DNA from: Candidatus Gastranaerophilales bacterium
Lineage (GTDB): Bacteria; Cyanobacteriota; Vampirovibrionia; Gastranaerophilales; Gastranaerophilaceae
Assembly (NCBI GenBank): GCA_944325635.1
Contig: CALVBD010000001.1
Coordinates: forward strand, 744,001-808,000
Length of the DNA: 64,000 bases
Direction: 5' to 3'
Shown: piece after piece, positions 1 to 64,000 of the stretch
Layout of the letters: the number at the start of each line of letters is the position of its first letter
Numbering within the stretch: the stretch's first letter is position 1
Made by a program: the position numbers and the translations under genes
Notes under the pieces: generated by a model
Databases searched by the model: none
The model's input: the letters and a program-made list of their open reading frames with translations, nothing else
What the model was told of the DNA's origin: nothing

Positions 1-2
1 TA

Positions 3-68
3 CTTTTTGAGGAAGAATTTTTGAAAGATGTCAAGATATACAAAATCGAAAACGGTGCGATTAAATAA
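3..68 (+). CDS. C-terminal end of a gene entering from the left
   Basis: An open frame runs in from the window edge and stops at TAA 66-68, leaving 21 residues that end in IENGAIK. The charged, Glu/Lys-rich composition fits a real protein tail, but too little is present to name a family. No terminator-like hairpin with a U-run follows directly. Confidence 0.45.
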   Translation, partial: LFEEEFLKDVKIYKIENGAIK

Positions 69-265
69 GTTTTAGTTTATGAAATTAAGTCAGGCAGAAC
101 TGACATAAAATTTAACTGCCATCGTGGGCACTCACAATATTCGTAAATTTATACGAACATCAGGCTCAGTCTCAATTTAGCTGCAACGTAAAAATAAAAA
201 TGAACAATTTTTATTTCAAATCGTTATACAAATGTAACAAATCATTCTAACAGAATGAGACTTAT
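69..265. other. Intergenic leader before the His/Pro-tailed membrane protein
   Basis: About 200 bases without a gene. There is a small perfect hairpin at 140-157 (TTCGTA, loop AATTTA, TACGAA) and an A/T-only inverted repeat near 190-215. No tRNA, riboswitch or CRISPR pattern was recognised. The promoter of the next gene should lie here, but no convincing -35/-10 pair stands out. Confidence 0.3.
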
Positions 266-625
266 ATGGCTGATGAAGAAATTAAAACTACCGAAGAAAG
301 AAAATGCTTCGGATTAAATGAAAAAAATGTATTAAGATTTATCATTCCATGCGTAACATCATTTATCGGGTGTTTGCTTGCTTTGGCAGTTTACGCATCT
401 CTCACTGGAAAACCTCCGGTTCCACCGAGACACTGCCCGCCGCCTTGTCCGAGAATGGAAGCACCTTGTCCGCATGCGCATCATTTTGCAAGACACCATC
501 ACGGAGAATTTCGTCCGGATCGTCCGCATATAAGAAGACACCATCCGCGTCCGCACTGGGATAACAGACGACCGGAATCGCCTCAGGCAGACAGACCATT
601 GCCTCAAAAACCGAATAAAAAATAG
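266..625 (+). CDS. Single-pass membrane protein with a Pro/His/Arg-rich tail
   Basis: This 119-residue protein is not a recognised family. Residues 1-24 are charged and probably cytoplasmic, residues about 25-47 form one hydrophobic segment (FIIPCVTSFIGCLLALAVYA), and the rest is a low-complexity tail rich in Pro, His, Arg and Cys, with HCPPPCP, HAHH and HHH clusters. Such a tail could bind transition metals or sit in the periplasm against the cell wall; this is inference only. The ribosome site before the ATG is weak. A strong hairpin terminator follows (673-711). A second protein with a His/Pro tail lies at 44591-45223. Confidence 0.7.
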   Translation: MADEEIKTTEERKCFGLNEKNVLRFIIPCVTSFIGCLLALAVYASLTGKPPVPPRHCPPPCPRMEAPCPHAHHFARHHHGEFRPDRPHIRRHHPRPHWDNRRPESPQADRPLPQKPNKK

Positions 626-672
626 ACCTCCTATTCTAATTAGTAAATAAATATCAATCTACTTTTCACCCC

Positions 673-711
673 TGTATCGCTGATTTTGTCTACATCAGCG
701 ATACATTTTTT
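673..711 (+). terminator. Rho-independent terminator
   Basis: Stem TGTATCGCTGA (673-683) pairs with TCAGCGATACA (695-705) and is followed by a T-run on the plus strand. It ends the membrane-protein gene at 266-625 and overlaps the last codons of the convergent yraN gene. Confidence 0.85.
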
Positions 712-1040
712 AAATGATCGATTTTTAATTCCGGATTCAACGTAATTCCTACAATATCTATTCTGTAATCCTTTACCTTATTTTCAGCAAGATAATACTG
801 AACGCCTTTTTTTATATTCTCAAACTTTGTCCTTGTAATCGCTTCCATAGGAGTGCCGTAATCATTTGTACGACGGGTTTTGACTTCAACAAATACCGTT
901 GTATTTTTATATTTTGCGATTATATCAATCTCGCAATAGCGCGAATAATGTTTATTACGTTCTAATATTTCATAGCCGTTTTTTTGCAGGTAACGGCAGG
1001 CCAAATCTTCTCCAGCATTTCCTTTTGTTCTGTTTGTCAT
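690..1040 (-). CDS. yraN: YraN/UPF0102 family endonuclease-like protein
   Basis: This 116-residue protein matches the YraN (UPF0102) family in length and motifs: GEDLACRYLQKNGYEIL near the start, CEIDIIA about residue 36, and VFVEVKTRR about residue 49. The Asp-Ile-Ile and Glu-Val-Lys pair is the PD-(D/E)XK nuclease signature seen across the family. The cellular role of YraN proteins is poorly defined; a link to DNA processing is usually assumed from the fold. The start overlaps the end of queF by 4 bases, so the two are translated from one message. Confidence 0.9.
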   Translation of the reverse strand: MTNRTKGNAGEDLACRYLQKNGYEILERNKHYSRYCEIDIIAKYKNTTVFVEVKTRRTNDYGTPMEAITRTKFENIKKGVQYYLAENKVKDYRIDIVGITLNPELKIDHLKNVSLM

Positions 1041-1945
1041 TGCTTAATCCCGCATCTTGCAAACTTTGTTAAATCAATTAATTCTTCAGCAAAATTTTTA
1101 CAACAGTTGTTGCTCCATCTTGCAGGAGAAATATCAATTCCGCCGCGGCGTGTGTATAGTGCGCTTACAAATAGTTCATCATCTGTATCAAGCAAATCAT
1201 ACAAACGTTTATAAATCATCTCGCAGCATTCCTCATGAAAATGATATTCAGAACGGAATGAAGATAAATATTTTACCAGAGAAGTTTCTTTTATATGATT
1301 TTTTGACTTGTAGTAAATAAACGCATCCCCGAAATCAGGCTGATGAGTGACCCTGCAATTTGACCTCAGAGAATCAAATGTTAAATAATATTCTTTTTGC
1401 AGTTCGCCTTTTTCAACTTCAATTAATTCAGGCGTTTCCTTAAATGTTTCGATGTGCAAATTTCCTTCATCCACAAAATTCATAATATTTTTAAATTGCG
1501 AAAAAATTTCTACACGAACGGTACTATCATCCAAAAAGTTCACCTGAACATCAGTCTGAAGCTTTTCGCTCAAATCTTTTTCAATCAGCCTTTTACAAAT
1601 TTGCAAACAATCACTTGTGGAGGCGCCAAATTTAGACATATTAAACGAATTAAGATATAGCTTTAAAGACTTTGATTCCACAAGAAAATCATTATCGCAG
1701 TTGTATTTGAGTTTCATCACTCTTGTTACCGGAAGCCCGTTTTCACACATCGCAGAAAATTCATACGCATGCCAGACATCGAACCCTAGAAACGGAAGCC
1801 TTCCTTGATGAATTTCATAGCGTTCACGATTTTCAGCCCTTGGAACAGCAACCAGCAATTCCGGATTATACACATCGCATCCGCTGACTTTTTTACCCAA
1901 AAACTTTCCTGCAATTTCATCCGTCTGATTATGCAATGTCTTCAT
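1037..1945 (-). CDS. queF: NADPH-dependent 7-cyano-7-deazaguanine reductase QueF (long form)
   Basis: QueF reduces preQ0 to preQ1 in queuosine biosynthesis in the cytoplasm. The 302-residue length fits the long, tandem-T-fold subfamily typified by E. coli QueF rather than the ~150-residue Bacillus type. The ESKSLKLYLNSFN signature is at about residue 90, the probable active-site Cys is in SNCRVTHQPDFGDA about residue 197, and the substrate-binding segment FRSEYHFHEECCEMIY is about residue 231. The gene overlaps yraN downstream by 4 bases and the symporter upstream by 17 bases, so all three probably share a transcript. No other queuosine genes are in the window. Confidence 0.95.
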   Translation of the reverse strand: MKTLHNQTDEIAGKFLGKKVSGCDVYNPELLVAVPRAENRERYEIHQGRLPFLGFDVWHAYEFSAMCENGLPVTRVMKLKYNCDNDFLVESKSLKLYLNSFNMSKFGASTSDCLQICKRLIEKDLSEKLQTDVQVNFLDDSTVRVEIFSQFKNIMNFVDEGNLHIETFKETPELIEVEKGELQKEYYLTFDSLRSNCRVTHQPDFGDAFIYYKSKNHIKETSLVKYLSSFRSEYHFHEECCEMIYKRLYDLLDTDDELFVSALYTRRGGIDISPARWSNNCCKNFAEELIDLTKFARCGIKQ

Positions 1946-3251
1946 AAGCCTTCGGGTTATTCAAAAGGTCATAATTAATTTCGTTTTCGTTATCAGCAAT
2001 AGCCGCAACAACAACAGCGTCTGATGTGACATTTACAAGAGTTCTCATCATATCTGTTACTCTCTCGATTGTGAAGAGGAATGCAAATCCCGCAACGAGC
2101 TGTTCAGGACTTAATCCCATTCCGTTAAGTATCAGTGCAATCGTAATCAAACCGGCACCAGGAATTCCTGCACAGGTTGAAGATGCTATTATAGCAAGAA
2201 GTGCTATCTGGATTACAAGAAACGGAGTAAGAGCAACACCGTATGCCTGAGCAAGGAAGATTACTGCAACGGTCTGCAAAAGGGCAGTCCCGTCCATATT
2301 CAACGTAGCACCAAGCGGAAGCACAAAACTTGAAATCTTATGTGAAATCCCGCGTTTTTCACAACATGCAATTGTTAAAGGCAACGTAGCAGAAGAACTT
2401 GCTGTTCCGAAAGCAACCATCATAGCTTCCGCAATTGCCGAATATAAAATCCATATATTTACTTTTGAGAAGAATTTCAAGAATAAAGGATAAACTACAA
2501 ACATCTGTAAAATAAATCCTACAGCTAAAACGCCGAAATATTTTGAAATACTCATAAATATATCAATACCGAAACTTGAAACAGCTGAAGCTGTCAATGC
2601 AAAAACACCCGGTGCCGCAAGGAACATAATCCAATCGGTAATCTTCATAGTAGCTGCAAAAACGGATTCAAAGAAAGATACAATAGGTCTGTTCACCTCT
2701 CCGACTTTTGCAAGAGCAATAGCAAATGTCACAACAAATACAATTATCGCAACCATATTCCCGTTAGCCAGAGCATTCAGCGGATTGCTAGGAATAAAAC
2801 CGAGGAATATATTTAAAATATTTCCCTGCTGCTGTTCCATAGCAGATGCTACTGATGCCTGAACTCCTGCAGCTGTATTTTCTGCAATATAAGGTGCAGC
2901 ACCAAGACCCGGCTTAAATATCAGAGCTAAAGCAGCACCTATAACCACTGCCGCAACTGTAATTATTCCGTAATAAATCACCATCTTGGAGCCAAATTTA
3001 CCGAGCTGTTTGTTGTCTCCGACACTTGTAATCCCAATAACAATTGCTGAAACAACAAGCGGAATTACAACCATCTGGATTAATCTTATAAATACCTGAC
3101 CTATAAATGTTAATAGAGTTTGAACAAGAGGAAATGAGTGCGCGTGTAAAAATATTCCGACCAAAATACCGGCAATTATACCGAAAAAGATATGCCAGTT
3201 ACGTTTTATACCCAAACCTAACGCAATCAATATCTGCATATGTAGTTTCAT
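1929..3251 (-). CDS. Dicarboxylate/amino acid:cation symporter (DAACS/SLC1 family)
   Basis: This 440-residue inner-membrane carrier belongs to the GltP/GltT/DctA family, which couples uptake of glutamate, aspartate or C4-dicarboxylates to H+ or Na+. The serine-rich re-entrant loop (FGTASSSATLP, about residue 276), the NMDGTAL cation/substrate motif (about 313), the second hairpin with AGIPGAG (about 360), and DMMRTLVNVTSDAVV (about 396) are all present. The Arg in RTLVNV fits an acidic-substrate carrier, but the exact substrate cannot be read. An AGAGG ribosome site precedes the start. Confidence 0.93.
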   Translation of the reverse strand: MKLHMQILIALGLGIKRNWHIFFGIIAGILVGIFLHAHSFPLVQTLLTFIGQVFIRLIQMVVIPLVVSAIVIGITSVGDNKQLGKFGSKMVIYYGIITVAAVVIGAALALIFKPGLGAAPYIAENTAAGVQASVASAMEQQQGNILNIFLGFIPSNPLNALANGNMVAIIVFVVTFAIALAKVGEVNRPIVSFFESVFAATMKITDWIMFLAAPGVFALTASAVSSFGIDIFMSISKYFGVLAVGFILQMFVVYPLFLKFFSKVNIWILYSAIAEAMMVAFGTASSSATLPLTIACCEKRGISHKISSFVLPLGATLNMDGTALLQTVAVIFLAQAYGVALTPFLVIQIALLAIIASSTCAGIPGAGLITIALILNGMGLSPEQLVAGFAFLFTIERVTDMMRTLVNVTSDAVVVAAIADNENEINYDLLNNPKAYEDIA

Positions 3252-3364
3252 ATTCTCTAACCTCTTATCATTCTGTATTAACCAGTTTATTATAACTTAT
3301 TAACGTTCAAATTTCAAACGAAATTCATAAAATCTATAGAAAAATCAACCGTAAAATGGAGATT

Positions 3365-3949
3365 TTATTTGTTATATTTTTCCATTTCTGATTTATTCAC
3401 TCTTTTATAAACCCTATAGAGCGCCTGTGCATCTTCATCTGTCACGGCATCATCTTCAAAAGATTCTTTACAAGCCATAACACCATCCTGAACGGCTCCG
3501 CATTTTACACCCAGAGTTTCGCCGACTGCCCTAAGCGCGATAGCCTTCAATTCAGATCTTGAATATGGATTTCCGTCGTTATCATTTAAAGCAATCATCA
3601 TATCTATATGAAAGAAATATCCGGTAGGTTTACCTGGAGTATATGTCCAAGTAGATACATACGTTTTTTGAAGTTGATAAGGATCCCCGTTAGGCAACTT
3701 ATCATAAAAAATAACATTCACATTAGATGTCTTTTGCGCTACTGAGGATTGCCTGTATATAAATCGTGCAATATTTTTTGAATTGGCTTTCCACTCTTCA
3801 AATGCACTTTTTACAATAAGAGATTCTGGAGTCCCTGCCGGTAAATATACACTCAAAGGAAGCGCCGACCAACGCGGCATACTATAGGCAAATACACTGC
3901 CTGCACTAAACATTAAAATTCCTAACACTAACAACAACTTCTTCATCAT
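3365..3949 (-). CDS. Exported matrixin-like protein lacking the zinc-binding motif
   Basis: The 194-residue product has a clear signal peptide (MKKLLLVLGILMFSAGSVFA). The body follows matrixin-type metalloprotease layout: RWSALPLSVYLPAG, an FEEWKANS helix, a beta segment VNVIFYD, then LKAIALRAVGETLGV about residue 134. In active matrixins that last segment reads HExxHxxGH. Here the first His is Arg, the catalytic Glu is Ala and the second His is Glu, while the surrounding A-L-x-x-x-G-x-x-L-G pattern survives. It is probably a non-catalytic relative with a binding or scaffold role. Family assignment rests on this pattern and is moderate. Confidence 0.6.
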   Translation of the reverse strand: MMKKLLLVLGILMFSAGSVFAYSMPRWSALPLSVYLPAGTPESLIVKSAFEEWKANSKNIARFIYRQSSVAQKTSNVNVIFYDKLPNGDPYQLQKTYVSTWTYTPGKPTGYFFHIDMMIALNDNDGNPYSRSELKAIALRAVGETLGVKCGAVQDGVMACKESFEDDAVTDEDAQALYRVYKRVNKSEMEKYNK

Positions 3950-4108
3950 ACTTATATTAAAACATGAATTGTTAAAAAGTTGCTTTATGTTTCGTATTTT
4001 TATTAAAAAATGTTAAATCTACTAATCCTTAAGATTATTAACCGCGTAAGGTATTGAGTTTTTGTTTTGTTTAGAGTAACCTGTTGATTACGGAAAGAGG
4101 GAGAAAAT

Positions 4109-5401
4109 ATGCTTGTATTAGAAAATGTTAAAGAAATTAATGACGTTATTAAAAATATTGCTGAATTTATTCAAAAAGATGAATATGTTCACCTTGATTT
4201 TGACGAATATATTAAAACTATCGGAAGACCTTCCGACAATACAAGCTTTCAGGCTGCCTGCTTTAATTACATATTTGAAAGACGACTCGGTGAAGAAAGA
4301 AAAAGCATTCCCGATTTATATTTAGAAAGACAAAAAGGGCTTTCGGCTTCAGAAAAAAAAGTTGTAAAAGCTTTAAAAAAATCCCTGTCATCTGTCTTTG
4401 AAATACATAAAATCGCTAAAAACGGATTTATTTTATATAACATTATTAACGAAAAAACATACGACGTTACATCACTTGTTAAAATGACAACATTCCGGGG
4501 AATGGGACCGGGGCAGTATGTTGTTGCCAGAATTTTCGCATACGAAAAAGAGCACTATCTTCTTGAAATTTCCGGTGTGCTTTCTACTACAAGAAGGGAT
4601 GATGTTTACAGATTTGCGATTGCAAAAATTATTCAAAATCCTGAAATTGTCTATATTGATAATCCGAAAAAAGCTAAAGAAATTGAAAAAGAAATAAAAG
4701 AAACTCACAAAAAATTCCTTGAATACTTCGGTACTGACGAAATCATCACAACAAATAAATTTGCAGATGACCTAATTGGGTTGTTTAATGATTTTGCAGA
4801 GGGCGGAGAAAAAACAGACTATTCTGACAAAATTCAACTCCCGGAAAAATATACCTTTTTTAATGTTGAAGAATTTAATAACTCATACGACAATTTCCTT
4901 GAAAATTCTCTGGGTGGATTCTCTTCACACAAAGAAACTTATGATGTCGGAATTATCTACGACGAAGAACTTGGAATGTATGCGGTTCCTTTCTGGGGCA
5001 CTTTCAACAAAATTTTTGAAGCGGAAAAGCCTTCGGATATTGAAAATTACGATAAATGTATTCAATATTTCTTATTTAATGATAAGTTTTCAGCAAACCT
5101 TATTAAAAAAGTTGCTGAAAAACACGAAAACTTCCTGCCTATTGTGAATGGAATTTTAAAAACTGATTATTCGCTTGATGAGTTGCTCCAAAAATACAAA
5201 TCACATTACCTTGAACAAAAAATATATTCATCAACAACAGTTTTATACAAATCAAAAGCGTTTTCAAACACACTGGGCATAATAGAAGAACATGAAGAAA
5301 AACCGAAACTGCCTGAAGGAATTGATCTTTCAAAAGTAGGCCGCAATGACCCTTGCCCTTGCGGAAGCGGTAAAAAGTTCAAAAAATGCCACGGTGCCTG
5401 A
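4109..5401 (+). CDS. SEC-C motif protein of unknown function
   Basis: The 430-residue protein ends in a textbook SEC-C zinc-binding motif, [20 protein letters not shown] (residues about 410-429), the metal-binding tail also found at the C-terminus of many SecA proteins. The first ~400 residues are an uncharacterised alpha/beta region with no signal peptide or membrane segment. The SecA in this window (8109-10745) lacks this tail, so the motif is carried only by this separate protein here. The start has a good GAGGGAG ribosome site. Function is not known. Confidence 0.8.
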
Positions 5402-5498
5402 GGCACGACATTACATTGGAACGACTTTCTCAATAGCGCTTTGCACGATTATTTTTTACGGCCGCGTTATTTCTAAAACAGCTTTGCACAAAAATTAA

Positions 5499-6593
5499 CT
5501 ACACAGCAAATCTAAAATGCACAATATCGCCGTCCTGCACTATATAATCTTTTCCTTCAAGACGGGTTACGCCCTTTTCTTTGCAGGCATTATAAGAACC
5601 TAATCTTACAAAATCTTCGTAAGGAGTAATTTCCGCTCTGATAAATCCTTTCTCAAAATCCGAATGGATAACACCAGCAGCTTGCGGAGCTTTTGCGCCC
5701 GCCGGAATTGTCCACGCATGAACCTCTTTTTCGCCCGCAGTTATAAATGTTCTCAAGTTCAATAAATGGTATACATGCTTAATCATACGGTTAATCCCGC
5801 TGTCATCAATTCCAAGTTCTTTTAAGTATGCAAGGGATTCTTCACCCAGCTCAGAAAGTTCTTCTTCTATTTTTGCAGAAATTATAACCATTTCAGCACT
5901 ATGTTCATCTGCGTATTTTTGAACCTGAGCAGTGTAGGCATTTCCGTCTTTTAAATCGTTTTCAGAAACATTTGCAGCATAAATTACTGGTTTTGTGGAC
6001 ATCAAATTTAACTGCTTTACAAACGGAATTTCTTCTTCATCAAAATGATCTTTTATATTAATAAAAGTTCCCTTATATAGAAGTTCCAGAAGTTTCGTAA
6101 GTACTCTATCTTCAATAACTGCATCTTTATCGCCGCCTTTTGCCTGTTTAGCAATACGCCCCTGTCGCTTTTCTACTGATGCAATATCAGCGAGTGCAAG
6201 TTCTGTATTTATAATTTCAATATCATCAAGCGGATTAACACGTCCCGCAACATGGATTGTATTCGGGTCATCAAAACATCTTACAACTTGAATAATAGCA
6301 TCTACTTCGCGAATATTGTGAAGAAACTGGTTTCCCAAGCCTTCCCCTTTGCTTGCACCTTTAACAAGCCCTGCAATATCAACAAATTCAATGGCTGTAG
6401 GGATAATCTCTTTAGAATTACATAATTTAGCAAGAACGTCCAATCTTTCATCAGGAACATTAACAACTCCGACATTAGGTTCTATAGTACAAAACGGATA
6501 ATTAGCACTCTGGGCATTTTTTGCACTCGTTAATGCGTTAAATAAAGTTGATTTCCCTACATTCGGCAGTCCGACAATTCCTGTTCTTAACAT
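5499..6593 (-). CDS. ychF: Redox-regulated ATPase/GTPase YchF
   Basis: YchF (OLA1 type) is an Obg-family P-loop protein that binds ribosomes and prefers ATP. The 364-residue length is typical. The P-loop GLPNVGKST is at residues 8-16, the switch/G3 region DIAGLVKGASKGEGLGNQFL about 68-87, and the G4 motif is NVSE rather than NKxD, which is the YchF signature for relaxed nucleotide preference. The C-terminal ~85 residues, ending GDIVHFRFAV, form the TGS-like domain. The gene stands alone between a SEC-C gene and a decayed prepilin gene. Confidence 0.97.
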   Translation of the reverse strand: MLRTGIVGLPNVGKSTLFNALTSAKNAQSANYPFCTIEPNVGVVNVPDERLDVLAKLCNSKEIIPTAIEFVDIAGLVKGASKGEGLGNQFLHNIREVDAIIQVVRCFDDPNTIHVAGRVNPLDDIEIINTELALADIASVEKRQGRIAKQAKGGDKDAVIEDRVLTKLLELLYKGTFINIKDHFDEEEIPFVKQLNLMSTKPVIYAANVSENDLKDGNAYTAQVQKYADEHSAEMVIISAKIEEELSELGEESLAYLKELGIDDSGINRMIKHVYHLLNLRTFITAGEKEVHAWTIPAGAKAPQAAGVIHSDFEKGFIRAEITPYEDFVRLGSYNACKEKGVTRLEGKDYIVQDGDIVHFRFAV

Positions 6594-6656
6594 TCTGCTA
6601 TCCTTTTATTCTGTAATACTTGACCTGAGTATAGCACGAACAAAATTTTTCGTAAA

Positions 6657-7338
6657 CTATTTGCATTTTGATTTGCCGGTATAACTCAAATCTTTGCATT
6701 TGAGATAATCCTTATTTCCTTTTTCTAAAAACCAGTTTGCGCACATATAACCATTTGCATTTAAACAGTTTTGCTGAAAGATGCTTTGTTTCTTTGCTTC
6801 TGTAGGCTGCCATCCAGCAGGACGTATAAAATTATATGTAGGAATATAGTAAAAATAAAAGAAATCATTACCTAATTGATTAGGTTTTCGCCAGCCATTA
6901 AGGTTTAACAAGGGCACCTCCATCCAGGCTTGCACGAAACATCATAATAGTTCCGTCCGCTAACTGAAAAGCCGCACGCGGCAAATCTACAAAATTGCCA
7001 TATTTTGTACCTATTGAAGATTTATACGTAATATGCCCAAAACAAACAGATATATCATCCTCACAAGTTTTTAACACTTTAAAATATTTTTTATATCTCT
7101 CTAATAAAAGTTTTGAGCTTTCTTCCGAATTTTGTGTCAACCCCCACTCGGAAATAGGTCCGTATTCCTCTTCAACCCTCAGTGTTGCCTGTAATAACTG
7201 CGAGTAAACTTTCTGAAGATGTGAATGATCTGCCTTATCCTGATATTTTTGAACAAGTGTAGGTAATGTCATAGCGGCAACCACACCTATTATTCCAAGC
7301 GTTATCAAAACCTCTGCAAGAGTAAATCCTTTTTTCAT
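6657..7338 (-). pseudogene. Prepilin-like protein gene with a single-base frameshift
   Basis: The first frame (7338 down to 6898) starts MKKGFTLAEVLITLGIIGVV, a prepilin peptidase site (G/F) plus hydrophobic helix, and has a GGAGG ribosome site. It stops after GALVKP. The other frame resumes at once with NLNGWRKPNQLGNDFFYFYY, the segment expected next in the paralogues of this window (compare ING-KKPNRYGIDYF at 43612 and 45308). Removing one T from the TTT at 6904-6906 restores a continuous protein of about 226 residues with the usual Cys-rich end. This is either a recent natural frameshift or a homopolymer sequencing error. A regulator remnant is divergently placed at 7348. Confidence 0.8.
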
Positions 7339-7347
7339 TCATCCTCC

Positions 7348-7500
7348 ATGATAGCGCTTGATATTGAGCCTGTTGAACTTTTTGATTTCGGACACCAGAA
7401 AGATAATGAAACTCTTTTAGTTGAAATAAATAAAATGTTAAAAAGTTCGCCAGAAAAAATTCCTGAAGTATATAAAATAATCAGAGCCATTGTGAATTAA
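7348..7500 (+). pseudogene. Remnant of an XRE-family regulator (tail only)
   Basis: An open frame of 50 codons reads IALDIEPVELFDFGHQKDN, then an acidic helix ending YKIIRAIVN. This matches the segment that follows the helix-turn-helix in small XRE regulators ('...IA-ALNV-P-ELF...'), but the DNA-binding part is missing. The prepilin gene starts 10 bases away on the other strand, the same divergent layout as the intact regulator/prepilin pairs at 45308-46433 and 49783-50849. No ribosome site precedes the ATG, so it is probably not expressed. Confidence 0.6.
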
Positions 7501-7561
7501 AACCCTCCGGCGCTTTGCGCCACCTCCCTTACAAGGGAGGTTTAAGACTTACCCCCTTTTG
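7499..7561 (+). repeat. Short GC-rich palindromic repeat, partial copy
   Basis: This copy carries the CCTCCGGCGC / GCGCCACCTCC core and the CCTCCCTT-AC-AAGGGAGG palindrome, then diverges after a run of C. It begins at the stop codon of the regulator remnant. Fuller copies lie at 7588-7677 and 8018-8110, and parts occur inside elements E1 and E2. Confidence 0.8.
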
Positions 7562-7587
7562 CCCATGGGTCTTGGCTATCTGTTGTT

Positions 7588-7677
7588 AAACCCTCCGGCG
7601 CTTCGTGCCACCTCCCTTACAAGGGAGGCTAAGATCTGACCCCCTTTTGTAAAGGGGGAATAGAAGGGGGATTTTTT
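7588..7677 (+). repeat. Direct repeat, copy A, flanking the DUF559 gene
   Basis: A 90-base unit built of three palindromes: CCTCCGGCGC with its partner, CCTCCCTT/AAGGGAGG, and CCCCCTTTT/AAAGGGGG, ending in a T-run. It is nearly identical and in the same orientation as copy B at 8018-8110. Copy A touches the stop codon end of the DUF559 gene and may terminate it on the minus strand. Confidence 0.88.
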
Positions 7678-8017
7678 CATAAATACCTTTCAATATCTGC
7701 ACAAACACCTTCAAAATTTTTATTTATATCAACATTCGTATAGCGTAATACAGTCAACCCTAAACTTTTTAAGTAACTATCGCGTTCTTGATCTTTTTGT
7801 TTGGCTGTATCTTCATAGTGTTGTCCCCCGTCTAATTCAATAACAATTTGCTTTTTAGGGGAATAAAAATCAACAATGTAGTTGTCAATTATCTTTTGTC
7901 TTAAAAAACGACATTTGCAATTGCGTAAATAATTATACCATAATTTCATTCTTCCTTTGTCATATTCTTACGCAAATTCCTTGCTAATATTGTTAATTCG
8001 CCATTATACTTTAGCAT
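7677..8017 (-). pseudogene. DUF559 (Vsr-like fold) endonuclease gene with a single-base frameshift
   Basis: Two overlapping frames together make one DUF559 protein of about 113 residues. Frame 1 (8017-7946) reads MLKYNGELTILARNLRKNMTKEE and stops at TGA. Frame 2 (7949-7677) continues MKLWYNYLRN, then NYIVDFYSPKKQIVIELDGGQHY with the PD-(D/E)XK-type Asp/Glu/Gln residues. Family members run straight through ('RKNMT-EE-LW--LR'), so one A is missing from an A-run near 7949. Stop and start overlap as ATGA, so coupled translation of two halves is conceivable. The ribosome site GGAGG lies in the repeat copy immediately upstream. Confidence 0.82.
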
Positions 8018-8110
8018 AAAAACCCTCCGGCGCTTTGCGCCACCTCCCTTAAGAAGGGAGGCTAAGATCTGACCCACCTTTTGTAAAGGGGGAATAGAAG
8101 GGGGATTTTT
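8018..8110 (+). repeat. Direct repeat, copy B, flanking the DUF559 gene and abutting secA
   Basis: Near-identical to copy A at 7588-7677 and in the same orientation, with a few differences in the loop of the CCTCCCTT palindrome and one in the C-run. Read on the minus strand it ends CGGAGGGTTTTT directly before the DUF559 ATG, so it supplies that gene's Shine-Dalgarno. Its other end reaches the secA stop codon at 8109-8111, where its hairpins and U-run on the minus strand could act as the secA terminator. Confidence 0.88.
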
Positions 8111-10745
8111 ATACAAGTCCCTCGTCCGGTCCAACAACCTGTATGCCAAATTTCGTCCTGAATAAGTGCTTTACTGTATCCCCCTGGATTTCAAACATCA
8201 TTTTATTAAATAAGTCATACGCTTCGCGTTTGTATTCAATCAACGGATCTTTTTGCCCGTAAGCACGTAGGCCTATACCTTCTCTCAGCATATCAATATT
8301 ATGAAGGTGGTCAATCCATTTGTTATCCACAACGCGCAAAAGAATATCTTTTTCAAGATTTCTTATCACGTTATCGTCGCTGAAGGCTGTCTGTGGGACA
8401 AAGTTTGAATCATATTTTTCCACAACTTCGTTATAAAAATTGATAACTTCTTCTTCGTGGTTTCTGTATGCTTCTATTGCAAGAGTTTTAATCTTGTCAT
8501 AAATAGCTTCAAATCTTAACCCCTGAACATCTGAAACCGATACTCCTGCTAATTGCGGAATAACAGAATGGAGTTCTCGTATCATTGTCTGCAAATCCTC
8601 AAATATATATTCTTCAGGATTTTGTTCAGGAGAAATATAAGATTTTAGAAGTCTGTCGATTTCCTTTTCTATCATATAGTAAATATCTTCACTGAGGTTA
8701 TGTCCAAATAGAACTTTGCGACGCTGTGCGTAGAATTTTTCACGCTGAATATTCATAACATCGTCGTATTCAAGAACGCTTTTTCTTATATCAAAGTGGT
8801 AAGTTTCAACTTTCTTTTGAGCAGATTGAATTTGTCTTGTGATAAGCGGGTGTTCGATTGCAATATCTTCTTCGACATTCAATGCATTCATAAGACTTGT
8901 AATTTTATCTCCGCCGAAAATTCTCATTAAGTTATCTTCAAGTGAAAGGAAAAATCTTGTAGAACCCGGGTCACCCTGACGTGCGGCACGACCTCTGAGC
9001 TGGTTATCTATACGGCGTGATTCGTGGCGTTCCGTCCCGATTACGTGAAGCCCGCCGGCTTGAACAACTTTTGCGTGCTCTGCTTCAGTAATCTTTTTAG
9101 CGTTTGCCATTGCCTCGTTTTTCTTTTCTTCGTAATCAGGAGTATTTTCTGGCGTAATGCCCTGTCTTTCAAGTTCTTCTTTTGCCATATATTCAGCGTT
9201 ACCGCCTAAGAGAATATCTGTTCCGCGACCTGCCATATTAGTTGCAATTGTGACCGCACCGACACGCCCTGCCTGCGCGATTATGTATGCTTCTTTTTCG
9301 TGGTGTTTAGCATTCAAAACATTATGTTTAATTCCGCGCTGGGTTAAAAGATGCGACACATATTCAGATTTTTCAATGCTGATTGTACCAACAAGAACAG
9401 GACGTCCTATTTTATGCTGCGCAATAATATCTTCCACAACCGCGTTAAATTTCGCCTTTTCGGTTTTATAGATAACATCAGGATAATTCTTTCTGATATC
9501 AGGTTTGTTGGTCGGAATAGTCGTAACTTCAAGGTTATAAATTTTACCGAATTCTGCTTCTTCCGTCATCGCAGTACCTGTCATCCCTGATAATTTCGGG
9601 TAAAGTCTGAATAAATTCTGGAAAGTTATACTTGCAAGAGTCTGTGTTTCATCCTGAATTTTGACCCCTTCTTTAGCCTCAATTGCCTGATGCAGCCCGT
9701 CAGACCAGCGGCGACCTTCCATTAGACGCCCTGTAAATTCGTCAACAATCATAATTTCGCCGTTTCTGACAACGTAATCCGTATCGCGGATAAAGAGTTC
9801 TTTCGCTTTTAAAGCCTGCAGGAGGTGATGCGCGTACTGAGTATTAATATCAAACAAATCTTTAATCTGTAATAATTCTTGAGCGTGGTCAATGCCGTCT
9901 TCTGTCAAAATTACGTTTTTATTTTTTTCATCGACTTCGTAATCTTTATCCTTAGTCAATTGCGGCGCTATTTTTGCCATAAGCTGATATAGTTCAGCTG
10001 ATTTATCCAGACGTCCGCTTATGATAAGAGGGGTTCTGGCTTCATCAATCAAAATACTGTCGACTTCATCAATAATCGCATAATTGTAAGGTCTTTGAAC
10101 AAGCGCATCCGGAGATTGAGCCATATTATCACGAAGATAATCAAAACCAAATTCGTTATTGGTGCCATACGTGATATCGCAGTCGTAAGCGGCTTTTTTA
10201 GCGGCAAAATCTTCCATGGAACGTCCGCCGGAAAGAATTACGCCTACTGAAAGCCCGAGAAATTTATAAATTTTTCCCATCCACTCGCTGTCACGTTTTG
10301 CAAGGTAATCGTTAACAGTAATTACGTGAACGCCCTTGCCAGTTAATGCGTTCAAATATGCCGGAAGAGTTGCCACAAGGGTTTTACCTTCACCAGTTCT
10401 CATCTCTGCAATATGACCGTTATGCAAAAAATATCCGCCGATTAATTGTACGTCAAAGTGGCGCATATTCAAAACTCTTTTGCCAGCTTCTCTTACTGTT
10501 GCAAAAGCTTCAGGAAGGATTTTATCAAGCGCCTCCTTTTCAAGTTTTCTATCTGTTTTAAAATCCTTTGAGGTCGGGCGTTTGGCGAGAATTTCTTTAA
10601 ATTCATCGGTTTTTGCGCGGAGTTCCGCATCCGTCAATGCTGCAAACTGAGGCTCCAGTGCATTTATATGATCAACAATCCCCATCATGTGTTTAATCTT
10701 TTTTTCGTTAGGATCGCCGAGTATTTTTAATAAAAAATCAAGCAT
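8109..10745 (-). CDS. secA: Preprotein translocase ATPase SecA
   Basis: SecA drives export of unfolded preproteins through SecYEG. The 878-residue protein has Walker A in [14 protein letters not shown] (about residue 100), the DEAD-type box [14 protein letters not shown] (about 209), the ATPase motif [14 protein letters not shown] (about 493) and [15 protein letters not shown] (about 576), then helical scaffold and wing domains. It ends at GPDEGLV without the Cys-rich zinc-binding tail of E. coli-type SecA, a common variant. The start has a GAGAGGAAA ribosome site. The several signal-peptide proteins in this window are likely clients. Confidence 0.98.
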
Positions 10746-10853
10746 TATAAAATTTTCCTCTCCAAAGTTGGTATCTTATGCACAAATTGTAGCATGGACA
10801 TAAGATTTTTTACAGAAGCTTAAGGAAAAAATAATATTTTAAACATCTATAAT

Positions 10854-11030
10854 ATGATGTCGCTTAATGAATTCGCATTCAAAAGTCTGCTGTTGACATC
10901 AGCAACGCAGAGCCGGATTGAAAACGGACTGGTTGATTTGAAATTTTCAACACTTGTTAAAATTGCTAATGCTTTAAATATTACTCCGTCAGAACTGCTG
11001 GAAGGTTTTGATTTCAGTTTTAAGCCTTAA
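10854..11030 (+). pseudogene. Truncated XRE-type regulator remnant
   Basis: The 58-codon frame reads SLNEFAFKS, then QSRIENGLVDLKFSTLVKIANAL and ITPSELLEGFDFSFKP. The recognition helix and C-terminal helices of an XRE domain are clear, but the first helix and its conserved Gly/Gln are missing or scrambled. It sits divergently from secA. Its TAA at 11028-11030 is also the first three bases of the left arm of element E1. It could be a short expressed peptide, but decay is more likely. Confidence 0.55.
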
Positions 11031-11560
11031 GGAAACAGACCGGTGCGCAAGTGGCACCGGTCTGTTTTATATATGGGGCTTGTGCAGCCCCAAGCCCCGC
11101 ACTGACATTCTTTTTCTTTTTTGCGATGAAAAGCGTGTTGCCGCCAGAGGGCAGAAGCATTCGCTATGCGTATGCGTGCCCGTTTAACGGCGGCAAGCAA
11201 GCAGGAGCTGGTGCGAAGCACTGGAGGGTTTTCTTTTTTACCCCTCACCCGCCCGCCAGTCCCCGCCAAAGACGGGGCGGGCACCCTCTCCCTCAAGGGG
11301 AGAGGGGATATGATTTACCTCCCTTGTAAAGGGAGGTGACGCGTTAGCGCCGGAGTGTTTTCATGCGAGCGTGTGCGCTAGCACGATAGCGAGCAAAAGA
11401 GGTTGAAGGTAAAGCCTTCAACTGCTTCCATTTGATTCTGCGGCGCACAGCGACGCTGTAATCTTTTGCGTTTTTCTCTTTCTTTGGTTCATTTCTTTCT
11501 CTTTTAATACGCAATAAAAGAGAAAGACTTGTGCCTTTTACGCACTTGACTATTTCCTTA
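11028..11560. repeat. Palindromic mosaic element E1
   Basis: This 533-base gene-free stretch shares a backbone with E2 (20139-20957) and E3 (27349-27844): a GGGGCTT-GTGCAGCCCC hairpin, a CTTTTTCTTTTTTGCGATG module, a GGTTGAAGG...CCTTCAAC hairpin, GCGGCGC..GCGACGCTG, and a closing CTTTCTCTTTTA..TAAAAGAGAAAG palindrome. The ends are imperfect inverted repeats starting TAAGGAAA and ending TTTCCTTA. A unit of the short GC-rich repeat (11300-11365) and CCCTCACCC...GGGGAGAGGGG are embedded. The left arm supplies the stop of the regulator remnant, the right arm the stop of the U32 gene. No coding region is supported. Confidence 0.82.
11033..11068 (+). terminator. Hairpin with U-run in the E1 left arm
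   Basis: The 14-base stem AAACAGACCGGTGC (33-46) pairs perfectly with the segment ending at 11067, loop GCAAGTG, followed by TTTTA. It would terminate plus-strand reading from the regulator remnant. Confidence 0.7.
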
Positions 11561-13210
11561 CCTTGTAAAAAACTTATTCAAAAGCACCGGTACATATTTT
11601 GCATTTAGTGCAGAAAAATCAAAAATAAATTCGTTTATTCCCGCTTTATACAGAGTATCCACATGTTCAAAATCTTCTAAAATCCTGTCTTCAAACATGT
11701 GCATTCTGCAAAAACCATCGCAGGTGAACGGGTAAATCTTATTCAATGAAGGATCTTTCAAGGCATAGCCGCCGCGGTGACACGGGGCTTTGCAGGATAA
11801 TCTTGAAATAATTGCACTGTCATTATTCAACGGGCATAATCCAAGGCTCGGAACCCTTATATTCCCGGCAATTGTATATTTGCGGTTAGGAATGATGTTC
11901 TTTATCTTTTTTACCGTTTTTATGGCGCTTTCCATATCCGTAAAAGATGTAAAATCTATCGCGTCTATCGGAGCAAGATTGTTTAAACATTTAATCGACA
12001 TGCTGTTCAATAAATTTATTCCCTGCCCTATCTCTATAGGCATTTCTTCCAAATCGGGATCGTTTATGACAAGCCAAAAATAGCCTATATTGTTAATTAT
12101 CAAAGATGACGGTACGGGTTCTGATAATAAAAGCTGTTTCCCGTATTCATAAACTCTGTCGAAATCACGTTCTATTAGTATTCTCGGAGTGGATAACTGA
12201 AAATCTATATTGTATTTAAGGCAGAATTTCTTAACTTTAGTAATAATTTCACTGAAACTGCTTGTCGAAAGGTCGCAGGTAGAGAGAATTTCGCCATATT
12301 CAATCGAATCCACCGGATTGAAGCCTATTTTTTTTATGTACTTTTCAAGCTCTTTCAACTGCTCAAGTTCTGAAAGCCGTAAATTTATTTTAAAATCATC
12401 CGGTTTTTGATATGTAATTTCCTTTTTAATCCGCGGACGCTGGATATCCCATTCAAAGTTTTGGATATTACGGCTGAATTTAAAATCCTTGCCCTCTGCC
12501 GACACCATATCACCTGAGAAGTGGTTTGTCTGGTAAATACTTTTTCTCACGTGTTTAAACGGCAGTTTCTGGTTTTTGAAGAGTTTTGGCTTAGCAAGAA
12601 TTTTTTCAATAAGTTCTATCGCTTCAAGAATTTCCTCCGAATTTGCAAACTTGCCTTTAATTACAACTTTATCAATAGCTTTGGATTTTTTTATATCCTC
12701 TGCACACCACGGAAGATTATCCGTATCAATCGCAAGAGGCAGATTGGTATACTTTTTAATCTTTGCGATATTCTTCATATAAATTTCTTCCGTAATAATG
12801 ATTTCATCGACTTTGTGGAAATTGCTGATAAAATCAATTCCGGCAATATTATGAATATCAAAATAGGAATCAACAATTACCTTGAACGGAAGATTGAAAA
12901 CTTTAATTGCCTCCAGTATTGCAAAACTGTTTATAAAAATTCCGTCAATACCGGCAGTTTTCAGAAATTTCAGCATCTTTTTTATCTCAGTGAGATTTTC
13001 CTCTGTTATATCGTGCTTAAAATTTATATAAATTCTGCAGTCGTTGCGTTTTGCGGCATCCACAAATTCTTTTACATACTCAAAGTTGTTATTCAAAAAC
13101 TTTTTATAATAAACATAATATTCCCTGCAAGATGTGGCTTTTGAAAACGTATCAATATCTTCCGGCTTTTTTACCGGGGACACTATCTTAATTTCCTTCA
13201 TAAAAAACAT
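11558..13210 (-). CDS. U32 family peptidase-like protein
   Basis: The product (550 residues from the ATG at 13210, which has AGGA about 10 bases upstream) has the U32 layout: an alpha/beta barrel-like first half with EIKIVSPV, YINFKHDI and IDGIFINS, and a late Cys-rich segment LCPLNND...SRLSCKAPCHRGGYALKD followed by FTCDGFCRMHMF. The Cys pattern and GGYALKD/DGFCRMH motif are those of YhbU/RlhA/TrhP-type proteins, several of which act in 23S rRNA or tRNA hydroxylation rather than proteolysis. Which role applies here cannot be read. The gene ends in the right arm of element E1. Confidence 0.78.
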   Translation of the reverse strand: MFFMKEIKIVSPVKKPEDIDTFSKATSCREYYVYYKKFLNNNFEYVKEFVDAAKRNDCRIYINFKHDITEENLTEIKKMLKFLKTAGIDGIFINSFAILEAIKVFNLPFKVIVDSYFDIHNIAGIDFISNFHKVDEIIITEEIYMKNIAKIKKYTNLPLAIDTDNLPWCAEDIKKSKAIDKVVIKGKFANSEEILEAIELIEKILAKPKLFKNQKLPFKHVRKSIYQTNHFSGDMVSAEGKDFKFSRNIQNFEWDIQRPRIKKEITYQKPDDFKINLRLSELEQLKELEKYIKKIGFNPVDSIEYGEILSTCDLSTSSFSEIITKVKKFCLKYNIDFQLSTPRILIERDFDRVYEYGKQLLLSEPVPSSLIINNIGYFWLVINDPDLEEMPIEIGQGINLLNSMSIKCLNNLAPIDAIDFTSFTDMESAIKTVKKIKNIIPNRKYTIAGNIRVPSLGLCPLNNDSAIISRLSCKAPCHRGGYALKDPSLNKIYPFTCDGFCRMHMFEDRILEDFEHVDTLYKAGINEFIFDFSALNAKYVPVLLNKFFTR

Positions 13211-13395
13211 TATAAATCCTAACCGTACAAATAAGTCCTCCAAAAAATTTATTTTAACATTTCTTAATAAATAGTGATAATTCGGGCAATTTTCGTGGAA
13301 TAAAATACTTAGTATATATATAAGGAATATTTAGGATATTAGATACTTTCTCATAGGAAAAAAGGATATACACACTATTTAGGGAGGTCATTCAC

Positions 13396-13635
13396 ATGGC
13401 AATAGGTGCTGAGGACTACATTGACCAACTGCTGGTCAAAAAATATGCAGATGAAAAAGTTGACAATCACGATAATATGGAATCAATGGTTGACCCTAAT
13501 AAAATGATGGGCGCAATGAATGATTATGCAAGTATGTATCGCAATATGATGATGCTGAAACAACGTTTAAATATTGCTTGCTATGCAGTAAACGCCAAAA
13601 ACGCCAGATATCAGCGTACTCCGCAAGGATATTAA
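13396..13635 (+). CDS. Small conserved-looking protein of unknown function
   Basis: A 79-residue acidic protein with a strong AGGGAGG ribosome site. It begins MAIGAEDYIDQLLVKKYADEK and has a Met-rich middle (DPNKMMGAMNDYASMYRNMMMLKQR) that could form an amphipathic helix. There is no signal peptide, membrane segment or known motif. It sits alone between a divergent U32 gene and maf. I do not recognise the family. Confidence 0.7.
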   Translation: MAIGAEDYIDQLLVKKYADEKVDNHDNMESMVDPNKMMGAMNDYASMYRNMMMLKQRLNIACYAVNAKNARYQRTPQGY

Positions 13636-13690
13636 TACTAAGTTTTAATGTTTCTTTTTTCTGATATAATTAGGAAAAAGGAACGGAACT

Positions 13691-14248
13691 ATGGGAAAAA
13701 TTATCTTGGCGTCTTCTTCTCCCAGAAGACAGGATATCTTAAGACAAAACAATTACAAATTTGAAATTATTCCGTCCCCGTATGTCGAAGATCATACTCA
13801 GACGGATTTTTCTTATGAATTTATAGAAACTCTTGCGGGGAATAAGGCATTAGCGGTTCTTCCGCTGGTCAAAGAACCTTGTAAAATAATAGGGGCAGAT
13901 ACTGTTGTCGTATTAGACGGAAAAATTCTCGGCAAACCTGACGGGGAAAAAGGAGCTGTCGAGATGTTGAAAAAACTTTCAGGACATAAACATCAGGTCG
14001 TGACATCTGTTGTTGTAGTAGATGCGCCGAAGGGCACAATTAAGAAAAAATCAGTTACAAGTGATGTGGAATTTGAAAGCCTTACGGATGAGCAGATAGA
14101 ATTTTACGTCAAAAACTTTAAACCGTTTGATAAAGCAGGTTCTTACGGGATACAAGAGATGCCTGAAGGGTATATAAAATCGTATTCAGGCAGTTTAGAA
14201 AATATAATAGGACTTTGTCCAGAAGCGGTTGCTGAACTTTTAAAATAA
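13691..14248 (+). CDS. maf: Maf-family nucleoside triphosphate pyrophosphatase
   Basis: Maf proteins hydrolyse non-canonical nucleotides such as dTTP/UTP or modified bases to monophosphates (house-cleaning). The 185-residue length fits. The signature ILASSSPRRQDIL opens the protein, ADTVVVLDGKILGKP is about residue 75, and KAGSYGIQ about 150 is the last active-site segment. Subfamily, and so preferred nucleotide, is uncertain. A short imperfect hairpin with a T-run (about 14250-14290) follows. Confidence 0.95.
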   Translation: MGKIILASSSPRRQDILRQNNYKFEIIPSPYVEDHTQTDFSYEFIETLAGNKALAVLPLVKEPCKIIGADTVVVLDGKILGKPDGEKGAVEMLKKLSGHKHQVVTSVVVVDAPKGTIKKKSVTSDVEFESLTDEQIEFYVKNFKPFDKAGSYGIQEMPEGYIKSYSGSLENIIGLCPEAVAELLK

Positions 14249-14293
14249 AAACAGACCCGTGCCAAAGACACAAAGTCTATTTTTATTTTTGTA

Positions 14294-17200
14294 TTATTTT
14301 GCAATCAGTGATAATTTTGAGCCTGTCTCCGCTTTTTTCTGCTGTGCATACGGATTTGATACAAAATTATACTGAGGGTTATATAGCTGTCTTGCCCTGC
14401 CGGAAAAAGAAGTTTTCTTATCAGCAGCCATTTTTTTGATTTTTCTGAATGTATTGTTATCCTCCGGTGCTGGAGATTTAATTGCAGCCTGAATTGCTTT
14501 CAGTTTATCAATGTCAGCTTGAACATGTTTTGGCACGTGATAAAGAACAAGAGTATTATCCTTTAAGATAATCGGAGATTTTTCATCATAATGAGAGATA
14601 TAATAATGATTACCTTCCTGTTTAACCACAAATTTCTCATTCGGATCCGCAGCATTTACAAATTCTGTACCGGCCGGTAGCCCTGCTTTCAAACCACATT
14701 GCTCATTGTCATCAAAATCAAGAGTTATACCACCAATACTTACAGGATACTTGGCTGGATCATTATATTTATCAAAATCGTGCGTTACACCTACTGTATT
14801 AAATACAGAAACTGCCATTCTGCCATCAGTGCTGTGTCGCAAGATTGCAGGTAATTTAATTTCAATATCATTACCATCCTGCTGGAATTTACCTCCCTGA
14901 AGCTGTAACAATACTGGTGCACCATTATTTAAAGCCTGAAGCTCCGGACGTTTACGCAAAGCCATTATGGAATCAAATTCAGCTTTATGTTTTTTTATAA
15001 AATCGAGTCCGTACGGTTCATCTTCAAGCCATTCGTGATGGATTACAGAACGGTTCTGAAGATATATATTTCTGGTTAACTCTTCATATCCGGTAGAACC
15101 TATATCATCACCAGCATACATTGTCGGAATACCAGGCAATGCAACAAGGAATTTCATAATCCCGAGCATTTTGGAAATCGCAGGGTCTATACACATATAG
15201 AAGGTTGTTTTCTTTAATTCATCTTCAAGCGCTTTTGAAATTTCCAACCCGTGTTTTGCCTTTGCCTGATTAACAACTGTCTGAATGGTTATATCAAACG
15301 GACGGGTACCAAAAGCATCTGCTTCAAAGTTTTTACCGAGATAATTCCCGTTTGCAAGATCACTGATTGAAGGAGCTAGTGCTTTATATATTCTATCACG
15401 ATATTCTCCGGTAATTGATCCTCTTTTTTCAATTTCGGCAAGCGCACGGCCAAAGGCATTATTCAAAGCATCACCCATTGCAATAGCTTTAGTGCTTTTT
15501 CTCATAAAGTTAAACTTATCAACTTCCTGTTTTTCTACATTCCCGAAAAATCTGTTGTTAAGCACTCTGAAAGCTTTTTCTTTTTCCTGGTATGCTTCAT
15601 CATGAATACTCATGCCATGAGAATTTTTATTAAGATTAGGTGAATAGAACAGCTTGCTGTCTAAAGCCATCATGTGAAGCGCTCTAGGTTTATCATGGTT
15701 ATCTACAAAGTTATAAGAATAGATTATTGAATCAAGAGGTCCTGAATGTAAAAAGTCTGATCCGCTCTTTTTAAATAAGTCATATATCTTTGTACCTTGA
15801 AAAACGCCACGGTCTTCATATTTTTCATAACTTTTTGAGAAAATTCCCGCAACATCAGTGAAGAAATAATTATAGTTTGCAGTAGACGTTACGCCTGTTT
15901 CTCTCAGAAACTTCATAAGGACATCTTTTTCAAGGAAATATTTATTTGAAGCCCAGCCTGCACCGGTGCCATACAAAGTGCCGACATCTGTAATCTCTGC
16001 AACCAGATAAGAATTAGGGTTGACTTTATATATTTCATTAGCAAATTTTTTCCAGAAGGCTGTAACCTGAGCCCAGCTCTTTTCAAAAGATGTTCTTCTA
16101 TTTAACAGAGAATCTTTATCCGCAACATCTTTTGCAGCATCAATTCTCCAGTCCAAACCGGCTTGTGTTCTGTCAACAACCATCTCTGCAAGTCTGAAAC
16201 TTGCTAAATTTGTACCCTCTATCATCTTATAGAGAGCTTCGGTAAGGAGTTTTCTATCCTGCTCACTTATTGCCGGAATACCTTTGTGTGTAAGATCTTT
16301 ACCGCGAAGTCTGTTTATAAGAGATAACGCTTCATCTTCCGGACAGGTAGGATATATACCGAGTGCCTGCATTGAAGTTTTTTTCAATTTATCATAATCA
16401 TAAGCTATACCGCCGTCATCTTTGATTTTAACTTCAGCATTAGGGAAAAGACCTTTTACTATTGCAAATTTAGCTATTTCCGGAGCTATTATCGGCAACA
16501 CATATTTACCATATTTGCTTGCATTCTCATTTGCTGCGTAAAGTCTTTGCTCCGGTGAAAGTTTTTCATCAAGTCTTTTCAGGATATCCTGTGCAAAATC
16601 ACTCATTTCACGCTCATACAATTTATTCATCTTATTATAAGCATTTTTATATTCTTCTGTCAGATGCGGATTGTCAAGCTTCATCAACTCGAAACGAGAT
16701 TTACCGATTTGAGATTCATCTGTTGCGCGTTTTGTAAGATATGGAGAAGCAAATACTGCAGCAATATTATCTCCGAATTCTATAGAATCAAGAGGCATAT
16801 CCATCATCTGCTGAATTGTTATATCTTTAAAGCTTTCTTTATTATTATCGCCTTTAACCTTGTAAACGCCTTTCAGAACATTCCTGATTGCTTTTTCATT
16901 CAACACCAATTCTGTAGATGCAGGCATTGTACCGTTTTTCACTTCTTCACGTATCAATGCCATTATGTCAGAAGCATCTTTAGAACCCAAATCTTTAAGG
17001 TTCTGCGCAACATACAGGTTCAAAATCTGATTGGTTTTCTTTGTCCAGTAACTTGCCGAGGTAATAGCATAATCCTTAACTTCACAGTTTTTACGATGAA
17101 TCATTTCCTTATATTCGTTACGTTTTTCAAGCGGTATATGATCTTTCGCATATTGTGAATTGTAATTTGAATATGAGTAATTTAATTTAGCTACGTCAAC

Positions 17201-18601
17201 ATTTGCATCCCAGTCTTCTTTGTTACCTTCAAATTTTTCTTCATAATTGAAGTTTTCAAATTTTGAAAGAACTCTTGTTCCTTCATAAGAATCCATATGG
17301 AAATAGTTACCATCAGGTCTTGTGTTATTAAGAGCGTTCAAACGCTTAACATTATCAAGATAAACAGCTGGATCAATCTCGTGAGAATAAAGAATTACAG
17401 TATCATTATGTGTTACCTTATGATAAGGATTGCCGGTATCAAGTTTCGAATATGATTGCAGACGTTTGGAATTGCTTGATTTTTCGTCAGCATTTACAAG
17501 CTCGCGATCAAGTATCTGGATATAAGTCGGACTCTTAGGATCGTATTTGTCGCCCTGTTCACCTTTACCGTTCCATACAGGAGCCTTTTTCCATGTTATT
17601 TTTCCTGAAGGATGCTGTGTAAATATATACGGTGAATTCACAACTTTATGTGATATAAAGTTTTTCTTTTCACTTAATACACCCAATAATAGCGGGCCCT
17701 GATCCAAATCTGCTCTAAACCAGTTATAGGCATAGGATTTTTTACCCCACTTTAACATGTGTTGGAAATGAATACCCTCAAGGCCTTCATTACATAATGC
17801 CGCATCGGAAACAAGATTTTTATCTTTTATAAATAACTTTTTCTGTAAAGAAGCATAATTATCAATATTTCCGAGAGATTGTGCTATCTGGAAGAAGTTT
17901 TTGCCCCAATATGAATGCGGCGTCAGACTGTCATCAGTTGCAAACGGAGTAAGAAAAATTTTCGAATACTGATCAAGTTTTCCTGCGTCCAAATCATGTT
18001 CAATACCTGCTAATGAACCGCCGACTTTATTTGAAAAATGTTTTGTACTTTTTACGGCATCTACATATTTTATATTCGGAACTATATTCCCATCCTCATC
18101 GTAGGCATACATAGCGTTATATGCATCAGGAACTGCAAGAATACCGCCGCCGCCGCGCGTACCCCTTGTTCTGCCCGGAGTAACTATGTTAAATATTAAA
18201 TGAGAACGGGAGCCGTTATTTGTAAAATCTATAACATCACCTGCATCAACATCATATTTTAGAGTATGATTCGGATTATTTTTCGGAGTGAGTCTGTAGT
18301 GATATGCAAACGGGGTATCCGCATTGAGGTTATAGTTTTCGGCAAGGTTTATCCTGTTCGGTCCGCACTGAAGCTTAATAGACTCGCTGTTTTTATCAAA
18401 ATTCTTTAATGCTCGGCTGTTTTTATAATTTCCGTGTCCGTCATCTTCTACTGCGCATAACTCAAGGTAACAATCATAATTATGATCGTCAAATGTATAA
18501 TTAAATTCATACATGTTATGTCCAAGATCAGACTTAACAGGTGTATATCCCTTAAATGCAATGCCGTTATTGGCATGATTTTTTTCAAAATTTACTTTCA
18601 C
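14294..18601 (-). CDS. Very large GH13-type alpha-glucan enzyme (alpha-amylase family), cytoplasmic
   Basis: The catalytic motifs of family GH13 are visible: WRIDAAKD (nucleophile Asp, about residue 815), YLVAEITD (acid/base Glu, about 865) and FVDNHDKPR (transition-state Asp, about 967), followed by IPTMYAGDDIGSTG. At 1435 residues it is two to three times the usual size; hundreds of residues precede the first clear catalytic motif. GTG at 18601 is the best start because AAGGAG lies 5-6 bases upstream. There is no signal peptide. The N-terminus MKVNFEKNHANNGIAFKGY carries the F-K-G tag seen on unrelated proteins here. The likely role is glycogen or maltodextrin turnover with the GH77 at 53644; exact activity is unknown. 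Confidence 0.85.
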   Translation of the reverse strand: MKVNFEKNHANNGIAFKGYTPVKSDLGHNMYEFNYTFDDHNYDCYLELCAVEDDGHGNYKNSRALKNFDKNSESIKLQCGPNRINLAENYNLNADTPFAYHYRLTPKNNPNHTLKYDVDAGDVIDFTNNGSRSHLIFNIVTPGRTRGTRGGGGILAVPDAYNAMYAYDEDGNIVPNIKYVDAVKSTKHFSNKVGGSLAGIEHDLDAGKLDQYSKIFLTPFATDDSLTPHSYWGKNFFQIAQSLGNIDNYASLQKKLFIKDKNLVSDAALCNEGLEGIHFQHMLKWGKKSYAYNWFRADLDQGPLLLGVLSEKKNFISHKVVNSPYIFTQHPSGKITWKKAPVWNGKGEQGDKYDPKSPTYIQILDRELVNADEKSSNSKRLQSYSKLDTGNPYHKVTHNDTVILYSHEIDPAVYLDNVKRLNALNNTRPDGNYFHMDSYEGTRVLSKFENFNYEEKFEGNKEDWDANVDVAKLNYSYSNYNSQYAKDHIPLEKRNEYKEMIHRKNCEVKDYAITSASYWTKKTNQILNLYVAQNLKDLGSKDASDIMALIREEVKNGTMPASTELVLNEKAIRNVLKGVYKVKGDNNKESFKDITIQQMMDMPLDSIEFGDNIAAVFASPYLTKRATDESQIGKSRFELMKLDNPHLTEEYKNAYNKMNKLYEREMSDFAQDILKRLDEKLSPEQRLYAANENASKYGKYVLPIIAPEIAKFAIVKGLFPNAEVKIKDDGGIAYDYDKLKKTSMQALGIYPTCPEDEALSLINRLRGKDLTHKGIPAISEQDRKLLTEALYKMIEGTNLASFRLAEMVVDRTQAGLDWRIDAAKDVADKDSLLNRRTSFEKSWAQVTAFWKKFANEIYKVNPNSYLVAEITDVGTLYGTGAGWASNKYFLEKDVLMKFLRETGVTSTANYNYFFTDVAGIFSKSYEKYEDRGVFQGTKIYDLFKKSGSDFLHSGPLDSIIYSYNFVDNHDKPRALHMMALDSKLFYSPNLNKNSHGMSIHDEAYQEKEKAFRVLNNRFFGNVEKQEVDKFNFMRKSTKAIAMGDALNNAFGRALAEIEKRGSITGEYRDRIYKALAPSISDLANGNYLGKNFEADAFGTRPFDITIQTVVNQAKAKHGLEISKALEDELKKTTFYMCIDPAISKMLGIMKFLVALPGIPTMYAGDDIGSTGYEELTRNIYLQNRSVIHHEWLEDEPYGLDFIKKHKAEFDSIMALRKRPELQALNNGAPVLLQLQGGKFQQDGNDIEIKLPAILRHSTDGRMAVSVFNTVGVTHDFDKYNDPAKYPVSIGGITLDFDDNEQCGLKAGLPAGTEFVNAADPNEKFVVKQEGNHYYISHYDEKSPIILKDNTLVLYHVPKHVQADIDKLKAIQAAIKSPAPEDNNTFRKIKKMAADKKTSFSGRARQLYNPQYNFVSNPYAQQKKAETGSKLSLIAK

Positions 18602-18698
18602 AAACACTCCTTACTTCTGTCAATATAACAAACGTGAATACAAAAGTTTGCCAAAGGAAACCATTATATTAAGAAATTTTTACATAAACAAACCCTGA

Positions 18699-20081
<1,383 letters not shown>

Positions 20082-20092
20082 AATATTTATCT

Positions 20093-20134
20093 AAATCAGT
20101 CGGCCGCATTTTTCAAATGCGGCCGACTGATTTT
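20093..20134 (+). terminator. Strong rho-independent terminator of ahcY
   Basis: A 19-base perfect stem (20093-20111 with 20115-20133), loop TTC, GC-rich core CGGCCGCATTT and a T-run on both strands. Confidence 0.93.
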
Positions 20135-20138
20135 ATAA

Positions 20139-20957
20139 ATAAAATATGTTATCGGAAGAAACAAGTTCTCCAACTTCTTCATTACGTTCACTTTTTCTTT
20201 TTTATTGCGATGAAAAAAGAAAAAGTGAACCGAAAAAGAAAAAACCGCTATATTACAGCGCTGCGCAGCAGCGCACGGCCGAATGGATGTAGTTGTAAAA
20301 ACTTCTGTCATTCTGAATTTATTTCAGGAGCTCAACAGAGATTATGCCCTAGGGGACAGGGTTACAAGGCTCGTACCTCGCCGGTTCCCTTTGTCAAACA
20401 AGTTCAGCATGACATGGCGGACAGAAGTTTTTACAACCTTTAAGCCTCCCTATCGCACTTCGTGCACGTTCGGCAACCGGACTATAAAATCCCCCCTGCC
20501 CCCTTTTAACAAAGGGGGTAAAATCAAAGACCTCCCTTGTAAGGGAGGTGGCGCAAAGCGCCGGAGGGTTTTCAGGCGAGCGTGCGGCTTTGCCGCGATA
20601 GCGAGCATATAAGGTTGAAGGCTCTGCCTTCAACTACTTCCATTTTATTTCGCGGCGCGTAGCGACGCTGGAATTTTTTGCCGATTTTTCTTTTCTTTGG
20701 TTCGTTTCTTTTCTTTTTCCGGCTAAAAAAGAAAAGAAATGAACATACCTGAAAGAATATAAAATTACCCCTCACCCGAATTTCTATGCTCACTAATGTT
20801 CGCTAAGAAATTCCTCCCTCAGCACAAGACATACAGTGTCACTCGCTTCGCACAGCTCAGCTGTTTCCTTTGTATCCCTCAAGGGGAGAGGGGATATGAT
20901 TTACCCCCCTTGTAAAGGGGGGATGGGGGGATTGTTTCTTCTGATAACATATTTTAT
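20139..20957. repeat. Palindromic mosaic element E2 with nested inverted repeats
   Basis: This 819-base gene-free stretch is enclosed by a 26-base inverted repeat (20139-20164 with 20932-20957, one mismatch). Inside lie a GTTCACTTTTTC/GAAAAAGTGAAC hairpin, a CAGCGCTGCG/CGCAGCAGCGC hairpin, an 18-base perfect inverted repeat (20292-20309 with 20420-20437) around a TCATTCTGAA-type palindrome, a CCCCTTT/AAAGGGG hairpin, one copy of the GC-rich short repeat (about 20540-20572), GGTTGAAGGC..GCCTTCAAC, and a final GTTCGTTTCTTTTC/GAAAAGAAATGAAC palindrome. The order of shared modules follows E3. Open frames inside are repeat-derived and lack ribosome sites. It lies between ahcY and the rpsB promoter. 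Confidence 0.82.
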
Positions 20958-20984
20958 GGAGATTTACAAAAATCAATATTAGAT

Positions 20985-21012
20985 TTGCAATGCGGCATGT
21001 TTATTGTAATAT
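20985..21012 (+). promoter_or_regulatory. Promoter of rpsB-tsf
   Basis: TTGCAA (20985-20990) and TAATAT (21007-21012) with a 16-base spacer. The ~130-base untranslated leader that follows could hold the S2 autoregulatory site, but I cannot identify it. Confidence 0.55.
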
Positions 21013-21141
21013 ATTATTGGCCGATTATGTTTGATAGGTTTAGCCCTAGTCTGAATGACGTCAAAACGGATTTCCGCTTTTTCGACATTTATGATGAAAC
21101 TCTTCAGCCCGTAGTACTCAATTAACATAAGGAGAAAAACG

Positions 21142-21930
21142 ATGCCGGTAGCATCTATGATTGAACTTTTAGAAGCAGGTGTTCACTTCGGACACCAGAC
21201 TCAAAGATGGAACCCTAAAATGAAACCGTATATTTACGGTGCAAGAAACGGAATTTACGTTCTTGATTTACGTAAAACCTCCGACCTTTTGGATGAAGCT
21301 TATGCTGTTGTAAGAGAATTCGCAGCTCGTAACAAAAACATCCTTTTTGTCGGCACTAAAAAACAAGCCGCTGAAGTTATCGCAGAAGAAGCTAAAAGAT
21401 CAGGCGCTTATTACATCAACAGAAGATGGTTAGGCGGTATGCTTACTAACTTTGAAACTATCAGAGGTCGTGTTAATAAATTAAAAGAATTGGAAGAATT
21501 CATCGCTTCAGGTCACGCTGAAAAATTACCTAAAAAAGAAATCGCTCAGTTGAACAGACAATTAGGTAAATTAAGCAAAACTTTAGGCGGTATTAAAGAT
21601 ATGAGAGGATTGCCTGACTTAATCTTTATTATTGATCAGGGTAAAGAATTAATCGCTATTCAGGAAGCTAACAAACTCGGAATTCCGGTTATCTGCCTTG
21701 CTGATACAAATGCTAACCCTGACGGTATTAATTACATTATCCCTGGTAACGATGATGCTATCCGTTCTATCAAATTAATTACTTCAAAACTTGCTGATGC
21801 TGTTCTTGAAGGTAAACAGCTTAAGGAAAACAACGCTAACCAGAAAGCTAAAATTGAAGAAATTAAAGCTGAAGATGCCGGCGTTGTAGAAGAAAAAGTT
21901 GAAGAACAAACTGAAACAGTTGCAGAATAA
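21142..21930 (+). CDS. rpsB: 30S ribosomal protein S2
   Basis: S2 sits on the back of the 30S subunit. The start [26 protein letters not shown] is the S2 signature, with the second signature [12 protein letters not shown] about residue 157 and [29 protein letters not shown] about residue 180. After residue ~228 there is an acidic, low-complexity tail ([20 protein letters not shown]) common in larger S2 proteins. AAGGAG precedes the start, and tsf follows as usual. Confidence 0.98.
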
Positions 21931-21937
21931 TTTACGC

Positions 21938-21982
21938 GAAGAGTGAAGACGCTGAGAAAAACTTCACGCCCCTTCACTCTTC
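21938..21982 (+). other. Hairpin in the rpsB-tsf spacer
   Basis: GAAGAGTGAAG (21938-21948) pairs perfectly with CTTCACTCTTC (21972-21982) around a 23-base loop. No U-run follows, so it is not a simple terminator. It may be a processing or stability element that sets the S2:EF-Ts ratio; this is inference. Confidence 0.45.
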
Positions 21983-22006
21983 ACTTATAAAAAGGAGAGA
22001 AATATA

Positions 22007-22870
22007 ATGAATATTACAGCTCAAATGGTTAAAGAACTCCGCGACAAAACCGGTGCAGGTATGATGGATGCTAAAAAAGCACTCGTTGAAACTGACGGCG
22101 ATATGGAAAAAGCTATGGAAGTTCTCCGCCAAAAAGGTATGGCTTCAGCTGATAAAAAAATGGGCAGAATTGCAGCAGAAGGCCTTATTGCGTCATGCGT
22201 AAAAGATGCTTGCGGTGCTATGGTTGAAGTTAACTGTGAAACAGATTTCGTAGCTAAAAACGAAGAATTCAAAGAATTGACAGCAGGTCTTGCAGAATTT
22301 GTTGCAGAATCTAACCCTGCTGATGTTGATGCACTTCTTGCTTCAACTTGCCCTAAATGCGGTAAAGATATCTCTGAAGTTATCAAAGAAAAAATCGCTT
22401 CTATCGGCGAAAAAATTACTTTCAGAAGATTTGTACGTTATGAAGGCAATACCGCTTCTTACATTCACAACGGTAAAATCGGTGTTTTAATCCAAACAGA
22501 TAAAAAAGATGAAGAATTAATGAATGATATTTGCTTACACATCGCATCTTCAGCTCCTGAATTCATTTCAAGAGCAGAAATTCCTCAGTCTGTTATTGAT
22601 CACGAAACAGAAATTGAAATGGGTAAAGAAGATCTTCAAAAGAAACCTGAAAATATCAGAGCAAAAATTGTTGAAGGCCGTGTAAACAAACTTATGGCTT
22701 CAAGAGTTCTTCTTGAACAACCGTTCATCAAAAACCCTGATGTTACAGTTGGCCAGTTAATTGAAGGAAAACTGACAGTTGAAAAATTCACCAGATATAT
22801 GCTTGGTGAAGGGCTTGAAAAACGTCAAGACAACTTCGCTGAAGAAGTTATGAGCCAAGTTAAAGGCTAA
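22007..22870 (+). CDS. tsf: Elongation factor Ts
   Basis: EF-Ts exchanges GDP for GTP on EF-Tu. The N-terminal UBA-like domain (MVKELRDKTGAGMMDAKKAL) and the EF-Tu contact segment EVNCETDFVAKNEEF (about residues 75-90) are clear. The 287-residue length is normal for the two-subdomain form. Between them is LLASTCPKCGKDI (about residue 110) with an uncommon CxxC pair. An AAAGGAGAG ribosome site and a strong terminator frame the gene. Confidence 0.98.
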   Translation: MNITAQMVKELRDKTGAGMMDAKKALVETDGDMEKAMEVLRQKGMASADKKMGRIAAEGLIASCVKDACGAMVEVNCETDFVAKNEEFKELTAGLAEFVAESNPADVDALLASTCPKCGKDISEVIKEKIASIGEKITFRRFVRYEGNTASYIHNGKIGVLIQTDKKDEELMNDICLHIASSAPEFISRAEIPQSVIDHETEIEMGKEDLQKKPENIRAKIVEGRVNKLMASRVLLEQPFIKNPDVTVGQLIEGKLTVEKFTRYMLGEGLEKRQDNFAEEVMSQVKG

Positions 22871-22893
22871 TGACTAATCTTCCGATTTAATAA

Positions 22894-22927
22894 TAAAAAA
22901 GACCCGTTACATTGCGGGTCTTTTTTA
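22894..22927 (+). terminator. Terminator of the rpsB-tsf operon
   Basis: AAAAAAGACCCG pairs with CGGGTCTTTTTT around loop TTACATTG; it can act on both strands. Confidence 0.92.
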
Positions 22928-22938
22928 TACAGTGACGC

Positions 22939-22966
22939 TTGCAAATATTTTTAAATCTGTTATCAT
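22939..22966 (+). promoter_or_regulatory. Promoter of the 48-residue protein gene
   Basis: TTGCAA (22939-22944), 16-base spacer, TATCAT (22961-22966), about 20 bases before the ATG. Confidence 0.5.
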
Positions 22967-22986
22967 ATATTCAAAAGGAGTAATAT

Positions 22987-23133
22987 ATGGAAAATATTGA
23001 AATTAAATCAATTGAAACCTTCACGGAAAATGAAACTCCGAAAACGAAAATGATTATTAACGATAACAATACTGAAAAAGAAATAATCCTTGAAGGTAAC
23101 GGCAAGTTAAAAATTGCAGCGGTAGAAGCTTAA
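22987..23133 (+). CDS. Small acidic protein, 48 residues
   Basis: The reading frame MENIEIKSIETFTENETPKT... ends KIAAVEA. It has an AAAAGGAG ribosome site at the right distance and a promoter-like pair just upstream, so it is probably expressed on its own. Alternating charged and hydrophobic residues suggest a small beta structure. There is no known motif. It is convergent with the exported protein at 23146. Confidence 0.6.
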   Translation: MENIEIKSIETFTENETPKTKMIINDNNTEKEIILEGNGKLKIAAVEA

Positions 23134-23145
23134 AAAACAGATGAA

Positions 23146-23757
23146 TTAATAAAGCTCATCTTCGTCATCATCGTCATTACGACCCGTTTTGAAGGTAAAT
23201 GAAAATAGATCACCTTCTTTAATTTCAAGTTCCTGACCGTTTTCAACATAAGAAAGCGGAGAATTTTTATAAACAGAAACTACACTTGATTTAGCACGAT
23301 TACCTTCTTCATTTTTAACAGCGCCTTCAACAGCATGATAGCCAATGCTCAAACCGTGCAAAAAATAATTTCCTACAGTAAGGGCTGTATTTTTTGCTAG
23401 TTCACCTTTATCAAGTTCAAATTTAGGAGAATATTTACCTATAAATTCTTCATTTATAGAATGTACTCTCCCCATAGAATCAGTATAACTAATCGGAACA
23501 ATTCTAAATGACGCATTTCGTTTCAAGCGTTTTGGAGGAATTACTTCGTTAATTCTAGCCTCGACAACATCACCGCCCCAGATTTTTACTTCAGGACTAA
23601 GCTCTATTGAATTCAGAGCCTTAAATGTTATTGTATTTACCGGGGAAAAAGTTGAAAAATTGCTCATAGCTTGAACATGTAATCTTTCAGCACAAACTGG
23701 TAGGGCAAAAATCCACACTGCCACCACTAACCAAACCTTAGAAATAGAAATTTTCAT
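23146..23757 (-). CDS. Exported protein, paralogue of the upstream gene
   Basis: The 203-residue product starts with a signal peptide (MKISISKVWLVVAVWIFALPVCA). The mature part begins ERLHVQAMSNFSTFSPVNTITFKALN, closely patterned on the start of its neighbour (KTVPVEAMTSFSATNPPDTMIVKVKS). It ends in an acidic tail (NDDDDEDELY). The two genes are 13 bases apart with a ribosome site between them. The family is unknown; a periplasmic beta-sandwich is plausible. Confidence 0.75.
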   Translation of the reverse strand: MKISISKVWLVVAVWIFALPVCAERLHVQAMSNFSTFSPVNTITFKALNSIELSPEVKIWGGDVVEARINEVIPPKRLKRNASFRIVPISYTDSMGRVHSINEEFIGKYSPKFELDKGELAKNTALTVGNYFLHGLSIGYHAVEGAVKNEEGNRAKSSVVSVYKNSPLSYVENGQELEIKEGDLFSFTFKTGRNDDDDEDELY

Positions 23758-23770
23758 AATTACCTTTTTA

Positions 23771-24388
23771 TTATCTTAAGAATTCACGCTGCTGCAAAAT
23801 ACTTCTCAAAGGCATAGCAGGGTTATATCTGTTTGTAGCATCCATTGTTGGCAGATCAGTAATAGGAATACCAGGCAAATCAGCGCTGAAAGGTCTCTGT
23901 GACTCTTCTGTTGCAGGAACAAACACATCAATCAGCACATCTGAAGGCGTGCCTGAAAGAGACTGGTTAACCTGACTGTTATCTGCTTTTTTAATATCTT
24001 TAAAATTCAGAACAAACAATTGACCTTTATTTATAGTCAAAGGAGCTTTAGCAGGAACTACCTGACCGTTATTCAAAAGGCCTGCGAAAGAACCGTAAGT
24101 TTGCGGCTGGAATTGAGCTTCTTCATTATGAATATTTACGTAAGTGTAAGGAATAAAAGCAAATGCGCCATTTTTTTGCATTGCAATTTTACCTCTTACC
24201 AAAAAGTTTTCAAACATAACGAGGTCTTCCGTAACCTGAATGTTACTTTTAACTTTAACAATCATTGTATCAGGAGGATTAGTTGCTGAAAAAGAAGTCA
24301 TAGCTTCGACAGGGACAGTTTTTGCAAGAACAGATTGTCCAAATGCCATCATTAACGCGATTATTAAACCTGATAATATTTTTTTCAT
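23771..24388 (-). CDS. Exported protein, first of two tandem paralogues
   Basis: The ATG at 24388 is chosen because CAGGAG lies just upstream and it yields a clean signal peptide (MKKILSGLIIALMMAFGQSVLA). The 205-residue protein has the V-x-AMTSFS-x-x-x-P opening shared with the next gene, a middle strand-rich region (VRGKIAMQKNGAFAFIPYTYVNI) and a Pro-rich C-terminus with DLPGIPITDLP. No catalytic motif was seen. Probably periplasmic or surface-associated. Confidence 0.75.
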   Translation of the reverse strand: MKKILSGLIIALMMAFGQSVLAKTVPVEAMTSFSATNPPDTMIVKVKSNIQVTEDLVMFENFLVRGKIAMQKNGAFAFIPYTYVNIHNEEAQFQPQTYGSFAGLLNNGQVVPAKAPLTINKGQLFVLNFKDIKKADNSQVNQSLSGTPSDVLIDVFVPATEESQRPFSADLPGIPITDLPTMDATNRYNPAMPLRSILQQREFLR

Positions 24389-24459
24389 ACAAAATCTCCT
24401 GATGATATCATTATACAATAATAATAACATATCTTTCAAAAGGCGTCAATATATACAAA

Positions 24460-27282
24460 TTATAGAACACCTTTAAGATACTGGCCTGTTACGGATTTTT
24501 TATTTTTTGCTATTTCTTTAGGAGCCCCTGTTGCAACAACTTGTCCGCCTGCATTACCGCCTTCAGGCCCTAAGTCTATTATATAGTCAGCGACTTTTAT
24601 CAAATCAAGGTTATGTTCAATTATTAAAATTGTATTTCCTTGATCTGCAAGCTGTTGAATTATTTTAATCAATTTATCAAGATCATACCAATGGAGCCCG
24701 ACCGAAGGTTCATCCAACAGATAAAGCGTTTTCCCTGTAGCACGTTTTGTAAGTTCCGAGGCTAGTTTAATTCTCTGGGCTTCTCCGCCTGAAAGGGTTG
24801 TGGCACTTTGCCCGAGTTTAATATAATCAAGCCCTACATCATACAGGGTTTGAAGTTTATTTCTGATAGACGGAACATTTTCAAAAAACTCAAGCGCTTC
24901 TTTCACGCTCATATCAAGGACTTCCGAAATATTTTTTCCTTTATATTTAACTTCAAGAGTTTCTCTGTTATAGCGTTTGCCTTTACATACAGGACATTTC
25001 ACATATACATCCGAAAGAAAGTTCATTTCGATTTTGTTAACACCGTCGCCTTTGCAGGCTTCGCATCGTCCGCCTTTTACGTTAAAGCTGAAACGCCCGG
25101 GTTTGTAGCCGCGAACTTTTGCCTCATTTGTTTTGGAATACAAATCTCTTATATGTGTAAATACATCCGTATATGTTGCAGGGTTTGAACGCGGGGTTCT
25201 GCCTATCGGGGATTGGTCGATATCAATAACTTTATCAATATTTTCAAAGCCGGTAATTTCTTCAACTCCCTGCGGTTTTGGCTTGCTGCCGCGGACTTTA
25301 TGGATTGCGTATTCATAAATCAAACTCTGCATCAGGGTTGATTTTCCTGAACCCGAAACCCCTGTCAGGACAACAATTTTCCCGAGCGGAATATCTACAT
25401 CAATATGTTTCAGGTTATTCAGATAAGCATTTTTTACGTGAAGAAAATTGCCGTTGCCTTCGCGGACAGTTTCAGGGACAGGGATATATTTTGCCCCGCT
25501 CAAATACTGTCCTGTGAGGGATTCTTTACAATTGATAATATCTTGAAGCGAGCCTTGAGCAACTATTTTTCCGCCGTTAACGCCGGCTTTCGGCCCGATA
25601 TCAACGATATAATCCGCATTACGCATTGTATCTTCATCGTGTTCCACTACTATTAGAGTATTTCCGAGGTTACGAAGCTTTATAAGGGTTTTAATAAGTC
25701 TGTCGTTATCTCGCTGGTGGAGACCGATTGATGGTTCATCAAGTACATATAAAACCCCTGACAGGCCGCTTCCTATCTGGGTTGCAAGCCTGATTCTCTG
25801 AGCCTCCCCGCCTGAGAGAGTTCCTGCACGGCGGGCAAGGTTAAGATAAGAAAGCCCGACATCACACATAAATCTCAAACGCGCACGAATTTCATCAAGA
25901 ATTTGCTTTGCTATATGAAGCTGGTATTCATTGAGTTCAAGATACAAATCGTTTATAAAATCCGTTGCTTCATCAATAGGCATCAGAGTAAACTCATAAA
26001 TATTTTTCCCCTTAATTCTGACCGCAAGCGGGAAAGGTTTTAATCTTGCTCCGCCGCACTTAGGACAAGGGGTTGTCACCATATATTTTTCGATTTCATC
26101 ACGCCAGTATTCGCCTGATGAATCATTGTAACGCTTTTCAAGGAAAGGAATTACACCAAGGTATCTGTGGTATTTTGTTTCGTACCTGTGGGTGCCGAAT
26201 TTTTGAACTCTGAAAGGCAGGATATCTTCTCCCCCATAAAGGATTATGCTCTGATGTTCGTCAGACAAATCCTCAAAAGGCTTATCCATGTCAATACCGT
26301 AATGGTCACAAACAGATTTAAGGACATCTTCGTAGTACGATGTTGAAGTCTTTGACCACGGATAAATTGCTCCATCATTCAGGGATTTTTTTCTATCAGG
26401 AACAATTAAATCAGGGTCTATCACAAAATCCGCACCCAATCCGCCGCAGCGCTCGCAGGCTCCATACGGCGCGTTAAATGAGAAAATCCTAGGTGCTAAT
26501 TCTTCAAAACTTAGATTACAATGAGGACAGGAAAGTTTTTCGCTATAAATAATTTCCTTATCTCCGACAACATCAACGATTACTATTCCATCTGCCTTTT
26601 TCAAAGCAATCTGGACACTGTCAGCAATACGTGATTGTGCACTTTCTTTTACGACAATTCTATCAACAACCACAAAAATATTATGCTTTTTAGTCTTATT
26701 TAGCTTAATTTCATCTTCGTCAAGATTATAAATTTCATCGTCAACCTTAACTCTGACAAATCCTTCCTGACGGAGTTCTTCAAAAGTTGACTGGAATTCA
26801 CCCTTCTTGCCGCGCGCAATCGGGGCTAAAATCTGAATTTTTGTGCCTTCCCCGAGTTTAAGGATGCTGTTTACAATTTCGTCAATTGTCTGCGGTTTAA
26901 TCTCCGCACCGCACTCGGGACAAAAAGGGGTTCCGACTCGTGCGTATAAAAGCCTCAGGTAATCATAAATTTCAGTAACTGTTCCAACAGTTGAACGCGG
27001 GTTATTACTGGTTGATTTCTGGTCAATTGAAATTGATGGAGAAAGACCGTCTATATATTCAACATCTGGCTTATCCATCTGCCCCAGAAACTGTCTTGCA
27101 TAAGCAGAAAGACTTTCAATATACCGTCTCTGGCCCTCCGCAAAAATTGTATCAAAAGCAAGCGAGCTTTTACCGGAGCCTGAAACACCTGTAAAAACAA
27201 TCAGTTCGTTTTTAGGAATTTCCAGCGATACGTCTTTTAAGTTATGTTCCTTAGCACCCTTAATCGTAATCTTATCTAACAT
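24460..27282 (-). CDS. uvrA: Excinuclease ABC subunit A
   Basis: UvrA is the damage-recognition ATPase of nucleotide excision repair. The 940-residue protein shows both ABC halves: Walker [24 protein letters not shown] (about residue 31) and [15 protein letters not shown] (about 637), signature [12 protein letters not shown] and [12 protein letters not shown], and Walker [16 protein letters not shown] and [15 protein letters not shown]. Zinc modules are CPHCNLSF...CERCGGLG and CEACKGDG...CPVCKGKRY. UvrB and UvrC are not in the window. Confidence 0.98.
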
Positions 27283-27348
27283 ACTTTAATTATTACACGT
27301 AAAAAAAATATTTCCACTTTATTAGAAACCGCGTCATTTGTAAAATGC

Positions 27349-27844
27349 TAAGGGAATAGAATAATGCGCAAAAGGCACTAGTCTATTTTTATATATGGGG
27401 CTTATGCAGCCCCAAACCCTGCACTGACATTCTTTTTCTTTTTTGCGATGAAAAGAAAAAGAATGTCAGCCAAGAAAAAGAAACACGCTAAATTACAGCG
27501 CTGCTTCGCAGCGCAAGACCGAATGGATGTCGTTAAATGCTAGCGCATTTAACCTTTCAGCCTCACTATTGCACTTCGTGCACGTTCGGCAACCGGTCGC
27601 AGACCGGTCTGGTGTGCGTGTGCTTCAGCACGATAGCACACCTTTTGAGGTTGAAGGCTCTGCCTTCAACTACTTCCATTTGATTTTGCGGCGCGAAGCG
27701 ACGCTGTAAACGATTGCGTTTTTCTCTTTCTTTGGTTCATTTCTTTCTCTTTTAATCGCAATAAAAGAGAAAGAAATGAACATATAAAATAAAATTAATA
27801 AAGGGAGCAGGCTAAGGCCTTTTGCGCATTATTCTATTCCCTTA
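27349..27844. repeat. Palindromic mosaic element E3, closed by a perfect 28-base inverted repeat
   Basis: A 496-base gene-free stretch whose ends 27349-27376 and 27817-27844 are perfect inverted repeats. In order it holds GGGGCTT..GCAGCCCC, GACATTCTTTTTC/GAAAAAGAATGTC around TTGCGATG, CAGCGCTGC/GCAGCGC, GTTAAATGC/GCATTTAAC, GCACTTCGTGCACG, CCGGTCGCAGACCGG, GTGTGC/GCACAC, GTTGAAGGC/GCCTTCAAC, GCGGCGCGAAGCGACGCTG and a long GTTCATTTCTTTC/GAAAGAAATGAAC palindrome. No coding frame or transposase is present and no target duplication is evident. It lies between uvrA and an unknown membrane gene. Confidence 0.87.
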
Positions 27845-27864
27845 TGTTGAAATAAGCGCTTCAC

Positions 27865-28500
27865 TTATTCCTCAGCGTTTTTGCTTTCATGCTTTGTTGG
27901 AAGCGATGCAATCAGATTCCCGATAACAGGGCCTGCGATATTTCCTGCAAAAATTGAAGCCGCCAAAACAGAAAGAACTCCCGCTCCGTTTTTGTATTCC
28001 TGAAAAACTTCAAGGGCTTTTTTCGCAGCTTCTGCAGTCTGAGGCTTTAAGCTGTCCTTTGTGTTTTTAAAAATCTCTGTATATTTTATATTTTCAAGAT
28101 TATAAGAAATTCCTTTTTTCATTTCCTCTTTTGTAAAAATATTCTTCCAAGCTTTTGGATCTGCTATGCTGTTTTCTTTATTCAAAGAAGCAATATATGA
28201 CGCGGCTGTAGCAGTTAAAACCTTTCCTCTTTCAACAATTCTGTTCACTGCAACCCTTGTTGTTTCACAAATACCGTAAAAAAGTGCAATACACGTGCCT
28301 GAAGTTATAATTTCCTGATTTACTAAAAATTTCTTCGTATGTCCTTGTATATCCTTATCAGCAAGAAGCATTCCAACCTGCGCCGACGCCCCGATTACAG
28401 TAACTCCGGTTCCGACATGCACCAGAAGCTTTCCGCTGTCTTTAGCGTAATTTTTAAAAATATAGTTAGAAAATCTATTCATTGGAGTCGGTTTTAGCAT
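27865..28500 (-). CDS. Membrane-associated protein of unknown function
   Basis: The 211-residue product has Gly/Ala-rich hydrophobic stretches (LLVHVGTGVTVIGASAQVGMLL; GVLSVLAASIFAGNIAGPVIGNLIASL) that could be membrane segments or hairpins, and a charged end. The start overlaps the upstream gene by 26 bases and carries its own AAGGAG site, so the two are coupled. No family was recognised; the style matches other lineage-type proteins at 28475, 30249, 50850 and 52791. Confidence 0.65.
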   Translation of the reverse strand: MLKPTPMNRFSNYIFKNYAKDSGKLLVHVGTGVTVIGASAQVGMLLADKDIQGHTKKFLVNQEIITSGTCIALFYGICETTRVAVNRIVERGKVLTATAASYIASLNKENSIADPKAWKNIFTKEEMKKGISYNLENIKYTEIFKNTKDSLKPQTAEAAKKALEVFQEYKNGAGVLSVLAASIFAGNIAGPVIGNLIASLPTKHESKNAEE

Positions 28501-29026
28501 TTTTCTCCTTTTTTAAACGTTCTTTCCGGTAGAAATAATCTGTCAAAAATTTTGTGGCAGGCAGTTCAACCGTAGTTTTTACAAACACGGCAAGACCGGT
28601 TGCAACTAACGCTCCCATTGCCATTTGATAAGATTTGAAATCTTTAAAAAACTCTTTTCTCGGACGCGGCACAAAATCTTCTTTTAAATTCGGCGTAAAA
28701 ATATCAAGTTTCGACTTAGGCTTAATCTCCATGACAAAATCGTCGTCAGTGTTTACTTTATTAATCGCATAATTTGAAAGTTTTGCAACAGCGAATATTG
28801 AAAAAACTCTTGTCAAAAAATCAGAAATATTACCTGTAATACTTTTTCCGATAGATCTTGCAACAGCCATATCTCTGGTATCTTCGTCAAGCTGTTTGTT
28901 CTTCCTGTTTATATATGGCTGAAACACAAGAGAGGATACACCCATTATTATTGACTGCTGAGGTGCATTAAGTTTCTTGCCCGAGTAATTTATAAACTTC
29001 TCTATATTTTTGTCTCTTATTATCAT
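28475..29026 (-). CDS. Membrane-associated protein of unknown function, first of a coupled pair
   Basis: The 183-residue protein begins with a basic helix (MIIRDKNIEKFINYSGKKL) and has two moderately hydrophobic segments (LTRVFSIFAVAKLSNYAI about residue 67; MGALVATGLAVFVKTTVEL about residue 136) and a Lys-rich tail. No motif is known. Overlap with the next gene suggests the products work together, perhaps as a membrane complex. Confidence 0.65.
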   Translation of the reverse strand: MIIRDKNIEKFINYSGKKLNAPQQSIIMGVSSLVFQPYINRKNKQLDEDTRDMAVARSIGKSITGNISDFLTRVFSIFAVAKLSNYAINKVNTDDDFVMEIKPKSKLDIFTPNLKEDFVPRPRKEFFKDFKSYQMAMGALVATGLAVFVKTTVELPATKFLTDYFYRKERLKKEKNAKTDSNE

Positions 29027-29071
29027 GGGGAAAAGTTCCGTTTATTAAAAAACTCTGCAAATTTTTTTTTG

Positions 29072-30205
29072 CTATTTTTCCAGCATATCAATCAATTTTT
29101 TATGCAATTTTACATTATGAACTCTGATAATATCAACATGACGTTCAATTGCAAGAGTATTAAGCGATAGTGTAAATATATCTTTCATAAAATTGTCCTC
29201 GCCCGGCATATCAAGCAGACTTTTTCTTGAAACCCCAATCATCAAAGGACATCCAAAACGATTAAATTCTTCAAGTCTTTTTATTATCTCAAAATTATGT
29301 TCTCTTGTTTTACCAAAACCAATGCCGGGATCTATTATTATCTTATCTTTGCCAATTCCTTTTTCTTCCGCAAAATTAAGCTGATGGATAAAATCAAAGA
29401 AAATATCATCCATAAGATTTTTATATATAGGGGAATCCTGCATATTTTTAGGAGAACCTTTAGAATGCTGGATAATAACTGTTACATTATATTTTGCGAC
29501 AACATCAGCCATACACCAGTCGTAAGTCATACCGGACACATCGTTTATTATAGAAGCTCCGGCATTTATCGTTTTTTCCGCGACTTGAGCACTACGGGTG
29601 TCAATACTTATAGGAATTTTTATTTTTTCTTTTTTTACAAGCTCCAGAACCGGCAAGAGTCTTTCCAGTTGAACAGCATCAGGAACAGGCTCAGAATAAG
29701 GTTTTGTTGATTCTGCTCCTATATCAATAATATCTGCACCGTCATTTATCATCTCTTTTAAATGTTCAAATGCTTTTGTCGTATCCAGATACTCACCGCC
29801 ATCAGAAAAAGAATCTTCTGTAATATTCAAAATACCCATTATTTTGGTTTTAGAAATCTTTTGAGTATTCAAAGTTATCTTTTCCCCGAGTTTTTTTAAT
29901 CCGAACGGCTGATACTTTAATTTTTCTGCAATTGTTCTTAATTGGGAAATATTTCCGCCGAGAATACAATCTGACTTTTCAATTTTTCCGGTTATTACGT
30001 CTCTGTGAGTTGCACAATCAGCACCAACAGTCAAAGCTGTCTGTTTAAGAATATTCGCCTGTGCAGGAGTTAAACCGAATATCTTTAAATTTTTATAATT
30101 AAACTTGTCACATGCTTTGAGTGAATAGGACTTATCAAAACCTATATAATCAATTTCGGGCTTTATGTTATCTGTTATTATTTCTTTTACTAAAAAATCC
30201 TGCAT
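29072..30205 (-). CDS. folP: Dihydropteroate synthase with an N-terminal extension
   Basis: FolP joins 4-aminobenzoate to dihydropterin pyrophosphate in folate synthesis. The catalytic TIM barrel starts about residue 118 with KIMGILNITEDSFSDGG, followed by DGADIIDIGAESTKP, ISIDTRSAQVAEKTINAGASIINDVSG, IIDPGIGFGKTREHNFEII and GVSRKSLL. The first ~115 residues are an additional domain, seen in the longer type of bacterial DHPS, that contains FGLTPAQANILKQTAL and may contact other folate enzymes. The total of 377 residues exceeds the usual 270-280. No other folate gene is adjacent. Confidence 0.95.
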   Translation of the reverse strand: MQDFLVKEIITDNIKPEIDYIGFDKSYSLKACDKFNYKNLKIFGLTPAQANILKQTALTVGADCATHRDVITGKIEKSDCILGGNISQLRTIAEKLKYQPFGLKKLGEKITLNTQKISKTKIMGILNITEDSFSDGGEYLDTTKAFEHLKEMINDGADIIDIGAESTKPYSEPVPDAVQLERLLPVLELVKKEKIKIPISIDTRSAQVAEKTINAGASIINDVSGMTYDWCMADVVAKYNVTVIIQHSKGSPKNMQDSPIYKNLMDDIFFDFIHQLNFAEEKGIGKDKIIIDPGIGFGKTREHNFEIIKRLEEFNRFGCPLMIGVSRKSLLDMPGEDNFMKDIFTLSLNTLAIERHVDIIRVHNVKLHKKLIDMLEK

Positions 30206-30248
30206 AAAAGAAGTCTAACACGATTTAAAAATTTATACAACCAACATG

Positions 30249-30764
30249 TTAGTCATTATTTGAAGACTCGAAACGCTCTGAAATCTGATTAACCCTGTGT
30301 GCTACTCTTGGAACATAATGATCAACAATTTTTACGGAATTGTGATATAAAGTGCCAAGTCCAGAAATAAGAATACATGTTGCGAGGACACCGCCGACAA
30401 CTCCGCACCCGAAACGTGTAAGCCTATTATTAATTATAGGTTTTATAAACCTGGAAGTTTTAACTGCATCTAATTTTGTAACAAGTCTTTGAGTCAGAAC
30501 CCTTGCATTATTTTTTAATCCGGCAAAAAGACCAGTCCCCACTTTTGCTGCTTCCGCAGTTCTGGCGGCAGCAGCCGCTTTGCCTGCTTTACATGCTGTT
30601 TCAGTTTCTTTAAGCATTGTAAGTGTGTTCTTTTTAACTGCAGTATACCCTGCTCCAGCGGCACCTCCAGCAACTACTCCGTCACGGATTTCTTCACGTT
30701 TTTGTTCAGAAGGTTTTGAGTGTTTTTGCGTTGATGCGGTAAAATTTACAGGACTAATCCTCAT
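30249..30764 (-). CDS. Lineage-type membrane protein with a glycine-zipper segment
   Basis: Three consecutive ATG codons (30770-30764) follow a GAGG site; the last gives MRISPVNFTASTQKHSK, the N-terminal tag style seen on other proteins here. The ~171-residue product has a Gly/Ala-zipper stretch (GVVAGGAAGAGYTAVKK) and one strong membrane segment (FGCGVVGGVLATCILISGLGTLY, about residue 125). It overlaps the end of the preceding gene by 11 bases. Function unknown. Confidence 0.6.
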   Translation of the reverse strand: MRISPVNFTASTQKHSKPSEQKREEIRDGVVAGGAAGAGYTAVKKNTLTMLKETETACKAGKAAAAARTAEAAKVGTGLFAGLKNNARVLTQRLVTKLDAVKTSRFIKPIINNRLTRFGCGVVGGVLATCILISGLGTLYHNSVKIVDHYVPRVAHRVNQISERFESSNND

Positions 30765-31446
30765 CATCATAGTCCGCCTCATCGTCAATATCGGCTTCTT
30801 CATCAATATAATCTGCCGCGATACCATCATCATAATTATCTACGGGTTCTGTTTCCGCTTTTGATTTTTTCTTATCGGACATTGCACCTGCTACAGTAGT
30901 TGAAACACCTGTTGAAAATGCAACGACATCTCCTGTAGTATCTGCTATTGCACCTGATTTAACCTTCTTAACCTTGCCGAACATATTTCGCAACGCCATT
31001 ACAGGTTTTGTTTCAGAAAGATTTTTAAATAGTTCACAGACTGCCTTGCCAAAAGGTGTTTTTGCAAATTTTTCATCTTTAAGTTTTGTAAGAGACGCGG
31101 ATATATTTTTACCCAAATTTTTCAATCTTTCACCAAACTTAGCCACAGCCGGATTTTTGGCTACTTTTTTAAGTAGTTTTCCTGTTTCATTCCATCCTAA
31201 TTTTGTACCTACCCCCATCACAGCGCCGGTACCGATAAGACATAACGCACTACCGACTTTTTTAAGTTTTGGAGGGACTTTATCTTCATATTTTTTCACT
31301 CCGTCCATTACGTCTGTTATGTCATCACGCAAGGCATTTAATTCATTATCCTGAGATGATTGACCGTTATCGGACCCGTCATCATCCGCTTTGAAATAAA
31401 CCTGAGAATGCAAACGTTGAGTGAAATTAGGCTGAATCGTTAACAT
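30754..31446 (-). CDS. Lineage-type protein with an acidic tail
   Basis: The 230-residue protein begins MLTIQPNFTQRLHSQVYFKADDDG, again with the Asn-Phe-Thr and F-K tag elements. A Gly-rich hydrophobic stretch lies about residue 66 (SALCLIGTGAVMGVGTKLG), a Lys-rich middle follows, and the last 30 residues are almost all Asp/Glu/Ala. GGAG precedes the ATG. It overlaps the next gene. The family was not recognised. Confidence 0.65.
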   Translation of the reverse strand: MLTIQPNFTQRLHSQVYFKADDDGSDNGQSSQDNELNALRDDITDVMDGVKKYEDKVPPKLKKVGSALCLIGTGAVMGVGTKLGWNETGKLLKKVAKNPAVAKFGERLKNLGKNISASLTKLKDEKFAKTPFGKAVCELFKNLSETKPVMALRNMFGKVKKVKSGAIADTTGDVVAFSTGVSTTVAGAMSDKKKSKAETEPVDNYDDGIAADYIDEEADIDDEADYDDED

Positions 31447-31598
31447 ATTTTCTACTACTCCAAATTATTATTTGCCGAATGCTTTAAAAGACATAAATGA
31501 TTTTTTTTGCGCTTTGTGTTCTTATTTATTAAGAATTCTTTACAAAGACCCCTTCCGCAAAAAGATTATCTCATGATTTTTTTTATTTGTAAACATAT

Positions 31599-32519
31599 TT
31601 ACAAAAATTTTATACCTTGAAAAGAATTTCTTTTCATCAGCTCTCTGTCTATCTTGTTCAGGCAATCCATTTTTGCGCCGAGCCAAGTTGGTGCTATAAG
31701 ATTTTTCTTCAGACCGTTACCGGCAAGCCTATGAATTGTTGTGGTTTTGGGGAGATATTCCAGAAAATCGCAGACAGTTTGAACATACTCTTCTTCACTC
31801 ATAAAACCGATTTCCCCGCGGTAATACATATCTGCAAGTTTTGTGTTTTCCAGCGCACAAAGCATATGGATTTTCACTCCGTCAACTTTTAGTTCCGCAA
31901 GCTTTTGGGCAGTCTGCATAATTTCATCATGAGTTTCCCACAGACCAAAAATTACGTGTACGCAGACATTTATACCTCTCTCTTTTGTTTTTTCGTAGGC
32001 TTTCAAAAAACAGTCAAAATCATGCCCGCGGTTAATCTTTCTTAACGTTTTATCATGGATGGATTGAAGCCCGTATTCTATCCAGGTGTAATAATCATCC
32101 TTGTATCCAGTTATCAAATCCAATTTCTCATCATCAACGCAATCCGGACGGGTTCCGATAGAAAGCCCCACAATTTCATCCCTGCAAAGAGCTGAATTAT
32201 AGATTTTTTCTAATTCTTTTACAGGCTTATAAGTATTTGAATAAGCCTGAAAATAAGACATGAATTTTTGCGCCTTAAATCTTGCAGAAAGTGATTTTAT
32301 ACCCGTATCAATCTGTTCTTCTATTGATAAAAGATTAGAATGTGCCTGCGAAAAACTTCCGCCCTCGTCACAAAAGATACATCCACCCCTAGAAATCTTC
32401 CCGTCACGGTTCGGACACGAAAAACCGGCATCAAGAGTAATTTTATATACCTTGACGCCGAATTTATTTTTTAAGTATGCACTATACTGATTATAGCGTT
32501 TATCAGTACCGTTAAACAT
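31599..32519 (-). CDS. TIGR01212/YhcC-type radical SAM protein
   Basis: The 306-residue protein has the extended cluster signature of this group, CPNRDGKISRGGCIFC (about residue 30), followed by FQAYSNTYKPVKELEKIY, GLSIGTRPDCVDDE, WIEYGLQSIHDKTLRKINRGH and VCVHVIFGLWETHDEI. These are the typical motifs of YhcC-like radical SAM enzymes, which resemble Elp3 in their core. The substrate is not established. It is followed 3' by nothing on the same strand for over 800 bases and preceded by a tiny zinc-ribbon gene. Confidence 0.93.
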   Translation of the reverse strand: MFNGTDKRYNQYSAYLKNKFGVKVYKITLDAGFSCPNRDGKISRGGCIFCDEGGSFSQAHSNLLSIEEQIDTGIKSLSARFKAQKFMSYFQAYSNTYKPVKELEKIYNSALCRDEIVGLSIGTRPDCVDDEKLDLITGYKDDYYTWIEYGLQSIHDKTLRKINRGHDFDCFLKAYEKTKERGINVCVHVIFGLWETHDEIMQTAQKLAELKVDGVKIHMLCALENTKLADMYYRGEIGFMSEEEYVQTVCDFLEYLPKTTTIHRLAGNGLKKNLIAPTWLGAKMDCLNKIDRELMKRNSFQGIKFL

Positions 32520-32524
32520 AATAA

Positions 32525-32692
32525 TTATTTATTTTCGTCTTCTTCCGTAATCGGATATACATAGTGTTCGCCGCAATTCGGGCATACAACTTCCTGTTGT
32601 TTACCATCTTCAACTTTTGCTACTTCAAACAAAGTTTTACATCCTGATTGAACACATCTGATTGCCCATGTAGGTCTTATTAATCTTGCCAT
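32525..32692 (-). CDS. Small zinc-ribbon protein, 55 residues
   Basis: The frame MARLIRPTWAIRCVQSGCKT...VVCPNCGEHYVYPITEEDENK has two Cys pairs (C-x4-C and C-x2-C) about 25 residues apart, which would fold a single zinc ribbon. GAGAGGGAAAT is an ideal ribosome site before the ATG. It lies 5 bases from the radical SAM gene, so the two are probably co-transcribed. Function unknown; nucleic-acid or protein binding is likely for this fold. Confidence 0.75.
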   Translation of the reverse strand: MARLIRPTWAIRCVQSGCKTLFEVAKVEDGKQQEVVCPNCGEHYVYPITEEDENK

Positions 32693-32830
32693 ATTTCCCT
32701 CTCTAATTATCTTTTTCTAGCCATTTACATATTATCATCTCTCCCGATAATGTGCAAGTGGTAAAAAATTACTAATTTGTCCGATTTACTTTAACTTGAA
32801 TAACCTAAAATATATAAAAAAGGAGAATTC

Positions 32831-33133
32831 ATGAAAAACTTTTTAATATTAACAGCAGTTTTAACGGTTTTATTTGTTGCCTTTATAGATACAAAAGCCA
32901 GAATTGAAGAATTAGACGAAATTGCGGCAACCACACAGGTTCAAGTTGAAAGAAAACCTGATTTGAACAAATCCGACGGAACAGGAATAATGGAAAAATT
33001 CAACTCAATTCAGCCGCCACAAAAGCCGCCTATTACTTCCCCTGATACAAAACCTCTGCAAACATCACAGGACAGATTATCCCCAAGACCTCAGGACAAA
33101 TTTCAGCCTATACAGCCGTCTTATAAACCGTAA
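32831..33133 (+). CDS. Short exported or anchored Pro/Gln-rich protein
   Basis: A 100-residue product with an N-terminal hydrophobic segment (NFLILTAVLTVLFVAFI) and a polar tail rich in Pro, Gln and Lys (QPPQKPPITSPDTKPLQTSQD). AAAGGAG precedes the ATG. Its last 13 bases overlap the end of the convergent gene at 33121. No family was recognised; a wall- or periplasm-spanning linker is possible. Confidence 0.6.
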   Translation: MKNFLILTAVLTVLFVAFIDTKARIEELDEIAATTQVQVERKPDLNKSDGTGIMEKFNSIQPPQKPPITSPDTKPLQTSQDRLSPRPQDKFQPIQPSYKP

Positions 33134-33936
33134 ATCATCTCTCCGTAATCATGTTCAAGCGGCTCTTCTTGTTCTTCCAATTTATTCGGGGATGGATTTG
33201 AGCTTTCGTATCTGAAAAAGTTTCCGGAAGGCTTTAAATCTTTACTTTTATCAAGGATAGGAGTTACTGTTTTCGGGAAAAATCTCAAAATAACATTCTG
33301 GGCTATATTTTTAGCAAGAATATCCTCTGAATATGACTGCAAATACGCATATTTGGCATAACTTTGAGAAGCTTTTTGAGCCGAAAAACTTCCGTCAGAT
33401 GAGTTCAGAGATTTCGTATATCCACCTCTCCACATTATAAGGTCATTCACAGTATCCAAAAGAACAGCATCCGTTTCCATTGTATACGGGTATGATATAT
33501 TCAAACCGCTCGAAAGTTCTAATATCTCCCAGACACTTCTTTTTACCTGTGAATTTTCAACAGATACATTGTTTGAAATCAGCAGAACAGAATTAGCTGA
33601 AAATAATCGTGCTAACTGTTTTAATGCCTGAAAGTCAACGTTGCCGCGTGAATTAAATTTATCAGATGCTGCCTTCACGGCAGTTTTAACATTTGGATTT
33701 TGAGAAAGCGTTCTGCGAATTTCAATTACGGTAGGCGACTTTATTTTTCCTGTTGCATTAAAATATTTTATTAAATCATCAGCTACAATTTCGGAAACTT
33801 CCGGATAACAGTAATAATTCTCACAAACCCTTAATATATCAGCGGGCAATACAACTACATTAAAACTAACGGCCTTTGCCGCGGGGATGATGAGTATACA
33901 TATAAGAAATAATAACAAACCTTTAAAATTTTTCAT
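33121..33936 (-). CDS. Exported protein of unknown function
   Basis: The ATG at 33936 gives a good signal peptide (MKNFKGLLLFLICILIIPAAKA). The mature ~250 residues open VSFNVVVLPADILRVCENYYCYPEVSEIVADDLIKYFNATGKI, which resembles the 'find the active promoter of an assembly' style of CsgG/LpoB-like periplasmic proteins only loosely. Two Cys five residues apart could form a disulfide. No catalytic motif was found. Confidence 0.65.
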   Translation of the reverse strand: MKNFKGLLLFLICILIIPAAKAVSFNVVVLPADILRVCENYYCYPEVSEIVADDLIKYFNATGKIKSPTVIEIRRTLSQNPNVKTAVKAASDKFNSRGNVDFQALKQLARLFSANSVLLISNNVSVENSQVKRSVWEILELSSGLNISYPYTMETDAVLLDTVNDLIMWRGGYTKSLNSSDGSFSAQKASQSYAKYAYLQSYSEDILAKNIAQNVILRFFPKTVTPILDKSKDLKPSGNFFRYESSNPSPNKLEEQEEPLEHDYGEMIYGL

Positions 33937-34030
33937 AATTTTATTGTAACACACAATTTTTCATACGTGTAAAGGATTACTATTTTGTTTAATTTTATTA
34001 AACTTGAAAGAAACGATAAAGGAGCATTGG

Positions 34031-34414
34031 ATGGAATATAACGAACTTTTAGAAAAAGCCAAACTCGCCAGCGAAAAAGCTTATGCGCCATATTCAAAAT
34101 TCAAAGTAGGCGCCTGTGTTCTGACTGAAAACGACAAAATTTATACCGGATGTAATTTTGAAAACTCAAGCTTCGGTCTCACTATTTGTGCGGAGAGAAA
34201 TGCAATAGGCAGCGCAATTGCAGACGGAGAACAAAAAATTAAAGCTGTTGCAATCTATTCACCTAACACAAAGCACTGTTATCCATGCGGGGCCTGCAGA
34301 CAAGTAATGTGTGAATTTGTATCACATCATGGCCTTGATATAATTACAGAAGCCGAAAACGGATTAGATATAAAAAATTTCAACGAAATCTTTCCGGAAG
34401 GATTCAGACTTTAA
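34031..34414 (+). CDS. cdd: Cytidine deaminase
   Basis: Cdd converts cytidine and deoxycytidine to uridine and deoxyuridine in pyrimidine salvage. The ATG at 34031, with AAAGGAG just upstream, is preferred over an in-frame TTG at 34004. The 127-residue product has YAPYSKFKVGACV, NFENSSFGLTICAERNAIG (zinc Cys and catalytic Glu of the C-A-E motif) and PCGACRQVM (two zinc Cys). It is the usual homotetrameric type. The gene abuts the next frame with TAAATG. A uridine phosphorylase for the next step is at 57198. Confidence 0.97.
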   Translation: MEYNELLEKAKLASEKAYAPYSKFKVGACVLTENDKIYTGCNFENSSFGLTICAERNAIGSAIADGEQKIKAVAIYSPNTKHCYPCGACRQVMCEFVSHHGLDIITEAENGLDIKNFNEIFPEGFRL

Positions 34415-34666
34415 ATGTATTTTATAGAACTAATCGTCAAATATTTTAAAAAAGACAAATTCTCTGAAGTTCTGAATGAATACGACGAAAAAAATGCACT
34501 TAATCCTCTCGAGGAAATCCCTGAAGTTGAAAATGAGCAAAATTGCGAACATATTTTTATGCCGATAGATTCTACCGGTGAAATTCTTGCCTGCTCCAAG
34601 TGCGGACTTGTTGTTAACAAAAAAGATATGAAATATAAAAACTTTTTTATGAATAAAAAACCTTAA
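34415..34666 (+). CDS. Small protein with a Cys/His cluster, coupled to cdd
   Basis: The 83-residue frame starts immediately after the cdd stop (TAAATG), implying translational coupling. It opens with a hydrophobic/basic helix (MYFIELIVKYFKKDKF), and the second half has CEHIFMPIDSTG...ACSKCGLVV, a Cys/His set that could form a zinc site. No family is known. It may be a small regulator or adaptor. Confidence 0.6.
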   Translation: MYFIELIVKYFKKDKFSEVLNEYDEKNALNPLEEIPEVENEQNCEHIFMPIDSTGEILACSKCGLVVNKKDMKYKNFFMNKKP

Positions 34667-34690
34667 AAAAAAGCGGTTTGTTAAAACCGC
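34665..34690 (-). terminator. Terminator for ctpA (minus strand)
   Basis: On the minus strand GCGGTTT pairs with AAACCGC and is followed by eight U; this ends reading from ctpA about 145 bases downstream of its stop. Confidence 0.75.
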
Positions 34691-34835
34691 GTAAGTCAAG
34701 TATGCAAAACTATCTTTTTATAAATTTGTGCTATGAACAAACTTTCTATAAAATCAATAGCCACATGGCTATAATTTATTTTCAATTATTATTATATTTC
34801 ATACAAACAAAATGTCAATTAGCCAGATGACACTT

Positions 34836-36083
34836 TTATTTTACAGAGCAGGCTTTATTTTCCGTAAGCATTGCCGATATAATTTTTTTAGCCTCGCTCA
34901 ATTGAACATCATGCCTATTTTTAATATCCTTCGCTGTAAATTGGACTTCCACGTCCGGTTTAATTCCCTTTTTATTAATATCCACACCTGACGGGGTAAG
35001 GTATTTTGCGACAGTAAGATTAAGGCCTGTCTCATTCGGCATAGGTATAATTTTTTGAACCATGCCTTTGCCGTATGTTCTCGTCCCTACAAGTTTGGCT
35101 TTATGGTAATCTTTCAATGCGCCGGACAAAATTTCGCTGGCTGAGGCTGACGCACCGTCAACAAGTACAACAACCGGTTTATTAATTCCAAACTCCGTAT
35201 CCTGCGCCTGAATATCATAATGATAACCGTTTCTTCCGACAATACTCACCAGTTTACCCTCAGGGATAAACAGGTTTGCAATAAAGATAGCATTTGGGAG
35301 AAGTCCGCCTGTATTTCCGCGCAAATCTATTATAAGCCCTTCAGTATCTTTTGTTTTTTCAAGAGCTTCTAAAAATTCATTAGGGGTCGTAGAGCCTATA
35401 AAACTTGAAATCTGAATATATCCTATGTTTTTGTCTACAGAACTTTTAACGGATTTTATTTTTATTTCTTTCCGCATTACATTTTTAACAAGTTTATCTT
35501 TATCTCTCAGCACAGTAAGCTTAACAAAAGTATTCTCCGGTCCACGCACAAGATTTGCAACCTCAGCGATGGAAAGCCCTTTTGCATCTTTGCCGTCAAT
35601 ATTTAGTATTATATCGCCGTTTTGTAAATTTACACTCTGTGCAGGAGTTCCGTCTATGACATTAATAATTTGAATTTTTCCTGAAATGTCAGCGATATTA
35701 ACACCGATACCTGTAATTTTTGCGTTAATTGAAGTATTTTGATCAGCGTACTCAGACTTTGACATATATCTGGAATAAGGATCGTCAAGACTTGCAAGCA
35801 TAGAATCAACCGCTACTTTTGCATCTTCATCGCTTTTTATTTTTCCATGATAATGTTCTTTCCAGTAACGCCATTGCTGATGATTTAATGTCGGATCATA
35901 ATAATTATCTCTAATCTCTGCCCAGACATTATCAAAAAGTTTTTGAGAAGAAACATAATTTTTATTAAGAAGTTCCTCATCTGTTGAATACAGGCTGTTG
36001 TTATTTGCATTCATAACAAACTTATTAAGCCCGAACAATGCCAAAACTACTGCGATAAAAATATATAGTTCTTTTCTCTTCAT
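34836..36083 (-). CDS. S41-family C-terminal processing peptidase
   Basis: CtpA/CtpB-type serine proteases cut periplasmic proteins near their C-termini. From the ATG at 36083 the protein has an N-terminal anchor (LYIFIAVVLALFGLNKFVM), a helical region, a PDZ domain (about residues 105-185, with GIGVNI, GTPAQSVNLQNGDIILNIDG) and the protease core LIIDLRGNTGGLLPNA, SASASEILSGAL (nucleophile Ser) and GTRTYGKGMVQ (general-base Lys). The 415-residue length is normal. It faces the periplasm, anchored in the inner membrane. Confidence 0.95.
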   Translation of the reverse strand: MKRKELYIFIAVVLALFGLNKFVMNANNNSLYSTDEELLNKNYVSSQKLFDNVWAEIRDNYYDPTLNHQQWRYWKEHYHGKIKSDEDAKVAVDSMLASLDDPYSRYMSKSEYADQNTSINAKITGIGVNIADISGKIQIINVIDGTPAQSVNLQNGDIILNIDGKDAKGLSIAEVANLVRGPENTFVKLTVLRDKDKLVKNVMRKEIKIKSVKSSVDKNIGYIQISSFIGSTTPNEFLEALEKTKDTEGLIIDLRGNTGGLLPNAIFIANLFIPEGKLVSIVGRNGYHYDIQAQDTEFGINKPVVVLVDGASASASEILSGALKDYHKAKLVGTRTYGKGMVQKIIPMPNETGLNLTVAKYLTPSGVDINKKGIKPDVEVQFTAKDIKNRHDVQLSEAKKIISAMLTENKACSVK

Positions 36084-36163
36084 ACGATTATTTAACAACA
36101 ACGCATTTTTATAATCAATATACTTTTTATGTAACCTGATTATTTATTCAGAAAAGTGCAGGA

Positions 36164-36844
36164 TTATAAATCTTCAAACCCAGGAGATGTTGACGGAAGA
36201 TTTTTATAGCCCTCATTTGCGTGCACCGTTTTCTTAATATATTTGTTTGTATAGTTACCTTTTTCAAAAAGTTTTTTCAGTGTATTTTCACGGGTTACGA
36301 GCGGGTGCAAATTTTCATTGCTTTCAGGATAAACATTTAAAATTTCACACCATACTGCGGCCTCCATTGTCCAGGCGTAGGTTTCTTCAGCAAGAGAATT
36401 ATATTCATCCTGATGCAAAGCCTCGTGCGATAATAAGGCGGCAATAGCTCCCGGAGGGGCATCTTTGTGCCGCGGATTTATATAAATATATAAGTTTTTG
36501 CCCTTTTTCCAGCCGAGTGCATCAAAAGATGCATAAGCGGGATTGATAAGCCCTAAATCTTTAAACTCTATTTTTACAGGTTTTTGAGAAAGGTTATTGC
36601 CGAGAATTGCCTTTCTTGAAAATTCTCCGTTTGTCCCTTTCAGCATATCCAGCGCAACATAGAAAATAAAATCTTTGCCTACAGCCTTATATTCAGGTGT
36701 AATTTGTTCAACATATTCGGCTGTATATTTTGCCGGAAAATTTTTAGGAATAATTATTTCATTTTTCTTCGATTTTGAAAAAGCAGGAGCTGCCGCACAT
36801 ATTTGCGTTATCAAAACCATACTTACAAATTTCTTCCAATTCAT
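36164..36844 (-). CDS. Exported protein with a HEALH metalloprotease-like motif
   Basis: The start at 36844 gives a signal peptide (MNWKKFVSMVLITQICAAAPAFS). The mature protein contains AALLSHEALHQDEYNSLAEETYAW about residue 140: a HExxH zinc motif with a further Glu pair about 11 residues on, the arrangement of gluzincin-like metallopeptidases. Preceding it is LYIYINPRHKD, a plausible edge strand. It lies between ctpA and a TPR gene on the same strand. I do not recognise a named family; zinc peptidase activity is inferred from the motif. Confidence 0.65.
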   Translation of the reverse strand: MNWKKFVSMVLITQICAAAPAFSKSKKNEIIIPKNFPAKYTAEYVEQITPEYKAVGKDFIFYVALDMLKGTNGEFSRKAILGNNLSQKPVKIEFKDLGLINPAYASFDALGWKKGKNLYIYINPRHKDAPPGAIAALLSHEALHQDEYNSLAEETYAWTMEAAVWCEILNVYPESNENLHPLVTRENTLKKLFEKGNYTNKYIKKTVHANEGYKNLPSTSPGFEDL

Positions 36845-36935
36845 ACTTTTTTCAATACCCCCTATTATACTTTTCGGCCGATTCAATGCATAATTATATT
36901 ATAATAATATATTTTTTCACGGCAAATAAAAATGA

Positions 36936-38504
36936 TTACTTTCCGCGATTGAGCGCTGCCAGCTCTCTGTACATAATCTTATATTCTGTTGAACCGTCTA
37001 TGCTTTCAGCTTCTTTAATATATTCAAGCGCTGTTTTAACATCATTGTTAAGTTTATAAATATTACTCATTTCCGCATAGTATTTTGCGTTTGTTAAATC
37101 GTACATAATAGCACGCTTCATGCATTCGATTGCCTCCTCGTAATCTTTTTCTTCTTTTCGAACTAATGCAAGGTAATAGTAACCTTCAGCACAGTTTATA
37201 TCCAGAGAAATCACATCCTGAGCAAATTCTTTTGTTTTTTCAAAGTCACCCTTTAAATATGCTACTTTTGCACCGAGAATATACCCGTATATGTAACGGT
37301 CATTCATTTCTATAACTTTTTCCGCAAGCGAAAGCGCTTCATCAAATTTTTTCTCCTTGATATAAACATCTGCCAGGTCACTAATATAATTAATGTTATC
37401 CGGATTTTTTTCTATAACTTCCTGCATTACCTTTTCAGCTTTGTCAAAGTTATCCAGTTCATTATAAACTTTTCCAAGAGAAATCAATGTAAAAGAATCA
37501 TCACAGCCTGCCTTTAAATTATCTTCAAGAATTTTTTCGGCACCCAGGTAATCTTTATCTTTAAGTTTCAATAAAGCATGCAATACTCTTGCCTGATAAT
37601 GATTTTCGTTATGAGAAAGGATAAACTCCACTTCTTTTTCTGCCTTGTCATAGTTTTTCATCTCGTAGTACAAATATGCTAAAGAATATCTGTAATCAAG
37701 ATTTTCCGGAGAAAGCACTATTGCTTTCAGGTAAGAATTCACTGCCTCATCCTGCCAGCCGTTAAAAAAATATGCGTTTGCAAGATTATAGAAATAAACA
37801 GGATTATTTTTATTTATGTTAGAGGCTTGTGAAAAATATTTTATTGCATCAATAAATTTCATATCTTCAATTGCAAATAGGCCGAGATAATTCAGAACTT
37901 CGGGATTTTTACAGGATTTCGGGAAAGATGTGAAAATCTCACGGGATTTTTCAAAATCATTTTCATCAAAATAAATTTTCCCGAGAAGAATTCTGCAATC
38001 ATCATTTTCAGGATTTACAGAAGCAATAATTTCTTTAGCCTTATCACACTTGCCGCATTTGTAACATGCAAGAGCATATTCATAAAGACAATCCCCGTCC
38101 ATTTTGTCATAGTATTGTTCAATTTCATCAAGGCAATTCATTTTTCCGAGGATTTTAATTAATTCTTTTAAATTTGCCGCATCAGGTTCCACGTCATAAA
38201 CTTTTTTAGCCGCAGCAAGTGCATCTTCCAGGGCGTCTCCGCGTGTATATATAGTTCTTGAAAGTTTTAAAGACGCAATGTGTCCAGGCAAACTCGTCAA
38301 CACCTTTTCCAAATACTGCTCCGCCCTGTCATAGTTATGCAAAAGGAAATACAATTCCGCAATCTGATATAAAATCTCAACATTATCACTCTCTGTTTCA
38401 AGAGCTTTATAAAGCATTTCAATAGCCTGTTTGTAACACTCCTGAGATTTCAATTCAAAAGCTCTCTTTATATAATTAATAACTTCGTTATCCTGCATTA
38501 TCAC
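36936..38504 (-). CDS. TPR-repeat protein
   Basis: The 522-residue protein is a chain of about 14 tetratricopeptide repeats with the usual pattern (e.g. ILYQIAELYFLLHNYDRAEQYLEKVL; PVYFYNLANAYFFNGWQDEAVNSYLKAI; NINYISDLADVYIKEKKFDEALSLAEKVI). There is no signal peptide or other domain, so it is a cytoplasmic scaffold for protein partners. It overlaps the upstream FtsB/DivIC-like gene by 17 bases, suggesting a link to the divisome, as inference only. Confidence 0.9.
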   Translation of the reverse strand: MIMQDNEVINYIKRAFELKSQECYKQAIEMLYKALETESDNVEILYQIAELYFLLHNYDRAEQYLEKVLTSLPGHIASLKLSRTIYTRGDALEDALAAAKKVYDVEPDAANLKELIKILGKMNCLDEIEQYYDKMDGDCLYEYALACYKCGKCDKAKEIIASVNPENDDCRILLGKIYFDENDFEKSREIFTSFPKSCKNPEVLNYLGLFAIEDMKFIDAIKYFSQASNINKNNPVYFYNLANAYFFNGWQDEAVNSYLKAIVLSPENLDYRYSLAYLYYEMKNYDKAEKEVEFILSHNENHYQARVLHALLKLKDKDYLGAEKILEDNLKAGCDDSFTLISLGKVYNELDNFDKAEKVMQEVIEKNPDNINYISDLADVYIKEKKFDEALSLAEKVIEMNDRYIYGYILGAKVAYLKGDFEKTKEFAQDVISLDINCAEGYYYLALVRKEEKDYEEAIECMKRAIMYDLTNAKYYAEMSNIYKLNNDVKTALEYIKEAESIDGSTEYKIMYRELAALNRGK

Positions 38505-38961
38505 TCCGTTTTTCGTTATTTTGAGTATTTTTCTTATGTTTATGTTTTTTCTTTTTAGAATCCTGATTTGTATTATTTATAAGAACAAGAACTTCGTCTT
38601 CACCTGCCATTTTCAGGTTATTTCGAGCAATCTCTTCCAGACTGGAGGTTCTTGAAAATTGTTTTATATCATTCTTAAGTTCTTTATTTCGTGTTTCGGC
38701 ATCATCACGAACTTTTTCCATTGTATTAATCTTAGCTTTATATGCAATAATTTTTGAAATATTCAAAATCGCGCCAAATCCAACCTGAACAAGACAGAAC
38801 AACAATACAAAAGTCAAAAACGAATAATAAACACCTATTTTGCGTTTATGACGACGGATTTTTTTACGTGATTTCGCCGCAAGAGAATCCAGATGTTTCT
38901 TGCTTTTTTCAGACTCTACAATAACTTTTTGCGGTAAATTTTTACCTCTGTTTAATTCCAC
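38488..38961 (-). CDS. FtsB/DivIC-family septum formation initiator-like protein
   Basis: A GTG start with AAGGAG upstream. The 157-residue product has a Lys/Arg-rich cytoplasmic head, one membrane helix (YYSFLTFVLLFCLVQVGFGAIL, about residues 45-66), a short coiled coil (KINTMEKVRDDAETRNKELKNDI) and the family-type SLEEIARNNLKMAGEDEVLVLI segment, then a long Lys/Asn tail. These are the features of DivIC/FtsB, which bridges FtsL and FtsQ at the septum. The ftsL-like gene is at 43148. Confidence 0.85.
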   Translation of the reverse strand: MELNRGKNLPQKVIVESEKSKKHLDSLAAKSRKKIRRHKRKIGVYYSFLTFVLLFCLVQVGFGAILNISKIIAYKAKINTMEKVRDDAETRNKELKNDIKQFSRTSSLEEIARNNLKMAGEDEVLVLINNTNQDSKKKKHKHKKNTQNNEKRSDNAG

Positions 38962-39075
38962 GAAAGACTCCTTGTCCTGTAGAGAGTTTCCGTCCGCCGC
39001 CGCATAGGAATACAGCTCTCTTTATTTAAAATTATAAAAGAAAACAACTACGTATTCAATTATATTTTAAGAAAT

Positions 39076-39873
39076 TTACAATTGAAATTTAGTATTGAAT
39101 CTTATCTGTGACCATGAACGATCGTTATTTATATCGTAAGTGGTACCGGCACCAACTTCCAGCTTCATTCTGTCGTCTTTCAAGGGACTTACAGAAAGTA
39201 CAAATTCGCCCTTTCTTCTGTTTCTTGTAATATCAGTCGACAAAACAGGAGAAAGCGAGAACACCTTATTCAATTTTAATTCAGGCGCTATATAAAAATT
39301 ATCGGTATTCAGCCCGTATGTGGTAAGATTATTTTTCTTAAACGCCGAACTTATTGCAAAATGTTCGCGCTCGTATCTGGTAAACAGCGTCGTTGAGCGC
39401 TCCAGCTGAGAATTATCAATCCCTGTATTATACAAAGTACCCAGAGAAAAATTACCGTGTTTTTCGACAGATTGAATGCTCTGCGGAGCAATACTATATT
39501 CTTCATTACTGTACAGGGAATAATTTTTTCTTGTTTTAGGCTGAATTTTGCCGCCGTCAACAATATTTCTAGATTCAAATTTCTGCGGAACAGTAAGATT
39601 TAGTACAAAGTTATTTTCATCATCCTTCAAATAAACCACATCAGCAGCATCAACATATTCTTCATAATTCATAGCGTTAATCTTTTCAGGCTCAGGCACG
39701 GTCGAAACTTCTTCCTCTTCATTTGAACTTGTAATATCGTCAGGCAAAATATTTTTTTCCTCCGGCAAAGTCCAGATAAAAATATTCGGCAGAGTGACTC
39801 CTTCTTTTTCTTCTGCTATACAAGGCACTCCTAAACCAAACATCAAAAAAAAGATTAACAAAGCTCTTTTCAT
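39076..39873 (-). CDS. Exported protein with an outer-membrane beta-barrel-like end
   Basis: The ATG at 39873 gives a signal peptide (MKRALLIFFLMFGLGVPCIA). A Glu/Pro/Ser-rich linker (about residues 25-75) is followed by ~170 residues of alternating strands (FSLGTLYNTGI, TTLFTRYEREHFAISSAFKK, KGEFVLSVSPL, MKLEVGAGTTYDI) ending in IRFNTKFQL. The alternation and aromatic residues fit a small beta-barrel, although the last residue is Leu rather than the usual Phe. The family is not known. Confidence 0.65.
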   Translation of the reverse strand: MKRALLIFFLMFGLGVPCIAEEKEGVTLPNIFIWTLPEEKNILPDDITSSNEEEEVSTVPEPEKINAMNYEEYVDAADVVYLKDDENNFVLNLTVPQKFESRNIVDGGKIQPKTRKNYSLYSNEEYSIAPQSIQSVEKHGNFSLGTLYNTGIDNSQLERSTTLFTRYEREHFAISSAFKKNNLTTYGLNTDNFYIAPELKLNKVFSLSPVLSTDITRNRRKGEFVLSVSPLKDDRMKLEVGAGTTYDINNDRSWSQIRFNTKFQL

Positions 39874-40044
39874 AAGAATATTATAGCACAAAACGCAAAC
39901 AATAAAGACAACTATGAAGAAGATTGTAAAAGCGGTTCCGGCTGGGGCTGCTCTCCTATGTATATTCTTGATTAAGCCTTGAATTTAAAACCTGCGCGTG
40001 ATAAAATTATCCGTGCGAAATATAAAAGAAATCGAGGATTTAAA

Positions 40045-41514
40045 ATGAACGAAGTAAGAGTCAGAATAGCTCCGTCTCCAAGCGGAAACCTCCACATCGG
40101 GACGGCAAGAACTGCATTATTTAACTATCTCTTTGCCAAGAAAAATAACGGCAAATTTGTTTTAAGAATTGAAGATACAGACGCCGAACGTACAAGCCAG
40201 GCTTATATTGATAATATCTTTGACAGCTTGAAAGCGCTCGGGCTTAACTGGGATGAAGGCCCTGATGTAGGCGGTCCTTACGGACCTTATACACAGTCTG
40301 AAAGATTTGACATTTACCCGAAATATGTTCAGGAACTTCTGGATAAAGGTTTTGCTTACGAATGCTTCTGTACCCCTGAAGAACTTGAGGCTGAAAAAAA
40401 AGAAGCTACTGAAAACAAAAAAGCTTACGTTTATTCTAAAAAATGCGAAAATTTATCGGAAGAAGAAAAAGCTAAATTACGCGCAGAAGGAAGAAAACCT
40501 GCTGTAAGATTTAATATTTCAAAAGCACAAAAAGCTTTCCATGATTCTTCAATCCTGAAATTCGACGACCTTGTTAAGGGCGAATTACACATGGATACAG
40601 ACCTTCTCGGGGATTTCGTTATTATGAAATCAAATGGCACGCCGACTTATAACTTTGCCGTTGTAATCGACGATATGCTTATGAAAATTTCCCATGTAAT
40701 CCGCGGAGAAGATCATATTTCAAATACTTTCAAACAAATTCTTATATTTGAAGCACTAGGTGCAGAAGTTCCGAGATTCGGACACCTCGGCATGATTCTT
40801 GCACCTGACAGAAGCAAACTCTCAAAACGTCACGGTGCAACAGCCGTTTCGGAATTTGTCGAAAAAGGTTACCTCACGGAAGCTCTCATTAACTTTGTGG
40901 CACTTCTTGGATGGTCACCGTCTGACGGAAAAGAAATTAAAACAATTGATGAAATCGCTGCTGATTTCAGAATTAATGAAGTTTCGTCATCCAACTCAAT
41001 CTTTGAATATGACAAATTGAACTGGATGAACAGCCATTACATAAAAATGCTTTCTATTCCTGAATTGAAAGAAAAACTCAAACCTTACCTTGCAAAATAT
41101 GACCTTTCCGAACTCACGGATGAGCAGTACACAAGAATGGTTGAGGTTACTTATGAACCGCTTACCCTTCTTTCCGATATCACTGATGCGGTTCCGTATT
41201 TCTTTGGACAGGATGTCGAAATTGATGATAAAGCCAGAGAAACACTTGATACAGAGGTTTCTCAGGATGTATTAAATACATTTATAAAAGAAGCTCAAGA
41301 TTGGGAATGGACTGAAGAAAATCTTCACGAAAAACTGGAACAATTCAGAGCTTTCTACAAAGAAAAAGGCATCAAACCAAAAGTTACGATGTGGGCTATC
41401 AGAGCTGCAGTAACAGGCAGACTCTGCGGTGCCGATATGACTGCAATCCTTGCTATTATCGGTAAAGATAAAACTTTCCACCGCGTAAAAAATGCAATTA
41501 AACAAACTGTTTAA
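40045..41514 (+). CDS. gltX: Glutamate--tRNA ligase
   Basis: GltX charges tRNA-Glu (and possibly tRNA-Gln). The ATG at 40045 follows a GAGGA site; an earlier in-frame ATG gives an unlikely basic extension. Motifs: VRIAPSPSGNLHIGTARTAL with the HIGH box (HIGT), RIEDTDAERT, GPYTQSERFDIY, and the KMSKS-type loop LSKRHGATAV (about residue 257). The 489-residue length and the helical anticodon-binding domain are normal. It is single-copy here and ends with a strong terminator. Confidence 0.98.
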   Translation: MNEVRVRIAPSPSGNLHIGTARTALFNYLFAKKNNGKFVLRIEDTDAERTSQAYIDNIFDSLKALGLNWDEGPDVGGPYGPYTQSERFDIYPKYVQELLDKGFAYECFCTPEELEAEKKEATENKKAYVYSKKCENLSEEEKAKLRAEGRKPAVRFNISKAQKAFHDSSILKFDDLVKGELHMDTDLLGDFVIMKSNGTPTYNFAVVIDDMLMKISHVIRGEDHISNTFKQILIFEALGAEVPRFGHLGMILAPDRSKLSKRHGATAVSEFVEKGYLTEALINFVALLGWSPSDGKEIKTIDEIAADFRINEVSSSNSIFEYDKLNWMNSHYIKMLSIPELKEKLKPYLAKYDLSELTDEQYTRMVEVTYEPLTLLSDITDAVPYFFGQDVEIDDKARETLDTEVSQDVLNTFIKEAQDWEWTEENLHEKLEQFRAFYKEKGIKPKVTMWAIRAAVTGRLCGADMTAILAIIGKDKTFHRVKNAIKQTV

Positions 41515-41533
41515 TCTGTTACTGAATATTTTC

Positions 41534-41580
41534 GAAGGGCGGAATTTCTTTAAAGAAATTCCGCCCTTCCTTTATCTTGT
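41534..41580 (+). terminator. Terminator of gltX
   Basis: An 18-base stem, GAAGGGCGGAATTTCTTT (41534-41551), pairs perfectly with its neighbour 41552-41569, then CTTTATCTTG-TTTTT. Confidence 0.88.
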
Positions 41581-41687
41581 TTTTGTAACAAAAAAGTAAC
41601 AAATATCATTTTTCACTAAAGATTTTATTCATATATTCCGTAATCCCAGATACAAAGTATCAGGTTATATAAGGAGTAAAAAAACTG

Positions 41688-41939
41688 ATGAATGAACAAA
41701 TTGCATTTAATGAAAGAGATTTTCACTTTCTGAAAAATGTCACGGTAGAAGACCTTACAAATGAAACCTACCTAACCTCTATGATTGACTTCATTAACAA
41801 ACTTGATTCCAAAATAAGCAACGGAAGAATAGTTGTTATGGATCAAAGTAAACCTGAAAATACAAAAATCTACTCTTATGCAAAGTTCGTAGAAATATAT
41901 GACGAACACGGACTGGACGGCTTTTTATACAATCTATAA
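41688..41939 (+). CDS. Small acidic protein, paralogue 1
   Basis: 83 residues, MNEQIAFNERDFHFLKNV...; its last third IYSYAKFVEIYDEHGLDGFLYNL matches the end of the next gene (VFTYNKFLEIFDNYGLEGFAII). AAGGAG precedes the ATG. There is no known domain; the pair looks like a small helix-strand module duplicated in tandem ahead of rsmH-ftsL. Confidence 0.7.
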   Translation: MNEQIAFNERDFHFLKNVTVEDLTNETYLTSMIDFINKLDSKISNGRIVVMDQSKPENTKIYSYAKFVEIYDEHGLDGFLYNL

Positions 41940-41957
41940 CAGATATGGAGAATACTT

Positions 41958-42152
41958 ATGGACATTCAATTTATCTCGACAAACGATCAGACAGAAACAG
42001 AAATTGAAGCTATGGCAAAAAAAATTGAAGAAAACAATGCAAATGACTTAATCGAAATTACTGATCCGGATGGAACTTCTCAGGTATTTACCTACAACAA
42101 GTTCCTCGAAATTTTCGATAATTACGGATTAGAGGGCTTTGCCATAATTTAA
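41958..42152 (+). CDS. Small acidic protein, paralogue 2
   Basis: 64 residues with the same Y-x-KF-x-EI-x-D-x-x-GL-x-GF ending as its neighbour 18 bases upstream, but a different and shorter front. GGAG lies before the ATG. It ends 22 bases before rsmH, so it is probably in the same transcript. Confidence 0.7.
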   Translation: MDIQFISTNDQTETEIEAMAKKIEENNANDLIEITDPDGTSQVFTYNKFLEIFDNYGLEGFAII

Positions 42153-42174
42153 GATTTTGTGCTAAGATTTCTTT

Positions 42175-43104
42175 ATGGAATTTAAGCACTACACAGTAAT
42201 GAAGAATGAGGCTGTTGACGCACTCAAATGCAAGAACGGTCTCATTTACGTTGACTGTACGCTTGGCGGAGGAGGCCACAGCGAACTTATTTTACAAAGA
42301 ATTTCACCCGACGGAAGGTTAATTGCCTTTGATGTGGATGATGACGCGATTGACGCAGCTTCAGAAAGGTTAAAAGATTACAATAACTTAACAATTATAA
42401 AAGATTCTTACACAAATATTAAAAAAGTGTTACATTCTCTTGGAATAGAAAAAATAACAGGGGGTGTACTTTTTGACCTCGGGGCATCTTATCACCAGTT
42501 TAATAAAGCAGAAAGAGGTTTTTCATTTTCAAAAGAAGCTCCGCTAGATATGCGGTTTAATCAGGATGCGGAATTTTCGGCGTATGATGTTGTAAACGGT
42601 TATTCCGCGGAGGATTTGGTTAGAATATTCTCCGAATACGGAGAAGAAAGATTTTCCAAAAGGATTGCAAAAGCAATAGTTGAACAAAGAAGGGTTAAAA
42701 AGCTTGAAACGACTACTGAACTTGCAAACTTAATAGTTAGTGCCACACCGCATATAAAAAGCTCAATACACCCTGCTACACGAGTTTTTCAGGCGATACG
42801 AATTGAGGTAAATCACGAGTTACAAAATGTTAAAAATACTTTGAATGATGTGTTGGATTTACTCGACGTTGGTGCTATAATAAGTGTTATAAGTTTTCAC
42901 TCTTTGGAGGATAGGATAGTGAAAAACTTATTCAAGTACCACTCTCAGCGGTGTCACTGCGAAAAAAATCAAATGATTTGTACATGCCCGCCGCCGAAAC
43001 TGGAGCTTGTTAATAAAAAACCGATAATGGCGTCAGAAAAAGAAATATCTGAAAATCCGCCATCTCGGAGCGCAAAATTAAGAATCGCAAGATGTATTAA
43101 TTAA
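42175..43104 (+). CDS. rsmH: 16S rRNA (cytosine-1402-N4)-methyltransferase
   Basis: RsmH (MraW) methylates C1402 of 16S rRNA, and usually opens the division/cell-wall gene cluster. The 309-residue protein has HYTVMKNEAVDAL, VDCTLGGGGHSELIL (SAM loop), FDLGASYHQFNKAERGFSF, LDMRFNQDA, and SVISFHSLEDRIVKN. The Gly-Val-x-FDLGaS segment carries the Gly-rich methyl-donor site. RsmI, which 2'-O-methylates the same nucleotide, is at 60468. The ribosome site is weak. Confidence 0.97.
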   Translation: MEFKHYTVMKNEAVDALKCKNGLIYVDCTLGGGGHSELILQRISPDGRLIAFDVDDDAIDAASERLKDYNNLTIIKDSYTNIKKVLHSLGIEKITGGVLFDLGASYHQFNKAERGFSFSKEAPLDMRFNQDAEFSAYDVVNGYSAEDLVRIFSEYGEERFSKRIAKAIVEQRRVKKLETTTELANLIVSATPHIKSSIHPATRVFQAIRIEVNHELQNVKNTLNDVLDLLDVGAIISVISFHSLEDRIVKNLFKYHSQRCHCEKNQMICTCPPPKLELVNKKPIMASEKEISENPPSRSAKLRIARCIN

Positions 43105-43147
43105 TTTTGGGATACTTTTATAAAAACTAAAGAGTTGGGGAAGAAAA

Positions 43148-43609
43148 TTGAATACAGCGAGAGCAGGACAGAGTATAAATTATTCTTATCATTATGAACA
43201 ACAGGATTATACGATAAATCCTATACAACAAGCACCGGTTATTACAGGATATTTTCACAAGGAGAATATATATAAAGAAATGGCTATCAGGAAGGTAAAT
43301 GCAACTTTATGCGGAATTTTGGGAGTATTTGTATTAGCCGCTTTTATAAGCTATTACTTTGAAATGTGTCATGAAATAACATTGAATACTCTTAGCCGTC
43401 AAGTTACAGCTCTCAACGATGAAAATGCAGAATTACAAAATCAGTTGGACAGATTAAAATCATTTAATAATGTTGATTACAAAATGACTCAATATAACTT
43501 GCTGCAAAAAGCAGCAAAGGTAATTGAGGTGCCGGCAGTAAAAACGCAGGTTGAATTTACACCTCAAAAACCTTCATCTACTTTTGTAAACTGGGCTATA
43601 GGATATTAA
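43148..43609 (+). CDS. FtsL-like cell division protein
   Basis: A TTG start with GGGGAAG upstream, 43 bases after rsmH. The 153-residue product has a long Tyr/Gln-rich cytoplasmic head, a membrane helix (ATLCGILGVFVLAAFISYYF, about residues 52-71) and a coiled coil (TLSRQVTALNDENAELQNQLDRLKS). Position directly after rsmH and this architecture identify it as FtsL, even though FtsL sequences diverge widely. It ends two bases before the convergent prepilin gene. Confidence 0.8.
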   Translation: MNTARAGQSINYSYHYEQQDYTINPIQQAPVITGYFHKENIYKEMAIRKVNATLCGILGVFVLAAFISYYFEMCHEITLNTLSRQVTALNDENAELQNQLDRLKSFNNVDYKMTQYNLLQKAAKVIEVPAVKTQVEFTPQKPSSTFVNWAIGY

Positions 43610-43611
43610 AT

Positions 43612-44510
43612 TTACCTGCTGTAAACTTCTCCCAGAAAATCCGTCCAGTAATCTTTTCCCTTTTTTGTAGGATGGGTATTTGTTAGTGCGTAATACGCGC
43701 AAGATGTGTTTTTTGAAATGTCGTTTGATGTATTTGAGCAGTATTCCTCTCCTACATTATTGAAATTACCACAGCTGCCAGAAGCACTATTACACGTTGC
43801 AGGATTGTTTTTATGCTCCTGACCTACAGGTATTACAAGTCCATCTGTTGTAAATATAAACATAAAATAATCAATACCGTATCTGTTTGGCTTTTTCTTT
43901 CCGTTTATATCAACACAAATTACAGGCCCGTTCTGACCTGGCTTAGGAACATCATTTAATATCATCAAAGCTCCTGTCATATTATTCTTAAAAGAAGTAT
44001 TATCACATAAAAAAGAGGAATTCCTACCTGAAGAATTTAAGCCGCCTGAAAACTTTTGTCCGTTCAATGTATTCATAGCATAATACGGAATAAAATTACC
44101 TTCGTCATCAGCTGTTCCCATCGAACCTGAAGTTAAAGACTTTGTACCTTTATAATATGAAAATATTTTATTAGAAAATTCTGGTGTTATACCGTTTGGA
44201 TTATCACTCGAACCAATAGGTGCATTACCTACAGCATACTCCGCAACAGATATACCGTAATCCGCCTTAAACAACACTGCAACCTGATTTAATTCTGAAT
44301 ACGTTTTCAAAAATGCGGTATGCAATTCCTTGTTATGAGTCTTATTTATCAGTGCAGGCAATGTCATTGCCGCAACAACTCCGATTATTCCAAGGGTAAT
44401 CAAAACTTCCGCCAGAGTAAATGCGCAAAAACCAGTCCTTAACCCTTTCTCTGAGAGGAATTCAGCTTGCCCCCCCCCCCCGTAAGCACTCTTGTATCAA
44501 GGTTTTTCAT
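43612..44510 (-). CDS. Prepilin-like protein, probably phase-variable through a poly-G tract
   Basis: The mature part FTLAEVLITLGIIGVVAAMTLPALINKT and the Cys-rich end (CNSASGSCGNFNNVGEEYC) match its neighbour at 45308. No methionine start lies near the usual prepilin position; the sequence runs upstream in frame to ATG 44508-44510, which has a perfect AAGGAGG site. Between them are 12 G (44470-44481 as C). With 13 or 10 G the frame is continuous with a 30-residue leader (MKNLDTRVLT, Gly run, QAEFLSEKGLRTGFCA); with 12 it stops after QRKG. So the allele shown is probably OFF. A TTG at 44403 is an unlikely start. Confidence 0.75.
44470..44481 (-). repeat. Poly-G homopolymer, 12 units
   Basis: Twelve G in a row on the coding strand inside the leader of a prepilin-like gene. 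Reading in frame needs 10 or 13. Such tracts typically change length by replication slippage. Confidence 0.85.
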
Positions 44511-44530
44511 ACGTTCCTCCTTTTTATAAC

Positions 44531-44561
44531 ATAAGACTATCTTTATAAAAGATAGTCTTAT
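44531..44561. promoter_or_regulatory. Perfect 14-base palindrome before the phase-variable prepilin
   Basis: ATAAGACTATCTTT (44531-44544) with its exact complement at 44548-44561, loop ATA. It lies ~20 bases upstream of the ribosome site, close to TTGTTATAAT on the minus strand, so it could be an operator or a 5'-leader hairpin. No U-run follows. Confidence 0.55.
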
Positions 44562-44590
44562 TATAACAAATTATTTTTTAATATTCAAGC

Positions 44591-45223
44591 TTAATGCCTG
44601 TGATGGTGATGTGGAGGAGGTGGCGCCGGATGATGATGATGCGGAGGAGGACATACTATTCGCGGAACAGTTATTATCCTGAGCAGATTAAAGAAAGAAT
44701 TAATATTACGTGCTTTCATATAATCCTGCATAATCTTTTTATACTCACTAAAATTGATTGTATTTGGGTTTGAGCCTTCTTCATTATACATTTGCGAAAC
44801 AAGATTAAAATTATTAACAGTTCTGTTCATTTGATAAGCATTATATGGATACAAATGAGTTGCATTCCAATTGTCTCTATCTGCAGCAATAGTTTCATTA
44901 ACGCTTATCGTTCCGTTTCGTTTGCCTTTGGAATCAATGTCATTAAAAGTCTGCGCAAGAGATTTGTCATAATCGAAATCTGTTACATCACCATACACAA
45001 AGCAATCCGGTACATCATAAGCCGTTGACGGGATATATCCCTGATAATATGTAATCGGAGGAATTGGAGGAGGAGGCATTATGACCTGAGCATCCGCATT
45101 TTCCATAGGCATGGCAGCGGCAAGTGCAATAGCTGCTGCCCCTGCAGTATTTCTCATTGCTTTTTTAGTCTTTTCCCCCGTAAAATGCTGCGGTGTTGTT
45201 ACTCCTATACCTGAAACTTTCAT
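44591..45223 (-). CDS. Protein with EF-hand-like loops and a His-rich tail
   Basis: From the ATG at 45223 the product is about 210 residues. It opens KVSGIGVTTPQHFTGEKTKKAMRN (lineage N-tag), then an Ala-rich hydrophobic segment (AAAIALAAAMPMENADA) that could be a signal or anchor. DIDSKGKRNGTISVNE (about residue 95) has the Asp/Asp/Ser/Gly spacing of an EF-hand loop, and NEEGSNPNTINFSEYKKIM a second one. The last ~20 residues are CPPPHHHHPAPPPPHHHH. Calcium and transition-metal binding are inferred. It lies between two prepilin genes, which may indicate a shared role. Confidence 0.65.
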   Translation of the reverse strand: MKVSGIGVTTPQHFTGEKTKKAMRNTAGAAAIALAAAMPMENADAQVIMPPPPIPPITYYQGYIPSTAYDVPDCFVYGDVTDFDYDKSLAQTFNDIDSKGKRNGTISVNETIAADRDNWNATHLYPYNAYQMNRTVNNFNLVSQMYNEEGSNPNTINFSEYKKIMQDYMKARNINSFFNLLRIITVPRIVCPPPHHHHPAPPPPHHHHRH

Positions 45224-45307
45224 ATACACTAACCCTTATTTTTTGACCACATGATAATAATAGTAAGTAAAGATATTTTTTGTCAGTTCGTAACGAAAAA
45301 TTTACAT

Positions 45308-46111
45308 TTACCTGCTATAAACTTCTCCCAGAAAATCCGTCCAGTAATCTTTTCCCTTTTCAGTAGGATGAGTATTTGTTAGTGCGTAATACGCGCAGGA
45401 TGTGTTTTTTGAAATGTCATTTGACGTATTTGAGCAGTATTCCTCTCCTACATTATTGAAATTTCCACAGCTGCCAGAAGCACTATTACATGTTGCAGGA
45501 TTATTTTTATGTTCTTGCCCGACGGGAATTACTCGTCCGTCTATAGTAAATATAAATGCAAAGTAATCTATTCCATAACGATTCGGTTTCTTTTGTCCAT
45601 TTATATCTACACAAATTACAGGGCCATTCTTTCCAGCCACAGGTGCGTCATTCAAAATCATTAATGCACCTGTCATATTATTCATAAATGCACTACTATC
45701 ACATAAAAAAGATGAATCTCGTCCGTCAACATTTGGACCGCCTGAATAACCGCTGCCATTTAAGTTTGACATTTTATACCATGGAACATAGTTCCCTTCC
45801 TCATCACTAGAACCCTGACCGCTGGAAGTTAACTTTTTAGCCCCCTTATAGTAAGCAAATATTTTAGAAGCCTGCTCCGCTGTAATACCGGCGTTGCCCT
45901 TATCATTATTAATATATTCCGGAACTGAAACGCCATAATCAGCTTTAAACAGCATTGCCGCCTGATTTAACTCAGAATACGTTTTTAAAAACGCGGTATG
46001 AAGTTCTTTATTTCTTGTCTTATTAATAAGCGCAGGTAAAGTCATTGCGGCTACCACACCGATTATTCCTAAGGTTATCAACACTTCCGCTAATGTAAAT
46101 GCTTTTTTCAT
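45308..46111 (-). CDS. Prepilin-like protein, intact copy
   Basis: The 267-residue product starts MKKAFTLAEVLITLGIIGVV with a prepilin peptidase site (A/F) after a 4-residue leader and an N-methylation-type helix. The mature globular part has NNDKGNAGITAEQASKIFAYYKGAKKL, ICVDINGQKKPNRYGIDYF, IPVGQEHKN and the Cys cluster. Its last ~200 coding bases are almost identical to those of the gene at 43612. A regulator starts ~100 bases upstream on the other strand. Probably a minor pilin or pseudopilin-like surface subunit. Confidence 0.85.
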   Translation of the reverse strand: MKKAFTLAEVLITLGIIGVVAAMTLPALINKTRNKELHTAFLKTYSELNQAAMLFKADYGVSVPEYINNDKGNAGITAEQASKIFAYYKGAKKLTSSGQGSSDEEGNYVPWYKMSNLNGSGYSGGPNVDGRDSSFLCDSSAFMNNMTGALMILNDAPVAGKNGPVICVDINGQKKPNRYGIDYFAFIFTIDGRVIPVGQEHKNNPATCNSASGSCGNFNNVGEEYCSNTSNDISKNTSCAYYALTNTHPTEKGKDYWTDFLGEVYSR

Positions 46112-46151
46112 CCGGTAACCTCTCCTATTCTACATTTATTTTTACATGTTT

Positions 46152-46169
46152 ACTTGTAATAATACAAGT
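46152..46169. promoter_or_regulatory. Operator-like palindrome between prepilin and XRE regulator
   Basis: ACTTGTA (46152-46158), spacer ATAA, TACAAGT (46163-46169): a perfect dyad located in the divergent promoter region of 45308 and 46215, as expected of a site for the encoded regulator. Confidence 0.65.
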
Positions 46170-46214
46170 TTACATATTAGAAGCCCTGTTGTCAAGCAGG
46201 TAGAATGTAATATT

Positions 46215-46433
46215 ATGCAGGATGAACTTTTATTCAAATTAGGACAAAGTATAAGATATTTAAGATTAAAACGAGGGTTGTCGCAGGAAGAGTTAGGATT
46301 TAAGTCTGATTTAAGCACAAATTCTGTGAGTTCTATTGAACGCGGTGCATATAATTTTAAAATTAAAACGCTGTATAAGATTGCAGATGCACTTAATGTC
46401 GATGTTATGGAAATTATAAATTGTAAGTTTTAA
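46215..46433 (+). CDS. Small XRE-family regulator
   Basis: The ATG at 46215 gives 72 residues. The XRE helix-turn-helix spans FKLGQSIRYLRLKRGLSQEELGFKSDLSTNSVSSIERGAYNFKIKTLYKIADALNVDVMEI. There is no effector domain, so it is a bare DNA-binding protein. It is divergent from the prepilin at 45308 with a palindrome between the genes; control of the prepilin and of itself is a fair inference. A bidirectional terminator follows. Confidence 0.88.
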   Translation: MQDELLFKLGQSIRYLRLKRGLSQEELGFKSDLSTNSVSSIERGAYNFKIKTLYKIADALNVDVMEIINCKF

Positions 46434-46470
46434 AAAAAAGACCGCCGTTTTTAAAAGGCGGTCTTTTTTT
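46432..46470. terminator. Bidirectional terminator
   Basis: AAAAAAAAGACCGCC and GGCGGTCTTTTTTT around a short loop; it serves the XRE gene and the convergent acyl-CoA synthetase. Confidence 0.92.
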
Positions 46471-46490
46471 ATATTTAACCTAATCAAAGA

Positions 46491-48650
46491 TTAACGGCAG
46501 AGAGAGCATTCTCCGCAAGAACATCCGAGAGCTTCTTTAGCTTCGTCTACTCTTACTTTGATACGTCCGTCTACTGCGATACCTTCGCCTGTTGTTTCAG
46601 AGATTAACAGAGGGTTGATATCAAGTTCGTCAATGAATTTAAAATCGCTTACCAGTTGAGATAATCTCAACAAGGTTTCTTTGATTTGATCCATTTGAGC
46701 AGGTTTTGTACCTCTTGCACCTTCAAGCAGTTTGTATGCTTTAACTGATTTAATCATTTCTTCAGCATCAATATCTGTTAATGGAGCAATTCTGAAGGTT
46801 ACGTCTTTCATAACTTCAACGAATACGCCGCCTAATCCGAACATCATCATAGGACCATACTGAGGGTCTGTTGCGATACCGCAAACCATTTCACGGTTAC
46901 CTTTAACCATTTCCTGAATGATTACGCCTTCAAGACCTTCGAGCAAGCCTTTTGCTTCAAGTCTTTCAAGCAGGCCTTTGTATTCTTTTCTCAACTGTTC
47001 TTCAGATTTGATATTAACAACAACACCGCCGACATCGGTTTTGTGGGATGTAGTTTTAGAAGTCATTTTCATAACTACAGGGTAGCCGATAGAGTTACCG
47101 AGTTCAACAACTTCTTCTTCGTTAGTTGCAAGACCGTATTTGCAAGCGCGAATTCCGTAAGCCTGAAGAACGTCGATAGATTCAAGAGTTGTAAGCTGAG
47201 CTCTGCCTTCTGAGAGGGATTTTTTAATAATGCTTTCAACTTTAGCTCTGTCAACATCGTAGCAAGGAATTTTTCCTTCCGGTCTTTCCATCCAGAGTCT
47301 CTGCTGGTTCAATCTGTTCAAACCGTCGGCAGCCTGTTCTGCATACATAAAGAATGGCATATTAACATTCATATCAGACAGTTTTGAGAAGAACTCGTTA
47401 GTTGTCATAAATACGCCGACAACAGGTTTTTGAGGATTTTTAGCTTTAATTTCCATCAAAGCTTTTGCTACATCAATATCTTTCAAGCCTAAGAACGGAA
47501 GATAGATTGTAATAATCATATCAACATTTTCATCGGCGATAACTGTTTCAAGAGTTTGTTTGTAATGTTCGATAGGAGCTGACGCAATCATATCGATAGG
47601 GTTTTTAACAGATGCAGCTGATGGCAGGAAGCTTCTCAATTTTTCTTTTGTAGCGTCCGAAATTTTAGCCATCTGCATACCGTATTCACAAACAGCGTCG
47701 GTTGCCATAATACCAGGGCCGCCTGAGTTTGTGATGATTGCAACTCTGTCACCTTTCGGGATTGGGCAGTTAGCAAAAACTTTTGCAGTTTCAAAGAGGT
47801 TCTGCAAAGAGAATTCTCTGATTACGCCTGACTGTTTGAGCAAAGCGGCAGCAGCTTTATCTGCACCTGCAAGAGAACCTGTGTGAGAAGAAGCAGCAGA
47901 AGCACCTGCTGCAGAACGGCCTGCTTTCAATGCAAGGATAGGTTTTTTCTTACTTACACGAGAAGCTAATTTTCTAAAGTTAGCAGGGTTCTGGATTGAT
48001 TCCATGTAAAGCAAAATCTGCTGAACATCGTCATCATTTTCCCAGTATTCAATAGCTGTTTCAGCGTTAACATCAGCCTGGTTGCCGATTGAAATAAACT
48101 GAGCAAAACCGAGGTTGAGGTCTTTTAAGATATTCAAAATACCGCCGCCCAGTGCGCCTGATTGAGATACGAAACCGATGTTTCCTCTTTCCGGAAGAGA
48201 TTCAGCAAAACATCCGTCCATTCTGATATCAGGGTGAGTGTTTACAACGCCCAAGCAGTTAGGACCAACACATCTCATACCGTATTCTTTAATTTTTTCA
48301 ACTAACTGTTTTTCAAGTTCTGCGCCTTCTTTACCGGTTTCTTTGAAGCCTGCAGTGATTATACAAAGACCTTTGATACCCTTTTCGTGGCACTGGTCAA
48401 TTGTTGAAAGTACGAATTTAGCATTAACAACAATAATTGCCAGATCAACTTCACCTGGAACTTCAAGAACTGATGTGTAAGCCTGAAGTCCTTCGATAAT
48501 TCCGCCTTTAGGGTTTACAGGATAAATTTTACCGTTGAAATTGTATTCCTGTAATCTTTTCATAATATCAGAACCGATTGTATGTTCTTTTGTAGATGCA
48601 CCGATAACCGCAATTGATTTCGGTTTCATAATTTTGTCTAACAAAGTCAT
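46491..48650 (-). CDS. ADP-forming acyl-CoA (acetate--CoA) synthetase, fused alpha-beta
   Basis: The enzyme converts acetyl-CoA (or another acyl-CoA), ADP and phosphate to the acid, CoA and ATP, a fermentative energy step. The 719-residue protein fuses a CoA-binding domain (KSIAVIGASTKEHTIGSDIMKRL), ligase domain with the phosphohistidine-type SSHTGSLAGADK (about residue 256) and an ATP-grasp domain (GYPVVMKMTSKTTSHKTDVGG about residue 527; DINPLL near the end). It closes with CSCGECSLCR, an extra Cys-rich tail not needed for catalysis. The organic-acid preference is unknown. Confidence 0.93.
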   Translation of the reverse strand: MTLLDKIMKPKSIAVIGASTKEHTIGSDIMKRLQEYNFNGKIYPVNPKGGIIEGLQAYTSVLEVPGEVDLAIIVVNAKFVLSTIDQCHEKGIKGLCIITAGFKETGKEGAELEKQLVEKIKEYGMRCVGPNCLGVVNTHPDIRMDGCFAESLPERGNIGFVSQSGALGGGILNILKDLNLGFAQFISIGNQADVNAETAIEYWENDDDVQQILLYMESIQNPANFRKLASRVSKKKPILALKAGRSAAGASAASSHTGSLAGADKAAAALLKQSGVIREFSLQNLFETAKVFANCPIPKGDRVAIITNSGGPGIMATDAVCEYGMQMAKISDATKEKLRSFLPSAASVKNPIDMIASAPIEHYKQTLETVIADENVDMIITIYLPFLGLKDIDVAKALMEIKAKNPQKPVVGVFMTTNEFFSKLSDMNVNMPFFMYAEQAADGLNRLNQQRLWMERPEGKIPCYDVDRAKVESIIKKSLSEGRAQLTTLESIDVLQAYGIRACKYGLATNEEEVVELGNSIGYPVVMKMTSKTTSHKTDVGGVVVNIKSEEQLRKEYKGLLERLEAKGLLEGLEGVIIQEMVKGNREMVCGIATDPQYGPMMMFGLGGVFVEVMKDVTFRIAPLTDIDAEEMIKSVKAYKLLEGARGTKPAQMDQIKETLLRLSQLVSDFKFIDELDINPLLISETTGEGIAVDGRIKVRVDEAKEALGCSCGECSLCR

Positions 48651-48679
48651 TTTTTCTGTCCTTTCTTTTTTCTTCTTAT

Positions 48680-49066
48680 TTATTCTTCGTCAGTTATTAT
48701 TTCAAATAGTTTTTTGCCTAAATTATTGAAAAAAACTTTACTTTTTTCGGTAAAAGTAGCGGGATAAAGAGTTTCATACTTATTCACAGCCTCGTGAACA
48801 GCGTCAGTTATAACAGCAGGTTTTTGAGAGAGTCTGTGAACTAGAACTGTATATTTTTTATCTTCTTTTCCGAAATCGTTATGGGCAACAATTGAAAGAA
48901 AATCACCTTTTACCGGATTTTCAATTGCAAGGCTGAAGGGTTTATTTCCCAAATTTATATCTTTTAAGGAATTTTTAATAGTTTTTTCCAATGCTGGATT
49001 CAGGTTGCTGCGAATAAAAACTCCGCCTTTAAAATTTTGAGTGTTAGAAATGTTTTGTACGCGCAT
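48680..49066 (-). CDS. Lineage-type protein with an F-K-G N-terminal tag
   Basis: The 128-residue product starts MRVQNISNTQNFKGGVFIRS. The rest (SLKDINLGNKPFSLAIENPVKGDFLSIVAHNDF, KKYTVLVHRLSQKPAVITDAVHEAVNKYETLYPATF) looks like a small alpha/beta domain without known motifs. It lies between the acyl-CoA synthetase and a radical SAM gene on the same strand. Function unknown. Confidence 0.65.
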   Translation of the reverse strand: MRVQNISNTQNFKGGVFIRSNLNPALEKTIKNSLKDINLGNKPFSLAIENPVKGDFLSIVAHNDFGKEDKKYTVLVHRLSQKPAVITDAVHEAVNKYETLYPATFTEKSKVFFNNLGKKLFEIITDEE

Positions 49067-49088
49067 AAAAATTATATCCTTTCTGACT

Positions 49089-49730
49089 TTAGTAACCGTT
49101 TACAATCCACTCTCTCACTCTGAATTTTGCGCCGAGATTCTGCGCAATTTTTTCGCAAGCCACAAGGTCAAGATTTCGACCTTTATAGCCTTCCACAACA
49201 CTTGCAACAACGGAGATATTCTCATCCGCGCAAGCTTTTATGAACTTTTTAACCTCTTCATAAGCTTCATCAAACTTCGGCTTAGAAAGTTCGTTATATT
49301 CCTCTTTTGTTGCACCGTTTAGACTTACTGAAAATTCATCAACAAGCCCTTTCAATTCCGGCACAAGATTTCTCTTATAAACGAAATTTGCATGCCCGTT
49401 TGTATTAACACGAATTTTCACCTCAGGGTAATTATTTTTAATATATTGTGCAACTTCTTTTAACTCATCAAACTTAAGCATTGGTTCACCATAGCCACAA
49501 AAAACGGTTTCAGTGAATGGTGAGGCGTGACGGGTGAGGGGTTCATTATAAATCTTTTCATACTGTTCAATGACATCCGAAGAGGTAGAATTTTCGTCAT
49601 CAAGCCAGAGTTCCTGCCCCTTAACGTCGCTTTTATCTTTTCTCAGGCAAAAGATACAGTCATTCGTGCATCTGTTTGTCAAATTAATGTAAATTTTTCC
49701 GTCTAATGTATAAACTAAAACGTTTGACAT
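49089..49730 (-). CDS. TatD-associated-type radical SAM protein
   Basis: The 213-residue protein has the cluster motif in YINLTNRCTNDCIFCLRKDK (C-x3-C-x2-C, about residue 21), then FCGYGEPMLKFDELKEVAQYIK (GGEP-like SAM site) and KIRVNTNGHANFV, DEFSVSLNGATKEEYNELSKP. This short form resembles the TIGR04038 group often encoded with TatD DNases; no tatD is in the window. The substrate is unknown. Confidence 0.85.
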   Translation of the reverse strand: MSNVLVYTLDGKIYINLTNRCTNDCIFCLRKDKSDVKGQELWLDDENSTSSDVIEQYEKIYNEPLTRHASPFTETVFCGYGEPMLKFDELKEVAQYIKNNYPEVKIRVNTNGHANFVYKRNLVPELKGLVDEFSVSLNGATKEEYNELSKPKFDEAYEEVKKFIKACADENISVVASVVEGYKGRNLDLVACEKIAQNLGAKFRVREWIVNGY

Positions 49731-49782
49731 GTCTTGCCTTTCCTCTAAAATTATCTCACAGGCAATTTATTTTTACAAGCGA

Positions 49783-50016
49783 TTATTCTTCAATGTATAA
49801 CAATTTGTTTATATCAACATTCAAAACTTTAGCAAGTTCAAGAATTTTCCCGAGAGACATATTTATCCTGCCGGTCTCAATTCTTGCCAGATATGTCAGA
49901 TGAATGTTCATCATTTCGGAAAGCTGCTCTTGTGTCAGCCCTTTTTTCATCCTTGCAAACTTTACATTCATACCGAACTTTTTCAAAAGTTCTTCCTTAG
50001 TCATATCTAAATTCAT
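49783..50016 (-). CDS. Small XRE-family regulator
   Basis: 77 residues, an XRE domain only: FGMNVKFARMKKGLTQEQLSEMMNIHLTYLARIETGRINMSLGKILELAKVLNVDINKL. It is transcribed away from the prepilin gene at 50109 with a long A/T palindrome in the shared promoter, as in the pair at 45308-46433. The two regulators are alike in size but clearly differ in the recognition helix, so they may recognise different operators. Confidence 0.88.
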   Translation of the reverse strand: MNLDMTKEELLKKFGMNVKFARMKKGLTQEQLSEMMNIHLTYLARIETGRINMSLGKILELAKVLNVDINKLLYIEE

Positions 50017-50050
50017 ATACTTATATGTATAATAATTGACAGATTTTATA

Positions 50051-50092
50051 TATAGATATATAATGATATTATAATGGATAAATATATCTATA
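50051..50092. promoter_or_regulatory. Palindrome in the second regulator/prepilin promoter region
   Basis: TATAGATATAT (50051-50061) and its exact complement ATATATCTATA (50082-50092), 20-base spacer, just before the prepilin's AAGGTGG ribosome site. Pure A/T/C/G-poor sequence makes chance pairing easier, so confidence is moderate. Confidence 0.5.
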
Positions 50093-50108
50093 ATTCACAA
50101 GGTGGTTT

Positions 50109-50849
50109 ATGAGAAAGTTTGGGTTTACGTTAGCGGAAGTTCTTATTACACTCGGGATTATTGGAGTTGTTGCAGCAATGACACTGCCAGGACTTATGCA
50201 AAGCTGGAACGATAAAGCCAGTGTCACTAAAGTTAAAAAAGCTTATTCTCTCCTCAATCAGGCATACTTGATGTCAAAAGAACAAAACGGTCCTGTCAGC
50301 GAATGGGAGGTGACTACCCCAAAAGACTTAACCCGATACTTTACTCCGTACATTAAAAATATTAGAATTTGTACAGATAAAGAAAAGGACTGCAGTTCCA
50401 GACAAACTTATGACCTAACAGGAAAATCTTACACTAACAATCTTCAATATTATGCATTTATAGATGCCGGTGGAATGGCATATACTTTTGCTTCTGGAAT
50501 CGTTTCCATGGCTGAAGCCGAAAAATATGGAGGAAGCCGCAACTTAAATGAAACAACCCCACACCAAATTAATATGTATCAGGTTATTGTAAACATAGAC
50601 AACAAAGGGGTACTCCGCTGGGGAATTAACACATTTATATTTTTTATAACCGATAAAGGAATAGTTCCTTATGGAGTGATAGGTTGGAGCAAACAAAAGA
50701 TGTGTGATCCGACCACACCATCCTCTTCTCCCGGCTGGTGGAACGGAATGGGCTGTGCGGGATGGGTTATCTCGGAAGGCAATATGGATTACGTTAAATG
50801 CACCAAAGGAAATAAAAAATATTGCGAACGAGGGAATTACAATCCTTAA
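50109..50849 (+). CDS. Prepilin-like protein with its own regulator
   Basis: The 246-residue product begins MRKFGFTLAEVLITLGIIGVV (G/F cleavage site after a short leader) with the conserved first helix. Globular features: PVSEWEVTTPKDLTRYF, IRICTDKEKDCSSRQTYDL, IVNIDNKGVLRWGINTFIFFI and a Cys-containing end (MGCAGWVISEGNMDYVKCTKGNKKYCERGNYNP), also seen in the frameshifted copy at 6657 (ANWFLEKGNKDYLKCKDL). It abuts the convergent gene's stop. It is probably a minor pilin-like subunit. Confidence 0.85.
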   Translation: MRKFGFTLAEVLITLGIIGVVAAMTLPGLMQSWNDKASVTKVKKAYSLLNQAYLMSKEQNGPVSEWEVTTPKDLTRYFTPYIKNIRICTDKEKDCSSRQTYDLTGKSYTNNLQYYAFIDAGGMAYTFASGIVSMAEAEKYGGSRNLNETTPHQINMYQVIVNIDNKGVLRWGINTFIFFITDKGIVPYGVIGWSKQKMCDPTTPSSSPGWWNGMGCAGWVISEGNMDYVKCTKGNKKYCERGNYNP

Positions 50850-52457
50850 CTATTTTTTCTTCTCGTTTGAGTAGTCTGCGGTTCCAGGGAAGGCATTGCT
50901 GCCGGTTACTTTTCGAGTAATCCAGTATTGGATTTTCGGGATAAATGTCGATAAGAATGCTGCGGATATTGCAAATCCGATACCCCAGTTGATTGCATTT
51001 TTGATATAGTTTTCGCGTCCGACTTTCTTCAACAAATCTTTTGTTATTTCGCCGCCTTTTGCTTTCTTAATTATTGTATCTATATAAGACTCAATTTCTT
51101 TCTGCTTTTTAACTATTGTGTCTTTTGAAATAAACGACAATTCTTTATCAAATACAGAGTCGCTCATTTTTCCGGTGAATAGGTTCTGGTCAGAAGTTGA
51201 ACATCTGAATACGTTTTTCAAGAATTCAGGCATATTAATTGCACCATCGGTAAAGATATCAAGAACCTGTTTTTCCGATAGTATAGCTTTGCCTGCGAGT
51301 TTTGGCTGCAGTTCAGACATGCCTCTGGCTGTCTTTTCAAATTTCGTAATATCAGCCTCAGGATATTTAGCCTTAACTTCCGGCAGAAGTTTTATAAAGT
51401 CATCCAAATCCATTGCGCCGTTATTTTCTCGCAAAGCTTTTGAAATAGACGGAATTATATATGCTTTATTATCAGGGTTGCCTAGAACGACGGCTCTGAA
51501 ATCTTCAATCTTCATTGCTCCGCCATTGGCTTTTGCATTCAAGACTTCCGTCAGATGATCATTAACCTGTTTTGCTGCAACAGGGTCAAGTCTTGTGGAT
51601 TTGCCATCCTCAAGTTTATTCAGAAGCATTGCAATAACAGGCATATTGAACATATAGAAGTAACTCGATGAAATATCGCGGAAAAGAACTTCCGTACGTT
51701 CGTGAGAGTTTCTTGCACAAACGCCTCTGCCTATCCATACGCCCATATCAGTTGATAACAACTGGTATTTTGGATTGTTTTCAAAACTATAAGCTAATGA
51801 CATCAAAGTCTGCGGTGATATTGCACCAAATGAAACATCTTTGGATTTTTTGTCGTTATTTATAAACGCATCCATTGATGTTTTTTGAGTTGCGTTATTT
51901 GCAGCCGGTTTAGTTTGTTCTTTTTGCGACTGAACTTTTTCAGGCGCCGCACTTTGTTTTTTCATTATGTATTTTGTTATGCCCTGATTTACCTTCGGTA
52001 AGACAAAACCCACAAGACAGTTTGCCAGAACTATACTTGTTATTACTTTACCAAACTTATAACCTGCAATAATTTTTTCAGCTTTTTCAGGTTTAAATTT
52101 CAAATCATTAGCAAATTTCTTCAGGTAATTTTTTACCGGATTACGAACGGCATCTTTACCTGTATCAAAATTTGTTTCAGGAAGTTTATAAATCTTTTTG
52201 CCGACAAATCTGTCAATCAAACTGTTAAACAGAGGAACACCGCTGAACCAGAAAGCCGCACCAATCATCTCTTCTGTAAGACGTTCTCTGGCTTCCGTAA
52301 ATCCGCCGCGCTGGTATGCCTGATAAGTTCTTCCGGCCTCTACAAATGCTTCCAGCAAAATAACCGGCACAATAGATCGGCTCGCCAACCCTTTTACAAA
52401 TTTTCTTCCGTAACTAAAGTCTTTTAATGTCTGATTTGGTGTTACTTTTATTTCCAT
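50850..52457 (-). CDS. Large lineage-type membrane protein
   Basis: The 535-residue protein begins MEIKVTPNQTLKDFSYGRKF, another short tag-like start. Hydrophobic or amphipathic segments lie about residues 68-90 (EEMIGAAFWFSGVPLFNSLI), 150-172 (FGKVITSIVLANCLVGFVLP) and near the end (AINWGIGFAISAAFLSTFIP). The middle has SFENNPKYQLLSTDMGVWIGRGVCARNSHERTEVLFRDISSSYF. No domain was recognised. A possible topology is three membrane spans with a large soluble loop. Confidence 0.7.
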   Translation of the reverse strand: MEIKVTPNQTLKDFSYGRKFVKGLASRSIVPVILLEAFVEAGRTYQAYQRGGFTEARERLTEEMIGAAFWFSGVPLFNSLIDRFVGKKIYKLPETNFDTGKDAVRNPVKNYLKKFANDLKFKPEKAEKIIAGYKFGKVITSIVLANCLVGFVLPKVNQGITKYIMKKQSAAPEKVQSQKEQTKPAANNATQKTSMDAFINNDKKSKDVSFGAISPQTLMSLAYSFENNPKYQLLSTDMGVWIGRGVCARNSHERTEVLFRDISSSYFYMFNMPVIAMLLNKLEDGKSTRLDPVAAKQVNDHLTEVLNAKANGGAMKIEDFRAVVLGNPDNKAYIIPSISKALRENNGAMDLDDFIKLLPEVKAKYPEADITKFEKTARGMSELQPKLAGKAILSEKQVLDIFTDGAINMPEFLKNVFRCSTSDQNLFTGKMSDSVFDKELSFISKDTIVKKQKEIESYIDTIIKKAKGGEITKDLLKKVGRENYIKNAINWGIGFAISAAFLSTFIPKIQYWITRKVTGSNAFPGTADYSNEKKK

Positions 52458-52790
52458 AAAATTACTTTCGGCTAATCAGGTGCCATACACACACCACGAA
52501 CAAATTATTTAATAATGCTGAAAAAAATTTTTTGCCTAATGCTGAATATTTTTTAACTTTTTGTTACACACAACAACAAGTTAAATCTTTAATAGACATA
52601 TAGTTTTTGGTTCAAGAGTATCTGTGTTTGTTTTCGAAACGATAGCGTGAGCATGTGCGGAAGCGTGTTGAGAAAATAAATACTGATACACTTATAAAAA
52701 TCTCTTTTTAAGAATTGTTAAATTTTAACGCCTATATAACAATGTTTTTTATTCAGTGTTTTTGATACAATTGAAGTGAAGGTGATATAA
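52458..52790. other. Intergenic region with an imperfect inverted repeat
   Basis: 333 bases with no gene, between divergent transcription units. GTATCTGTGTTTGTTTTC (52618-52635) and the complement-like 52672-52689 match at 15 of 18 positions around 36 bases that contain CGATAGCGTGAGC, a fragment reminiscent of the CGATAGCGAGC part of elements E1 and E2. Promoters of both flanking genes should also be here. Confidence 0.45.
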
Positions 52791-53588
52791 ATGCCAATTA
52801 ATATTAATAGTGTAAATAATTATAATCCGTCGTTTCAACATAATCATAATAACAAATCGTCACAACCTGAAGACAAATGTTTAAAAAGAGCTGTGATTGC
52901 AGCGTCTGCACTTGGGGTCGGAACAGCTTACACGATAATCGCAAAAAAACAGGGATTTTCAATAAATCCGTCAAAAATTTTAAAAACCCCGATTAAGGAT
53001 TGGGCGCTTATAAAACTTTTCGATAAAAAACATCCTGAAAGAAAATTGATAAAACTCGAAGAATGGGAAATCCTAGGACTTGCCGCAGGTTCAATCGCGG
53101 GCGGGCTTACTGCAGGCACCCTCCTCGATAAAAAATCAAACAAAAAAGCTAAAATCAGAGAAGCCGTAAACCAGTTCTTAGGTAACGTTTGTGTTCCTGT
53201 GGCATTTGTGAAAACCGCGGCAGTATTATATGACAAAAATAAACGCCTTATTTTAAGCCATGTTCCGCAAATCAAGGGGGATGGCAAAACAGTTAAAGTT
53301 ATAAACAAAAGCCTAAAATGCATACCATCTGCTGTAATGACACTTATTGCATTAGGCGCCGGAATTGTGAGCGGAAATAAAGTTTCAAATTTTCTGAACG
53401 AACAAGTTTTCCATAAAAAAGTGGAAAGACATATCAAAAAAACCGACTTTGCCCCTCATGTTGATGATATAGGTATGGCAGTTTCTTTAATGGCTGATAA
53501 GACAAAAGTTTCAAGCGCAATAACAAATACAGTGCCATTATTCCTTTGTGTTCCGGGTATTCAGGCAGGAATGGCTCAGGAAAAATAA
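52791..53588 (+). CDS. Lineage-type membrane protein of unknown function
   Basis: The 265-residue protein starts MPININSVNNYNPSFQHNHNN, an N-tag variant. Several Gly/Ala-rich hydrophobic stretches (AVIAASALGVGTAYTIIA; ILGLAAGSIAGGLTAGTLL; VCVPVAFVKTAAVLY; AVMTLIALGAGIVSGN) suggest four short membrane segments or hairpins with basic loops. AAGGTG lies before the ATG and a strong terminator follows. No known family. Confidence 0.65.
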   Translation: MPININSVNNYNPSFQHNHNNKSSQPEDKCLKRAVIAASALGVGTAYTIIAKKQGFSINPSKILKTPIKDWALIKLFDKKHPERKLIKLEEWEILGLAAGSIAGGLTAGTLLDKKSNKKAKIREAVNQFLGNVCVPVAFVKTAAVLYDKNKRLILSHVPQIKGDGKTVKVINKSLKCIPSAVMTLIALGAGIVSGNKVSNFLNEQVFHKKVERHIKKTDFAPHVDDIGMAVSLMADKTKVSSAITNTVPLFLCVPGIQAGMAQEK

Positions 53589-53601
53589 TCATAAAGTTAA
53601 C

Positions 53602-53636
53602 AAAAAAGCCTGCAGTCGGAGGATTGCAGGCTTTTT
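53602..53636. terminator. Bidirectional terminator
   Basis: AAAAAAGCCTGCA pairs with TGCAGGCTTTTT; it separates the membrane-protein gene from the convergent GH77 gene. Confidence 0.88.
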
Positions 53637-53643
53637 ACTTTAT

Positions 53644-55677
53644 TTAATCTTCTTTTTCTTTAAGGATATTTGTAAATTTATCCAGACGCCCTAAAAGTGG
53701 TTCCATTTTTCTATGAAGCTCATTTTTATATTGAAGAGCATCGGCATTCGCTTCTTTTAATAATTCGTCATATTTTACATGATCATTTTTATATTGTTTT
53801 ATGGCATCTTTCTTTTTATTGAGATATTGAACATACTGCCTGTCCATTTGCGCTTTCACGGCAATTGTCAGAATTTCAGGGAGATTAAGAGCTGTAGGAT
53901 TATCACTTGAAAGATTCTTGTAGTAAGCATCCTCATAATCTTTTGATAATCTTAATTTCCAATTCGTACTATAATTTTTACCGCCATAATTATAAACCTG
54001 ATTTATTCCAAAGAAATCTGGAAATGCAATTTGAATTTTCTCAGAATTCATAAATAATTCCGCGAATTTTGCTTTTACTCTATCCATAGGGTTATTACTA
54101 ATCCGAGCGCAAAATGCGTCACGTTCTTTTGCTCTCGCTTCATCCCAATGTAAAAATCCGGCAAGATACATCGGATTCCACGCGTCATGATTTCTTACCC
54201 AAGCCTGTTCTCTTATTAGCTTTAATGCAGGCTGGCTGTCGTGAGAACCCAAAAGTGCCCAGTTTTTACGAGAAGATCCTTCCGAACGGGCAAATTCAAG
54301 CTGGGTTATCCCGGGCAAATTATGCTTTTTCTTATAAACTTCATAAAACCAGGTTCCGTCATTATTGGATAAATCTTCCCAGACAGCATCTTGAGGATCA
54401 AGTCCGTGCTCTCTCATTGATGGTATAATTATTTTTTCAAGTATTTTTTTATAATTTCCTTGAGGATCAAACCCAAGATGCGACATATTTCCTGCATTAA
54501 ATTTATCAGAAAGGTTATCATTTTCGTATTCTACGGAATTTTCATCATAGATATACGGATCAATTAAGCCAAGAGCATGGTCAACTCTCACATTATCACA
54601 ATCTTCAAGAGCTGCATCTATTTTATTTTTCAAAAGAATACCGGCCGTTGCCAGAGTTCCGTCCTCTTTAAACAATTTGTTAGGATCAAGAACAGGAACA
54701 TCCCATAATTGCGGACCATCATTTTTACCTCCATTCGGACACCCCATTCTCCAACCAGGCAGAAATGCTTCCTGATTTATCCACTCATCGCAAGGAGAAA
54801 AACCGACCAAAAGATCACTTATGTATTTAAAATTATTATCTTTTCTAAACTTTTTATTCTCCTCAATTTGCTTATCCGCAATAAACTGTTCAAAGGTATA
54901 TACGTTAAGGTCTTTTTTAAATTTTGAAGTCAAATAGTTATACCTGTCAATAGCTTCAACATTCTTGGCTTTTAACTGTTTCAATAGATCTTTATCCAAC
55001 GAATTTTCCCATATTCTAAAATCACCTGTTCCGTATGTCTTACTTAAAACTCTAAATAAGCCCTCTTTTATCAGTCTGTTTTTATTATGTTTTTTAAATT
55101 CCTGATATTCCCCGTTAAGTTTTATCGCGTTAGGATTTTTTTCTAAAAGCTTCTTCTGAAAATTATCGTATGCAGCATTTAATGCTATATCATAATTCTC
55201 AAATCCGTCGTAAAAATGGGAATATGAATAATTTTTATCATCTGAAGGGTATTTTATTTCCAGAGTATGCAAAAGCCCGTTTGTCATTTTATCACTTAAA
55301 ATGTTCGCATACTTATCCTGTTTTAACGCTTTTAAATCAATAAATAATTCATTTCTGGCAAATACAGTCGATTTATAAGGAGACACATCGGCTTTGGAAA
55401 TTTTGCCATTCGGACCAAGTTGATTGTTATTAAAACCATGAAGCTTTTCAAATTCAATGACATCTTCTGATTCCTGAGAATATGGCGAGCCAACACCAAA
55501 ATCCTGAGATTCTACAGGAAAACAAGAACCATGCATTATCATTGCAACCTCTTTAATACCAAGATAGTCAAATGCCTGCTGGATTGTATCCTGCCGATAT
55601 TCCTGCTTTTCGTTTTCACGAAGACGTCTCCGGAAAACAGGCGCATTATATGCGCTTGAAATATTCATGACCTTCAT
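53644..55677 (-). CDS. malQ: Divergent GH77 4-alpha-glucanotransferase
   Basis: MalQ transfers alpha-1,4-glucan segments between maltodextrins. Landmarks in this 677-residue protein: LLVGFSPCDEW.. and QLWDVPVLDPNKL (about residue 320), NVRVDHALGLIDPYIY (nucleophile Asp, about 363), AVWEDLSNNDGTWFYEV (acid/base Glu, about 427) and LGSHDSQPALKLI (Asp, about 478). Sequence between motifs is unusual and the N-terminus MKVMNISSAYNAPVFRRRL carries the same kind of tag as the GH13 at 14294. It is last in a long minus-strand run. Confidence 0.88.
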   Translation of the reverse strand: MKVMNISSAYNAPVFRRRLRENEKQEYRQDTIQQAFDYLGIKEVAMIMHGSCFPVESQDFGVGSPYSQESEDVIEFEKLHGFNNNQLGPNGKISKADVSPYKSTVFARNELFIDLKALKQDKYANILSDKMTNGLLHTLEIKYPSDDKNYSYSHFYDGFENYDIALNAAYDNFQKKLLEKNPNAIKLNGEYQEFKKHNKNRLIKEGLFRVLSKTYGTGDFRIWENSLDKDLLKQLKAKNVEAIDRYNYLTSKFKKDLNVYTFEQFIADKQIEENKKFRKDNNFKYISDLLVGFSPCDEWINQEAFLPGWRMGCPNGGKNDGPQLWDVPVLDPNKLFKEDGTLATAGILLKNKIDAALEDCDNVRVDHALGLIDPYIYDENSVEYENDNLSDKFNAGNMSHLGFDPQGNYKKILEKIIIPSMREHGLDPQDAVWEDLSNNDGTWFYEVYKKKHNLPGITQLEFARSEGSSRKNWALLGSHDSQPALKLIREQAWVRNHDAWNPMYLAGFLHWDEARAKERDAFCARISNNPMDRVKAKFAELFMNSEKIQIAFPDFFGINQVYNYGGKNYSTNWKLRLSKDYEDAYYKNLSSDNPTALNLPEILTIAVKAQMDRQYVQYLNKKKDAIKQYKNDHVKYDELLKEANADALQYKNELHRKMEPLLGRLDKFTNILKEKED

Positions 55678-55709
55678 ACTATTCTTAAAACTCCTAAAAA
55701 TAAATTTTG

Positions 55710-57188
55710 CTATATGCTGCTGATTAATTCTATAGGATAGTTACACCCTATTTCTTCTCTTGATAAAACAGTTATATCATTAATATAATTTGAAAGCAAT
55801 GTGAAAAACAAATGTCTGAATTCCATTGGTACGAGAAGAATTATTGATGAAATTTCATACTGCTTTGCCTGTTTTATAATCTTTCTTGCTAATTTTTCTG
55901 CGAAATCCCCGTCTATTTTTATTATAAAATCTTCGTTTTCTTCAAAACTCGGAACAAATGCATCCAGCGTTTTTTCACTTATTTCTAATACAGGAATTAC
56001 TCCATCCTTATTTAAATACGTTTTACAAAACTTACGAGCCATTGAAATTCTTAGTTTTTTTAATAGTTCGGATTTTGGACAGTCATCAGCAAAATCATTT
56101 AACCTTTCAAAAAGATAGGTTATATCTTTTACGGAAACGCGCTCTCTTATAAGACTTGTAAGGATATATCTTAAATCAGAAAGAGATATAAAATCAGGAA
56201 TTATATTATCTACAAGATATGAATTGTTTTCGGATACAACATCAATATATTTGTCAACATCTGCGTAGTCCAAAAGTTCATCTACGTATTTAACGGCCAC
56301 AAATTCAAGCACATTAGCAATGTACTCTGTACCGGAGATACCTTTTTCCCAATAATCCTTAGTCTGACTGCGTTCAATCCATATAACTTTTCGACCTGAA
56401 ACAGCTTCAGTATCCGAAATTGAGTTTTTTGGTTTTTTATCAAGGTGCAACTCATCCTCAAAATACATAACATAATTTGGATATACAAGGGAACGAATTA
56501 CCTCGGCACCTCTGACATTTATTGTAAATTCATAAGGGTTCAGGGTCTCATCATCTTTAAATAAAATTTTCGGAATAACATAACCTAATTCGTCAGTAAG
56601 TTTTAATCTTGAACGAACTGTTGCTGAAAGTAACGCTTCTTCTTGAATATCGCTGTCATTTCCAACAAACTCCAGAAGTTCTTCACTGAGGTTCACTGAC
56701 AGTTTGTCTTCATGCAATCTTGAATACATAACATCCGGGGATGTAGCTTTTGCCAATTCAGATTTTAGCACATCCAGTTCTTTTAGACCTGCTGAAATTT
56801 TATCATTAAGTTTTTTTCTTCCAACTGAAGCAGGAGGTTCTTTTTCAAGCTCTGCTTTAATCTTATTTATTTTTGCCTGTTGATTTTTTATTTTCAATTG
56901 AATATCAACACAGTCCTCGTAAGGAGTTCTTGTTGGTGAAAGCATTTTCTCCATCTGGCTTTTAAAAGAAGAAATATTTATTATATCGCCGCTTTCATCT
57001 TCTTTATCTGTTTTCAATTCAGACATAAAAATACAGTTATATTTGAAACCTTCATCCGTTTCAACTTCATTCATACTATAGAGTTCCCAACCGTTCATTG
57101 ACATTTCATTCAGCAAATTCTGAAGTTCCTGAATATTTTCACTTGAACAACTTCTTATTATATACTGCATTTTATTACTCTTAAACAT
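55710..57188 (-). CDS. Soluble protein with an FlhA-type cytoplasmic domain
   Basis: The 492-residue protein has no membrane segment. Residues about 7-56 (MQYIIRSCSSENIQELQNLLNEMSMNGWELYSM) resemble DUF4177; about 95-150 is a coiled coil. From about 190 it follows the C-terminal domain of FlhA/InvA export-gate proteins in order: LTDELGYVIPKILFKDDETLNPYEFTINVRGAEV, a WIE element, TEYIANVLEFVAVKYVDELLDY, NIIPDFISLSDLRYILTSLIRERVSVKDI, and late strands IILLVPMEFRHLFFTLLSNYINDITVLSREEI. True FlhA has eight N-terminal membrane helices that are absent. It may dock export-like substrates or do something else; no other flagellar gene is present. Confidence 0.75.
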   Translation of the reverse strand: MFKSNKMQYIIRSCSSENIQELQNLLNEMSMNGWELYSMNEVETDEGFKYNCIFMSELKTDKEDESGDIINISSFKSQMEKMLSPTRTPYEDCVDIQLKIKNQQAKINKIKAELEKEPPASVGRKKLNDKISAGLKELDVLKSELAKATSPDVMYSRLHEDKLSVNLSEELLEFVGNDSDIQEEALLSATVRSRLKLTDELGYVIPKILFKDDETLNPYEFTINVRGAEVIRSLVYPNYVMYFEDELHLDKKPKNSISDTEAVSGRKVIWIERSQTKDYWEKGISGTEYIANVLEFVAVKYVDELLDYADVDKYIDVVSENNSYLVDNIIPDFISLSDLRYILTSLIRERVSVKDITYLFERLNDFADDCPKSELLKKLRISMARKFCKTYLNKDGVIPVLEISEKTLDAFVPSFEENEDFIIKIDGDFAEKLARKIIKQAKQYEISSIILLVPMEFRHLFFTLLSNYINDITVLSREEIGCNYPIELISSI

Positions 57189-57197
57189 CTTAACCCC

Positions 57198-57968
57198 TTA
57201 CTGTTTATTTTTTTCGATAAGAATTTTTAAGGCCTCTATAGCTGTTTTGATAGCTTTATCAGTATCGTGAACAACTGGATTTTCGAGCCCTTGCTTTTCA
57301 CGTTCCTGATTGGCTACCGTTAAAAACACAGATCCTGTTTTTACTCTGAGAAAGCTTGATACTATAAACAGAGCTGCAGACTCCATTTCTGAGGCAAGAC
57401 AACCCAGTCGTTTCCAAGCTTCCCATTTATTTTCAAGTTCATAATTAACAGGCATAATCCCCGGATTATGCTGCCCGTAAAAAGAATCTTTACACTGCAC
57501 TACACCGGTAAAAGAATTATATCCAAGTTGTACAGCGGCCTGTCTCAAAGAATTAACAATATCAATATCGGCTACAGCCGGAAATTCAATCGGTGCATAC
57601 TCTTTGCTCGTTCCTTCCATACGAATTGCCCCGGAGGCAATAACGATATCACCGCCTTTAACGTTTAAATCAATACCGCCGCATGTCCCGACACGAATAA
57701 AGGTATCAGCACCGACTTTCACCAATTCTTCCAATGCAATTGCAGCAGAAGCACCGCCAATACCTGTTGACGTTACACTGACCTTCTCGCCGTTTAAATA
57801 ACCTGTATAGGTTGTGAATTCTCTTCTATCCGCAATCAATACCGGTTCATCAAAATAGTCGGCAATTTTTTTACATCTTTTCGGATCTCCAGGTAACAAA
57901 ACATATTTTCCGACATCTCCGTCTTTTAAACCGATATGATACTGTTCACCGTTTTCGGAATAATTCAT
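57198..57968 (-). CDS. udp: Uridine phosphorylase-type nucleoside phosphorylase
   Basis: It cleaves uridine with phosphate to uracil and ribose-1-phosphate. The 256-residue protein has [18 protein letters not shown] (phosphate loop), [46 protein letters not shown], and [20 protein letters not shown] with the ribose-binding EMES. Subgroup by sequence is the uridine phosphorylase rather than purine type. It lies 9 bases after skp; cdd, which makes uridine, is at 34031. Confidence 0.93.
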
Positions 57969-57977
57969 ATCTCACCC

Positions 57978-58433
57978 TTAATTAGCTGACTTTAACTTTT
58001 GTATAACAAGATCTGAAATATCAACACCACCGACAAAAATTACTCTAAAATCGACAATCGCATCAAGTTTTTGCTCAACAAGAACCTGTTTTGCCGCTGC
58101 CTGAATTTTATTGAAAACTAATTCTTCTTTTTGGGATTTCAACTTCAGATAAGCATCTTGCTTCGCTGTAAATTCACGAGCTGTTGCATCTTCAAAGTTT
58201 TGTTTTTTCAAAGGTGTATCAAGTGCTTTGTACTGCTTTTCTTTATCAACCATATACTGTTGTAATTCAAGAGCCTTTGCATCAATTTCTTTAACTGCCT
58301 GCTGTGCAAGAGGATATGCAGCCTGAACTTTTTGATAATCAATATATCCTACACCGCCGGCAAAAGCCTGACTTCCCATAGTCAATGCAACACCGCCCAA
58401 GAAAACCATTGTTGCTAATCCTAGTTTTTTCAT
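57978..58433 (-). CDS. Skp/OmpH-family periplasmic chaperone
   Basis: It escorts outer-membrane proteins across the periplasm to the Bam machine. The 151-residue product has a signal peptide (MKKLGLATMVFLGGVALTMGSQAFA) and the Skp-type opening GYIDYQKVQAAYPLAQQAVKEIDAKALELQQY, then long helices forming a coiled coil and a short C-terminal strand region (LDAIVDFRVIFVGGVDIS). bamA is 18 bases upstream, the classical pair. Confidence 0.92.
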   Translation of the reverse strand: MKKLGLATMVFLGGVALTMGSQAFAGGVGYIDYQKVQAAYPLAQQAVKEIDAKALELQQYMVDKEKQYKALDTPLKKQNFEDATAREFTAKQDAYLKLKSQKEELVFNKIQAAAKQVLVEQKLDAIVDFRVIFVGGVDISDLVIQKLKSAN

Positions 58434-58451
58434 ATATTACCTCCATTATTT

Positions 58452-60380
58452 TTAGTAAATTAAATCGCCTACACCAAATGTAAAGTATCCGTTCGGATTT
58501 CCGTTGTCACCCGGATTGGTAAGCGGAATACCGTAATCAACTGACAACGGTCCCATACCAGGAATATACAATTTTAAACCTACACCGGCAGTAACAGCAT
58601 AACCAGGTCTGTCATACAAAGTATCTGCAAGTGTATTGTTAAAGATTTTACCTGCATCCATCCAAACTGTAAATCTTATATTATCAAGAAATTTAATCTT
58701 TCTGGCAAGCCTTGTTCTGTCAAGGAACGGAATAGGTGTTGCAAATTCTGCAGACCCCATAACAAACGCATCGCCGGTACCAACACCACTCATTTTGAAA
58801 CCTCTGATAGTATACGGACCGCCCAGTCTGTATGCCATTACATCAGGCATATTGTCCCCGTGAATTTTTCCTCCTGCTTTTGCCATAAGAGAAAATGAAG
58901 ACTTCTTACCTACAGGAATATATTGTTTAACCATACCCTGTAATTTACCATGAGTCTTGTCAAAGTCTATCAATCCTATATCTTCAGAAAATCTTATACT
59001 TGCTAAGGTACCTTTTCGAGTAACAACACCGCCTTCACGGGTATCATAGACAAGAGCAGGGCTGAGTGACATAAATAATCCGCCTTCTAACTGATTAGCA
59101 CGTTCAGAAATTGGAACATTATACTTGTTAAACAAACCTGCAATTTTATCAAAATTTCCTTCTCTCAAGTCAATATGTTCCAGACCTAGAGAGAATGTTG
59201 ATGTCAGGTGTTTATTTTTCTTAAACCTGTGAGCCACAGTAGCTTCACCGCCAATACGCCGTTCAACAGCAAGAGGAACCTGATAGCTGCCAAAGTCTCT
59301 AAAGAAGATTTTACTCATAAGGGATGTATCAGCATTAAGAAAATGAGGTTCAAAGAAACTCAATTCAAACTGCATATTAATTCGTCTTTCTATAGATGCG
59401 TCGTTTAAAATTACACCGGAACCAACTAAACCGCTGAGTGAAACTCTCTGGTTACGACCGAGGAAGTTATTATCAGCAATACCCAATGAACCGAACACTC
59501 CGGTTACGGAATCAAGACCGCCGCCTACAGAAATACTTGCGGTACGCTGTTCCTGAACATTTATTGTGATGTCATAGGTATCAGGATTATCTGCACAAGG
59601 TTCAATTTCTCGCGTAACATCTTTAAATGCCTGAGTAGCATATAAACGTACCAGATCTTCTTTTACCTGATTTTCATTGTACACCATGCCAGGCTCAACA
59701 AGAACATTTCGTTCAATAACAAAATCCTTTGTTTTTTCGTTGCCTGCAATTGCTATTGAATTAATTGTACCTTCTTTAATTTCAATATTAACCGTACCGT
59801 CGGGATCATCGGTTACGGAAGCAACACGGGCAAGGATATAACCTTTTGAGGTGTACATCTCCTGAATTTTCGATATTGCAGCATTCAACTGCGCAATATT
59901 CTGGGGTTTGCCTTTCATATCCAAAAGCGGGGTAAGTATTTCTTCTGTTGAAACTACGGTATTTCCTTCTATTGTAAAATCTGTTACAGGGGAATTTTCT
60001 TCAAGGATTATTTTTAAGGTTACTGTTCCATCGGAATTATTTACGGGAATAGCCCTCATTTTTTCAGTAAAATAGCCTGTTTCATAGATACTTCTCAAAT
60101 CAGCCTGAACTGTATCTCGATTATATACATCTCCTGCTTTCATGTGAATTTTATCTTTGACAACATCCTGCGAAAGAACATTCAAACCATGGATTTCGAT
60201 ATCTTTAATAACTCGTTCGCTTTTTTCAGCGGTAAGATTTGCAGATGATGAGGATGCATCTTCTTTAGCGGATGAATTATCCGCACCCCAGAAATCATCT
60301 GCGGCTAAAGAATGCAAAGGGCATACTGCGATAATTATTAGAGCAATTATAAGCTTATATATTTTTGTGTACACTTTCAA
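58452..60380 (-). CDS. bamA: Outer-membrane assembly factor BamA
   Basis: BamA inserts beta-barrel proteins into the outer membrane. The 642-residue product has a signal peptide (to about residue 27), then about three POTRA domains (EIHGLNVLSQDVVKDKIHMKAGDVYNRD; DFTIEGNTVVSTEEI; IAIAGNEKTKDFVIERNVLVEPGMVYNENQV) and a 16-strand barrel with the Omp85 landmark YRLGGPYTIRGFKMSGVG and end YFTFGVGDLIY. Fewer POTRAs than the five in E. coli agree with cyanobacteria-like Omp85. It proves a diderm envelope. Confidence 0.95.
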   Translation of the reverse strand: MKVYTKIYKLIIALIIIAVCPLHSLAADDFWGADNSSAKEDASSSSANLTAEKSERVIKDIEIHGLNVLSQDVVKDKIHMKAGDVYNRDTVQADLRSIYETGYFTEKMRAIPVNNSDGTVTLKIILEENSPVTDFTIEGNTVVSTEEILTPLLDMKGKPQNIAQLNAAISKIQEMYTSKGYILARVASVTDDPDGTVNIEIKEGTINSIAIAGNEKTKDFVIERNVLVEPGMVYNENQVKEDLVRLYATQAFKDVTREIEPCADNPDTYDITINVQEQRTASISVGGGLDSVTGVFGSLGIADNNFLGRNQRVSLSGLVGSGVILNDASIERRINMQFELSFFEPHFLNADTSLMSKIFFRDFGSYQVPLAVERRIGGEATVAHRFKKNKHLTSTFSLGLEHIDLREGNFDKIAGLFNKYNVPISERANQLEGGLFMSLSPALVYDTREGGVVTRKGTLASIRFSEDIGLIDFDKTHGKLQGMVKQYIPVGKKSSFSLMAKAGGKIHGDNMPDVMAYRLGGPYTIRGFKMSGVGTGDAFVMGSAEFATPIPFLDRTRLARKIKFLDNIRFTVWMDAGKIFNNTLADTLYDRPGYAVTAGVGLKLYIPGMGPLSVDYGIPLTNPGDNGNPNGYFTFGVGDLIY

Positions 60381-60467
60381 CAGATTTGATCCCTTAAAAT
60401 CTTCCTCATGTATTAAACATTATATCACAAACAGATTAAAGTAAAAAACTTAATATTTATATACAAA

Positions 60468-61280
60468 TTATTCACTTATTATCAGCTTGTAGACTTCATT
60501 TTTGTTATATCCGTATAGGACAGACAAAATTGTTGAGATATCTTTTGCTTTAAAATTTTTCAACTTTAATATATTTATTTTCTTTTCCAATTCTGCAACA
60601 TCCTCATTTTTAGAGGATTTGTATAACATACCGACAATTTCGCCCTTGAGTGTATTTGTTCGAAAATAGGTTATTACATTTTGAATATTGTCTATAATTA
60701 CTTCTTCAAAAACTTTTGTTAATTCTCTGCCTATTGCTACCTTTGCATTTTTGTCATATTCAGAAATTATTTCAAGAGTATCCATTAATCTGTTCGGGGA
60801 GTCGTAGAATACTATATCGTTTTTAGAGGATTGTTTTAATACTTCCAGGATTTGAGATTTTGTCTTTGGTAAAAATCCGACAAAGGTAAACGGCTCATCC
60901 CCGCGCGGAACCTGCGATAAAAATGTAACAACGGCATTCGCCCCCGGAAGGGCGGTTATTTTTATATTGTTCTTTCGCAATTCTTCTACAAGAATTGAAC
61001 CGGGATCGCAAAAAAGAGGGGTTCCTGCATCTGAGACCAGCGCCATTTTCTTCCCTGACTTTATGATTTCAAGAAAAGATTGAAGCCGTTCTTTTTCATT
61101 AAATTTGTGATAGGAAATGCATTTTGTCTTTATATCAAAATGGTTAAGAAGCTTTTGCGTAACCCTCATATCTTCACAAGCAATAATATCGACACTTTGA
61201 AGAACTTCTATTGCTCTGTTTGTAATATCGCCAAGATTTCCGATAGGGGTCGGAACTATGTAAAAATCATATTCTTTCAT
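60468..61280 (-). CDS. rsmI: 16S rRNA (cytidine-1402-2'-O)-methyltransferase
   Basis: RsmI adds the 2'-O-methyl to C1402, the same nucleotide as RsmH. The 270-residue protein has YIVPTPIGNLGDITNRAIEVL, DIIACEDMRVTQKLL (usual form EDTR-T--LL), LVSDAGTPLFCDPGSILV, ITALPGANAVVTFLSQVPRGDEPFTFVGFLP and IGRELTKVFEEV. It ends 88 bases upstream of bamA on the same strand. Confidence 0.96.
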   Translation of the reverse strand: MKEYDFYIVPTPIGNLGDITNRAIEVLQSVDIIACEDMRVTQKLLNHFDIKTKCISYHKFNEKERLQSFLEIIKSGKKMALVSDAGTPLFCDPGSILVEELRKNNIKITALPGANAVVTFLSQVPRGDEPFTFVGFLPKTKSQILEVLKQSSKNDIVFYDSPNRLMDTLEIISEYDKNAKVAIGRELTKVFEEVIIDNIQNVITYFRTNTLKGEIVGMLYKSSKNEDVAELEKKINILKLKNFKAKDISTILSVLYGYNKNEVYKLIISE

Positions 61281-61363
61281 AAGAGTATTTTATCACAAAT
61301 GCGTTTTATTTACATTTTTGTTTTCCTGTCCAACTGAGATCCGTACAATACAGATAATCCATA

Positions 61364-62533
61364 TTAATTAAATAATTTTTCGGTATATACCTTCATTCTA
61401 TCGGTTATCTGATTGTAATTTACGGAAACGGGCGTAGGTTTTGATGTTTCGATAACATCAAGGAAAACTTTCGCATTTAAAGGCCTTTGTCCGTCCAAAA
61501 AATATTTTGAATTTGCAACGTCAATTCTTGCAGGAACAATAAGACCGCTTTGTGTCATTTTTTGGATACTTTCTTTTGATGAAAGAAATTTAATTAACAA
61601 AAACGCTTCTTGTTTGTGTTGTGAAGATTTTGCAATCGCACAGCCTGAGGCATCCAACGGAACAATACTACCTGCCGCACCTTTTGGAAAAGGCGCTATA
61701 TCCCAGTCAAAATTTGCTTCTTCTCTATACTTAGGGACAAGCCATCTGCCTGATAAATGCATGGCAAGCTTACCTTGCAAAAACATCTGTGCCATTGTTG
61801 CACTGGCACTTTCCGATTTCAAAGGCGCAACGTGATACCTTTTTCTTAAATCTGCATACAATGTCAAACCTCTTTGGGTATTTTCTTCATGAGTAATATC
61901 TTTTGTTACATCATCAGAAAGCACTCCGCCGCCTTCACTCATAAGATAAGGCAAATAAAAAAGTAAATCCTCTTCAAAACTTATCCCGAAAACATCCTGA
62001 CTGTTTGTCAATTTCTCAGCCGCTGCCAAAAACTCATCAAAAGTCCAGCCATTTTTCGGGTATGGAACATTCATACGGTCAAAAATTTCTTTATTATAAT
62101 ATATTACAAGATTTGAAACATCTCGAGGAACAGCATATAACTTTCCTTTCCAAGAAAGGGCCTGAAGAGCTTTTTCATAATAGTCTCCGCGGTTTATTTC
62201 TATATTGCTCAAATCTTCCAACACTCCGGCATTTGCATACACCGGGAGGTAGAGATTATTTATAAAAATAACATCCGGAGCAGTATTTGAGGCAAACAAA
62301 AGATGAATTTTTTGAAAATAGTTTTGAGGAATATGCATAAATTCTATTTTCAAATCAGGATTTGCCTTTTCAAAATCTTTCAATAAGGGAATAATAATAT
62401 CAATTTCAGACTTTGATCCCCAGCTTGCAAATTTTATAACAGTCCTGCTATCTTTGCTACTGCCATAAAATGCGCAAATGCACAAGAAAAGACTCCCTGC
62501 TACTATTAAACCTGCTATTATTTTTTTTAACAT
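61364..62533 (-). CDS. ABC-transporter extracellular sugar-binding protein
   Basis: The 389-residue protein belongs to the family-1 solute-binding proteins (MalE/UgpB type). An N-terminal hydrophobic segment (MLKKIIAGLIVAGSLFLCICAF) is followed by TVIKFASWGSKSEIDIIIPLLKDFEKANPDLKIEFMHIPQNYFQKI, APDVIFINNLYLPVYANAGVLEDLS, LVIYYNKEIFDRMNVPYPKNGWTFDEFL and GKLAMHLSGRW. Whether the Cys in LFLC/CICA is lipidated is unclear. No permease or ATPase lies in the window, so it may serve a distant transporter. A carbohydrate ligand is inferred from family. Confidence 0.88.
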   Translation of the reverse strand: MLKKIIAGLIVAGSLFLCICAFYGSSKDSRTVIKFASWGSKSEIDIIIPLLKDFEKANPDLKIEFMHIPQNYFQKIHLLFASNTAPDVIFINNLYLPVYANAGVLEDLSNIEINRGDYYEKALQALSWKGKLYAVPRDVSNLVIYYNKEIFDRMNVPYPKNGWTFDEFLAAAEKLTNSQDVFGISFEEDLLFYLPYLMSEGGGVLSDDVTKDITHEENTQRGLTLYADLRKRYHVAPLKSESASATMAQMFLQGKLAMHLSGRWLVPKYREEANFDWDIAPFPKGAAGSIVPLDASGCAIAKSSQHKQEAFLLIKFLSSKESIQKMTQSGLIVPARIDVANSKYFLDGQRPLNAKVFLDVIETSKPTPVSVNYNQITDRMKVYTEKLFN

Positions 62534-62594
62534 AATTATTTATTTCTGAACAATCCGGTGTCACTATATTCTGGACTTAGAAATCAGTAGAACA

Positions 62595-63989
62595 TTAGAG
62601 TTCAATCAGTACACCCATATTATTTTCGCTAACTTCTACAAGAGATCTGAAGCCGTCAGTTTTTACCATATAAACATTCGGATTATCCTTTCTTACCTGC
62701 AGCGGTTTTTCTATAGGACGATCGAATTTTTTAAGGACAAAAACTTCTTCTTTAATCCTTCCGATTAAAGCTGTTTCACCGTCAACGTTTACAAGATAAA
62801 AACCTCTGTCTTTATCAATATTAAAACCGGATTTTACAATAAGTCCGTTAAGATAACTTTCCTGAGTTTCTGATTTCAATTGAGAAATAGGATTTGTCAT
62901 TGTTTTTTCATTGTGAAGGTTCTGTTTCATTGAAGGTTTTATATTTGCAAGGCTGCTTGCAACTTTATTTGATAATTCTTCAGAGGCTGTGACTTTACTC
63001 ATATCATCCGACAATGCAAAAAATTCATCTATTGTAGCCATCATGTAACCTGTATTATCGTCTTTTACGGAAGATTGTGATTTTGGCTGCGGCTTAGGAG
63101 TATTTTTTGCAACAACAGGTTTCGGTGTGGAAACTTTTAAATTATCCGGCAAAAATCTGCTGCTTTTAGCAATTAAATCAGCTGCACTCAGATTTGCACC
63201 TTCCAGAAGTCTCGGATTTGAGTGAAGTTTTGAATAGCCGAGGTGAACATGTTTTCCCTCCTGATATGCTGCACGTTTAACTTCCTCCGGAGTTTTCGGC
63301 AACGGGATATTTCTGTGAGTTTCCTGCAGCATAGGAGTATTTGCAAAAGCCTTTAATTTTTTGATTTTAGGTGCTTTTGAAATTTCCGACATTTTAGCAG
63401 AGATGGCATTATCCTCACTTTGAACAGCTTTAAAATTCTGTTCAAGAGCTTTTAAGATAGCATCGTCATCCAAATCTGTTTTTTCAACTGAAGGCGATTC
63501 GTGAAGAATTTTTTCAAGGCGATCAACAGATTGAGGTTCTGTCTTATCTACAGGAGGTTTCTCTATTATCTCTTTTGAAAGAGTATTTGCCTTTTCTGCT
63601 TCCAAATTATTAATCTGTCTTTCCATCTCCTTAACTGCCTCACTAATTTCTACTTTTGATTTTTGTGTTACTTTTTTAATTTTTTTAGTTTTGACTTTAG
63701 GCGCAACATTAACCGTTTCTTTTACATCTTCCTGAGATACAAAAGAAGGTTGAGCCTCCGGTTTAGCCGACAAGGCGGCTGCCGCAGGAATTTTTGCAAA
63801 ACCGCTGGTATCAGAAGCAAGTTTTTTCGGAGACTTTTCATAATTTTTGTTAGACACGGCTACAAATTTCTGGTATTTTTCCTGCCAGTTCATATCTGCA
63901 TTTATTATGTGATCATAATTATTAACCGGATCTTTTTTATTCTTCAAATTTGCAATAAATGTCTTTTTCAATATTGACGAGTTCTGCAT
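62595..63989 (-). CDS. Long charged protein with a conserved-looking C-terminal domain
   Basis: At least 464 residues; the ATG at 63989 is near the window edge, the frame is still open beyond it, so the start is uncertain. The first ~370 residues are Lys/Glu/Pro/Ala-rich and mostly disordered with predicted coiled coil (KVEISEAVKEMERQINNLEAEKANTLSKEI). The last ~100 (ESYLNGLIVKSGFNIDKDRGFYLVNVDGETALIGRIKEEVFVLKKFD...VYMVKTDGFRSLVEVSENNMGVLIEL) look like a compact beta domain. It was not recognised; a linker or scaffold role is possible. Confidence 0.65.
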   Translation of the reverse strand: MQNSSILKKTFIANLKNKKDPVNNYDHIINADMNWQEKYQKFVAVSNKNYEKSPKKLASDTSGFAKIPAAAALSAKPEAQPSFVSQEDVKETVNVAPKVKTKKIKKVTQKSKVEISEAVKEMERQINNLEAEKANTLSKEIIEKPPVDKTEPQSVDRLEKILHESPSVEKTDLDDDAILKALEQNFKAVQSEDNAISAKMSEISKAPKIKKLKAFANTPMLQETHRNIPLPKTPEEVKRAAYQEGKHVHLGYSKLHSNPRLLEGANLSAADLIAKSSRFLPDNLKVSTPKPVVAKNTPKPQPKSQSSVKDDNTGYMMATIDEFFALSDDMSKVTASEELSNKVASSLANIKPSMKQNLHNEKTMTNPISQLKSETQESYLNGLIVKSGFNIDKDRGFYLVNVDGETALIGRIKEEVFVLKKFDRPIEKPLQVRKDNPNVYMVKTDGFRSLVEVSENNMGVLIEL

Positions 63990-64000
63990 TGAGGACTTGA

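Follow-up and report, generated by a model that had tools for sequence, protein, structure and literature searches.

Poly-G tracts in the leaders of prepilin-like genes as probable phase-variation switches in Candidatus Gastranaerophilales

A prepilin-like gene of a Candidatus Gastranaerophilales bacterium carries a run of 12 G between its start codon and its N-terminal helix, and the same architecture was observed at dozens of prepilin loci of this genome and its relatives. We interpret these tracts, with a probability of roughly 80%, as poly-G contingency loci, in which phase variation proceeds by slipped-strand mispairing, the tract lies in the leader segment that prepilin peptidase cuts off, and most copies are OFF and one step from ON.

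According to the proposed mechanism, the G run would slip during replication and gain or lose a base, an inference that accords with the known hypermutability of long poly-G tracts (PMC6321876, PMC4085013). With the right number of G (10 or 13 in the focal gene), translation would run from the ATG at 44510 through a poly-glycine leader into the prepilin, whereas with a wrong number it would end 15–23 codons in. A prepilin peptidase is inferred to remove the leader, tract included, before the F of FTLAEV; because the tract lies within a leader expected to be cleaved, it could vary without touching the mature protein. Assembly of the product into filaments is likewise an inference. Dozens of prepilin genes would be gated in this manner, nearly all of them OFF in each assembly and mostly one G over, and each cell would express a small part of the prepilin repertoire, differing from cell to cell. 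The presumed benefit would be a diversified surface with respect to phage, immunity or attachment sites. Switching itself is inferred, as one assembly per species was analyzed and these were consensus assemblies without reads or expression data.

The focal locus

The focal gene lies on the minus strand of the 64-kb window, which is the whole stretch of DNA analyzed. The earlier note, which was made from the letters alone, had placed an ATG behind a perfect AAGGAGG site, with 12 G between it and the FTLAEVLITLG helix, and direct reading of the letters bore this out (Table 1). The tract occupies nucleotides 30–41 of the open reading frame. It is the sole G or C run of at least 7 in the window, where about 1e-4 runs of 12 G are expected, and G11 is the commonest tract length in the genome.

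Table 1. Coordinates of the focal prepilin locus and its tandem paralogue within the window
Feature	Position	Strand	Basis
Prepilin-like mature part FTLAEVLITLG..., including stop	43612..44421	minus	FTLAEVLITLG from 44421; stop 43614-43612
Linker QAEFLSEKGLRTGFCA, 48 nt, open in the prepilin frame only	44422..44469	minus	Sequence, phasing
TAA closing the 23-aa reading at the assembled G12	44439..44441	minus	Sequence, phasing
TGA closing the 15-aa reading at G11	44462..44464	minus	Phasing; stop there in 27/36 sibling loci
12-G tract (44481-44470); ON frame requires 10 or 13	44470..44481	minus	Sequence, phasing
Start codon (ATG 44510-44508) and initial 29 nt of the leader, MKNLDTRVLT as far as the tract	44482..44510	minus	Sequence, phasing
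Shine-Dalgarno AAGGAGG (44522-44516)	44516..44522	minus	Read from sequence
9-bp inverted repeat AAGACTATC...GATAGTCTT, 5' UTR	44533..44559	minus	Sequence; conserved in two other species
Sigma-70-like promoter TTGAAT-17-TATAAT, 5' of the start codon	44560..44588	minus	10/12 matches, TG before -10
Tract-less tandem paralogue MKKAFTLAEV..., intact, 81% aa identity to focal	45308..46111	minus	PF07963, TIGR02532

Scripted phasing gave an open reading frame of 299 aa with either 13 or 10 G, the leader being open throughout. The reading fell to 23 aa with 12 G and to 15 aa with 11 G. The proposal that only 10 or 13 G bring the start into frame with the prepilin, across a stop-free leader, therefore held, and calling this copy OFF was right for its assembled state of 12 G. 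The same note had described an intact 30-residue leader downstream of the tract; its freedom from stops was correct, but about 30 residues is the length of the whole leader, and the part after the tract has 16 (QAEFLSEKGLRTGFCA).

The promoter in Table 1 was the only good one on the minus strand here. It lies upstream of the ATG, and the transcript therefore contains the tract. A transcription start downstream of the tract, with translation from TTG 44403, had been named as an observation that would refute the reading. As far as the sequence can show, this did not hold: the promoter is upstream of the tract, no ribosome-binding site with a start was found in the focal linker, and TTG 44403 was rejected as a start codon because it falls past the cleavage site and within the hydrophobic helix.

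In the focal ON frame, FTLAEVLITLGIIGVVAAMTLPALI follows Ala, which corresponds to the N-terminal cleavage/methylation motif [G/A]FTLxE and its hydrophobic helix. The residue before F was Gly in 91 and Ala in 60 loci, that is, in 151 of the 164 phased loci described below. The tract-less paralogue scored above the cut-off for both PF07963 and TIGR02532. An AlphaFold2 model built from only 2 sequences placed N-terminal helices before strands, although with a mean pLDDT of 50.9 the model is too weak for a comparison of folds. The genome contains approximately 93 relatives of the focal prepilin, and the tract-gated copies therefore form a large minority of them.

Two features of the neighborhood were recorded separately. 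The last 75 residues of the tandem prepilins (43612-44421 and 45308-46111) are nearly identical, compared to 81% identity overall, and this likeness of sequence suggests a recent gene conversion or partial duplication. The small gene between both prepilins (44591-45229) has a proline/histidine-rich C-terminus (PPPHHHHPAPPPPHHHHRH) and is conserved in relatives; it had no match in Pfam or NCBIfam.

Tracts across the genome and the family

The genome, assembled to 2.0 Mb in 13 contigs, contained 56 runs of at least 8 G and 48 of at least 10 G, compared to approximately 4 and 0.14 expected from base composition. At least 35 tracts were located about 29 nt past an ATG and directly 5' of a prepilin FTLAEVLITLG helix; these 35 are the loci retained by strict phasing. 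They repeated one plan, namely a -10 box, a ribosome site, ATG AAA ACY RTT GMT ATG ACT GRR TTT RC, G11, a linker and the prepilin helix.

The remaining tract genes encoded a rhamnan-synthesis RgpF, a Stealth-type transferase, an FkbM methyltransferase, GT-D-like proteins and a large Chlam_PMP-repeat adhesin, which are the usual phase-variable kinds of surface-structure gene. Two adjacent paralogous GT-D-like genes (L009:2973 and L009:3949) have internal poly-G tracts, one in frame at G10 and the other one G over at G11. The adhesin frame (L010:3028) extends over at least ~985 aa; a G17 tract immediately precedes its signal peptide, and ON would take one more G.

G>=10 tracts were detected in 150 of the 191 family genomes. 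Prepilin-linked tracts, defined by a helix within 45 nt of the tract, were found in 41 genomes of 13 genera, and a reversed control pattern gave zero matches. The same leader was seen in Candidatus Gastranaerophilales and Candidatus Melainabacteria sequences; it was not found in viral contigs. Two sets were used below: 179 tracts, comprising all those that precede a prepilin helix in any frame, and 164 phased prepilin loci from 20 genomes, with tracts of 8–15 G. The leader sequence varied by genus (MKTIDMTGF, MLDMIELQ, MNRFNLCV, MKNLFRDVY), and the tract stayed at a steady position of 17–37 nt past the start, with the 29-nt spacing in 45 of the 164 loci. In a few loci another start could be chosen (e.g. 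ATGTATGAAA), which was rejected by ribosome-site spacing. In one SPAdes-style assembly (G010, CAOJDT contigs), many contig ends lay about 100 nt or less from a leader-tract cassette, and the cassettes therefore probably break short-read assemblies.

Tract length differed between copies and between species. Among pairs with 90–94% identical flanks, it differed in 36 of 62, and tandem copies in genome G033 had G10 and G12; one 99.6% identical pair across two species had G11 in both. Tract state can be partly inherited through gene duplication, so the loci are not fully independent. At the focal site in two other species, the promoter region, the hairpin, the ribosome site, the ATG and the 29-nt spacing were conserved, and the syntenic leader carried G11 rather than the focal G12, a difference between related genomes of the kind that the earlier note had proposed looking for. 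In these two species (L107 and L108, 1250-1500), the leader with G11 runs into a short frame, behind which lie a terminator-like hairpin and a tract-less prepilin. We read this arrangement as the remnant of a tract gene or possibly as a leader that controls readthrough. A third species (G006) lacks the tract gene, and a tract-less allele stood at the neighbor's site with a protein 94% identical to the focal one.

A mutator genotype was rejected as the source of the tract richness. MutS (TIGR01070) was present in the genome and above the cut-off in 153 of the 191 family genomes, and the hypermutability therefore does not come from MutS loss. MutS matches were much weaker in genera g21, g26 and g36 (E ~1e-70 to 1e-179, compared to 1e-280 elsewhere). 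Almost no G tracts occurred in g21 and g36, and g26, with up to 52, breaks this pattern.

Coding constraint and tract states

The linker was free of stops in the prepilin frame in 175 of the 179 tracts, with 18 stops in 3810 codons. The two other frames were stop-free in 28 and 5 loci and held 311 and 408 stops. The ON-frame linkers are therefore coding, although the assembled frame misses them. Only 1 of the 164 loci had an internal start with a ribosome site; with open linkers and hardly any internal starts, translation must therefore come from upstream of the tract.

The same counts bear on the possibility that these are dead genes, frameshifted pseudogenes without switching, for which the OFF state of most assembled copies could be cited. 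We consider this the least credible of the alternatives. Linkers and bodies remain open in one frame, the ribosome site and usually the -10 box are kept, such long G runs would not be retained by chance, and no relaxed substitution pattern with later stops was seen in the majority of copies.

Stops beyond the tract in the OFF frames were also constrained. In genus g1, the stop at +6 to +8 past the tract was kept in 27 of 36 loci, in spite of nine kinds of ON-frame residue there, and the preceding wobble base was T in 29 of the 36. Among 45 linker clusters, 35.4 had a stop within 12 nt in the default (+1 G) frame, compared to 23.6 expected by synonymous resampling. The other OFF frame was enriched as well (18.5 compared to 11.6 expected). 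Whether the default OFF frame has the nearer stop was marginal by cluster (P=0.066); the locus-level value of P=1.6e-5 comes from non-independent loci. The constrained stops suggest that ribosomes do translate the OFF frames.

Next to this constraint stands the state of the switches. The 164 phased loci comprised 20 ON, 106 with one G too many and 38 with one too few. The ON share of 12% fell below the expected 1/3 (P=4e-10), and the deficit persisted at the cluster level (P=1.7e-5); the locus-level P values are optimistic because loci share ancestry. When lengths were shuffled within genomes, about 31.6 ON loci were expected (P ~0.0006–0.0009), and the excess of a single G over the needed count was expected in 81.7, with 0 of 20000 shuffles reaching 106. 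The usual length followed the need: 11 where 10 was needed, 12 (or 9) where 11 was needed, and 10 or 13 where 12 was needed. Genome G033 showed the opposite default, being one G short in 16 of 20 loci, with G10 where 11 was needed. ON genotypes were present in most well-sampled genomes.

A pure mutational equilibrium at G11 was rejected, as length depends on frame within genomes (Fisher P=0.0012 in the genome of the window). We read the distribution as the outcome of two forces, namely selection that disfavors ON in the populations sampled, and slippage that pushes lengths against the ON length, mostly from above. The improvement in likelihood from a fitted mutation-selection chain was clear in g1 (lnL gain 10) and g22 but small in g3, g13 and g41. 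The chain underpredicted how sharply +1 exceeds -1, and this excess remains unexplained. In Campylobacter, longer poly-G tracts are reported to shift to a deletion bias (cited in PMC4085013).

The off-by-one excess could also mean programmed recoding, in which the genes work with the off-by-one length as it stands, and slippage of RNA polymerase or the ribosome on the G run gives a low, constant output of every prepilin. Such recoding would account for the single extra G at differing absolute lengths and for default-frame stops above the synonymous expectation. However, the shift direction is not fixed, as the G033 default shows, ON genotypes occur widely, lengths vary among close copies, and the other OFF frame is likewise stop-enriched; recoding is thus unlikely. 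A programmed frameshift of fixed direction was rejected from G033, and tract lengths also vary within genomes. We allow slightly more room, though still little, for a mixed form in which selection keeps the tracts in one particular OFF frame that meets a stop at once and is a single slip away from ON, as a poised and mutually diverse pilin library; here the default OFF state would itself be under selection and perhaps slightly leaky or recoded, and phase variation would be mixed with programmed slippage.

All of the data are consensus assemblies, and homopolymers are error-prone, which leaves the possibility that most real tracts are in frame and that their lengths were reported one off. We regard such sequencing or assembly error as very improbable. 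It would have to produce +1 in many independent projects yet -1 in G033. In the genome of the window, three internal tracts are in frame, namely those of L009 (its second, G10), L012 (G11) and L039 (G12). Moreover, the constrained out-of-frame stops after the tract suggest that OFF frames are translated, which argues against plain sequencing error.

Phase variation by slippage, as the earlier note proposed, therefore remains the best-supported reading, on the basis of the 35 like loci, the open linkers, the varying lengths and the company of surface genes; switching is still inferred.

Relation to known systems and biological meaning

Mechanisms of this kind are already known. What appears to be new and undescribed is how many prepilins are involved in one genome, the bias toward a default OFF state one step from ON, and the lineage. 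The pilC tract of Neisseria is placed in the signal-peptide region, and to our knowledge no default-OFF pile-up has been reported for it. The pilC1 and pilC2 genes resemble the present loci in having a poly-G/C tract (G 9–20) inside the frame that encodes a type IV pilus protein, switched by slippage (PMC5953494). They are two genes for a pilus-associated protein, whereas dozens of prepilins are involved here. The opa genes of Neisseria form a surface protein family in which each gene is gated by a leader repeat and the mature protein is unchanged; they differ in having pentamer repeats, about 4–12 genes and outer-membrane products. The opa CTCTT repeats are listed in PMC5953494.

The poly-G phasome of Campylobacter is similar in that many poly-G tracts occur in surface-structure genes of a low-GC genome. 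Those tracts lie mostly in glycan and other surface genes, not in prepilins. Campylobacter jejuni has a median of 20 poly-G tracts per genome, mostly of 9–10 G, and the Campylobacter ON share is described as near the level of neutral drift for draft genomes and as higher for closed ones (PMC6321876), compared to 12% here. Orsi et al. 2010 described 5' homopolymers that inactivate a gene by frameshift, such as poly-A in Listeria inlA (PMC2831843). The likeness is the 5' homopolymer frameshift; those off switches differ in being poly-A/T, mostly shorter and in single genes. Earlier work on the order Gastranaerophilales mentioned type IV pilus genes (PMC5877343). In the literature searched, combining phase variation with the order or the class gave nothing relevant: there was no match for the order, and for the class there was one flagellin survey.

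Candidatus Gastranaerophilales are common animal-gut bacteria on a non-photosynthetic side branch of the cyanobacteria, and almost all are uncultured. As nearly all assemblies have them out of frame, most of the tract genes will be overlooked by gene callers or given a wrong start. If the interpretation is true, this lineage, for which the literature searched contains no report of a phasome, has one of Campylobacter or Neisseria scale. With dozens of individually switchable, default-OFF pilins, each population would be a mosaic of surface types, which would bear on phage escape, host recognition and the comparison of strains.
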